In this document: positions 1 to 36,080 of the stretch, piece after piece | Layout of the letters: every line of letters begins with the position of its first letter | How positions within the stretch are numbered: the stretch's first letter is position 1 | NCBI GenBank assembly: GCA_947473125.1 | Contig: CANJDH010000042.1 | Coordinates: 1-36,080 of the forward strand | Reading direction: 5' to 3' | Origin: Burkholderiales bacterium | Lineage (GTDB): Bacteria; Pseudomonadota; Gammaproteobacteria; Burkholderiales; JAEUOS01 | DNA: 36,080 nt | Notes under the pieces: model-generated | Databases searched by the model: none | What the model was told of the DNA's origin: nothing | What the model saw: the letters and a program-made list of their open reading frames with translations, nothing else | Translations under genes and position numbers: made by a program

Positions 1-253
1 ACGGAAGCATCGCAAATCCATCTGGAAAAATTCAAATCGTGGACACCTCTAAATCCTTCGAAACCCGCTCCTGTATTGGCTCTCAGGCCGATACACCCTG
101 ATTTAACCGGACACTACTGATACGCTCCTGCAAAGCAATGCATGCCGATGTCCGATGTATGCCGATGCCTGCCGGGGGGCGCCATCCTGTGTCGCCGCGG
201 TGACGATGCGGGCCGCTTAAACCGCTTTTGAAACGCGCGACCCGCGCGCCCCC

Positions 254-1228
254 ATGACCGCTTCCGCTCCCCCGCCTCCCGAGCCAGTGCCGCCGCGCGC
301 CGCGCTGCCCACCGCAGCCGCCGGCGCCACCACCCCCACGATTCCGCGCCGCGCCCTGGTCCTGCTGGTGATCCTCACCCTGGTGTGGGGCACCAATTGG
401 CCGTTGTTTCCGCTGGCGGTGCGCGAGGTGTCGGTCTGGACCTTTCGCGCCTTTGCCGTGGTGATCGCCGGCAGCGCGCTGCTGCTCGTGGCGCGCGCGC
501 GCGGCCAGTCGCTGGTGATCCCGCGCAAGCACTGGCGCGTGGTCGCCACCGCGACCTTTTTCTACCTCGTGGTCTGGAACATCGCCACCACCTACGCTGC
601 AGTGCTGCTGCCCTCGGGCCAGGCGGCGGTGCTCGGCTTCACCATGCCGCTCTGGTCGGCCCTGATCACCTGGGCGGTACTGGGCGAGCGCCTGAGTGCG
701 CGCCTGGTGATTGCCGTGCTGTTGGGTGGCGCCGCCGTCACGCTGTTGATGGTGCCGAGCTTCGCTGCCTATGCCAGCGCACCGCTGGGCTTTGCCTACG
801 GCCTGACCGCCGGCCTGGGCTGGGCCATCGGCACGCTGATCCTGAAACGCGGCAAGGTCGAGGTGCCGGCCACGGTGCTGACCGGCTGGCAACTGCTGAT
901 CACGGCGGTACCCACCGTGATCGGCGCATTTGTTCTCGGTGACGGCCAGTGGTTCATGCCCACTTGGCAGAGCATCGTGGTGATCGCCTACATCAGCCTG
1001 GTGCCGATGTGCGTTGGCAACGTTGCCTGGTTTGCCATCGTCGGCCTGCTGCCGGCGAATGTGGCGGGCCTGTCGTCGATCATGGTGCCGGTGGTGGCGA
1101 TGATTTCCGGCGCCATCGTGCACGGCGAGCCGCTCGGCCCGCTGCAGTGGCTCGCCATGGTGTGCTGCGTGGCGTCGCTGTCGCTGGCCTTGCTCAAGCC
1201 GGCTGCGCCGAAACCGGAGCACGGCTGA
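254..1228 (+). CDS. EamA/DMT-family exporter
   Basis: A 324-residue inner-membrane protein of the drug/metabolite transporter superfamily, predicted to export a small metabolite of unknown identity. After an Ala/Pro-rich cytoplasmic lead of about 32 residues, hydrophobic segments begin with the typical first helix VLLVILTLVWGTNWPLFPL and continue to the C-terminus in the usual two-EamA-repeat arrangement; length is normal for the family. The ATG at 254 has no convincing Shine-Dalgarno, and the Pro-rich lead could be shorter in vivo. It stands alone, convergent with the ModA-like gene. The first 253 bases of the window hold no gene I can recognise. It is not the source of the EamA 3'-end duplication found near 19.5 and 21.7 kb. 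Family assignment is secure, substrate unknown. Confidence 0.9.
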   Translation: MTASAPPPPEPVPPRAALPTAAAGATTPTIPRRALVLLVILTLVWGTNWPLFPLAVREVSVWTFRAFAVVIAGSALLLVARARGQSLVIPRKHWRVVATATFFYLVVWNIATTYAAVLLPSGQAAVLGFTMPLWSALITWAVLGERLSARLVIAVLLGGAAVTLLMVPSFAAYASAPLGFAYGLTAGLGWAIGTLILKRGKVEVPATVLTGWQLLITAVPTVIGAFVLGDGQWFMPTWQSIVVIAYISLVPMCVGNVAWFAIVGLLPANVAGLSSIMVPVVAMISGAIVHGEPLGPLQWLAMVCCVASLSLALLKPAAPKPEHG

Positions 1229-1243
1229 TTCCGCGTGGTAGTG

Positions 1244-1271
1244 CCTGGAGAACCGCTCTCACCAAGGGTTT
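1244..1271 (-). repeat. Dispersed intergenic repeat, copy 1
   Basis: Read on the minus strand it begins AAACCCTTGGTGAGAGC and runs on into GGTTCTCCAGG. The same 17-base head occurs at 4301 (one mismatch) and 6634 (two mismatches). It sits in the 62-base gap between two convergent genes, a typical REP-like position. A transcription-termination role is possible but there is no T-tract. Confidence 0.6.
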
Positions 1272-1290
1272 CAGGCTACTGGTGTTGGGA

Positions 1291-2052
1291 TTAACGCCCC
1301 GGCAGCATGCCCTTGGCGCGAATCGTCTCGGCAGCGCTGGCACCGACCATCATCGATACAAACGCCTGCGCCGCGCCCTGGTAGGCCGATGCGGCATTCA
1401 CGCCGCCGGCGTACACCGTGAAATTCTGGATCTCGTCGGGCAGCGGCCCGACCAGGGTCACGCCGGCCACCGGCAAGATTTCGCTGATCTGGTGCACCGC
1501 CACGTCGGCTTCATTGCTCACGAGCTTGGTTGCCACCAGGCCGCCGTTGACCAGCACCGCCTTCGGCTTGATCTGGTCGGTGATGCCCATTTTCTGGAAC
1601 AGCCCGGTGAGGTAGATGCCGCTCGAGCCGCCCGCCGCCGGGTCGATGTACGCCACCTTTTGCGCATCGAGCAAAATCTTCTTGAACTGCTCCACGGTCT
1701 TCATCTCGGGCACCGGCGCACCGGCCTTGACCGCCAGGCCGATGCCCACCTTGGCAAGCGTCGCCACACTGGCCGGCAGCACGCGGCCCTTGTCGGCGTA
1801 TTGCTTCAAGGCGCCCGGGGTGAGCACGATCACGTCGAAAGCTTCGCCGCCGTCGATGCGCTTCACCAGCGCGCCGGCGGTGTCGTTGTCCACCGTCACC
1901 TTATGGCCGGTCTGCGCCTCGAACTGCGGCACCAGCGCCACCACCACCTGCTTGAAGGCGCCGGTGGTCAGCACCTTGATCTGGTCGGCGTGCGCCGGCG
2001 CAGCACAGAGCAGGGTGGAACAAAGGGTGAAAGCGGGCATCAGGCGGCGCAT
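1291..2052 (-). CDS. ModA-like substrate-binding protein (orphan)
   Basis: A 253-residue periplasmic binding protein of the molybdate/anion type (SBP_bac_11 fold). It starts with a signal peptide (MRRLMPAFTLCSTLLCAAPAHA) and then the typical opening DQIKVLTTGAFKQVV; the segments FDVIVLTPGAL and AAGGSSGIYL fit ModA-like hinge and ligand regions. The frame is open upstream to 2127, but the ATG at 2052 is preferred: GAGGAA lies about 7 bases before it and the signal peptide begins there. No ModB permease or ModC ATPase gene is adjacent, so it must share a transporter encoded elsewhere or act as a sensor. It lies 58 bases downstream of the small membrane protein and could be co-transcribed with it. 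Ligand unproven; many such proteins in betaproteobacteria are annotated ModA without evidence. Confidence 0.82.
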   Translation of the reverse strand: MRRLMPAFTLCSTLLCAAPAHADQIKVLTTGAFKQVVVALVPQFEAQTGHKVTVDNDTAGALVKRIDGGEAFDVIVLTPGALKQYADKGRVLPASVATLAKVGIGLAVKAGAPVPEMKTVEQFKKILLDAQKVAYIDPAAGGSSGIYLTGLFQKMGITDQIKPKAVLVNGGLVATKLVSNEADVAVHQISEILPVAGVTLVGPLPDEIQNFTVYAGGVNAASAYQGAAQAFVSMMVGASAAETIRAKGMLPGR

Positions 2053-2110
2053 GGAACGATTCCTCAAAAAGGGCTGGGCATCAGGATAACGGGTTTGCCA
2101 AGGCTGGTGA

Positions 2111-2299
2111 TCAGGCGCCGGGGTCATCGCGCCGCGGCATGCACGCAGTCGGGTCGGCCAGCACCAGCCAGCCTGTCGCTACCGCGACCGGCACGGCAAG
2201 CCACCACCACTCGCTGCCCGACCAGTGCGACCCGGCCAGGCAGATCCAGAGCCCCGCCGCCACGCAGGCCGCGAGCCACGCCAGGCGGCGCTCAGGCAT
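2111..2299 (-). CDS. Small two-helix membrane protein
   Basis: A 62-residue protein with two hydrophobic stretches (about residues 6-22 and 31-48), a Trp-rich link between them (SHWSGSEWWW) and a short charged tail, CMPRRDDPGA. I do not recognise a family. Its ATG lies inside the last codons of the formate/nitrite-type channel gene (8-base overlap, 2292-2299), which suggests translational coupling and argues that it is a real gene. It could be an accessory subunit or stabiliser of that channel. This is inference from position only. Confidence 0.55.
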   Translation of the reverse strand: MPERRLAWLAACVAAGLWICLAGSHWSGSEWWWLAVPVAVATGWLVLADPTACMPRRDDPGA

Positions 2300-3125
2300 C
2301 GCCGCTGCGGCCCGGCGCGCGCCGGTAGATCACGTGGTACACCAGCCCCACCAGCACGCTGCCGCCGACGATGTTGCCGAGCACCACCGGCAGCATGTTG
2401 GCGAAGAAGCCCGCCCAGGTGACCGGCGGCAGTGCAGCGCCGACATTGTCAAATGCCTGCAGCAGCATCGCCAGCGGAAAGAAATACATGTTGGCGATGC
2501 TGTGCTCAAAGCCCGCCGCGACGAACGCCGAGATCGGGAACACGATCGCCACCGCCTTGTCGACCACACTGCGCCCGGCCAGCGCCATCCACACCGCCAT
2601 GCACACGAGCACATTGCACAGCATGCCCTTGAAAAACGCGCTCCAGAACGGCAATGCCATCTTGGCCGCGGCGATGCCGACCACTTCGCGCCCGATCGCG
2701 CCCTGGTTCATCTCGGCGTGGCCGGACAGGAACACCAGCAATGCCAGGCCCGCCGCGCCGATGAAATTGCCGGCGCACACGATGCCCCAGTTGCGCAGCA
2801 GCGCGGCGCTGCTGATCTTGCCGTCGGCCCATGCCATCGCCAACAGGTTGTTGCCGGTAAAGAGCTCTGCGCCTGCCACCACTACCAGCAACAGCCCCAG
2901 CGAAAACACCACGCCACCGGCCACCTGCTTTGCGGCAAAGCCCAGCGTCGGGTCGGACCGTACGATCACGTAGTACAGCGAGCCCAGGCCGATGAAGGCG
3001 CCGGCCAGCACCGCCAGCATCAGCATCTGCAGCCAGGGCAGGTGCGCCTTGGCAACGCCGACATCTTCGACGCGCGCGGCGATTTCGCGCGGCGCGAACG
3101 CGTCCGAGCCGTACAGTTCGGACAT
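2292..3125 (-). CDS. Formate/nitrite transporter (FNT) family channel
   Basis: A 277-residue integral membrane protein of the FocA/NirC family, which forms pentameric channels for formate, nitrite or similar monovalent anions. Family-typical stretches include GAFIGLGSLYY (helix 1), GAELFTGNNLLAMAW, RNWGIVCAGNFIGA, KGMLCNVLVCMAVWMA and FEHSIANMYFFPLA, the last carrying the conserved pore-helix His region. The frame stays open to 3401, but that extension is Arg/Pro-rich shadow sequence overlapping the DUF805 gene; the ATG at 3125 (MSELYGSDAF) gives the normal family length and leaves a 17-base gap to the preceding gene. It is the middle gene of a DUF805/FNT/small-protein operon. Which anion it carries cannot be told from sequence. 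Confidence 0.92.
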   Translation of the reverse strand: MSELYGSDAFAPREIAARVEDVGVAKAHLPWLQMLMLAVLAGAFIGLGSLYYVIVRSDPTLGFAAKQVAGGVVFSLGLLLVVVAGAELFTGNNLLAMAWADGKISSAALLRNWGIVCAGNFIGAAGLALLVFLSGHAEMNQGAIGREVVGIAAAKMALPFWSAFFKGMLCNVLVCMAVWMALAGRSVVDKAVAIVFPISAFVAAGFEHSIANMYFFPLAMLLQAFDNVGAALPPVTWAGFFANMLPVVLGNIVGGSVLVGLVYHVIYRRAPGRSGDA

Positions 3126-3142
3126 CGGCGTTGTGGCGGGCG

Positions 3143-3481
3143 TTACGCTGCCGGCGTTTCGGCCGAACCGAAGCGGTTCGGCTCGCGGCCTTCCTGCGCG
3201 GCCCACACCAGCAGGATGATCCAGCCGATTAGCGGCAAGAACCACAACAGCAGCCACCAGCCGCTCTTGTCGATGTCGTGCAGGCGCCGCGCGCCCACCG
3301 CGAGCGACGGCAGCAGCACCGCCAGCGAAAACAGGCCCGACAGCGTCTGGCTGACCATGCCGGCACCGGCCGACACCAGGAACGTGAACAGGGCGAACCA
3401 CCAGAATTCCGACCGCACCGCGCGCCCGTCGAATGCCGCATATTTGCTAAAGCAGGCTTTGATCGATTCACCGAACGTCAT
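3143..3481 (-). CDS. DUF805 membrane protein
   Basis: A 112-residue inner-membrane protein matching the DUF805 (YhaH-like) family: an N-terminal segment FGESIKACFSKYAAFDGRAVRSEFWW, three to four hydrophobic segments, and the hallmark ARRLHDIDKSGWW near residues 64-76. Function is unknown for the family. It is the first gene of the operon with the FNT channel 17 bases downstream. The ATG at 3481 follows a GGGAGGAACATC stretch on the minus strand that serves as ribosome-binding site. Confidence 0.9.
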   Translation of the reverse strand: MTFGESIKACFSKYAAFDGRAVRSEFWWFALFTFLVSAGAGMVSQTLSGLFSLAVLLPSLAVGARRLHDIDKSGWWLLLWFLPLIGWIILLVWAAQEGREPNRFGSAETPAA

Positions 3482-3583
3482 GATGTTCCTCCCGGGAAGT
3501 GGTGATGACAGTGGTTCACTTTAGCAGCTTCACGCATCCGGCGGATCACGGATTGCCGGGCGGCCCAAGGCGATCCGGCCGGC

Positions 3584-4204
3584 TTACGCCGCAAGCGCGG
3601 TCCCCCAGTAGTGATACGAAAACGGCTTCGGGCCGGGGATGTAGCGCGACTCCACCTCGGGCGCAAAGCCTGCCTCGACCAGCAGGGCCGGAATGTCACG
3701 GTCCAGCATGCAACCGCCGGCCACGCGGCTCCAGTAGGGTTGCAGGCGCGTCTGCCACTTGCGCACGCCGGCGTCGGGCGCGCGGCCATGTTCCGAGAAC
3801 AGCAGCCTGCCGCCGGGCACCAGCACGCGGCGCATTTCGCGCAGCGCGCCTACCGGGTCGGCAATCGAACACAGCGTATAGGTGCACACCACTGTGTCGA
3901 AACTGGCATCGGCGAGCGGCAGCTTTTCGGCCGACAGGCCGACCAGCCGCACCTCAATGCCCGCCGCGGCAATGCGCCGCGCCGCCAGCGGATGCATCGC
4001 CAGCGCCGGGTCCACGCCGACAATCGTGGTGACGTGCGCCTTGTCGTAATACGGCAGGTTGAGCCCGGTGCCGATGCCGATCTCGAGCACCCGCCCGGTC
4101 GCCTGCGGGATCACCTTCTGGCGCTGCTTTTGCACCGCGCGCATGCCGCAGGCGAGCTCGATCAGCCGGGGCAGCACATGCCGCTCGTACCAGTTTTCTG
4201 CCAT
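3584..4204 (-). CDS. Class I SAM-dependent methyltransferase
   Basis: A 206-residue cytoplasmic methyltransferase with a Rossmann fold (Methyltransf_11 type). Motif I is VLEIGIGTGLNLPYY at residues 39-53, with the acidic end of strand beta-2 in VGVDPALAM; motif IV reads FDTVVCTYTLCSI and the later segment LVPGGRLLFSEHG is the usual post-motif strand. The N-terminus MAENWYERHVLPRLIELACG matches a common proteobacterial subgroup of uncharacterised methyltransferases. The gene is monocistronic by spacing: 102 bases from the DUF805 gene start, 189 from the lipoprotein gene. Substrate unknown. Confidence 0.9.
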   Translation of the reverse strand: MAENWYERHVLPRLIELACGMRAVQKQRQKVIPQATGRVLEIGIGTGLNLPYYDKAHVTTIVGVDPALAMHPLAARRIAAAGIEVRLVGLSAEKLPLADASFDTVVCTYTLCSIADPVGALREMRRVLVPGGRLLFSEHGRAPDAGVRKWQTRLQPYWSRVAGGCMLDRDIPALLVEAGFAPEVESRYIPGPKPFSYHYWGTALAA

Positions 4205-4300
4205 GGCGTGTCGTCGTGCCGCGCTTAGGGTGCGCGCCGCGTGAGCCGCGCCAGCCGTCGGCCGGTCCCGGCATCCGAATTGCCAAGGGCAGCATGCCTA

Positions 4301-4326
4301 AAACCCTTGGTGGGAGCCATTCCTGG
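4301..4326 (+). repeat. Dispersed intergenic repeat, copy 2
   Basis: Begins AAACCCTTGGTGGGAGC and continues CATTCCTGG. It is one base different from copy 1 over the first 17 bases. It lies in the 189-base gap between the lipoprotein and methyltransferase genes. Its GGGAGCCATTCC portion is also shared with the palindromic copies at 8805 and 19813, so all appear to belong to one family. Confidence 0.6.
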
Positions 4327-4393
4327 GCCCACATGCCGTGCGAGCCGCATGGACAGTTCTTGAGCGGGGCGCATGCCGTGGGGAATGGCGCGA

Positions 4394-4801
4394 TCAGCCG
4401 CGCGCCGATTCAATCTCGCGCGCGAACTGTGCCTGGTCCTGCGGCGAGAGCGCGCGCTCCATTTCGGGGCCAACGCCGCGCAGCACCACGGTGGCGCCGT
4501 AGCGACACAGCGACACCGCCTTGTCCTGCGGCGCATCGAGGCGCAGGCACCACGCCGGGGTCAGCGTGGCGGCATAGCGCGACGACCAGCCGGCCCGGTG
4601 GGCCGCCATCCAGCCCTCGATGAATTGCCGTTGCGCCGCCGACAGCGGCAGCGGCGCCTGGGCGACCGCCTGCGCGTCGGCTGCCGGCCGGAAGAAGGTG
4701 ATCTGCGCGCCCGTCACTTCAAACGGCGAGATCGTCATGCAGCTGGAAAGCAACAGCACACCTGCGAGGCTGGTCGCACTCAGGAAGGTTCGAAGCGGCA
4801 T
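4394..4801 (-). CDS. Small lipoprotein of unknown function
   Basis: A 135-residue predicted lipoprotein. The signal sequence MPLRTFLSATSLAGVLLLSSC ends in a lipobox (L-S-S-C), so Cys21 should be lipidated. The mature part contains two further Cys residues in AWCLRLDAPQDKAVSLCRYG that could form a disulfide. I do not recognise the domain. The frame is open to 4837, but the ATG at 4801 is chosen because AAGGG precedes it at suitable spacing and the signal sequence starts there. It stands alone between the methyltransferase and TMEM175-type genes. Confidence 0.75.
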   Translation of the reverse strand: MPLRTFLSATSLAGVLLLSSCMTISPFEVTGAQITFFRPAADAQAVAQAPLPLSAAQRQFIEGWMAAHRAGWSSRYAATLTPAWCLRLDAPQDKAVSLCRYGATVVLRGVGPEMERALSPQDQAQFAREIESARG

Positions 4802-4895
4802 GGTCAGCCCTTTATGCAGGAAGCGCACGGTGAACATGCTGTGACATCACGCACGCGATGGCCGATTGTAGTGCCGCCGCGCGCCCCCGGCCGGT

Positions 4896-5471
4896 TTATT
4901 CGCCCAGCGTCGATTCGATGCGCCGGTCGGGCACGAACCACATCGCCGCCACCGCAAAATACAGCCCCATCGAAATCCACACGCTGACCCACGCCAGCGG
5001 AATCGCCGCCGCGTAGGCCAGCAGCGAGACCTTGCCTTTGGCATCGCTGCCGATCGCCCGGGCCAGCGCCGAGTCGTGGCCGTGGTGCCGCATCAGCACC
5101 CGCACCAGGATGGTGTAGGCCACGCCCGACATCAGCAGCACCACGCCGTACAGCGCCACCGGTGCCGTACCGAAATGGTTCTCGCCCATCCAGCCGGTGA
5201 CGAATGGCACCAGCGACAGCCAGAACAGCAGGTGCAGGTTGGCCCACAGCGTCGGCCCGTTCACCTTATGCACCGCGTGCAGCAGGTGGTGGTGGTTGTT
5301 CCAGTAGATGCCGACAAACGCGAAGCTCAGCACATAGCTCAGGAACACCGGGATCAGCGGTTTGAGCGAGGCCAGGTCGTCGCCGTGCGGCACCTTCATC
5401 TCGAGCACCATGATGGTAATGATGATGGCGATCACGCCGTCACTGAACGCTTCAAGCCGGGTCTTTCCCAA
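4896..5471 (-). CDS. TMEM175-family (DUF1211) potassium channel
   Basis: A 191-residue six-helix membrane protein. The N-terminal R5-LEA-F9-S10-D11 motif is the signature of the DUF1211/TMEM175 family, whose bacterial members form tetrameric potassium-selective channels. Other typical stretches are GVIAIIITIMVLEMKVP (helix 1), FVGIYWNNHHHLLHAV (helix 3 with its His cluster) and LHLLFWLSLVPF. Length is normal. The start is supported by the conserved N-terminus, and GGAG occurs upstream on the minus strand. The gene reads in the same direction as the MAPEG gene 43 bases upstream, so the two may be co-transcribed. Confidence 0.9.
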   Translation of the reverse strand: MGKTRLEAFSDGVIAIIITIMVLEMKVPHGDDLASLKPLIPVFLSYVLSFAFVGIYWNNHHHLLHAVHKVNGPTLWANLHLLFWLSLVPFVTGWMGENHFGTAPVALYGVVLLMSGVAYTILVRVLMRHHGHDSALARAIGSDAKGKVSLLAYAAAIPLAWVSVWISMGLYFAVAAMWFVPDRRIESTLGE

Positions 5472-5514
5472 TCGCGCCTCCTGGATAAGTTGGGTGGGTT
5501 GCTGGTGCGCAAGC

Positions 5515-5907
5515 CTAGGCTGGCGCCCGCGCGTAGTTGAACAGCAGGCAGGCTGCGCACCCCACCAGTGTGGTGAAGGTCATCGCCATCCCGGCCACGC
5601 GGAATGCGAAATTCTCGCGCGTCTGGCTCACGCCATACGCATGCGCGCTGCGGTCCAGCAGCAGGCACAGGCCGAGCGCGTGCACCAGCCACGCCGGCGC
5701 GCCTTGCCCTTCCACGAGGAACAGCAGCACCAGCGCAAGCGGCACATACTCGGCGAAATTGGAATGCACGCGCATGGCACGCAGCATCTGGCTGTTGCCG
5801 GCATCGCCGATGCCGATCTTGAGGCTGTGCCGCAGGCGCAGGGTGCGCACGCTCAGCGCCACAAACAGCAGCGCCAGCAGGGCGGCGTAGAGAGGGAGGA
5901 TCTGCAT
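5515..5907 (-). CDS. MAPEG-family membrane protein
   Basis: A 130-residue, four-helix inner-membrane protein of the MAPEG family (membrane-associated proteins in eicosanoid and glutathione metabolism). The conserved stretch MRVHSNFAEYVPLALVLLF occupies about residues 45-63; the remaining helices are hydrophobic and of normal length. Bacterial relatives are poorly characterised, some having glutathione transferase or peroxidase activity. It sits between the VOC gene (upstream, 44-base gap) and the TMEM175-type gene, all on the minus strand. Family certain, activity unknown. Confidence 0.88.
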   Translation of the reverse strand: MQILPLYAALLALLFVALSVRTLRLRHSLKIGIGDAGNSQMLRAMRVHSNFAEYVPLALVLLFLVEGQGAPAWLVHALGLCLLLDRSAHAYGVSQTRENFAFRVAGMAMTFTTLVGCAACLLFNYARAPA

Positions 5908-5951
5908 GGTGATTTTGCGTGATGTGGCTGGTTGCTGCGGTCAGGGGAGGT

Positions 5952-6329
5952 TCAGTCTTCGCTTGCGGACTGGTGGCACACCGCTTCGTAATTGTGGCCA
6001 TCGGGGCCGATCACGAAGGCGCCATAGTAATTGGCGTGATACTGGGACCTGACGCCGGACGCGTCGTTGTCCTTGCCGCCCGCCGCCAGCGCGGCCGCAT
6101 GGAACGCCTCGACCTGGCACCGATCGTCGGCGGCAAACGCGATGTGGATCGGCCCCTGCGGCAGACCGAATGCGCCGAACCAGAACTGGCCCGTGCCGTC
6201 CTTGCCGAGCATGGCCCAGTCCTCGCCCTGCGCGGTTATGCCGATCCCGAGCGGCGCCAGCGCCCGAACCAGGAATGCCTTGCTCTCATCAAGGTTGCTC
6301 ACATTGAAACCAATGTGGTCGAACATCAT
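5952..6329 (-). CDS. VOC-family (glyoxalase/dioxygenase-fold) protein
   Basis: A 125-residue protein of the vicinal-oxygen-chelate superfamily, a group that includes glyoxalase I, fosfomycin-resistance proteins and extradiol dioxygenases. It opens with FDHIGFNVSNLDESKAFLVRAL, the usual first beta-alpha-beta unit with a metal-ligand His at position 5, and closes with YGAFVIGPDGHNYEAVCH, the last strand with its acidic ligand position. A further His lies in PIHIAFAA. Two adjacent ATGs (6326, 6329) are possible starts. It heads a minus-strand series with the MAPEG gene 44 bases on. Substrate cannot be inferred. Confidence 0.87.
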   Translation of the reverse strand: MMFDHIGFNVSNLDESKAFLVRALAPLGIGITAQGEDWAMLGKDGTGQFWFGAFGLPQGPIHIAFAADDRCQVEAFHAAALAAGGKDNDASGVRSQYHANYYGAFVIGPDGHNYEAVCHQSASED

Positions 6330-6610
6330 GTGTCACCCCAGTGTGAAAAACCGATCAGGCATTGTAGGGCGATCATATTGCCGCAGCTTCGATGCGCAGC
6401 GGTGCCATCGCTTGACGTTTCGGGGAGTTTTCAGGGAAGAACGCTCATCTACGAACTACAACACCATGGTATCAACGGAACTGTTGACGCCCCACAGGGT
6501 ACCCGTGAAGCAAAGCGCCCCGCACATTATTTCTAGGGTGTTACTAACGAGAGACGTATCCATGATCGCCCCCGATCCTGTGAGGACAGTTTACCTCTAA
6601 GGTATCGCAT

Positions 6611-6634
6611 GAGAGGCGCTCCCACCAATGGTTT
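6611..6634 (-). repeat. Dispersed intergenic repeat, copy 3
   Basis: On the minus strand it reads AAACCATTGGTGGGAGC followed by GCCTCTC. The 17-base head differs from copy 2 (4301) at one position and from copy 1 (1271) at two. Confidence 0.5.
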
Positions 6635-6772
6635 GACGGATTTCTTCTGATGCATTTTTCCTATAAGGCTGCAAATCGAGGTTTAGGCGGTTTCCCCCAT
6701 TTACAAGGCGGACGCGCCGCGCGGTGCGCGGGCAAAAAAGTGTCGTTTCATGATGCGAAATTGGCTCACGCT

Positions 6773-6786
6773 TTGATTTCGATCAA
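6773..6786 (+). promoter_or_regulatory. FNR/ANR-type oxygen-response box
   Basis: TTGAT-TTCG-ATCAA is an exact match to the FNR/ANR/Dnr consensus TTGAT-N4-ATCAA, and the dyad extends by one base on each side (TTTGAT...ATCAAA). It is centred 166 bases before the ATG of the universal stress protein gene. With the site at -41.5, the usual class II position, transcription would start near 6821. I cannot see a good -10 there, so the promoter itself is not defined. Anaerobic activation of universal stress proteins by ANR is known in Pseudomonas. Confidence 0.65.
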
Positions 6787-6945
6787 ACCGGGGCCTGCCG
6801 GTTCTGCCACGCTTGGGGTGTGTTCAAGGCCGCGCCGTCCATGCGGCACCGGGCCGGCGGCCCGATGTTCTCCCGCCTGTTGTTCTCCCATGCGCCGCCA
6901 AGTGCCATTGCCCCTCTTTGATTGTTCAGCCACAAGGAAACCACC

Positions 6946-7779
6946 ATGAGCTACAAGACCATTGCCGTCTGGCTTGACCCGCGCCGTGCCGCCCCGGCCG
7001 ATGCGGCGCTGCAGCTGGCCGGTGCGTTCGGCGCGCACCTCACGGCCATCTCGCACATTGATGTCACGCGCCTGTCACCCTATGTGCGTGCGCACCTGGG
7101 CGAGGAGTTGGCGCGCAAGCAATTGCAGGCCGCCGAAGACGCGGCAGTCGCATCGGGCAAGGTGTTTGACGAGTCGGCGCGGCGCGCCGGCGCCGGCAGC
7201 GTTGAAGTGCGGCGCGTCGGTGGCGACCCGCTCACCGCGCTCGCCACCAGCGCGCGCTATGCCGATCTGGTCGTGATGGGCCAGGCCAACCCGGACACCG
7301 CCGATAGCGTCGAGGAGAGCGATTTTCCCGACCACGCGGTGCTGGCCAGCGGCCGCCCGACACTGCTGATTCCCTACGTCGGCGATTACCCGGTGATCGG
7401 CGAGCATGTGGTGGTGGCCTGGAGCGCCACGCGTGAATCGACCCGCGCCGTGACCGACGCGCTGCCGCTGCTGCAGCGCGCCAAGAAGGTGACGGTGATC
7501 GTCGGCGACATTGCGCCGGGTACCAAAGGCCACGGCGCCGACCCGGGCGCCGACATTGCGCTGTACCTCGCGCGCCACGGCGTTACGGTCAACGTGTCTC
7601 CGGAGCAGACTGCCGGGCTCGATGTCGGCTCGATGCTGTTGTCGCGCATCGGCGACCTCGGCGCTGACATGCTGGTGATGGGCGGCTACGGCCATTCGCG
7701 CCTGCGCGAGCTGGTGCTGGGCGGTGTGACGCGCCGCATCCTGCGCGAAATGACCGTGCCGGTGCTGATGTCGCACTGA
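6946..7779 (+). CDS. Universal stress protein, tandem-domain type
   Basis: A 277-residue cytoplasmic protein with two UspA domains in tandem (about residues 1-140 and 145-277). Domain 1 starts YKTIAVWLDP and ends with a LVVMGQANPD strand; domain 2 ends LVMGGYGHSRLRELVLGGVT, close to the nucleotide-binding pattern G-x2-G-x9-G(S/T) but with Gly-Gly in place of Gly-Ser/Thr. Such proteins support survival under starvation and oxygen limitation. The ATG at 6946 is preferred over the in-frame ATG at 6922 because AAGGAAA lies 6 bases before it and the domain begins there. The FNR/ANR box upstream suggests induction at low oxygen. The gene is followed by an intradiol dioxygenase 96 bases on. Confidence 0.92.
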   Translation: MSYKTIAVWLDPRRAAPADAALQLAGAFGAHLTAISHIDVTRLSPYVRAHLGEELARKQLQAAEDAAVASGKVFDESARRAGAGSVEVRRVGGDPLTALATSARYADLVVMGQANPDTADSVEESDFPDHAVLASGRPTLLIPYVGDYPVIGEHVVVAWSATRESTRAVTDALPLLQRAKKVTVIVGDIAPGTKGHGADPGADIALYLARHGVTVNVSPEQTAGLDVGSMLLSRIGDLGADMLVMGGYGHSRLRELVLGGVTRRILREMTVPVLMSH

Positions 7780-7875
7780 GGGCGCCTCGATTCCAACCGC
7801 CACAACCGCCGTACGCAAAGCGTCGCAGCGCGTGCCTTGTCGGGCACGCTGATCTACCACCTGAAGGGAAACCCC

Positions 7876-8781
7876 ATGAGCACCAGAAACCTCAGCGAAA
7901 AGAGCATCACCAAGGCCGTCATCGCGCGCAACAGCAAGGCCGAGTCGGCGCGCTTCAAAACCGTCATCACCAGCCTGGTGAAAAACCTGCACCGCTTCGC
8001 GCGCGACGTGAAGCTCACCGAAGACGAGTGGAACTACGGCATCGACTTCCTGACCCGCACCGGGCAATTGTGCAGCGACAAGCGCCAGGAGTTCATCCTG
8101 CTGTCGGATACGCTCGGCCTGTCGACCCTGGTCACGCAGCTCAACCACCACAGCCGCGGCAAGGAAACCGAGCAGACCGTGTTCGGCCCGTTCCACCGCG
8201 AAAAGGCGCCGGTGTATGCGATGGGCGACAACATCTCCAAGGGCATCCGCGGCGTGCCGTGCTTTGTCTCGGGCAAGATCAGTGATGCCAAGGGCAAGCC
8301 GATCGCCGGGGCGGTGCTCGATGTCTGGCACTCGGACGACGACGGCGCCTACGACGTGCAGCGCGCCGAGTGGAAGGGCGCGATGCGTATGCGCGGCGTG
8401 TTCAAGCCGGGGCCGGACGGCAAGTTCCACCTGCGCACCGTCCGCCCCAAGTATTACCCGGTGCCGACCGACGGCCCGACCGGCGAGCTGCTCAAGGCGG
8501 CGGCGCGCCATCCGATGCGCCCGGCGCACATCCACTTCATGGTCAACGCCAAGGGCTACGACCGGCTGGTCACGCACGTGTTCGTCAAGGGCGATGAATA
8601 CATCGATTCGGACGCCGTGTTCGGCGTGCGCGATTCGCTGATCAGCAAGTTCAAGATGCACAAGGCCGGCAAGGCGCCTGACGGTACCGTGGTGCGTACG
8701 CCGTATTGCACACTGCATTACGACTTCGTGATGCGCCCGGCAAAAAAGGCCGGTAAAAAGGACGGCGCGAGGAAAAAATAA
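7876..8781 (+). CDS. Intradiol ring-cleavage dioxygenase (hydroxyquinol/catechol 1,2-dioxygenase-like)
   Basis: A 301-residue non-haem Fe(III) dioxygenase that should cleave a catechol-type ring between the two hydroxyls. An N-terminal helical dimerisation domain (about residues 15-95) precedes the beta-sandwich. Predicted iron ligands are Tyr159 (DDDGAYDVQ), Tyr194 (PKYYPVPTDGP), His218 and His220 (PAHIHFMV). The wording of these motifs is closest to hydroxyquinol 1,2-dioxygenases. The start at ATG 7876 follows AAGGGA. The last 16 residues are a Lys/Arg-rich tail (AKKAGKKDGARKK) not usual in the family. No maleylacetate reductase or muconate-pathway gene is adjacent. Substrate (hydroxyquinol, catechol or chlorocatechol) is unproven. 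Confidence 0.88.
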   Translation: MSTRNLSEKSITKAVIARNSKAESARFKTVITSLVKNLHRFARDVKLTEDEWNYGIDFLTRTGQLCSDKRQEFILLSDTLGLSTLVTQLNHHSRGKETEQTVFGPFHREKAPVYAMGDNISKGIRGVPCFVSGKISDAKGKPIAGAVLDVWHSDDDGAYDVQRAEWKGAMRMRGVFKPGPDGKFHLRTVRPKYYPVPTDGPTGELLKAAARHPMRPAHIHFMVNAKGYDRLVTHVFVKGDEYIDSDAVFGVRDSLISKFKMHKAGKAPDGTVVRTPYCTLHYDFVMRPAKKAGKKDGARKK

Positions 8782-8804
8782 TCGCCCCATCCCGGTAATT
8801 GGCC

Positions 8805-8831
8805 GGAGAATGGCTCCTGGAGCCATTCTCC
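8805..8831. repeat. 27-base perfect palindrome of the dispersed repeat family
   Basis: The 13-base arm GGAGAATGGCTCC is followed by one T and then by its exact reverse complement. It lies 23 bases after the dioxygenase stop and 120 bases before the sulfatase ATG. It could form a hairpin in RNA, but no T-run follows, so a standard intrinsic terminator is unlikely. The GGCTCC-T-GGAGC core is shared with the copies at 19813 and 22074. Confidence 0.7.
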
Positions 8832-8951
8832 GTCGTGCATTGCGCGGCCGCATGGGCGCGCACGAAGCGCTTGCGGGAGCAACGCTTACAATGGGCGCGC
8901 ATTCCCGTCCGCTGCTTCCCGTCCGTTGTTTCGTCAGCCCACATCGCGCCG

Positions 8952-11282
8952 ATGACCGCTTCCGCTCCCACTGCTCCTCGCATCGGCCGCACCGTGGCCG
9001 ACTCCACGCCGCATTGGCCCGAGGCGCCTGCTGCACCCAAGGGCGCGCCCAATGTGCTGGTGGTGCTGTTCGACGATGTCGGTTTTTCCGACTTCGGCTG
9101 CTACGGCTCGCCGATCCGTACCCCCGCGATTGACGCACTTGCGGCCAAAGGCCTGCGCTATACCGGTTTTCACACCACCGCGATGTGCTCGACCACGCGC
9201 GCGGCCCTGCTCACCGGGCGCAACCACCATGCGGTGGGCGTTGGCTGCCTGGCCAATTTCGACAGCGGCTATCCGGGCTATCGCGGCAAGATTTCAAAAC
9301 AGGCCGGCACCCTTGCCGAGATGCTGCGCCCGCACGGCTACCGCAACTACATGCTCGGCAAATGGCATGTCACGCCGCTCACCGAGAGCGGCCCCGGCGG
9401 GCCTTACGACGGCTGGCCGCTGGGGCGCGGCTTCGACCGCTTCTATGGTTTTCTCGATGCCGAGACCGACCAGTATGCGCCCGAGCTGGTGCGCGACAAC
9501 ACCCATGTGGATCCGCCAGGTACCGGGTTGTCCAATGCGGAAACCGGTTACCACCTGTCGAGCGACCTGGTCGACGAAGCGATTCGCATGCTTGCCGACC
9601 ACCAGGGCGATTGCCCCGACAAGCCCTGGTTGATGTGGCTGGCGTTTGGAGCGGCGCATGCGCCGCATCAAGCCCCGGCCGACTTGATCCGCTCCTACGA
9701 CGCGGTGTTCGACCAGGGCTGGGATGTGGAGCGCGAGCAGCGCCTGGCGCGCCAGAAGGCGCTGGGCATCGTGCCGCAAGACACTACGCTTCCCGCGCGC
9801 AACGACCTGGTCGGCCCGTGGGACAAGTTGAGCCCCAACGAGCAGCGCGTCTACACGCGCCTGCAGTCGGCGTTTGCCGCGATGCTCGATCACGCCGACC
9901 AGCAGATTGCACGCCTCACGGCCTTTCTCGACACGGCGGGCATCGCCGACAACACCATCGTGCTGGTGCTGTCCGACAACGGCGCTTCCCAGGAGGGCGG
10001 CGTCGCCGGCATGGTCAACGCGATGGGCCCGTACAACCTGCGCATGGAGCCGATCGCCGAAAAGCTGCGCCGCATCGACGACATCGGCGGGCCGAACAGC
10101 CATTCGAATTTTCCGCTCGGCTGGGGCATGGCCTCGAACACGCCGCTCAAACGCTACAAGCAGAACACCCATGGCGGCGGCATTCGTGATCCGCTGGTGA
10201 TCGCCTGGCCGCGCGGCATCGCGGTGCGCGGCGAATTGCGCCACCAGTTTTGCCACGCGTCGGATTTGACGCCGACGCTGCTCGACACCATCGGCATCGG
10301 GGTGCCGCCTGAGGTCAACGGCGTGGCGCAAATGCCGCTCACCGGCGAGAGCTTTGCACCGAGCTTCACCAACCCGCAGGCGCCACGACGCCGGCGCCCG
10401 CAGTATTTTGAAATGTTCGGCCATCGCGGCATCTGGATGGATGGCTGGAAGGCGGTGGCCTACCACGCGCCCGGCACGCCGTTCGACAACGACCAGTGGG
10501 AGCTGTATCAGCTGGAGCGCGATTTTTCCGAGAACCACGATCTTGCAGCCGCCGAACCGGCGCGCCTCGCGAAAATGATAGCCCTGTGGTGGCAGGAGGC
10601 CGAACAAAACCAGGTGCTGCCGCTCGACGACCGCTTCGGCCCGCGCTTTGCCGAAAACGCGGCGCGCGTGCAGGGGCCGCGCAAGCGTTTTGTGTTCCAT
10701 CGCGGCATGGGCCACCTGCCGACCGACGTGGCGCCCGACGTGCGCAGCCGCAGCTATCGCATCGAAGCCGACGTGCGCCTCGATCTGGTCAATGGGGCCG
10801 TCAGCGAGGGCGTGCTGATCGCGCACGGCGACATGACCAGCGGCTACAGCCTGTACGTGAAAGACGGCCACCTGGTGCACGACCTCAACGTCGGCGGCCA
10901 CCACGCAGTACTGGTGTCTGCCGGAAAACTCAGCGCCGGCAACCACAAGCTCGGCGTGGTGGTGAAGCGTGCGCCGCCGCGCCCGGCAAGCGAGGTGCTG
11001 CCGCCAGCGGCCGCGATCAAGATGGGGCCGATCCCCGGCGCGGCGTCGATTGCCTTGACGATCGACGGCGAGCCTGATTCGACCCTCGACACGCCGATGG
11101 GCTTCGCCACGCTGATCTCGTGGTCGGGCCTCGATATCGGCCGCGATCGCGGCAGCCCGGTGGGCGATTACCCGGCGCCGTTTGCCTTCACCGGTTTGCT
11201 GCGCAAAGTGATCTTTGAAGTGTCGAATGACCAGCAGCTCGACGGCGACGCCGTCGGGCGTGCCGAGATGGGAAGGCAATGA
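8952..11282 (+). CDS. Arylsulfatase-type sulfatase (alkaline phosphatase superfamily)
   Basis: A 776-residue type I sulfatase predicted to hydrolyse a sulfate ester. Metal site: Asp41-Asp42 (LVVLFDDVGFSD) and Asp342-Asn343 (VLSDNGASQ). The formylglycine motif is Cys79-Ser-Thr-Thr-Arg83 in front of the signature AALLTGR; the third position is Thr where the C-x-P/A-x-R consensus expects Pro or Ala. Lys403 and His407 (YKQNTHGGG) complete the sulfate-binding set. A C-terminal beta-rich domain of about 200 residues gives the long form of the family. There is no signal peptide, so it is probably cytoplasmic. The start is the ATG at 8952, though without a clear Shine-Dalgarno; the frame is open to 8799. 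It overlaps the next gene by 4 bases. Confidence 0.92.
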   Translation: MTASAPTAPRIGRTVADSTPHWPEAPAAPKGAPNVLVVLFDDVGFSDFGCYGSPIRTPAIDALAAKGLRYTGFHTTAMCSTTRAALLTGRNHHAVGVGCLANFDSGYPGYRGKISKQAGTLAEMLRPHGYRNYMLGKWHVTPLTESGPGGPYDGWPLGRGFDRFYGFLDAETDQYAPELVRDNTHVDPPGTGLSNAETGYHLSSDLVDEAIRMLADHQGDCPDKPWLMWLAFGAAHAPHQAPADLIRSYDAVFDQGWDVEREQRLARQKALGIVPQDTTLPARNDLVGPWDKLSPNEQRVYTRLQSAFAAMLDHADQQIARLTAFLDTAGIADNTIVLVLSDNGASQEGGVAGMVNAMGPYNLRMEPIAEKLRRIDDIGGPNSHSNFPLGWGMASNTPLKRYKQNTHGGGIRDPLVIAWPRGIAVRGELRHQFCHASDLTPTLLDTIGIGVPPEVNGVAQMPLTGESFAPSFTNPQAPRRRRPQYFEMFGHRGIWMDGWKAVAYHAPGTPFDNDQWELYQLERDFSENHDLAAAEPARLAKMIALWWQEAEQNQVLPLDDRFGPRFAENAARVQGPRKRFVFHRGMGHLPTDVAPDVRSRSYRIEADVRLDLVNGAVSEGVLIAHGDMTSGYSLYVKDGHLVHDLNVGGHHAVLVSAGKLSAGNHKLGVVVKRAPPRPASEVLPPAAAIKMGPIPGAASIALTIDGEPDSTLDTPMGFATLISWSGLDIGRDRGSPVGDYPAPFAFTGLLRKVIFEVSNDQQLDGDAVGRAEMGRQ

Positions 11283-12298
11283 ACCCCGATTACCAGACCT
11301 GGGACGCCGGCAACGTCGTCCTGCAATCCGGCCGTACTTTCCAGGCCATGAAAATCGCCTACAAGACCTACGGCAGGCTCAACCCGGCCCGCTCTAACGT
11401 GATCGTGTTCCCGACCTCCTACAGCGCCCACCATACCGACCTGGAGTGGCTGGTGCGCAAGGGCGGGGCGCTCGATCCTGAGCGTTATTTCATCGTCATC
11501 CCCAACCTGTTCGGCAACGGCCTGTCGTCGTCGCCGTCGAATACGCCGTGGCCGCTCACCGGCGACCGTTACCCCGACGTCACCTACCACGATGCGGTAC
11601 GCGTGCAGCAACGCCTGCTCGCCGAGGTGTTCGGCATTTCCACCGTGCAACTGGTGTATGGCTGGTCGATGGGCGCGATGCAGGCCTACCACTGGGCGGT
11701 GGCGTTTCCCGACCTGGTCGAACGGATTGCGGTGGTCTGCGGTGCGGCACGCTGCGCGCCGCACAACGCAGTGTTTCTGGAGAGCGTGCGTGCGGCACTG
11801 AGCGCCGACGCGGCCTATCAGGACGGCGTGTTCAAAGCGCGCCCGGTGCGCGGCTACCGCGCCATGGGACGCGTGTACGCCGGCTGGGCGCTGTCGCAGG
11901 AGTTCTATCGCGAAGAGGTGTGGCGCAGCATTGGGTTTTCGTCGCTCGAAGATTTCATTGTGCGTTTCTGGGAGGCCAATTTTTCGCGGCGCGACCCGGC
12001 CGACCTGCTCGCGCAGCTGTGGACCTGGCAGCACGGCGACATCAGCGCCCATCCGGATTTCAATGGCGACCTGCCCAAAGCGCTCGCGTCGATCCGCGCG
12101 CGCGCGCTGTTGATGCCAGGGGACCACGACCTGTACTTTCGCGTCGAAGACAACCGCCGCGAAATGCAGCACCTAAAGCAGGCCGAACTCAAGCCGATTC
12201 CCTCGATCTGGGGTCACCGTGCCGGCAACCCGGCACAGAGCCCGGAAGATGCCGCATGCATCGAACACGCCGTGCGCCAATTGCTGGCGGCCGCATGA
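11279..12298 (+). CDS. MetX-like alpha/beta hydrolase
   Basis: A 339-residue alpha/beta-fold enzyme of the homoserine O-acetyltransferase-like group. The nucleophile elbow is GWSMGAMQAYHW with Ser130; the acid is Asp282 or Asp284 (PGDHDLYF) and the base His313 (WGHRAGNP). An oxyanion-loop region FGNGLSSSPSN at about residues 79-89 is typical of this subgroup, which differs from true MetX. It is thus more likely an esterase, acyltransferase or C-C hydrolase than a methionine-biosynthesis enzyme. The ATG overlaps the sulfatase stop (ATGA), so the two are translationally coupled and probably act on the same compound. Confidence 0.85.
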   Translation: MNPDYQTWDAGNVVLQSGRTFQAMKIAYKTYGRLNPARSNVIVFPTSYSAHHTDLEWLVRKGGALDPERYFIVIPNLFGNGLSSSPSNTPWPLTGDRYPDVTYHDAVRVQQRLLAEVFGISTVQLVYGWSMGAMQAYHWAVAFPDLVERIAVVCGAARCAPHNAVFLESVRAALSADAAYQDGVFKARPVRGYRAMGRVYAGWALSQEFYREEVWRSIGFSSLEDFIVRFWEANFSRRDPADLLAQLWTWQHGDISAHPDFNGDLPKALASIRARALLMPGDHDLYFRVEDNRREMQHLKQAELKPIPSIWGHRAGNPAQSPEDAACIEHAVRQLLAAA

Positions 12299-13536
12299 GC
12301 GCGGATCGCGCCGCAATCCGCGCGGCAGCGCCGATCCTGCTCGGCGCGGCGCTGATGCTGAGCCTCGCCATGGGCCTGCGCCAGAGCCTCGGCCTGTTCG
12401 TGCAGCCGGCCATCAAGGACATCTCCATCATGGTGGCCGACTTCACCATGGCGATTGCGATCCAGAACATCGCCTGGGGATTGTTGCAACCGGTGGCGGG
12501 CGCGCTTGCCGCGCGCTATGGCTTTCGCGTCGTGCTGGTGGCCGGCGCGGCGTTGTACGCCGTCGGCATGCTGACCCTGGCCACCACCCATCACTTGCTC
12601 GGCGTCATCCTCGGGGCCGGCGTCTTCATCGGTGCTGCGCTGGCCTGCTGCGGTTCGGGCATGGCGATGGCGGTCGCTTCCCGTCCGGTTCCTGCTGCCG
12701 TGCGCAGCACCGTGCTTGGCATGGTCTCGGCGTTAGGCTCGCTTGGCGCGCTGTTCACGGCGCCACTGGGCCAGTGGCTTGCCGAAGGTTGGGGCTGGCG
12801 CGTCGGTGTGTTCGGTTTCGCGGCTGTGGCGCTGATCATGCTGCCATTTGCGTGGATGGCAGGGCGGGTTGACAAGATCGTTACCCCGGCACGACCGCTG
12901 ACCGGCAAAGGCTCCGAGTCGGCGCGAGCGGTTCTGGGCCTGGCATTGCGCCATCGTGCATTCATGATCATGGCCGGCGCCTATTTTGTGTGCGGCCTGC
13001 AGCTGACTTTTCTCACCACCCACCTGCCTTCCTACCTGGCCTTGTGCGGGCAGGAACCGATGCTGGCTGCCAAGGCGCTGGGCACGATCGGGGCCTTCAA
13101 CGTCTTGGGCAGCCTGTTCTTCGGCTGGGCTGGAGGGCGCTGGTCCAAGCCCGCGCTTCTGGGCGGCATCTACGTCGTGCGTTCGCTGGTGCTGGCGTGG
13201 TATTTCAATGCGGCGCCGACACCAGACAGCACCATCGTATTTGCCGCGCTGATGGGCTTTCTCTGGCTGGGGGTGGCCCCGCTGGTCTCCGGTGCCGTGG
13301 TCGAGATGTTCGGGCTGCACTGGCAGGCCATGGTGCAGGGTCTGGCGTTTTCCAGCCACCAGGTTGGCAGTGCCCTGGGTGCGTTTGGCGGCGGTTACCT
13401 GTTCGATTTGTTCGGCAACTACCAGCTGGCGATGCAGATCGGTATCAGCATGGGGCTTGCGGCCGGCATTGTGCAGATGCTGTCCGGGCTGCCGTTTTGG
13501 GGTGGTGGAAAGCGAGTCGTCGCGGAACCGGCTTGA
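12295..13536 (+). CDS. MFS transporter
   Basis: A 413-residue, 12-helix major facilitator superfamily permease. The first helix region reads LLGAALMLSLAMGLRQSLGLF, the loop after helix 2 is LAARYGFRVVLVAGA (an MFS motif A variant), and a second set of helices starts near residue 220. The family-like sequence starts at ATG 12295, which overlaps the preceding stop (ATGA); the longer open frame back to 11548 is shadow sequence. It resembles oxalate/formate-type or monocarboxylate permeases only in general. As part of the sulfatase/hydrolase operon it probably imports the substrate of that pathway or exports a product. Confidence 0.9.
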   Translation: MSADRAAIRAAAPILLGAALMLSLAMGLRQSLGLFVQPAIKDISIMVADFTMAIAIQNIAWGLLQPVAGALAARYGFRVVLVAGAALYAVGMLTLATTHHLLGVILGAGVFIGAALACCGSGMAMAVASRPVPAAVRSTVLGMVSALGSLGALFTAPLGQWLAEGWGWRVGVFGFAAVALIMLPFAWMAGRVDKIVTPARPLTGKGSESARAVLGLALRHRAFMIMAGAYFVCGLQLTFLTTHLPSYLALCGQEPMLAAKALGTIGAFNVLGSLFFGWAGGRWSKPALLGGIYVVRSLVLAWYFNAAPTPDSTIVFAALMGFLWLGVAPLVSGAVVEMFGLHWQAMVQGLAFSSHQVGSALGAFGGGYLFDLFGNYQLAMQIGISMGLAAGIVQMLSGLPFWGGGKRVVAEPA

Positions 13537-13620
13537 TGGGATCTGTGCATGAGCGGATGGCGGAATCGGGCGAAGCCCGTGCGGTATAGTTTTCCCTCGT
13601 CGAAAAAACGGACCTCTCCC

Positions 13621-14520
13621 ATGTTGCTCTTCACCCCCCTGCCTGGCCGGTTCGGTGTATCGGTCACCGGCCTTGACCTGCGCGCGCCCCTTTCCGATGC
13701 CGATTTTTCCACACTGCGCGCGGCGTTCGATGAGCATGCGGTACTGGTCCTGCGCGGGCAACCGATCGATGATGGGCAGCAAATTGCCTTTGCGCGCCGT
13801 TTCGGCATGCTTGAGCGTACTCGCCTTGGCGCCCAGGGTCAGGGCAGCGAGTTGTCGATCCTGACCAATATCGGCCCGGACGGCGCCGTCGTGCCACCCT
13901 CGCACCGGCAATGGATCAACACGCTGGCAAACCAGTTGTGGCACAGCGATTCATCGTTCAAGCCAATTCCCGCGCTGGCCTCGATGCTTTCCGGCCGTAT
14001 CGTGCCGGCGCGTGGCGGTGAGACCGAGTTCATCGACATGCGAATGGTCTGGAACGCACTGCCTGATGCCTGGAAGGCGGAAATCGAAGGTTTGGTCGCC
14101 ATGCACAACCTGGCGCACTCGCGCGCGCAGGTGGATCCCGCGCACATGACGGCACAAGAACGGGCAGGCGTGCCGCCGGTGCGCCAGCCGATGGTGCGCA
14201 CGCTGCCTTCCGGTGCGAAGTCCTTGTACATCGGCTCTCACGTCGAAGGCATCGAAGGCATGGCCCAGGAGCTTGCCCGCGCGCTGCTGGCACGCCTGCT
14301 GGCCTTTGCGGCGCAACCTGCGCATGTTTACACCCACACATGGCAACCACATGACCTGCTGATCTGGGACAACCGGTCCACCCTGCATCGGGGGCGCCCG
14401 TTCGAACCGGCGCAGCCGCGCTATCTGGTGCGCGCCACTGTGGCAGGCGACGCACCCCTGCTCGAGCAAGCGCCGGTTGCGCTCGAAGCACACGGCGCAC
14501 GTGAACTGGTGATGCAGTGA
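13621..14520 (+). CDS. TauD/TfdA-family Fe(II)/2-oxoglutarate dioxygenase
   Basis: A 299-residue dioxygenase of the taurine/2,4-D dioxygenase family, which hydroxylates a carbon next to a sulfonate, ether or amine and so splits the bond, using 2-oxoglutarate and O2. The 2-His-1-Asp triad is His108-x-Asp110 (LWHSDSSFKP) and His256 (NRSTLHRGRPF), followed by the 2-oxoglutarate-binding Arg267 or Arg271 (PRYLVRA). The start ATG 13621 matches the family N-terminus (PLPGRFGVSVTGLDLRAPLS); the frame is open to 13549 but that part looks non-coding. It lies 84 bases after the MFS gene and overlaps the GMC gene by 4 bases. In this context it could attack an organosulfur or aryl-ether compound. Confidence 0.92.
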   Translation: MLLFTPLPGRFGVSVTGLDLRAPLSDADFSTLRAAFDEHAVLVLRGQPIDDGQQIAFARRFGMLERTRLGAQGQGSELSILTNIGPDGAVVPPSHRQWINTLANQLWHSDSSFKPIPALASMLSGRIVPARGGETEFIDMRMVWNALPDAWKAEIEGLVAMHNLAHSRAQVDPAHMTAQERAGVPPVRQPMVRTLPSGAKSLYIGSHVEGIEGMAQELARALLARLLAFAAQPAHVYTHTWQPHDLLIWDNRSTLHRGRPFEPAQPRYLVRATVAGDAPLLEQAPVALEAHGARELVMQ

Positions 14521-16130
14521 GCGCCAGCGCGGACTGGGACACCATCATCGTTGGCGCAGGTGCCGCCGGTTGCGTACTCGCTAACCGGCTGACTGCGTCG
14601 GGCCGCCACAAGGTGCTGGTGCTGGAAGCCGGCGGACCCGATAACCGGCTCTGGATCAAGGTGCCGGCCGGTGTCACGCGCACCATGTTTGATCCGGCGG
14701 TCGGCTGGAGCTATGAGAACGCGCCCGCACCGGAAACCGCCGATCGGGCGATACCGTGCCCGCGCGGCCGGGTGATTGGCGGCTCAAGCTCGATCAACGG
14801 CCACCTGTATGTGCGCGGGCAGGCCGATGACTATGCCGATTGGGTTGCCCAGGGTGCGGCGGGCTGGGGCTGGCAGGACGTGCTGCCTTATTTCAGGCGC
14901 GCCGAAACGCGCGCCGGCGGCGACGCTGCCGTGCGCGGTGTGGAAGGGCCGCTCCAGGTGACCGATCCACGCATGCAGCACCCCCTGTGCGAAGCCTTCA
15001 TCAGCGGCATGCAGAGCCTGGGCGAGCCACGCAATCCGGATTACAACCGCGGTGATCAGCACGGTACGGGCTATTACCAATACTTGATGAAAAACGGCCG
15101 GCGCTGGAGTGCGGCCGATGCCTATCTGCGCCCGGCAATTTCGCGTGCCAATCTGAAGGTGGAGATGCACGCGCAGGCCACGCGCATCGTGTTTGAAGGC
15201 CGGCGCGCCGTCGGGGTCGAGTACCGGCGTGGCGGTGCCATGCAGGTGGCACGTGCAGCCTGCGAGGTGATTCTGGCGGGCGGCGCGATCAACTCACCGC
15301 AATTGCTGCAGCTCTCCGGCGTGGGGGATCCTGCCCTGCTGGCGCAGCACGGGATTGGCGTGGTGCAGGCCGTGCCCGGCGTGGGCGAGAATCTGGTGGA
15401 CCACTACGCGGTGCGAATTGCGTCACGAGTGCGCGGCGTCGGCTCGCTCAACGAGCGTACCCATTTTCCGCGTCTGGTGCTCGAAGTGCTGAAGTACATG
15501 GTGGCGCGGCGCGGCGTGCTGGCAAGCGCCGTTGCGCACGCCTACGGTTTTGTTTGTGTGGCTCCAGAGGGTGGCCGGCCCGATCTGCAACTGCTGTTTG
15601 CGCCCGCCAGCTTCCAGGGCGGCAAGATGGGGCGGGCAAAAATGGAAACCGAGCCTGGCATGACCTGCGGTGTGCAGCAGTTGCGCCCCCTGAGCCGCGG
15701 GCACGTGCGCATCCAGGCTGCAGATCCGTTTGCTGCGCCGGTCATCCAGCCCAACTACCTGAAGCACGAGGCCGACGTCGCCACTCTGATTGCCGGGGTG
15801 CACTTCATGCGCAAGCTCTACGCAGCGGCGCCGCTGGCGCGCTATGTAGCGCACGAATCCTGGCCCGGGCCCGATGTGGCGAGCGACGCGCAGCTGGTCG
15901 AGTTTGCGCGCACCACCGGTTCCACCGTGTATCACCCGGTCGGCAGCTGTCGCATGGGCAGCGATGCCGACGCGCCGGTCGATGCGGCGACCTTGCGTGT
16001 CAACGGGTTGGCGGGCCTGCGCGTGATCGATGCCTCGGTAATGCCGTCGATGGTGTCCGGCAACACCTATGCAACCACCATCATGATTGCCGAGAAGGGT
16101 GCCGATCTGGTGCTGGCTGATCAAGGCTGA
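14517..16130 (+). CDS. GMC-family FAD oxidoreductase (choline-dehydrogenase-like)
   Basis: A 537-residue flavoprotein of the glucose-methanol-choline family that oxidises an alcohol. The N-terminal FAD site is TIIVGAGAAGCVLANRL (GAGAAG at 13-18), followed by VLEAGG and the flavin-contact segment GRVIGGSSSINGHLYVRG. The C-terminal catalytic region has YHPVGSCRMGSD, with the active-site His, and the partner Asn in SGNTYATT. It starts with GTG at 14517, overlapping the TauD stop (GTGA), so the two are coupled. It could oxidise the alcohol made by the dioxygenase, which is inference. It ends 4 bases from the convergent Lrp-type gene. Confidence 0.93.
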   Translation: MSASADWDTIIVGAGAAGCVLANRLTASGRHKVLVLEAGGPDNRLWIKVPAGVTRTMFDPAVGWSYENAPAPETADRAIPCPRGRVIGGSSSINGHLYVRGQADDYADWVAQGAAGWGWQDVLPYFRRAETRAGGDAAVRGVEGPLQVTDPRMQHPLCEAFISGMQSLGEPRNPDYNRGDQHGTGYYQYLMKNGRRWSAADAYLRPAISRANLKVEMHAQATRIVFEGRRAVGVEYRRGGAMQVARAACEVILAGGAINSPQLLQLSGVGDPALLAQHGIGVVQAVPGVGENLVDHYAVRIASRVRGVGSLNERTHFPRLVLEVLKYMVARRGVLASAVAHAYGFVCVAPEGGRPDLQLLFAPASFQGGKMGRAKMETEPGMTCGVQQLRPLSRGHVRIQAADPFAAPVIQPNYLKHEADVATLIAGVHFMRKLYAAAPLARYVAHESWPGPDVASDAQLVEFARTTGSTVYHPVGSCRMGSDADAPVDAATLRVNGLAGLRVIDASVMPSMVSGNTYATTIMIAEKGADLVLADQG

Positions 16131-16134
16131 AAGT

Positions 16135-16611
16135 TCAGATGGCGATTTCCAGCCCGACGCGCAAGCCCTCGATCACCACGTTCGACTGGAAGCGCAGCAC
16201 CGCGGCGGAGGCAAGCAGCAGCGTCTTCGAGTAGTCGTCATAGTCCTGCATGTCGTGCACGATGACCGTCAGGATGTAGTCGACTTCACCGGTGACGTAA
16301 TACATCTGCTGGGTGCGGCCGTCAGCGAGCAGCTTCTTGATCAGCGCATTGACCTCTGCCTTCTTGCCGTAGTCCACCTTGACGCCGACGATGAAGGTCA
16401 TGCGCTTGCCCAGGGCATCGGCATTGAGGAGCGCCACTTCGCGCTCGATCACGCCGGTTGCGCGCAGGCGCTTGATGCGGCGTTGCACCGACGAAGCCGA
16501 CAGGCCGATCGTCGAACCGAGACCTTCGGCCGTCGCGGTGGCGTCGCGCTGCAGCCGTGCGAGCAGCTTGCGGTCGTGCTCGTCAAGGGTGACGTTGCGG
16601 AGTTTCTTCAT
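16135..16611 (-). CDS. Lrp/AsnC-family transcription regulator
   Basis: A 158-residue DNA-binding regulator. The N-terminal winged helix-turn-helix spans about residues 10-58 (LDEHDRKLLARLQRDA, then the recognition region LSASSVQRRIKRL), and the C-terminal RAM/effector domain covers about 68-150 (MTFIVGVKVDYG, MYYVTGEVDYILTVIV). Members sense amino acids and form octameric discs that wrap DNA. It is divergent from the PaiB-like gene, and the region between them holds evenly spaced half-sites, so it probably controls itself and the PaiB/transaminase genes, and perhaps the convergent GMC cluster. The ATG at 16611 is well supported by the conserved N-terminus. Confidence 0.93.
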   Translation of the reverse strand: MKKLRNVTLDEHDRKLLARLQRDATATAEGLGSTIGLSASSVQRRIKRLRATGVIEREVALLNADALGKRMTFIVGVKVDYGKKAEVNALIKKLLADGRTQQMYYVTGEVDYILTVIVHDMQDYDDYSKTLLLASAAVLRFQSNVVIEGLRVGLEIAI

Positions 16612-16625
16612 ATTTTCAATATTAT

Positions 16626-16672
16626 TGCGGAATTACCGCACGATTATGCGGCAAAACTCCGCACTGCTGCGG
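16626..16672. promoter_or_regulatory. Candidate Lrp/AsnC operator array
   Basis: Five alternating half-sites TGCGG (16626, 16647, 16668) and CCGCA (16636, 16659) lie at start-to-start intervals of 10, 11, 12 and 9 bases, about one helical turn each. The first pair forms TGCGG-N5-CCGCA. A sixth CCGCA is at 16708. The array begins 15 bases upstream of the regulator's ATG and 66 bases or more upstream of the PaiB-like ATG, embedded in AT-rich DNA. Such phasing suits binding along one face by an Lrp oligomer. Confidence 0.6.
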
Positions 16673-16737
16673 CACACGTACTTATCATGGTGTCTGCTGG
16701 CACATTGCCGCAGACCCTTCGCACCCAACAGCCGCCC

Positions 16738-17370
16738 ATGTATCTGCCGACCCACTTTGCCCAGCCGGACGTCGCCGAACTGCATCGGCTGATGCAGGAA
16801 TTTCCGTTGGCCTCGCTGGTGACCCACGGCCCGCAGGGACTGGATGCCAACCCGCTGCCGTTCGAGTTTGATGCCGATGTCGGGCCGCATGGCACGCTGA
16901 TCGCCCACGTGGCGCGCGCCAATCCGCTCTGGAAGGAGATTTCGAACGAGGCCGAGGTGCTGGTGATCTTTCGCGGTGGTGATGCCTACATTTCGCCCAA
17001 CTGGTACCCCTCCAAGCACGAGGACCATCGCTCGGTGCCGACCTGGAACTATCGCCTCGTGCATGTGCATGGCCGGATCCGGATACGCGACGACGAAAAA
17101 TTCGTGCGCCGGGTGGTGGCGCGGCTGACCCGCAACCACGAGGGCCGCACCCCCGACAACACCCCCTGGAAGATGGGTGATTCGGCACCGGAGTATATTG
17201 ATGCGCGTCTGGCCGAGATTGTCGGCATCGAGGTCACCGTCGAGCGCATGGTTGGCAAATGGAAGGTGAGTCAGAACCGCAGCGCGCGCGACCGCGACAA
17301 TGTGGTGCAGGAGCTGCAAAAGCGCGGCGAGCACACGATTTCAGAGGCGATGCGCGCGGTCAAGAGCTGA
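16738..17370 (+). CDS. PaiB-like FMN-binding protein
   Basis: A 210-residue protein of the PaiB family (FMN-binding split-barrel fold, related to pyridoxamine-phosphate oxidases). It opens MYLPTHFAQPDVAELHRLM, and the conserved YISPNWYPSKHED, VPTWNYRLVHVHG and WKVSQNRSARDRDNV segments are all present. PaiB of Bacillus was described as a negative regulator of sporulation and protease genes; in proteobacteria the role is unclear and may be enzymatic. The start ATG 16738 fits the family N-terminus; the open frame extends to 16087 through the regulator gene as shadow. It is divergent from the Lrp gene and followed by the transaminase 81 bases on. Confidence 0.92.
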   Translation: MYLPTHFAQPDVAELHRLMQEFPLASLVTHGPQGLDANPLPFEFDADVGPHGTLIAHVARANPLWKEISNEAEVLVIFRGGDAYISPNWYPSKHEDHRSVPTWNYRLVHVHGRIRIRDDEKFVRRVVARLTRNHEGRTPDNTPWKMGDSAPEYIDARLAEIVGIEVTVERMVGKWKVSQNRSARDRDNVVQELQKRGEHTISEAMRAVKS

Positions 17371-17451
17371 TCACCGTAGCGCCGTACAACCGAACTACCC
17401 GGATTCATTTCGCGCATTTATTTCAATCCATTCCCACCGAAGGAGAGCACC

Positions 17452-18798
17452 ATGGACATGACCGACGTTGCGCAAGACCTGGCCGCATTCTGGATGCCGT
17501 TCACGCCTAACCAGCAATTCAAGAAGGCGCCGCGTCTGCTCGCCGAAGCCCGTGGCATGTACTACAAGACCCCCGACGGCCGCGAGATCCTCGACGGGGT
17601 CGCCGGCCTCTGGTGCGTGGCTGCGGGCCATTGCCGCACCGAGATCGTCAAGGCGGTGCAGGATCAGGTGGCGCGCCTGGATTTCGCGCCCACCTTCAAC
17701 ATGGGCCACCCGGTGGCGTTTGAGGCCGCCAACCGGCTGGCGGCGATCACCCCGCCCGGCCTGAACCGCATCTTCTTTACCAACTCGGGTTCCGAATCGG
17801 CCGATACGGCGATGAAAATCGCACTCGCCTACCACCGCGCGCGCGGCGAAGCGACGCGCACCCGTATCATCGGTCGCGAGCGCGGTTATCACGGCGTCAA
17901 TTTCGGCGGTATGAGCGTCGGCGGCATTCCCGGTAACCGCAAGATGTATTCGGCCAGCATGGCGCCGGGCGTCGACCACCTGCGCCACACCCATGACCTG
18001 GCACGCAATGCCTTCTCCAAAGGCCAGCCGGCGCACGGCGCCGAGTTTGCCGACGAGCTCGAGCGCCTGATCACGCTGCACGATGCGTCGAACATCGCCG
18101 CCGTGATCGTCGAGCCGATGGCCGGCTCCGCCGGCGTGCTGGTGCCGCCCAAGGGTTACCTCGAAAAGCTCCGTGCCCTGTGCGACAAACACGGCATCCT
18201 CCTGATATTCGATGAAGTGATCACCGGCTTTGGTCGCATGGGCACGGCGTTCTCCTACGACAAGTTCAAGGTCAAGCCGGATCTCATGACGATGGCTAAG
18301 GCGATCAACAACGCCACCGTGCCGATGGGCGCCGTGGCGGTACGCCAGGACATCCATGACACCGTGGTTGGCGCCACCGCCGAGGGCACCATCGAGTTCA
18401 TGCATGGCTATACCTACTCGGGCCACCCGCTCGCCTGTGCCGCCGCCAATGCCACGCTGGCACTGTATGAGCGCGACCGGCTGTTCGACCGCGCCGCTTC
18501 CCTGGAGGGTTACCTGGAGAACGCCGCGCACGCGTTGAAGGGTTCGAAGCACGTGATCGACATTCGCAACATCGGCCTGGTCGCGGCGATCGAAATGGAG
18601 CCGCGCCCGCTCGGCAAGGATGGCACGGGCGGCCCGGGCAAACGCGGCTACGAGGTATTCACGCGCTGCTTCGCCAAAGGCGTGCTGGTGCGCGCCACCG
18701 GCGACACCATCGCCATCTCGCCGCCGCTGATCGTCGAGAAGGAACAGATCGACCGCATCTTAGCCACCGTCGCCGAGGCGATCAAGGCGGTCGATTAA
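17452..18798 (+). CDS. Omega-amino acid (beta-alanine):pyruvate transaminase, class III
   Basis: A 448-residue PLP-dependent class III aminotransferase, closest in wording to beta-alanine/omega-amino-acid:pyruvate transaminases. The PLP lysine is Lys283 (MTMAKAINN) and the pyridine-nitrogen partner Asp254 (IFDEVITGFGR). Further family segments are FWMPFTPNQQFKKAPRLL at the N-terminus, LWCVAAGHCR, FFTNSGSESADTAMKIAL and GYTYSGHPLACAA. The ATG at 17452 follows AAGGAG; a second in-frame ATG is two codons later. It would convert beta-alanine or an omega-amine plus pyruvate into a semialdehyde plus alanine. The nearby Lrp-type regulator makes amino-acid control plausible. An intrinsic terminator follows. 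Confidence 0.92.
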   Translation: MDMTDVAQDLAAFWMPFTPNQQFKKAPRLLAEARGMYYKTPDGREILDGVAGLWCVAAGHCRTEIVKAVQDQVARLDFAPTFNMGHPVAFEAANRLAAITPPGLNRIFFTNSGSESADTAMKIALAYHRARGEATRTRIIGRERGYHGVNFGGMSVGGIPGNRKMYSASMAPGVDHLRHTHDLARNAFSKGQPAHGAEFADELERLITLHDASNIAAVIVEPMAGSAGVLVPPKGYLEKLRALCDKHGILLIFDEVITGFGRMGTAFSYDKFKVKPDLMTMAKAINNATVPMGAVAVRQDIHDTVVGATAEGTIEFMHGYTYSGHPLACAAANATLALYERDRLFDRAASLEGYLENAAHALKGSKHVIDIRNIGLVAAIEMEPRPLGKDGTGGPGKRGYEVFTRCFAKGVLVRATGDTIAISPPLIVEKEQIDRILATVAEAIKAVD

Positions 18799-18829
18799 AC
18801 TGGGCGGCTTCTGCCTGGCAGCATCACAC

Positions 18830-18850
18830 GGGGCGCGCGGCGCCCCGTTT
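18830..18850 (+). terminator. Rho-independent terminator after the transaminase gene
   Basis: GGGGCGC, a 3-base loop (GCG), then GCGCCCC, followed by GTTTCATTT. The seven-pair all-GC stem begins 31 bases after the stop codon. The T-tract is short, so efficiency may be moderate. The next gene begins almost at once. Confidence 0.7.
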
Positions 18851-18865
18851 CATTTGCGGACCCGC

Positions 18866-19777
18866 GTGACACCAGAACACCGAAAGCAATGGGCCATGGC
18901 GCTGATCTTCATTGCGCCGGCCCTGTGGAGCGTCAACTACCTGGTCGGCCGTCTCGCGGCCGGCACGGTGGCGCCGCACCTGCTGGCACTCGGGCGCTGG
19001 ACCATCGCGGGCCTGCTGTTGCTGGCGTTTGCGTGGCCCGAGATCAGCGCGAAGCGCGCCGCGATCCGGGCCGAGTGGAAACAGTTCCTGGTGTTCGGTG
19101 CGCTCGGCATGTGGATCTGCGGCGCCTTTGTCTACATCGGCGCGCGCACCACTTCTGCCTCCAACATCGGCCTGCTCTACGCGGTCTCGCCGGTGATGAT
19201 CGCGCTGGTCTCGACTTTTTATCTGCACGAGCGCATGGGCCGGGTGCAGTGGAGCGGCGTGGTCCTGGCCTGCGCCGGCGTGGTGCACGTGGTGCTCAAG
19301 GGCCATTGGGGTAGCCTCGGCGACATCGAGTTCACGGTAGGCGACGTCTGGGTGCTGGCCGCGGTGCTGTCGTGGACCGTCTATTCGCTGCTGCTCAAGG
19401 CCTGGCCGTCCGCGTTCGGGCCGATGGCGCGGCTCACCCTGATCGTGCTGGCCGGCGTCCCGGTGCTGGTCCCGCTCACGCTTGTCGAGGCGCTCTGGTT
19501 CATGCCGACCGAAGTATCGTGGGCGACCGCCGGTTACATCGTGGCTGCGGCGCTGTTTCCGGGTTTCGGCGCGTACCTGGCCTATTCCTACATGCAGCGC
19601 GAGCTCGGCGCCGCACGCGTCGGCGTGGTGCTGTACCTCGGCCCGATCTATGCAGCGGTGACCGGTTACCTGGTGCTGGGCGAGCCGGTGCGCGGTTTCC
19701 ACTGGCTCGGGGCGGCGTTGATCCTGCCGGGGATTTATCTCGCCACGCGACCCACGGCCAGATCGGCGCAGGCCTGA
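18866..19777 (+). CDS. EamA/DMT-family exporter
   Basis: About 303 residues, ten predicted helices in two EamA repeats: AMALIFIAPALWSVNYLVGR (helix 1), ARTTSASNIGLLYAVSPVM in the first repeat, and the second repeat from about residue 160 to the end with FPGFGAYLAYSYMQREL. The start is uncertain: TTG 18854, GTG 18866 and ATG 18896 are in frame and none has a strong ribosome-binding site. GTG 18866 gives the usual short N-terminus. Its last 260 coding bases (19493-19752) recur at 21725 as a truncated copy. Substrate unknown. Confidence 0.87.
   Translation: MTPEHRKQWAMALIFIAPALWSVNYLVGRLAAGTVAPHLLALGRWTIAGLLLLAFAWPEISAKRAAIRAEWKQFLVFGALGMWICGAFVYIGARTTSASNIGLLYAVSPVMIALVSTFYLHERMGRVQWSGVVLACAGVVHVVLKGHWGSLGDIEFTVGDVWVLAAVLSWTVYSLLLKAWPSAFGPMARLTLIVLAGVPVLVPLTLVEALWFMPTEVSWATAGYIVAAALFPGFGAYLAYSYMQRELGAARVGVVLYLGPIYAAVTGYLVLGEPVRGFHWLGAALILPGIYLATRPTARSAQA
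19493..19752 (+). repeat. Direct repeat, copy 1 (EamA 3' end)
   Basis: This 260-base segment of the intact exporter matches 21725-21984 with no gaps and, by my count, nine mismatches (about 96-97% identity). Seven mismatches fall in third codon positions; the two protein changes are Thr to Ser and Leu to Val. Confidence 0.9.
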
Positions 19778-19812
19778 GAGCCTCTCCCAGAGCCATTGTT
19801 GCGGCATGATCC

Positions 19813-19840
19813 GCCAGGAGCGGCTCCCGGAGCCATTGTC
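19813..19840 (+). repeat. Palindromic dispersed repeat, copy 5
   Basis: GCCAGGAGCGGCTCC followed by CGGAGCCATTGTC. The GGAGCGGCTCC core can fold back on itself. It matches the copies at 8805 and 22074 over most of its length. It lies in the 177-base gap between the EamA and MFS genes. A further partial copy (CTCCCAGAGCCATTGTTG) lies just before it, near 19784. Confidence 0.6.
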
Positions 19841-19954
19841 AGGCCGGGCAACCCTGAAAAATCGCCTACCTTGGAGTCCCAATCCCGGCAGCCATCTCAC
19901 CATCGACGCCATCACATCCACTAGTAACGCAAGTCCTCCCAAAGCTGCAACTTC

Positions 19955-21178
19955 GTGAGTTCCCCCTACCGCCTTTTTCTCGCGGTGACCTTGCCGCTGG
20001 CCGCGTTCAACCTGATCAACCAGGCCTCGCGCACGGTAATGGCTGTCATCGGGCCGGTACTGGCGATCGAATTCGCCCTCTCCGCGAGCGAACTGGGCAT
20101 GCTGGCGGCATGCCTGCTGGCGGCCTACGGCGTGGCGCAATTGCCGGTGGGCGTGGCGCTCGACCTGGTGGGTCCGCGCCGCATACAGGCCGGCGCCTGT
20201 CTGATTACGGCCGCCGGGTTTGCCGTGTTTGCTCTGGCGCAGGGGCTGGCCGGGTTGGCCGTCGCGCGGGTGATCCTCGGCATCGGCATTTCGGCCGCCC
20301 TGATGGCCGTCATCAAGGCAAATACGCAATGGTTCGCGCCAGCACAGGTGGCCAACATGACCGGAATTGCGATGGTGGTGGGCTCCCTGGGCAGCGTGCT
20401 CACGACCGTACCGGTTGAGGCTGCGTTGCCTGCGTTCGGCTGGCGCGGCGTGTTCTGGCTGCTGTGCGCCGCCTCGTTGGCGACGGCGGCCTGGATTTTC
20501 TTCTCGGTGCGCGACAAACCGTCCGCCGGACCACGTCGCACCCTTGCCGCCGAAGCGGCAGTTACCGGGCGCATCCTCGGCTCGCGCCGGTTCTGGCGCT
20601 TTGGTCCGGCGGCGGCGATGCTCTCGGTCATGAACTTCGCCTATCTGGGCTTGTGGGCCGGACCTTGGCTGCGTGACGTGGCGGGTTACGACGGGGTGAC
20701 GCGCGCGCATACATTGCTCCTCTACACCATCGCGCTCATGATGGGCGGCTGGGCGGTGGGCTGGGCCGGCAGCCGCGCCCAGGCCCGCGGCCTGCCGGCC
20801 ATCCTGGTGCCAACCCTGTGCACCGCCGGCCTGGTGGCCGCGCAGGTGGGCCTGATGTTGCAGCCAACCCACGCGTTGGCGGTGATCGGACTGTGGGCCC
20901 TGTTCGCCTTCTGTGCCGCCGGCGGCCCCACCGCCTACATCGCGGTGGGACAGATGTTTCCGGTCGAGCAAACCGCACGCATTGCCACGGCCATCAACAC
21001 CCTGACGCTATGCGGCGCCTTTGCATTGCAGGCCGCCATCGGCGTGATTCTCGACCTGTGGCCGCGCAATGCGGCGGGCGGATGGGATGCCAACGCCTAT
21101 TCGGCGGCGCTGGCGATTTCGGCTGTCGTGCACCTGCTGGTGGCAGGTGCGGCCGCTTTCGCGCATGGCCGCCGTTGA
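19955..21178 (+). CDS. MFS transporter
   Basis: A 407-residue, 12-helix major facilitator permease. The N-terminal half shows NLINQASRTVMAVIGPVLA, the motif-A-like loop VGVALDLVGPRRIQAGACL and VANMTGIAMVVGSLGSVL; the second half begins around residue 205 (FWRFGPAAAMLSVMNFAYLG). The start is GTG at 19955; no ATG lies near the expected N-terminus. It lies 177 bases after the exporter gene, separated by repeat DNA, and is followed by the UbiD gene remnant. In related organisms MFS genes often accompany UbiD-type decarboxylases, so it may be the surviving part of a broken aromatic-acid operon (inference). Confidence 0.9.
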   Translation: MSSPYRLFLAVTLPLAAFNLINQASRTVMAVIGPVLAIEFALSASELGMLAACLLAAYGVAQLPVGVALDLVGPRRIQAGACLITAAGFAVFALAQGLAGLAVARVILGIGISAALMAVIKANTQWFAPAQVANMTGIAMVVGSLGSVLTTVPVEAALPAFGWRGVFWLLCAASLATAAWIFFSVRDKPSAGPRRTLAAEAAVTGRILGSRRFWRFGPAAAMLSVMNFAYLGLWAGPWLRDVAGYDGVTRAHTLLLYTIALMMGGWAVGWAGSRAQARGLPAILVPTLCTAGLVAAQVGLMLQPTHALAVIGLWALFAFCAAGGPTAYIAVGQMFPVEQTARIATAINTLTLCGAFALQAAIGVILDLWPRNAAGGWDANAYSAALAISAVVHLLVAGAAAFAHGRR

Positions 21179-21301
21179 CGCACGGTCCTGAAGACTTCCG
21201 ACCACTGAGCAACTCGAGATGACCGATTTCCGTGTCGAGGACATCCCCGGTCACGACATCGACGGACGGGTCCTGCAGGGACGGATCTATCTTCCGTTCG
21301 G

Positions 21302-21682
21302 CCGGGCGTGCTCGATGTTGCGGTCAAATCCGCGCTGCTTGCCACGATCGTGAAAGTGCGCCAGCAATACGAAGGCCATGCACGGCACGCGTTGCTGACC
21401 GCGACGGCGGCGCATCTGGACTACAGCAAGATGGTCATCGCGGTTGACGAAGATGTCGACATCCATGATTACGAGGATGTGTTCTGGGCGTTCCTCACGC
21501 GCGGGCGCGCTGACACGCGCGCCTGGACCATGGACGACATTCCCGGCTTTTATCGCGACCCGATGAAAGACCACTGGGGGCGCCTGCTGATCGACGCAAC
21601 CAAACCGTGGGGGCGTGCGGCCGAGTTTGAGCGTAAGCGCATCCCCGGTGAAGGCGCGATCCGGCTCGACGACTACCTGTAG
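21302..21682 (+). pseudogene. 3' fragment of a UbiD-family decarboxylase gene
   Basis: About 126 codons beginning PGVLDVAVKSALLATIVKVR and including HARHALLTATAAHLDYSKM and the UbiD C-terminal signature VIAVDEDVDIHDYEDVFWA, then LIDATKPWG. UbiD proteins use prenylated FMN to decarboxylate aromatic or unsaturated acids and are about 450-500 residues long, so roughly three quarters of the gene is missing. Just upstream, an ATG at 21219 opens a different frame of about 43 codons with no UbiD resemblance, so the junction is near 21300. The GTG at 21308 might allow expression of a stub, but the catalytic N-terminal part is absent. Confidence 0.75.
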
Positions 21683-21724
21683 GTGCGTCGGCCAGTGTCT
21701 TCCGGACTGCCGGTGCACACCCGA

Positions 21725-22006
21725 CTCTGGTTCATGCCGAGCGAAGTATCGTGGGCGACCGCCGGTTACATCGTGGCTGCGGCGCTGTTTCCGGGTTTCG
21801 GCGCGTACCTGGCCTATTCCTACATGCAGCGCGAGCTCGGCGCCGCACGCGTCGGCGTGGTGCTGTACCTCGGGCCGATCTATGCGGCGGTGACCGGTTA
21901 CCTGGTGCTGGGCGAGCCGGTGCGCGGTTTCCACTGGGTGGGGGCGGCGTTGATCCTGCCGGGGATTTACCTGGCGACGCGGCCGGTGCGCAAGGCAAAC
22001 AGGTAG
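21725..22006 (+). pseudogene. Truncated EamA exporter 3' end (copy 2 of the direct repeat)
   Basis: Encodes the last 90 or so residues of an EamA protein (from WFMPSEVSWATAGYIV to ATRPVRKANR), nearly identical to residues 210-296 of the exporter ending at 19777, then its own stop. Everything before 21725 is unrelated: the UbiD remnant ends with TAG at 21680-21682. The mostly silent differences from copy 1 suggest that it derives from another functional allele or paralog rather than from decay of a fresh local copy. It should be non-functional. Confidence 0.85.
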
Positions 22007-22066
22007 GAACCCCAAACCGGCACAGCGCATGCCCCAAAAGCCATGCAGGGAGCCACGCTTCAGGCC

Positions 22067-22252
22067 TTACTCTGCCAGGAGTGGCTCCTGGAGCGGTTCT
22101 TCGGCTTTGATCAGCGGCGCGGCGCGGAACAGCAGTGTGAACCGCGCGATGTCCTCAAGCCAGCGCAGCTTTGCCTCATCGGGCAGGCTGCGATAGGCGC
22201 GTAAGCGCTCCTCGGAGATTTCATAGTCGAATTCGATCGTGGCCACGGTCAT
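22067..22252 (-). CDS. Small protein paired with a nucleotidyltransferase (antitoxin-like position)
   Basis: A 61-residue acidic protein with one clear helical block, SEERLRAYRSLPDEAKLRWLEDIARF. I do not recognise a named domain, but this Leu-Pro-x-x-x-Lys-Leu-x-Trp-Leu-Glu pattern looks like small partners of AbiEii/DUF6036-type nucleotidyltransferases. Its ATG overlaps the stop of that gene (ATGA), so the two are translationally coupled. The last ten or so residues (EEPLQEPLLAE) are encoded by a dispersed palindromic repeat (22074-22102), so its natural C-terminus has probably been replaced. It may be the antitoxin or accessory half of a toxin-antitoxin-like pair (inference). Confidence 0.65.
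   Translation of the reverse strand: MTVATIEFDYEISEERLRAYRSLPDEAKLRWLEDIARFTLLFRAAPLIKAEEPLQEPLLAE
22074..22102 (+). repeat. Palindromic dispersed repeat, copy 6, inside a coding region
   Basis: GCCAGGAGTGGCTCC followed by TGGAGCGGTTCTTC. It matches copy 5 with scattered changes and the 8805 palindrome in its core. Unlike the other copies it lies inside a gene, forming the 3' end of the small-protein frame. Confidence 0.6.
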
Positions 22253-22737
22253 TCCATCTGCTTGAGCTTTTCCAGTGCACGGATGTCGGCAAGGTCCTGC
22301 ATGCGTGCGCTCAAGCGCTTCATTTCAATCAAGTCATCAATCGAGGCAACCGAAACACGCGTTGTACCAATGGCGCGCGACTCGCAGTGTTTTTGCAGTT
22401 GCTCGAATGGCAGCGTTTCGACAATCAGGGCATCGATCATCGGCGTTCCCGGTTCGGGTGCGCGCAGCCCGAAGGCCACCATGTGTTTGGACTCGATCCA
22501 GTCCTTGCGTTTGTCCTCATTCGCCAGATCTTCCAGCGACACAGGCGCCACTGGCGAGAGTTTGAGTTCGCGTGCGGCCAGGATGAACCGATGCAGATTA
22601 CCCGCATCCAGTGCCAAGGCAAGGTCGATGTCCATCGTGGCACGCTCCACGCCGTGCAAATTGAGTGCGAGGCCGCCGACCAGCACATAGCGGACTTGAT
22701 GCCGCTCCAGCGCACCGAGAAGGTCTAGATAAAACAT
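22249..22737 (-). CDS. MNT-type nucleotidyltransferase (AbiEii/DUF6036-like)
   Basis: A 162-residue protein with a minimal nucleotidyltransferase core: VRYVLVGGLALNLHGVERAT (GG at 21-22) followed by Asp36-Ile-Asp38, the metal-binding pair, and a later acidic position in PMIDALIVETLP. The C-terminal stretch IDDLIEMKRLSARMQDLADI is typical of AbiEii/DUF6036-like proteins, many of which are toxins or regulators that add nucleotides to RNA or protein. The ATG at 22737 is preferred; an upstream TTG at 22761 is in frame but has no ribosome-binding site. It is first in a two-gene unit with the 61-residue protein. Such pairs occur in defence and toxin-antitoxin loci; activity here is unproven. Confidence 0.78.
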   Translation of the reverse strand: MFYLDLLGALERHQVRYVLVGGLALNLHGVERATMDIDLALALDAGNLHRFILAARELKLSPVAPVSLEDLANEDKRKDWIESKHMVAFGLRAPEPGTPMIDALIVETLPFEQLQKHCESRAIGTTRVSVASIDDLIEMKRLSARMQDLADIRALEKLKQME

Positions 22738-22836
22738 GCTGCCAAGACTAGCACAGGCCAATCACGCGGTGCGCATCTGAGTGGTGCCATAGGTCTGGCC
22801 GATTTACGCGGCCGCTATCGCGGGCCGGGGGTTGCG

Positions 22837-23193
22837 CTAGAGTTGGTCGTCCATCGAGCGCAGGCGGTTGACCAGCACGCGCATCACCTGCAGCGCAAAG
22901 AACGGTGTCTGCTGCACCATGAACAAAAAGCGCTTTTCATCGACCACGGCGAGCCGGCTCGCTTCGAGTGCGGTGGTGGTTGCGCTGCGCGCGGCTGCAT
23001 CGATCAAGGCCATTTCACCGACCAGTTCGCCGGGTCCGGCTTCGAGGACGCGTTTGCCGTGGATCTCGATGGATACCCGGCCTTCGAGCACCACGTACAT
23101 TTTGGAGCCCGGGTCGCCGACGCGAAACACCACGTCGCCGGCCGCGTACTCCTCGACGTCCTTGGTGTGGGCAAACAGGTTCAGAAAGCTCAT
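22837..23193 (-). CDS. Stand-alone cyclic-nucleotide-binding-domain protein
   Basis: A 118-residue protein that is almost only a CNMP-binding (CAP-family sensor) domain: VEEYAAGDVVFRVGDPGSKM, VVLEGRVSIEIHGKRV, and the phosphate-binding cassette GELVGEMALIDAAARSATT with the Glu and Arg that contact cyclic nucleotide. There is no helix-turn-helix, so it is not a transcription factor by itself; it may sense cAMP or cGMP and act through a partner. The ATG at 23193 is chosen because GGAGAAA precedes it; a GTG at 23229 is also in frame. It stands alone, 159 bases downstream of the ThDP-enzyme gene's stop codon in gene-map terms, with no partner visible. Confidence 0.88.
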   Translation of the reverse strand: MSFLNLFAHTKDVEEYAAGDVVFRVGDPGSKMYVVLEGRVSIEIHGKRVLEAGPGELVGEMALIDAAARSATTTALEASRLAVVDEKRFLFMVQQTPFFALQVMRVLVNRLRSMDDQL

Positions 23194-23352
23194 TGCCGTT
23201 TCTCCGTTGGTGGCTGTTGTCTGTGACACCGCGATGACAGAAGCGTGACAATGACCTTCGAATGTTTCAGGCGCATGACAGCGCGTTGAAATGGTCCGCG
23301 CGATGAGGGCACGAACGGATCCTGGCGCGGTGCTTGGGTCGCTTTCACGCCG

Positions 23353-25164
23353 TTAGCGCTTCTGGCTCGCCACCGGGCTGCCGCTCATGTTGGCGTCGTA
23401 GCCGGGGGCGACATTGGCGTCGATCACGCATACCTTGCCGGCACGTACCAGCGCCAGGCCTTGCGTGATCGCCGCCGCCAGGTCCTGCTTGCGGCGCACC
23501 GGACCCAGGCCCTCGGCGCCCATCGAACGCGCCATTTGCGCGACGTCGATGTCCGGGTCGCTCATGCGCTGGCCGATCCACTTGTTCTCGACCGGGCGGC
23601 CGCGTTCTTTCGCTACGCGCTCCTGGTGCAGTTCGTCGTTGAAGAACGAGTGGTTGTTGCAGACGATCAGCAGCAGCGGGATGCCGTAGTGCACGGCCGT
23701 CCAGACGGCGGTGTTGCCCATCAGAAAATCGCCGTCGCCGATGATCGCTACGGTGGGCCTGGCCACCTGCATGTCGCGCAGGGCGAGGGCGGTACCGATC
23801 GCATTGCCGGGCCCTGCGCCGACACCGCCGCCGCCGTCGGCGCCGAGGTAATCGAGCGGATGGCTGAAGTCGCGATATGCGCCATTCCAGCCCAGCGGCA
23901 GGCGCGCGAGGCAGAGGTCCTGGCCCTTGGCGACATCGGCCAGCGTGTCGGCGAGGGCGCGGATGCTGACGATGTCGTCGTCGGGTGCAGGCGCCAGCGG
24001 GGTGCGGGCCGGCCATGCCTTGGCGGGCTGCGCCTTGACTGCATCGAGCAGCGCCGCGACCGCCGCATCGGGTTCGCACAGCATGAACACGTCGGCGGGC
24101 GGCAGGCTGCCGCTGTCCATGCTCCAGCCGCGGTGGCTGTGTGAATCGAGCGATACGTGAATCACTTTGGCACCGACTGTCTTGCCCCCGGCATTGTTCA
24201 TGACGGCCTGCTTGAACGCGCCCCCCGGATCGACCCAGTCGAGCAGCAGCACCACGTCGGCGTCGCGCAGTGCGGCGCATGCCGCCGGCGCCATGAAGTT
24301 GCCCGGCGGGCCGACGAACTGCGGGTGCGCTGTGGGGAAGGTCGCGCCGGTCTTGAGGTCGGTGACCACGCGCGCCTGCAGCTTCTCTGCCAGTGCCACG
24401 CGCCGCTGCCAGTCATCGACATTGCGCGACATGCGGCCGAACAGGATGACAGGATTCTTCGCACCGTCAAGCAGTGTGGCGGCGCGCGCGATCTCGGCAG
24501 CGGCGGGCGGCGGCGCGACCGGTGCGGCGTAGCGCGCCACGTCGGGAATCGTCGCCAGGCCGTCAGTCTTCTGTTCCTGCAAGGCGGCGTCGAGGTTCAC
24601 GTACACCGGGCCGCGCGGCGCGGTTTGCGCGATCTGGCTGGCACGCAGCAGGGCTTCGACCGCCGCCGGGATCGAACCGGGCTGGTTGTCCCACTTGGTG
24701 TAGTCGCGCACCAGCGCGCCCTGGTCGGCAGCGGTGTGGATCCAGTCGATCCAGGGCCGGCGCCGTGCCGCGTCCCACGGCCCGGTGGCGCCGAGCAGCA
24801 GCACCGGTGCGCGGTCGCACCAGGCGTTGAACACCGCCATGGTGGCGTGCATCAGGCCGACATTGGAATGCACGATGGCGCCCATCATGCGCCCGGAGGT
24901 CTTGGCATAGCCGTGGGCGATGGCGACGGCATTCTCTTCGTGCAGGCACAGCAGCATTTGCGGCGCTGCATTGCCCAGGTGGTTGACCAGGCTGTCGTGC
25001 AGGCCGCGATAGCTCGCGCCGGGGTTGAGTGCAAGATACGGCACCCGGAGTGCGCGCAGGCAGGCGGCGATCGAGTCGCTGCCCCAAGTGCCGTGATGCG
25101 GGTTGCCGCGGTCGCTGAGGTCGCCGGGGACGGGGGTTTCGGTGTTCGGCAGGGGACTCGTCAT
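23353..25164 (-). CDS. ThDP-dependent enzyme (acetolactate synthase-like)
   Basis: A 603-residue thiamine-diphosphate enzyme with the three-domain plan of acetolactate synthase and decarboxylases. The N-terminal Pyr domain carries the catalytic Glu76 (CLHEENAVAIAHGYAK); a central domain (about 230-390) follows; the C-terminal PP domain has the ThDP motif G476-D-G478 through N503-N504 (IIGDGDFLMGNTAVW to LLLIVCNN). It probably decarboxylates or ligates a 2-oxo acid or splits an acyl compound; subgroup not identified. ATG 25164 starts 4 bases after the Bug gene's stop, so the two form an operon. The frame is open to 25242 inside the Bug gene. Confidence 0.9.
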   Translation of the reverse strand: MTSPLPNTETPVPGDLSDRGNPHHGTWGSDSIAACLRALRVPYLALNPGASYRGLHDSLVNHLGNAAPQMLLCLHEENAVAIAHGYAKTSGRMMGAIVHSNVGLMHATMAVFNAWCDRAPVLLLGATGPWDAARRRPWIDWIHTAADQGALVRDYTKWDNQPGSIPAAVEALLRASQIAQTAPRGPVYVNLDAALQEQKTDGLATIPDVARYAAPVAPPPAAAEIARAATLLDGAKNPVILFGRMSRNVDDWQRRVALAEKLQARVVTDLKTGATFPTAHPQFVGPPGNFMAPAACAALRDADVVLLLDWVDPGGAFKQAVMNNAGGKTVGAKVIHVSLDSHSHRGWSMDSGSLPPADVFMLCEPDAAVAALLDAVKAQPAKAWPARTPLAPAPDDDIVSIRALADTLADVAKGQDLCLARLPLGWNGAYRDFSHPLDYLGADGGGGVGAGPGNAIGTALALRDMQVARPTVAIIGDGDFLMGNTAVWTAVHYGIPLLLIVCNNHSFFNDELHQERVAKERGRPVENKWIGQRMSDPDIDVAQMARSMGAEGLGPVRRKQDLAAAITQGLALVRAGKVCVIDANVAPGYDANMSGSPVASQKR

Positions 25165-25168
25165 GAAT

Positions 25169-26158
25169 TCAATCAGCCTTGATGTTGGCGTCACGGATGA
25201 CTTTGCCCCAACGCGTGTGGTCGTCGCGAATCGTCGCGGCAAGCGCTTCGGGAGTGCTGGTGACCGGTTCGATGCCCTGCAGGGCCAGCGATGCCTTCAC
25301 CTCGGCTGTGCCGAGCAGCTTGATGATGTCGGTGTTCACCTTGCCGACAATCTCCTTCGGTGTATTGGCCGGCATGAACACGCCGAGCCAGATGTCGATG
25401 GCCACGCCCGGCACCGTTTCGGCGATCGCGGGCAGGTCGGGATAGGCGGCAAAGCGCTTGCCGCCGGCGCCGGCAAGCTGGCGCAGCTTGCCGTCCCTGA
25501 TATGCGGGGTGAGCGAGTTGACCGCGCCGATGAACACCTGGATGCGTCCGCCAAGCAGGTCGGTAATGGCGGGGATCGCGCCTTTGTAGGGCACGTGCTG
25601 CATCTGGATCCCCGCTACGTGGCTGAGCATCTCGGCGGCCAGTTGCTGCGGCGAGCCGTTGCCCGAGGAGGCATAGTTGAGCTTGCCAGGATTCTTCTTC
25701 GCGTAATCGACCAGCTCGGCGACGTTATTGGCCGGCACCGAGGGGTGCACCACCAGTACGAAGGGGACGCTGGCTACCGTGGTGACTGGTGCGAAATCCC
25801 TGAACACGTCAAACGGCGTCTTGCCGACATGCGGGTTGGTGACAAAGATGTTGTTGGCGCCGAGCAGCCAGGTGTAGCCGTCCGGCGCGCTCTTGGCGAC
25901 CGCATCGGCGCCCAGGTTCATGCCGGCGCCGGGACGGTTTTCGACCACCACCGGCTGGCCCCAGGACTCGGTGAGCTTTTGCGCGATCAGGCGCGCCACC
26001 ACGTCGTTGCTGCCGCCGGGGGTGATCGGCACGATGAATTTCACCGCGCGCGATGGATAGGCGCCGCCTTGTGCCGGCGCCATGCCGGGCGCGGTGCACA
26101 GCAGCATGGCTGCAGCGGCAAACCCGATGTAGCGCCCGATGTGCCTGCATCGCAACAT
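25169..26158 (-). CDS. Bug-family tripartite tricarboxylate transporter solute-binding protein
   Basis: A 329-residue periplasmic binding protein of the TctC/Bug family. An N-terminal signal peptide (hydrophobic core FAAAAMLLCTAPGMAPA) is followed by the hallmark YPSRAVKFIVPITPGGSND, then VVVENRPGAGMNLGA, APDGYTWLL and VPYKGAIPAITDLLGG. These capture carboxylates or related solutes for TctAB permeases. No tctA or tctB is nearby, as is usual for the many orphan Bug genes of Burkholderiales. ATG 26158 has a strong GAGGAGG Shine-Dalgarno. It is first in an operon with the ThDP enzyme, so the ligand may be that enzyme's substrate. Confidence 0.95.
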   Translation of the reverse strand: MLRCRHIGRYIGFAAAAMLLCTAPGMAPAQGGAYPSRAVKFIVPITPGGSNDVVARLIAQKLTESWGQPVVVENRPGAGMNLGADAVAKSAPDGYTWLLGANNIFVTNPHVGKTPFDVFRDFAPVTTVASVPFVLVVHPSVPANNVAELVDYAKKNPGKLNYASSGNGSPQQLAAEMLSHVAGIQMQHVPYKGAIPAITDLLGGRIQVFIGAVNSLTPHIRDGKLRQLAGAGGKRFAAYPDLPAIAETVPGVAIDIWLGVFMPANTPKEIVGKVNTDIIKLLGTAEVKASLALQGIEPVTSTPEALAATIRDDHTRWGKVIRDANIKAD

Positions 26159-26228
26159 GATGGCCTCCTCACTTTCCGTTTCTTGTCCCGCTTGGCGCCA
26201 GTGTAGACCAGCGCCAAGGGTTCGATGG

Positions 26229-26267
26229 GCGAATGCCCGATAATTCGCGCTGTGAAATTATGTTCAC
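26229..26267. promoter_or_regulatory. Candidate operators between the Bug and M81 genes
   Basis: Two adjacent perfect inverted repeats lie in the 122-base divergent gap: GCGAAT-N8-ATTCGC at 26229-26248 and GTGAA-N6-TTCAC at 26252-26267. The second ends 13 bases before the M81 ATG and would overlap its promoter or leader. No regulator gene is adjacent, so the binding protein is unknown. Confidence 0.45.
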
Positions 26268-26280
26268 CAAGGAATCCCCG

Positions 26281-27780
26281 ATGCGCGTTGTCATCGCCCG
26301 CATGCAGCACGAGACCAACACCTTTTCGCCGGTCGCCACACCGCTTGCGGCCTTCGGCACCGGCAACGGGGTGGGGCCCTACTATGGTGCTGCGGCGCGC
26401 GATGCGATGCACGGCGCACGCGTCGCGATGGGCGCCTTCATCGCGCTGGCCGAATCGCGCGGATGCGACATCGTCACGCCGCTCGCCGCGATGGCGTATC
26501 CGAGTGCGCCGGTCGAGGCCGCCGCCTACACCCACATGTGCGACACCATCTGCGCCGCGATCGATGCGGGGTGCGATGCAATTTTGCTCGATCTGCACGG
26601 CGCCATGGTGGCGGAAAACGCCGATGATGGCGAAGGCGACCTGCTCGAGCGGATTCGCGCGATTGCCCCGCACACACCGATGACGGTCGCGCTCGACCTG
26701 CACGGCAACATCAGCGAGAAGATCGTGCGCAACGCCGACATCATCGTCGGCTTCAAGACCTACCCGCACATCGACATGTACGAGACCGGCGAGCACGCCG
26801 GGCGCCTGTTGTTCGACATGCTCGACGGCAAGATCAGGCCGGTGATCGGCTACCAGCACGCTCGCGTGCTGGCGCAGACCCTGGAGATGAACACCAACCT
26901 TGCCGCGATGAAAGAAGCGCTCGACGGCGCGAAGTGGCGCGAACAAGATGACGCAATCCTCGCCTGCAGCGTGTTCGGCGGCTTTCCGCAGGCCGACACG
27001 CCCGACGCCGGCATGAGCGTGGTGGTGGTCGCCGATGCGAAGCGGCCGGGCGCGAGGGCACTGGCGCAGCGCACGGCGGAGTGGGGCGCTTCGTTCCTCT
27101 GGGCGCGGCGCAGCGAGTTCATTTTCAAACAGGTGCCGCTGGCGCGGTCGATTGCGCGTGCGAAGCGGGAAGGCGCGCACTCGAGCGGCAAACCGATCAT
27201 CCTGGTCGACCACGGCGACAACTGCATGTCGGGCGGCACCTGCGATACGGTCGATGTCCTGAAAGCCGCTCTGGGAGCGGGCCTTGAGGGCATTGTCGTC
27301 GGGCCGACCTGCGACCCCGAGGCCGTCGAGGCGATGGTCCGGGCCGGCGTCGGCGCCACCATCACACTCAAGGTCGGCAGCAAGATGGCGATGCCGAAGA
27401 TCGGCGTTGCGCACCCCGAGCCGATCACGCTTACCGGCACGGTGCGCATCATCACCAACGGTGAATACGTCGTGACCGGCCCGATCTTCGCCGGCGATAC
27501 GCTCTACATGGGGCGCACGGCGGTGCTCGATACCGGCACAGCGAAAATCGTCGTCACCTCGCAATTGCAGGAGCCGCTCGACCTGGCGTGCTTCACCAGC
27601 GTTGGCATCGACCCGCGCGAAGCACGCTTCCTGATCCTCAAATCGCGCATGTATTTTCGGCCGGTGTTCGAGCCGCTGGCGCAGTGCGTGATCCCCTGTG
27701 CCAGTGCCGGCGTGACCAGCTCCGACAACCGCTTGTTCCGCTTCGAAAAAGTGCGTCGGCCGATCTATCCGCTGGACTGA
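26281..27780 (+). CDS. M81-family metallopeptidase (MlrC-like)
   Basis: A 499-residue zinc-dependent hydrolase of the M81 family, named for MlrC of microcystin degradation. Signatures: HETNTFSP at residues 10-17; DLHGAMV with Asp104 and His106; DLHGNIS with Asp139 and His141; and the C-terminal domain segment VDHGDNCMSGGTCDT (Asp310, His311). Most M81 members have no link with microcystin and probably cleave small amide or peptide-like compounds. The ATG at 26281 follows AAGGAA; another ATG at 26233 lies in the operator region. It is divergent from the Bug/ThDP operon, and the inverted repeats between them suggest common control. Confidence 0.9.
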   Translation: MRVVIARMQHETNTFSPVATPLAAFGTGNGVGPYYGAAARDAMHGARVAMGAFIALAESRGCDIVTPLAAMAYPSAPVEAAAYTHMCDTICAAIDAGCDAILLDLHGAMVAENADDGEGDLLERIRAIAPHTPMTVALDLHGNISEKIVRNADIIVGFKTYPHIDMYETGEHAGRLLFDMLDGKIRPVIGYQHARVLAQTLEMNTNLAAMKEALDGAKWREQDDAILACSVFGGFPQADTPDAGMSVVVVADAKRPGARALAQRTAEWGASFLWARRSEFIFKQVPLARSIARAKREGAHSSGKPIILVDHGDNCMSGGTCDTVDVLKAALGAGLEGIVVGPTCDPEAVEAMVRAGVGATITLKVGSKMAMPKIGVAHPEPITLTGTVRIITNGEYVVTGPIFAGDTLYMGRTAVLDTGTAKIVVTSQLQEPLDLACFTSVGIDPREARFLILKSRMYFRPVFEPLAQCVIPCASAGVTSSDNRLFRFEKVRRPIYPLD

Positions 27781-27814
27781 GCATGCCTGATCCGGCTGAT
27801 CAAGCCGATCAAGC

Positions 27815-27842
27815 AAACGGGCGGCCCGCAGGCCGCCCGTTT
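27815..27842. terminator. Bidirectional rho-independent terminator
   Basis: A perfect 12-pair stem, AAACGGGCGGCC, with a 4-base loop (CGCA) and the reverse complement ending CCCGTTT. The A-run on one side and T-run on the other let it serve both the M81 gene (ending 27780) and the convergent aldolase gene (ending 27862). Confidence 0.9.
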
Positions 27843-27861
27843 AAATGGCAACCGGCGCAGT

Positions 27862-28629
27862 TCAACCCACGGCGGCCTTGAGGTCGTCGAGTTGCTTGCG
27901 TACCCCGGCGACCATGCAGTTGATGTCGGAAGTGAGCATCACCAGGTCGAAGCCGCGCTTGATCGCACCGGCGGCAAATGCCGCGCTCACACAATGCATG
28001 CAGGCTTTCTTGCCGTGCTTGTGGGCGGTATCGCGGATCTTGTCGCAGGTGGCCAGGTGCAGTGGGTCGGTGTTGTCCATTTTCGGCGGCAGTCCGAGCG
28101 CGAACGACAGGTCCGACGGGCCGATGTAGATCGCATCGAGCCCCGGCGTGGCGCAGATGGCATCGAGGTTGTCGAGCCCCTCTTTGGTCTCTACCATGGC
28201 GATGACAACGATTTCCTTGTCAGCTTCGGCCAGGTAATCGGCACCGGCATACTGGATCGCGCGAATCGGCCCGGAAGAACGGAAGCCGGCCGGGGGATAG
28301 CGGCATGCCGCCACCGCGCGTGCGGCTTCTGCGGCGGTGCTGACCAGCGGCACGATGACGCTCATGGCGCCCAGGTCGAGCGCTTTCATGATGATCGCCG
28401 GATCATTCCACGGTACGCGCACCACCGGTGAGGTGTCGGTTTGCGAAATCGCCTGGAGCATCGGCAACAACCCGGCCAGTTCGGTGGTGCCGTGCTGCAG
28501 GTCGACGCACAGGGCGTCGAAACCCTGGCGCGCCATCACTTCGGCGGAAAAACTGTTGCCGATGGACAGCCAGCCGAGGGTGACGGGCTTGCCTTCTTTC
28601 CAGAGCTGTTTGATCTTGTTGGGGCGCAT
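27862..28629 (-). CDS. HpcH/HpaI-type class II pyruvate aldolase
   Basis: A 255-residue TIM-barrel aldolase that splits 4-hydroxy-2-oxo acids into pyruvate and an aldehyde, using a divalent metal. The base His46 is in VDLQHGTTE, Arg71 in VVRVPWND, the metal ligands are Glu147 (AMVETKEG) and Asp173 (IGPSDLS), and YPPAGFRSSGP is the conserved loop. Length is normal. It stands alone between a terminator and the divergent SGNH hydrolase gene. It could act at the end of a meta-cleavage or hydroxy-acid pathway, but no hydratase neighbour is present. Confidence 0.92.
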   Translation of the reverse strand: MRPNKIKQLWKEGKPVTLGWLSIGNSFSAEVMARQGFDALCVDLQHGTTELAGLLPMLQAISQTDTSPVVRVPWNDPAIIMKALDLGAMSVIVPLVSTAAEAARAVAACRYPPAGFRSSGPIRAIQYAGADYLAEADKEIVVIAMVETKEGLDNLDAICATPGLDAIYIGPSDLSFALGLPPKMDNTDPLHLATCDKIRDTAHKHGKKACMHCVSAAFAAGAIKRGFDLVMLTSDINCMVAGVRKQLDDLKAAVG

Positions 28630-28754
28630 GGCGGTGTGGGCTTGCGGAGAGGGTCAAAGGAAGTCCCGCAGTTTACTCGACCGGATTGCGCGAGGGCATA
28701 ATGTGCGAAACAGGCGGGCGCTTGCCGGCCCGCCCAAAACCGGAGGAGACCACC

Positions 28755-30095
28755 ATGTTGCGCTTTGTGAAAACTTGTACGGTGCTGGCCGTCGTGGCGG
28801 CATCGCTGGCGGCCACCGCCGCAGACCAACCCGCCAAAACCCACTGGGTGACAAGCTGGGCGGCCTCGGTGCAGGGGCCGTACCCGGTCGGCAACCCGTC
28901 GGCCCAGCCGAACCTGTCGCTGGTGTTTCCGGCACCTGCAAGCGGCGCGCAGGACCAGTCGTTTCGCCTGATCGTCAAGCCCGAGTTGTGGGGCGGTCGG
29001 GCGCGCCTGCGCTTCTCGAATGCGCTCGGTACCCAGCCGGTGACCTTCGACGACGCTTTTGTCGGCTTGCAGTGGTCCGGTTCGGCGGTGCTGCCCGGCT
29101 CCAACCTCGCGGTCACGTTCGGCGGCAAGCGGACCATTACCGTGGCGCCCGGCGCGTCGGTCTGGAGTGATGGCGTCGCGTTGCCGTTCGTGAAGAAGGG
29201 TAACGAGCTGCGCGGCCGCAAGCTGGCGGTGAGCTTCCACGTGGCCGGCAGCAGCGGCCCGATGACCTGGCATGCCAAAGCGCTGCAGTCATCCTACGTG
29301 ACCTTGCCCGGCGCGGGGTCCAAAGGGGCGGATCTGTCCGAAGCTGCCTTCCCGTTTGCCACCGCCTCGTGGTATTTCCTCGATGCGCTCGACATGGTGG
29401 CTCCCAAGGGTACCGGCGCCATCGTCGCGTTCGGCGATTCGATCACGGACGGCACCGCCTCGACCATGAACGGCGACGACCGCTGGCCCGATGTACTGGC
29501 GCGGCGCCTCGGCGCGGCGGCGGGTGCCAAACGCGGCGGCCAGCGCTGGGTGGTAGTCAACGCAGGTATCGGCGGCAACCAGGTGATCGGGCCGAAGGAC
29601 TACTCGCCGCAAATGCCGTTTGCAGGCGGGCCGTCGGCTCTGGATCGGCTCGAGCGCGACGTGCTCAGCCTTTCCGGGGTGAAGGCCGTGATTTGGCTCG
29701 AGGGCACCAATGATTTTTCGAAGAACGGCAACGCCGAAGCCGATGCCGTGATCGCCGGCATGCATGTCGGGGTGACGCGCATCCGCGCCAAAATCCCGGG
29801 GGTCAAGGTGATCGGCGCCACGCTCACCTCGGCGCTCGGCAGCAGCAGCGCCGCGCACGGCTTCGAGTTGCAGGACCAGAAGCGCAAAAAGCTCAACGAC
29901 TTCATTCGCAACGGCGGGCCGTTTGACGGCGTGGCCGATTTCGACCGTGCCACCACCGACACCGTTACCGGCGGCATGAAGGCGGAGTTCATTCCCGACA
30001 ACACCGTCGGCGGCGCGGGCGACAAGCTGCATCCGAACCGCATGGGCTACCAGGCTATGGGGATGGCGATCGATCTGGGCCTGTTCAAGCGGTAG
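28755..30095 (+). CDS. Secreted SGNH/GDSL hydrolase
   Basis: A 446-residue esterase-type hydrolase with a signal peptide (MLRFVKTCTVLAVVAASLAATA), so periplasmic or secreted. Block I is AFGDSITDGT with nucleophile Ser229; block II GGNQ; block III EGTND; block V DKLHPN with Asp423 and His426. The first 200 or so residues form an extra domain (HWVTSWAASVQGP) typical of the SGNH subfamily found in larger bacterial esterases. The ATG at 28755 follows GGAGGAG. It is divergent from the aldolase gene and convergent with the dehydrogenase gene. It may de-esterify a plant or polymer substrate (unproven). Confidence 0.92.
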   Translation: MLRFVKTCTVLAVVAASLAATAADQPAKTHWVTSWAASVQGPYPVGNPSAQPNLSLVFPAPASGAQDQSFRLIVKPELWGGRARLRFSNALGTQPVTFDDAFVGLQWSGSAVLPGSNLAVTFGGKRTITVAPGASVWSDGVALPFVKKGNELRGRKLAVSFHVAGSSGPMTWHAKALQSSYVTLPGAGSKGADLSEAAFPFATASWYFLDALDMVAPKGTGAIVAFGDSITDGTASTMNGDDRWPDVLARRLGAAAGAKRGGQRWVVVNAGIGGNQVIGPKDYSPQMPFAGGPSALDRLERDVLSLSGVKAVIWLEGTNDFSKNGNAEADAVIAGMHVGVTRIRAKIPGVKVIGATLTSALGSSSAAHGFELQDQKRKKLNDFIRNGGPFDGVADFDRATTDTVTGGMKAEFIPDNTVGGAGDKLHPNRMGYQAMGMAIDLGLFKR

Positions 30096-30106
30096 CGGCG
30101 TCGCGC

Positions 30107-30991
30107 CTACGCGCCCTTGTGCTGCTGCACGTGGGCGTACATCGCCGTGTGATCGGCGCCCGCGCCCAATGCCGCGTCGGCCTCGCGCCAGCGTGCCACG
30201 CAGGCGTGGGCGAAGTCTCCGGGTGCGCGCATCTGGTCGATGAACCCCGCGGCGGTTTCCAGGTCCTTGCGCATTAGCGACAGGGCAAACCCCGAGTTGA
30301 ACGCACCCGAGAGCATGAAAGGCACGACCTTGTTTTCGGTGGTGTTGTTCTTGCCCGTGGACGCGTCCATCACCTGGTTGACGACTTTCGGGTCGATGCC
30401 GAATTTTTCGGCGGCGGTGAGCGCCTCGCAGACCGCGAGCAGGCCGGCGGCCGACACGTAGTTGTTTAGCGCCTTGACCGCATGGCCGGCGCCGGCCGGG
30501 CCGACGTGAACCAGCGTCTTGCCCAGGGAACTGAGCAGCGGCCGCGCCGCGTCGACATGCGCCGCGTCGCCGCCCATCATGATCGCCAGCGTGCCGCTGA
30601 CGGCGCGCTTGACGCCGCCTGATACCGGCGCATCCACAAAGCGCAGGCCCAGGGCCGCCAGCTTTGCGGCGTTGGCCTGGCTGTGCAGCGGATCGGACGA
30701 GCCCATGTCGATGAGCAGGGCGCCGCTGCGCATGTGCGAGGCAAAGCCGTCGTCCCACAGCAGGCGATCGACGATGCCGCTGTCGGGCAGCATGAAAATC
30801 ACGACGTCGCAGGCGCCGGCGATGTCGTGCGCGGCGGCAACCCGCGTGAACGAAGCGTGGTCGCGCAGCGTCGCGCCGGCGTTGGGCTGGACGTCAAACC
30901 CGGCCACCGCATGCCCGGCCGCCAGCAGGTTGGTGGCCATGGGCACACCCATCATGCCGAGCCCGATGAAGCCGATTGAAGTGGCAGACAT
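30107..30991 (-). CDS. 3-Hydroxyisobutyrate-dehydrogenase-like NAD(P) oxidoreductase
   Basis: A 294-residue beta-hydroxyacid dehydrogenase. The dinucleotide site is IGFIGLGMMGVPMATNL (GLGMMG at 10-15); the substrate loop DAPVSGG occupies 120-126; the catalytic Lys173 is in GAGHAVKALNN; the C-terminal helical domain has a typical GFALSLMRKDLETAAGF segment. Substrates in the family include 3-hydroxyisobutyrate, tartronate semialdehyde and related acids. ATG 30991 is chosen; an upstream start at 31051 would add 20 residues with no family match. It is convergent with the SGNH gene and divergent from the Bug operon. Confidence 0.92.
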   Translation of the reverse strand: MSATSIGFIGLGMMGVPMATNLLAAGHAVAGFDVQPNAGATLRDHASFTRVAAAHDIAGACDVVIFMLPDSGIVDRLLWDDGFASHMRSGALLIDMGSSDPLHSQANAAKLAALGLRFVDAPVSGGVKRAVSGTLAIMMGGDAAHVDAARPLLSSLGKTLVHVGPAGAGHAVKALNNYVSAAGLLAVCEALTAAEKFGIDPKVVNQVMDASTGKNNTTENKVVPFMLSGAFNSGFALSLMRKDLETAAGFIDQMRAPGDFAHACVARWREADAALGAGADHTAMYAHVQQHKGA

Positions 30992-31086
30992 GCGTGGAGT
31001 CTCCGTTGCGTAAAGTAGGGGTGACGGGGTTTTACCATGCCGCTTCGACATCCTTCATGCCGCGCCTGCCGGGCGCCGGAGTTTCC

Positions 31087-31115
31087 TTGACAAGGCCGGG
31101 CCCCGCCACCATAAT
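31087..31115 (+). promoter_or_regulatory. Strong sigma70-type promoter of the Bug/amidohydrolase operon
   Basis: TTGACA (31087-31092), a 17-base spacer, then CATAAT (31110-31115): a perfect -35, optimal spacing, and a -10 with one mismatch. Transcription would start near 31122, leaving a leader of about 60 bases before the ATG at 31184. It is the clearest housekeeping promoter that I see in the window. Confidence 0.75.
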
Positions 31116-31183
31116 TTTCCGACGCTGCCCACCGCCCGGTTGCCGCAAAACAATAACGCAATGACGATTCGAGAGGCAGCGCA

Positions 31184-32200
31184 ATGCAATCAAAAGGGGA
31201 CAAGATGCAGAATTGCCGTTTGCGCCTGATGCGCAGCCTGATGACCGTGCTCGCCCTGTGCTGGCTTGCGCTGGCAGCGCAGCCGGTGCTGGCGCAGGCG
31301 CCCAAATATCCGAACCGACCGATTCGCATCATTGTGCCGGTGCCGCCCGGCGGCGGTGTGGATCTGCTGGCGCGCACCATCGGCGCCAAGATGTCCGATC
31401 GCCTCGGCGTGCCGGTGCTCATCGAGAACCGCCCCGGCGCCAGCGCCGCGATTGGCACTGAGATGCTGGCCAAGGCCGCACCGGATGGCTACACCATCAT
31501 GATGGGCTACACGGTGCACGCCACCAATGCGTTGTTCAACCCCAAGCTGCCCTACGACACGCTCAAGGATTTCCAGCCAATCGCGTATGTCTGCTACATC
31601 CCGCTGGTGCTGGTCACGCCGCCGGCGCTGCCCGCCAATTCGGTGAAAGAACTGATCGCGCTGGCCAAGGCCAAACCGGGCAATCTGTCGTACGCATCGG
31701 GCGGGGCGGGGGCCGGCGCCCATCTGTCGGGCGAGCTGTTTCGCTACCTTGCCGGCGTCGACGTGACGCACATTCCCTACAAGGGCAACGGCCCGGCGAT
31801 CACCGATCTGCTCGGCGGGCAGGTGAGCATGCTGTTCGATACGATCACGACCTCGATTCCGCACATTCGCGCCGGCAAGATGAAGGCGCTCGCGGTGACC
31901 AGCCGCAAGCGCTCATCGCTTACGCCCGAGCTGCCGACCATGATCGAGGCCGGCCTGCCCGATTTTGAAGTCTCGGGCTGGTACATGATGCTGGCACCGG
32001 CCGGCGTGCCGCGTGACATCCTCAGTTTGCTCAACGCCGAAGTCAACGTGGCGATCAAGGATCCGGCCATCGGTGCCAAGCTTGCCAGCCAGGGCGTCGA
32101 GTGGGAGGGCGGATCGCCCGAGCGTGCCGAGCAATTCCTGCGCAGTGAAATGACGCGCTGGGGAAAGATCATCAAGGAAACCGGCATGAAAGCCGACTGA
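31184..32200 (+). CDS. Bug-family solute-binding protein
   Basis: A 338-residue periplasmic TctC/Bug-type binding protein. The signal peptide core is LMTVLALCWLALAAQPVLAQA, followed by YPNRPIRIIVPVPPGGGVD, LIENRPGASAAIG, APDGYTIMM and IPYKGNGPAITDLLGG. ATG 31184 has GAGAGG upstream; ATG 31205, with AGGGGA close before it, would give a more usual signal-peptide length. It leads an operon with an amidohydrolase (20-base gap), an SDR and a CoA ligase, so its ligand is probably the carboxylic acid degraded by these enzymes. No TctAB genes are adjacent. Confidence 0.95.
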   Translation: MQSKGDKMQNCRLRLMRSLMTVLALCWLALAAQPVLAQAPKYPNRPIRIIVPVPPGGGVDLLARTIGAKMSDRLGVPVLIENRPGASAAIGTEMLAKAAPDGYTIMMGYTVHATNALFNPKLPYDTLKDFQPIAYVCYIPLVLVTPPALPANSVKELIALAKAKPGNLSYASGGAGAGAHLSGELFRYLAGVDVTHIPYKGNGPAITDLLGGQVSMLFDTITTSIPHIRAGKMKALAVTSRKRSSLTPELPTMIEAGLPDFEVSGWYMMLAPAGVPRDILSLLNAEVNVAIKDPAIGAKLASQGVEWEGGSPERAEQFLRSEMTRWGKIIKETGMKAD

Positions 32201-32220
32201 ACACAGGACGCCGACTGCAC

Positions 32221-33084
32221 ATGCATATCATCGACCTGCATTCCCACTGGGGCACCAAACGCGGCTACGTGCTGCGTACCGAGGCTGAGCTGGCGCGCCA
32301 GCGCCAGACCTGGAACTCCGACCCCGCCTATCAGACCGAAGCTGAAATGGCCGACTACCTGCGCAGCCAGAAAGTGCGCACCATTCTCGACTTCGGTTTC
32401 ACCAAGCACATGCCGCTCGAAGAGGCGCGTGAATACCACGACTACGGCATCGAGACCCAGCGCAATCATCCGGATGCCATCCTCGGCCTGTGGCTGCAGA
32501 TCGATCCGCGCACTGGTGCGGCCGGGGTAGCCGAGTTGCGCCGCTGCATCGAGGCGAGCAGCGGCTTTATCGGCCTGGCACTCTCGGGCGGCAGCGGCTA
32601 CACCGCGAGCGATCCGATCCACAAACCGTTTCTCGACGTGTGCGCCGAAGCCGGGCGCCCGGTGTTGGTGTTCGTCGGCTACACCGGCGCCGGCGCCGGC
32701 CTGCCCGGTGGTGGCGGCATCCTGCTCGACATGTGCCACCCGCGCTACATCGACGAGCTCGCCGCCAAGCGCCCCGAGCTCACCATCATTTCGGCCCGCC
32801 CGGCCTGGCCCTGGCAGGACGACATGATCGCCGTGATGCTGCACAAGCCCAACGTCTGGGCCGAGCTGCACGGCTGGTCGCCGAAATATTTCACCGAGTC
32901 GCTCAAGTACGACATCCCGCGCCGCCTCAAGAACCGCACCATGTTCGGCGCCGACTATCCGCTCTTCAAGTATGAACGCCTGGTGGCCGACTGGCGCGCG
33001 TTGGGCTACGACGAGGCTATCCTCAAGAAGGTGTTCCACGAAAACGCCGAGCGCCTGCTCGGCACCTTCCTGCAGGCCCCCTGA
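32221..33084 (+). CDS. Amidohydrolase-2 family hydrolase/decarboxylase
   Basis: A 287-residue TIM-barrel metal enzyme of the amidohydrolase_2 (ACMSD-like) group. The metal-binding His7-x-His9 (IIDLHSHWG) is on strand 1 and Asp245 on the last strand (MFGADYPLFKYERL). Further His residues (for example in HDYG and MCHPRYI) may complete the site. Members decarboxylate aromatic acids or hydrolyse lactones. It lies 20 bases after the Bug gene and 1 base before the SDR gene, so it is clearly part of the operon. The precise reaction is unknown. Confidence 0.88.
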   Translation: MHIIDLHSHWGTKRGYVLRTEAELARQRQTWNSDPAYQTEAEMADYLRSQKVRTILDFGFTKHMPLEEAREYHDYGIETQRNHPDAILGLWLQIDPRTGAAGVAELRRCIEASSGFIGLALSGGSGYTASDPIHKPFLDVCAEAGRPVLVFVGYTGAGAGLPGGGGILLDMCHPRYIDELAAKRPELTIISARPAWPWQDDMIAVMLHKPNVWAELHGWSPKYFTESLKYDIPRRLKNRTMFGADYPLFKYERLVADWRALGYDEAILKKVFHENAERLLGTFLQAP

Positions 33085-33085
33085 C

Positions 33086-33898
33086 ATGGATCTGGACATC
33101 AAGGCCAAGCGCGCCATCGTCGGCGGCGCCAGTCAAGGCATCGGCTATGCGATCGCGCGCCTGCTCGCCGCCGACGGCGTACAGGTGGCGATGGTGGCGC
33201 GGCGCAGCGAGCCGCTCGACCAAGCTGTGGCGCGCATCCACAACGAGACCGGCACGCGCACCCTGGCGATTCCGGCCGACATCCGCAAGGCGTCCGATTG
33301 CGAGCGCATCGTTGATACGGCCGCCGAGGCGTTCGGCGGCATCGATTTTCTGGTCAACAACGACGGCGCGCCGCCGCTCGGCTTGATCGCCGAATTCGAT
33401 GATGTCGCGTGGGACAAGGCGGTGCAGCAAAACCTGATGAGCGTGGTGCGCCTGTCGCGCCACGCCATTCCGCACATGAAGGCGGCCGGCGGCGGACGCA
33501 TCGTCAACATCACTGCGCTCTCGGCGATCCAGCCGATTGCGCGCTTCGGACTCTCGGTGGCCACCTGGGCCGGCGTGATCGGCTTCGCCAAGACGCTCTC
33601 GCTCGAAGTGGCCGCCGACAACATCACCGTCAACACCATCTGCCCAGGGCGGATTGCCACCGGCCGGCTCGCCAAGGTGTTCGGGCCGGATGCCGGCAAG
33701 GGCGCTCCCGCAGCCGATGCCGCGAGCGATGCCGACGCGAAGCTCGCCGCAGATCTCGCCAAACAGATTCCCCTCGGCCGGGTCGGCCAGCCCGACGAGA
33801 TTGCCGGGTTGGTGGCGCTGCTGCTCTCCGGCTACGGGGGTTACATCACCGGCTCGACCATGCATGTCGATGGCGGGCGTCTTGCAGGCCTGTTATGA
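33086..33898 (+). CDS. Short-chain dehydrogenase/reductase, atypical active site
   Basis: A 270-residue Rossmann-fold SDR. The cofactor loop is GGASQGIG (residues 13-20), and ARRSEPL after strand 2 suggests NADP preference. NNDGAPP stands where NNAG is usual. The region where Tyr-x3-Lys is expected reads LSVATWAGVIG (from Leu156): neither Tyr nor Lys is there, the aligned positions being Ser157 and Trp161. The ending GGYITGSTMHVDGG is conventional. A divergent SDR subgroup has this kind of change; it may use another proton donor or have a non-redox role. The ATG at 33086 is 1 base after the amidohydrolase stop, and the stop overlaps the ligase ATG. Confidence 0.9.
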   Translation: MDLDIKAKRAIVGGASQGIGYAIARLLAADGVQVAMVARRSEPLDQAVARIHNETGTRTLAIPADIRKASDCERIVDTAAEAFGGIDFLVNNDGAPPLGLIAEFDDVAWDKAVQQNLMSVVRLSRHAIPHMKAAGGGRIVNITALSAIQPIARFGLSVATWAGVIGFAKTLSLEVAADNITVNTICPGRIATGRLAKVFGPDAGKGAPAADAASDADAKLAADLAKQIPLGRVGQPDEIAGLVALLLSGYGGYITGSTMHVDGGRLAGLL

Positions 33899-35304
33899 AG
33901 ATCAATTACGAACAAACCTTCCCCCACTATTCGCGCTCGCTCGATTTCGAGCAGCTGGTGCGCGACTATCCGCCGCCGCCAGAATATTTCCAGAGCGTAA
34001 TGCGCATGCCGCGCCACGAGCTCGACGCCCTCAAAAACAAGCGCTTTCTCGCCACCGTCAAGCGCGGCTGGGAGATTCCGTTTTTCCAGAAGCACTGGGG
34101 TGCTGTCGGTCTTGAGCCCGGCGACATCCGCAGCATTGCCGACATCGAGAAGATTCCGCCCTACACGGTGCACGACATCCGCAAGAGTCTCGAGCGCAAT
34201 CCGCCGTTCGGCGATTTCATGGGCATTGCCCCCGGCGGCGACAACCCGATCCCGCTGGTGCTGCATACCAGCGGCGGCACCACGGGCCTGCCGCGGCCGA
34301 TGCTCTATGCGCCGCAGGATCGCGAAACCATGACCATCCTGAGCGCCCGGCGCTACGCCATGCAGGGCATGGTGCCCGGCGACAAGGTGCTGGTGGCGCT
34401 CTCGCTGGGCCTCTCCAACGGCGGCTTTGCCGCGCGCGATTGCCTCTGGAAATACATGGGGGCCGTGCCGGTCATGACTGGCGGCGGCTCGTCGACGCCG
34501 ACGCGCCGCCAGATTGAGATCATCAAGGCCTGGGGCGTCAATTACATCCTCGGCTTCCCCGCCTACCTGCGCCACATGGCGATCGTGGCGCGCGACGAAC
34601 TCGGCATCGACCCACATTCGCTGGGCATCAAGGCGCTCGGCTCGCACATCGGCGTCGAAGACCGCACCAAGATCGAGGCGCTCTGGAACGCCGACTGCTA
34701 CGACTCCTACGGCACCAACGAGAGCGGCATGATGGCGCAGGACTGCGAGTTCAAGAACGGCATGCACATCAACGAAGACGCCGTGCTGCTCGAAATCGCC
34801 GACCCGGAAACCGGCAAGCTGCAACCCGAGGGCGAGAAGGGCACCATCTACATCACCACCTTCTATCGCTACGGCGCCCCGCAGATCCGCTTCAATGTCA
34901 ATGACATTTCGGCGATCATGCCCGGCACCTGCGAATGCGGCAGCACCCACAAGCGCCTCGAAAAGATCTTTGGGCGCAACGACAACATGGTCAAGCTGCG
35001 CGGTGCCAATGTCTTTCCCGAGGCGATCGGCGTCGCGGTCGCCGAAGATGCACGCTCCAATGGCGAGTTTTTCTGCATGGTCGACCGTGTCGGCGAAGAT
35101 GCGCGCGATGAAATGGTCGTGATGGTCGAACTGCGCGATCCGGCGGCCGATGGCGCCGCCGTCAAGACCGACCTCGAGCGCCGCCTCAAGGAAGTGATCG
35201 GCGTGCGCGTCACAGTGGAGCCGGCGGCCATCGGCGACCTCGACCAACACACCGGGACCTCGCAGACTTCCAAGATCAAGCGCCTGCTTGACAGGCGCAA
35301 GTAG
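33895..35304 (+). CDS. AMP-forming acyl-CoA ligase (phenylacetate-CoA ligase-like)
   Basis: A 469-residue adenylate-forming enzyme of the PaaK type, expected to activate an aromatic or cyclic carboxylic acid to its CoA thioester. The phosphate loop is LHTSGGTTGLPRPMLY; the A5-like motif is YDSYGTNESG; CECGSTHKRLEKIFGRNDNMVKLRG, written here only as landmarks from its CxCG start to its KLRG end, covers the hinge; the C-terminal small domain ends with TSQTSKIKRL carrying a Lys near the usual catalytic position. The ATG overlaps the SDR stop (ATGA). It completes the four-gene operon; the substrate is unknown. Confidence 0.9.
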   Translation: MKINYEQTFPHYSRSLDFEQLVRDYPPPPEYFQSVMRMPRHELDALKNKRFLATVKRGWEIPFFQKHWGAVGLEPGDIRSIADIEKIPPYTVHDIRKSLERNPPFGDFMGIAPGGDNPIPLVLHTSGGTTGLPRPMLYAPQDRETMTILSARRYAMQGMVPGDKVLVALSLGLSNGGFAARDCLWKYMGAVPVMTGGGSSTPTRRQIEIIKAWGVNYILGFPAYLRHMAIVARDELGIDPHSLGIKALGSHIGVEDRTKIEALWNADCYDSYGTNESGMMAQDCEFKNGMHINEDAVLLEIADPETGKLQPEGEKGTIYITTFYRYGAPQIRFNVNDISAIMPGTCECGSTHKRLEKIFGRNDNMVKLRGANVFPEAIGVAVAEDARSNGEFFCMVDRVGEDARDEMVVMVELRDPAADGAAVKTDLERRLKEVIGVRVTVEPAAIGDLDQHTGTSQTSKIKRLLDRRK

Positions 35305-35311
35305 CGCGGGG

Positions 35312-35932
35312 TCAGACTATGGGTGCCAGTGCGGACGCCACCGCACGCCGGGTCTGTTCCGGCGTGGTGACGTGGTAGCCGGCCAGGCCGACAGCGCGCG
35401 CAGCGGCAACGTTTTCAGGCAGATCGTCGAAGAAGGCGATGCGTCCCGGCGCAATGCCGATCAGGCTGCACACCTTGTCAAAGGCTGCAGTGGACGGTTT
35501 GCGCAGGCCCAGCTCTTGCGAGCAGAATACCTGGCGCACGGGGGCCAGCAGTTCCGGATACAGCGAGCCCCAGCGCGCGTAGTGCAGGGCATTGGTGTTG
35601 GAGAACAGGTAGACCGGCGTGCTCGCAGCCGCTTCGCGCAACAGCGGCAGCACGCCGGGAATCTCGCCGCGGAAGATCGCGCACCAGCCCGCATCGAATA
35701 CCGCATCCGGCAGATCAATTCCGAGCGACTGGCGCAGCGCGGCGAAATACTCGGCAGCGCTGATTTCACCGCGCTCGTGGGCCTCATAGGCGGCGTCCTG
35801 GTGAAAGCGTTGCGCGATGCTTTCGACCGGTACGCCGGCGCAGTCGGCCCAGTGCCGGAACGCATACCGGAAATCGACGTCGATCAGAACGCCGCCGACG
35901 TCAAACAGCAAAGCCTCTATCGGGCGCGCCAT
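35312..35932 (-). CDS. HAD-family hydrolase (subfamily IA, YihX-like)
   Basis: A 206-residue phosphatase-type HAD protein. The nucleophile Asp11 is in LLFDVGGVLIDVD; Gly13 replaces the second Asp of the DxD pair, as in YihX and epoxide-hydrolase N-domain relatives. Motif II is VYLFSNTNA, motif III the Lys in LGLRKPS, and motif IV IAFFDDLPENV. A helical cap lies between residues 17 and 85. Substrates may be sugar phosphates. It is convergent with the ligase gene (7-base gap) and follows the partial propeller gene by 13 bases, suggesting an operon. Confidence 0.9.
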   Translation of the reverse strand: MARPIEALLFDVGGVLIDVDFRYAFRHWADCAGVPVESIAQRFHQDAAYEAHERGEISAAEYFAALRQSLGIDLPDAVFDAGWCAIFRGEIPGVLPLLREAAASTPVYLFSNTNALHYARWGSLYPELLAPVRQVFCSQELGLRKPSTAAFDKVCSLIGIAPGRIAFFDDLPENVAAARAVGLAGYHVTTPEQTRRAVASALAPIV

Positions 35933-35945
35933 TGCCGCCGCGGGC

Positions 35946-36080
35946 TCATTGCATCCGCACGTGCTTCACCAGTTGCCGCGGGCCGACTTCGCCGCCGTAG
36001 ACATTGCCCTTGGCATCCACCGCCACGCCCTCGGCGGCGCTGGTACCCTTCATCTCGAGCGGATCGGGGATGCGGTACAG
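35946..36080 (-). CDS. C-terminus of an NHL/SMP-30-type beta-propeller protein (partial)
   Basis: Only the last 44 codons lie inside the window. They read SAAEGVAVDAKGNVYGGEVG and then a short tail RQLVKHVRMQ. The AEGVAVDAKGNVYGGEV repeat is the typical blade of NHL-repeat or SMP-30/gluconolactonase-like propellers (for example peptidyl-alpha-hydroxyglycine lyase relatives). The rest of the gene lies beyond 36080. It would be transcribed together with the HAD gene. Confidence 0.65.
   Translation of the reverse strand: MYRIPDPLEMKGTSAAEGVAVDAKGNVYGGEVGPRQLVKHVRMQ

Follow-up and report, generated by a model that had tools for sequence, protein, structure and literature searches.

The amidohydrolase (AH) encoded in the operon described here carries a residue swap of single origin: Arg193 on β6 and His217 on β7 occur together in all 30 dereplicated members of its clade and in none of 17 relatives outside it. 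The swap is coupled with the loss of a catalytic pair in the operon partner of AH, an SDR. The public annotation of the genes is generic (amidohydrolase family, SDR family and phenylacetate–CoA ligase family), and such names hide that two of the three enzymes lack the catalytic residues that the names imply. Taken together, the swap and the partner's lost pair are a compact case of coupled active-site change and, if the pair works, CoA-dependent degradation of organic acids would gain a reaction type.

Operon layout, promoter and uptake gene

The window, by which we mean the whole 36,080-base stretch of DNA that was analyzed, contains four + strand genes that are predicted to form an operon from their order, strand and spacing (Table 1). 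The Bug and AH genes are 20 nt apart, AH and SDR 1 nt apart, and SDR and ligase share a 4-nt ATGA overlap, so the original prediction of four tightly packed genes holds. It had also stated that no regulator is adjacent, and the operon is indeed flanked by a divergent 3-hydroxyisobutyrate-dehydrogenase-like gene upstream and a convergent HAD gene downstream. Among the related loci (numbered L below), regulators adjoin the clusters in L018 (LysR), L020 (IclR) and L055 (an HTH gene).

Table 1. Coordinates of the operon and neighbouring features in the window.
Feature	Position	Strand	Remarks
Sigma-70-like promoter TTGACA-N17-CATAAT	31087..31115	+	11/12; 68 nt from promoter end to first ATG
Bug/TctC solute-binding protein	31184..32200	+	Pfam TctC E 3.5e-76
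Amidohydro_2 TIM-barrel protein (AH), active site remodelled	32221..33084	+	Pfam E 1.9e-27
SDR without YxxxK, cofactor-loop motif retained	33086..33898	+	Pfam adh_short_C2 E 2.1e-52
PaaK-like acyl-CoA ligase	33895..35304	+	AMP-binding and A10-lysine motifs intact
Divergent 3-hydroxyisobutyrate/tartronate-semialdehyde-reductase-like gene	30107..31051	-	NAD_binding_2 and NAD_binding_11
GDSL/SGNH esterase, signal peptide by eye	28686..30095	+	Pfam Lipase_GDSL_2

The near-consensus promoter that had been predicted before the operon is present, and it is the sole site of at least 10/12 on either strand of the window. Sites of at least 11/12 were present in 2.5% of 200 whole-window dinucleotide shuffles and, on the + strand of the 132-nt intergenic stretch, in 1 of 3000 shuffles. 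At a looser threshold of 9/12, 2 sites fall in the region 28500–36080, where shuffles give a mean of 1.0 (sd 1.2), and the promoter is thus unusual by its high score alone. A strong promoter had been proposed as a relevant trait of the system, which comparison with other loci does not support. Counting upstream distances from the start of the BLAST match rather than from a mapped start codon, the 500 nt preceding the Bug match contain no site of at least 9/12 in L006, L084 and L085, and the best site in L020 reaches only 9/12, 231 nt before the match. Because these four orthologous operons lack a comparable site, the promoter was rejected as the main point.

The Bug protein scores 256.8 bits against the TctC profile (cut-off 27), and its PDB relatives are Bug27, BugD and a terephthalate-binding protein. 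Its signal peptide was read by eye, as was a plausible ribosome-binding site for an alternative in-frame ATG at 31205. At least 150 TctC genes occur in the host genome (150 of the 245 first-look candidates scored), and for this reason a Bug gene beside enzymes is uninformative by itself here and was ruled out as a guide to the substrate. Three TctA genes, for the permease of a tripartite tricarboxylate transporter, are found elsewhere in the genome. The 3-hydroxyisobutyrate-dehydrogenase-like gene is possibly an accessory of the operon, by a weak link: L016 and L022 have genes of 31–33% identity at 2.5 and 4.3 kb from AH, and L018 does so at a greater distance. A similarly weak link makes the GDSL esterase a possible pathway accessory, as a gene 63–64% identical to it is found directly 3′ of the ligase in L011 and L013. 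This is a mere hint (2 of 18 loci, in a widespread family) and we did not retain the esterase as a pathway member.

Active sites of the three enzymes

AH passes the PF04909 gathering cut-off (97.3 bits against 26.4). The metal site of ACMSD-type amidohydrolases consists of HxH on β1, a His on β5, a His on β6 and an Asp on β8. The window AH retains His7, His9 and Asp245, but has Phe151 in place of the β5 His and Arg193 in place of the β6 His, with an additional His217 on β7 and also His173. In the residue survey of the clade, the β1 HxH and the Asp are present in 30/30 members, the β5 histidine is lost in 29 and present in one, and the β6 His is absent in all 30, a pattern that departs from the ACMSD-type site. 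The protein had been called a metal hydrolase or decarboxylase; with two usual metal/catalytic-site histidines gone, the term metal hydrolase needs correcting. Since the clade lacks the β6 His, and 29 of its 30 members the β5 His, its reaction may differ from that of its relatives. The predicted AH model (pLDDT 80.5) was compared with solved folds in the order given by VIA-align, Foldseek's own order having 3nur first and 3irs at rank 24. The best match is 3irs (Z 23.0), next comes 3cjp (20.9), both uncharacterised, dihydroxybenzoate-type decarboxylases reach Z of about 20–21, and the COG3618 structures 4dlf and 4do7 reach 19.7 and 19.4.

In the SDR, the cofactor motif GGASQGIG and the NNDG motif are present, the latter invariant in 15 aligned sequences including that of the window. 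Of the catalytic tetrad only Asn116 is kept; Ala144 replaces the Ser, and Ser157 and Trp161 occupy the Tyr and Lys places. An unusual SDR had been predicted, and the departure goes further than was claimed, with three of four catalytic residues replaced. Ser157 and Trp161 are well conserved in the 8 SDR sequences aligned, and the predicted SDR model is modest (pLDDT 71.2). YxxxK is missing in 24 of 25 SDRs linked to Arg193-type AH, and kept in 7/7 SDRs near His193-type AH relatives. The Burkholderia SDR of PDB 5va8 resembles the window SDR (E 4.1e-37) and likewise has neither Tyr nor Lys at the corresponding positions, which are Ser and Arg there and Ser and Trp in the window SDR; of 5va8, 5vps and 5idx, this residue comparison covers 5va8.

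The ligase contains the AMP-binding motif, YGxxE, the A10 lysine (found in 19/19 aligned ligases, the window's included) and the AMP-binding_C_2 domain. Its best PDB match is PaaK (E 1.2e-55), and 2-hydroxyisobutyryl-CoA ligase (HCL) matches with E 1.3e-41; family and motifs are common to all three. Yet the window ligase scores 191.9 bits against the NCBIfam PaaK equivalog TIGR02155, below its cut-off of 646.3, and its Ser174 falls where PaaK has Phe and HCL has Tyr164. Window-type ligases have Ser, Gly, Ala or Thr at this pocket position, where three PaaK sequences have Phe. The prediction of an aromatic or alicyclic acid is unsupported, the one ligase pocket position checked being unlike that of PaaK. 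A Tistrella relative of the ligase (38%) adjoins amidase and MmgE/PrpD genes, without AH.

Neighbourhoods of related genes

Conservation of the neighbourhood, the check suggested in the original prediction, is strong: AH, SDR and ligase are collinear in 13 of 18 related loci, these being homologues found on genome contigs. The full order Bug-AH-SDR-ligase is found in four distinct loci (L006, L007, L084 and L085, where the Bug gene directly upstream of AH is 53, 58, 67 and 74% identical to that of the window); L007 and L020 count as one, the matches of L020 being equal to those of L007. Variovorax sp. SRS16 has the same four gene types together in a different order. Elsewhere, the neighbours of AH relatives include a CoA ligase and an SDR, either together with a Bug or TRAP transporter or by themselves. 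This context fits well with uptake of an acid and its activation with CoA, as had been proposed. The proposal of a "complete" upper pathway is not borne out. The window operon contains neither a thiolase nor a hydratase or acyl-CoA dehydrogenase gene.

We surveyed the neighbours within 4.5 kb of 29 dereplicated Arg193-type AH genes besides that of the window. A PaaK-like ligase is near 18 of them, another AMP-binding ligase match is near 6 more, and for 5 no ligase match is nearby. SDR matches lie near 16 of the 29, and 14 of these closely resemble either the window SDR or that of Streptomyces; one subclade has no SDR match nearby in all ten rows. The gaps between AH and SDR BLAST matches are 12–24 nt in 17 loci, near-duplicates included. 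AH and SDR stay paired while the ligase type varies: L087 and Embleya L062 have another AMP-binding type. Upstream of AH in Streptomyces L056 are two unannotated fragments of an AMP-binding ligase, possibly a broken gene. In L018, L021 and L022 an Ldh_2 gene follows AH by 43–48 nt with no SDR match, an arrangement which suggests that the SDR occupies a redox slot.

AH relatives of 28–35% identity are found in a feruloyl-CoA synthase cluster with a gene annotated as 4-hydroxyphenyl-β-ketoacyl-CoA hydrolase, and in clusters with biotin carboxylase, HAD and acetoacetate-CoA ligase genes. The window AH is only 28% identical to an annotated CouO-like protein; the linkage to ligase genes is seen for AH genes of the window's clade. 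A carboxylesterase or tannase/feruloyl esterase adjoins His193-type AH relatives. An HpaI aldolase (42%) was seen in L084, a single case. Homologues are scarce: a search at E 1e-40 gave 4 among 369 genomes from the class, one at 1e-60 gave 4 among 399 from the order, with the own genome included in both, and of 398 genomes from the phylum 1 had a homologue at 1e-60, which is the own genome. The family of genome G605 is a rich source, with homologues in 12 of 98 genomes.

Proposed pathway, alternatives and known systems

Our preferred reading, to which we give somewhat less than an even chance, is that the operon is a catabolic module for one organic acid that runs via acyl-CoA and ends in a hydrolytic C–C (retro-Claisen) or related cleavage. 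The Bug protein would bind the acid in the periplasm and deliver it to a TctAB permease whose genes lie elsewhere in the genome, and the PaaK-like ligase, judging by its family and intact motifs, would form the acyl-CoA. The SDR, still built for NAD(P), may perform or assist a redox step without the Tyr-Lys pair. AH would then, like CouO/HpeF, hydrolyse the activated intermediate, most likely a β-ketoacyl-CoA split at a C–C bond in a retro-Claisen reaction; in the clade the role of the β6 His may have moved to His217 on β7, and Arg193 may hold a carboxylate or the thioester oxygen. Several observations weigh against this reading: the missing β5 and β6 histidines, the low identity to the CouO-like protein, the Arg193-type AH genes without a nearby SDR or ligase match, the Tistrella ligase relative that has no AH beside it, and the lack of β-oxidation-type genes (thiolase, hydratase, acyl-CoA dehydrogenase) in the operon. 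A more daring proposal, which we hold to be rather doubtful, is that the Arg193/His217 AH and the YxxxK-less SDR are a co-evolved pair with chemistry undescribed for either superfamily, in which the base has moved from β6 to β7 and the SDR acts on the CoA-activated acid with NAD(P) bound but no Tyr-Lys proton relay, perhaps in complex with AH. A description of the operon or of the Arg/His swap was not found in the literature searched, the coverage of which was partial.

Another explanation is that AH is a non-oxidative decarboxylase of the ACMSD/dihydroxybenzoate decarboxylase type, acting on the free acid, whether ahead of CoA activation or following it, with the SDR reducing or oxidising the product. 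Once the two uncharacterised structures are set aside, the top structural matches are 2,3-dihydroxybenzoate and 5-carboxyvanillate decarboxylases and their relatives, and the invariant Arg193 at the end of β6 could hold a carboxylate. However, such decarboxylases use the full site (HxH/ExH, β5 His, β6 His and β8 Asp), of which the AH clade lacks the β5 and β6 His, similar folds occur throughout the superfamily and closer sequence relatives of AH occur in CoA-ester contexts; we regard this explanation as unlikely. Less likely still is a lactone or ester hydrolase route, in which the hydroxy acid that a metal-independent AH forms from a lactone would be the substrate of the SDR and then be activated by the ligase. 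LigI is a metal-independent amidohydrolase, and the partly lost metal site of AH would fit, as would the GDSL esterase near the operon and beside the ligase in two loci, and the esterases beside His193-type relatives. Against it, the COG3618 structures score slightly below or tied with the decarboxylases.

It can also be asked whether the SDR, AH or both are pseudoenzymes, structural or regulatory partners (for example in an AH-SDR complex), which would leave the ligase as the sole classical catalyst. The loss of Ser, Tyr and Lys of the tetrad in most SDR homologues surveyed and the closeness of the AH and SDR genes are in line with this, but the replacements are conserved (S157 and W161 in 8 SDRs, R193 and H217 in 12 and 30 AHs), which is the pattern expected of a working site, and in certain loci the place of the SDR is apparently taken by a redox gene from a different family. 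We find the pseudoenzyme explanation less probable again than the lactone route. The ordinary upper pathway for an aromatic acid that was first proposed, with a phenylacetate-like substrate of a PaaK-type ligase and standard chemistry, is the least probable of these and seems very improbable to us: PaaK is the best PDB match, but the ligase is far below the PaaK equivalog cut-off, the pocket position differs and the catalytic residues of AH and SDR are non-standard.

The preferred reading, hydrolytic cleavage of an acyl-CoA, can be compared with described systems, of which the closest kind is the module of a CoA ligase and a CouO/HpeF-type amidohydrolase in hydroxycinnamate and acetovanillone catabolism. 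The cou pathway of Rhodococcus jostii RHA1 handles p-hydroxycinnamate by CoA thioesterification and side-chain β-oxidation, with CouL as ligase and CouO as hydrolase, an amidohydrolase-superfamily enzyme that catalyzes the last step of the β-oxidative deacetylation (PMC4737184). It shares with the window operon a CoA ligase and an amidohydrolase-superfamily enzyme. The window operon is set apart by an AH of the Arg193/His217 clade, an SDR without YxxxK and a PaaK-type ligase, and genes for a hydratase and an acyl-CoA dehydrogenase are absent from it. In the acetovanillone pathway of Rhodococcus GD02, HpeE and HpeF are likewise a pair of CoA synthetase and CouO-like hydrolase acting on a β-keto acid, and HpeF, a β-ketoacyl-CoA hydrolase, is listed as 95% identical to CouO (PMC9618137, which gives CouO as WP_011597356.1). 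The window lacks the carboxylase and phosphatase genes of that system, its ligase is of a different family, and the active site of its AH differs from those of AH homologues in HpeE/HpeF-like clusters. Clusters in Acidovorax DW039 and Sphaerotilus D-507 contain the same four types of genes as the window (Bug, SDR, AMP-ligase and amidohydrolase), but there the SDR has YxxxK, the ligase is of another type, the AH has the β6 His and a β1 HxY, and the clusters additionally carry an esterase, a thiolase and two enoyl-CoA hydratases.

Gene arrangement and promoter

In the window, four genes lie head to tail, with 20 nt between the Bug and amidohydrolase (AH) genes, 1 nt between the AH and SDR genes and a 4-nt ATGA overlap between the SDR and ligase genes. 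This arrangement and the near-consensus promoter before it, both claimed in the original prediction, are confirmed by the gene coordinates and the sigma-70-like site.

Features of the operon and other catabolic or uptake genes in the window
Feature	Position	Strand
TauD-family dioxygenase and GMC oxidoreductase genes	13549-16130	
TctC/Bug gene	25169-26158	
Sigma-70-like site, TTGACA-17-CATAAT	31087-31115	+
Bug/TctC solute-binding protein	31184-32200	+
Amidohydro_2 protein (AH)	32221-33084	+
SDR	33086-33898	+
PaaK-like CoA ligase	33895-35304	+

Sites of at least 9/12 are unremarkable around the operon (2 vs 1.0 expected, sd 1.2), and at 10/12 or more this site is the only one in the whole window. 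A site of 11/12 or more was present in 2.5% of 200 whole-window shuffles; when the intergenic stretch was shuffled 3000 times, one appeared on the + strand once. Within 500 nt before the Bug match, no site of at least 9/12 was found at three loci with AH relatives in other genomes (L006, L084 and L085); in L020 one 9/12 site was found, 231 nt from the match. Judging from these upstream regions, the strong promoter seems to be a feature particular to the window locus.

Binding proteins are greatly expanded in the genome, which holds at least 150 TctC/Bug genes, two examples being in the window, against just 3 matches to the TctA permease. The TauD-family dioxygenase and GMC oxidoreductase genes overlap by 4 nt and form a possible separate catabolic pair.

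Residue changes in the three enzymes

In ACMSD-type enzymes the beta5 and beta6 histidines have roles in the active site. Our AH alignment of 58 sequences, reduced to 47 at 97% identity, has Arg at beta6 position 193 (window numbering) in 30 sequences, the window's included, and His in 17. His217, His173, His7, His9 and Asp245 are common to all 30 Arg193 members, and the beta5 His is kept in one of them (Streptomyces, L056). Among the His193 members Ser217 is found in 17/17, His173 in 5/17 and the beta5 His in 13/17; four more His193-type sequences, from annotated plasmids (L105-L108), also have Ser217. A branch with a support of 100/100 separates the Arg193 group from the other sequences. Replacement of His193 by Arg together with that of Ser217 by His suggests a catalytic base that has moved by one strand. 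In the AlphaFold model of AH (mean pLDDT 80.5), beta5, beta6 and beta7 end at residues 151, 194 and 217, so that the swapped residues are predicted to sit where superfamily active sites sit, with low local confidence (about 50 around 151-170, 64 at 191-200). Among solved structures VIA-align ranks 3irs (Z 23.0) first and 3cjp (20.9) second, neither of them characterised, followed by dihydroxybenzoate-type decarboxylases (about 20-21).

Another altered amidohydrolase site is seen in 3irs itself (BB4693), with Met and Ala at the aligned beta5 His and beta8 Asp. The window's genome also carries a His193-type AH paralogue (contig C58, L048, 8287-9165; 36% identical), with Bug genes and, by eye, FAD-monooxygenase-like and thioesterase-like genes as neighbours.

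The window SDR retains the cofactor motif and NNDG, and Ala144, Ser157 and Trp161 replace Ser, Tyr and Lys. We surveyed SDR matches up to 5 kb from AH genes, near-duplicates included, with three SDR queries, which may have let more distant SDRs go undetected. Of those linked to Arg193-type AH, 24 of 25 are without YxxxK, including one with just 30% identity to the window SDR (L098); the lone exception (L086; 31% identity) lies 2.7 kb off on the other strand, with its AH at a contig edge. YxxxK is kept in all seven SDRs linked to His193-type AH and in three further ones at such loci (L105, L107 and L108). The SDR in PDB 5va8, presumably from Burkholderia, has Ser and Arg at the positions aligned with the Tyr and Lys, so this loss is not unique to the window operon.

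Among PDB entries the ligase is closest to PaaK (E 1.2e-55) and 2-hydroxyisobutyryl-CoA ligase, HCL (1.3e-41), and both its AMP-binding motifs and its A10 lysine are intact. Tyr164 and Ser239 are named as unique acyl-pocket residues of HCL in a review (PMC8388817). The HCL chain numbering was shifted by 11, as inferred from where the Tyr and Ser fall, and the Tyr164 position is then Phe in three PaaK sequences and Ser174 in the window ligase; it is Ser, Gly, Ala or Thr across 19 ligases, the window's included. The window pocket may be wider than that of PaaK at Ser174, which names no substrate.

Gene order and partners

Neighbourhood conservation, the check proposed with the original prediction, bore the grouping out: among 18 genome-contig loci with an AH relative, 13 (L006-L014, L016, L017, L020 and L023) have AH-SDR-ligase in the same order and strand. 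The number of independent cases is below 13, since L008-L014 and L023 are closely related and L007 gives matches identical to those of L020. The SDR is divergent in L015, ligase-AH occurs without SDR in L018, L019 and L022, and L021 begins at a contig edge. In one family, 12 of the 98 genomes searched have AH at E 1e-60, and among these L084 and L085 carry the complete Bug-AH-SDR-ligase operon (67-78% identity). In Variovorax sp. SRS16 the order is SDR-ligase-Bug-quinone oxidoreductase-AH.

We also surveyed neighbours within 4.5 kb of 29 dereplicated Arg193-type AH genes, the window's own left out. A PaaK-like ligase was found for 18 (in L091 one ligase is common to two) and another AMP-binding ligase match for six more (L056, L062, L087, L093, L096 second copy and L097). 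Those of L093 and L097 are only 23-24% identical and, like that of the L096 second copy, lie on the opposite strand to AH; that of Streptomyces L056 is in two pieces unannotated as a gene, possibly a broken ligase gene. Neither ligase type was matched within this distance in five (L021, L086, L088, L094 and L098), three of them at a contig edge, and a Tistrella ligase relative (38%) is a counter-case with no adjoining AH. Sixteen of the 29 have an SDR match, and in 14 cases it is close to the SDR of the window or of Streptomyces. Four loci of a single alphaproteobacterial lineage (L018, L019, L021 and L022) gave no SDR match and have an Ldh_2-family dehydrogenase after AH, with TRAP transporter genes near AH in L018, L019 and L022; L007/L020, also labelled alphaproteobacterial, carry the full window-type operon. 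From these gene neighbourhoods, the common core is ligase and AH, with a dehydrogenase as a frequent third part and a variable transporter.

Local variants were also seen. AH is locally expanded in one genome (G1146; L088, L091 and L096), with five genes of the Arg193 type. In L096 (7422-10480) a CoA-transferase III match and, by eye, a CitE/HpcH-like lyase lie directly 5' of AH-SDR-ligase in the same orientation and may extend the pathway. In L015 (1299-6076) the Bug gene beside AH has a PaaK-like ligase on each side, with 55% and 66% identity to that of the window.

Proposed scheme and known systems

The best reading, based on gene linkage and residue patterns, is probably that an acid would be captured by Bug and activated by the PaaK-like ligase, the SDR would handle a redox step, and AH would cleave the activated intermediate with water. 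Against this scheme, the Arg193 clade includes AH genes with no SDR or ligase match nearby. The altered AH site may instead perform a different reaction. Rival readings are decarboxylation, lactone hydrolysis and pseudoenzyme roles. In favour of the scheme, AH relatives (28-35% identity) occur in clusters that fit the CouO and HpeE/HpeF pathways.

A CoA ligase, dehydrogenase and amidohydrolase acting on an acid is a kind already known. A literature search with partial coverage turned up nothing that we recognised as describing the AH/SDR version in which both enzymes are remodelled. The nearest described chemistry to the AH module is found in two systems. In the beta-oxidative deacetylation of hydroxycinnamates the final step belongs to CouO, a member of the amidohydrolase superfamily (PMC4737184); in acetovanillone breakdown the CoA synthetase HpeE and the CouO-like hydrolase HpeF act on a beta-keto acid (PMC9618137).
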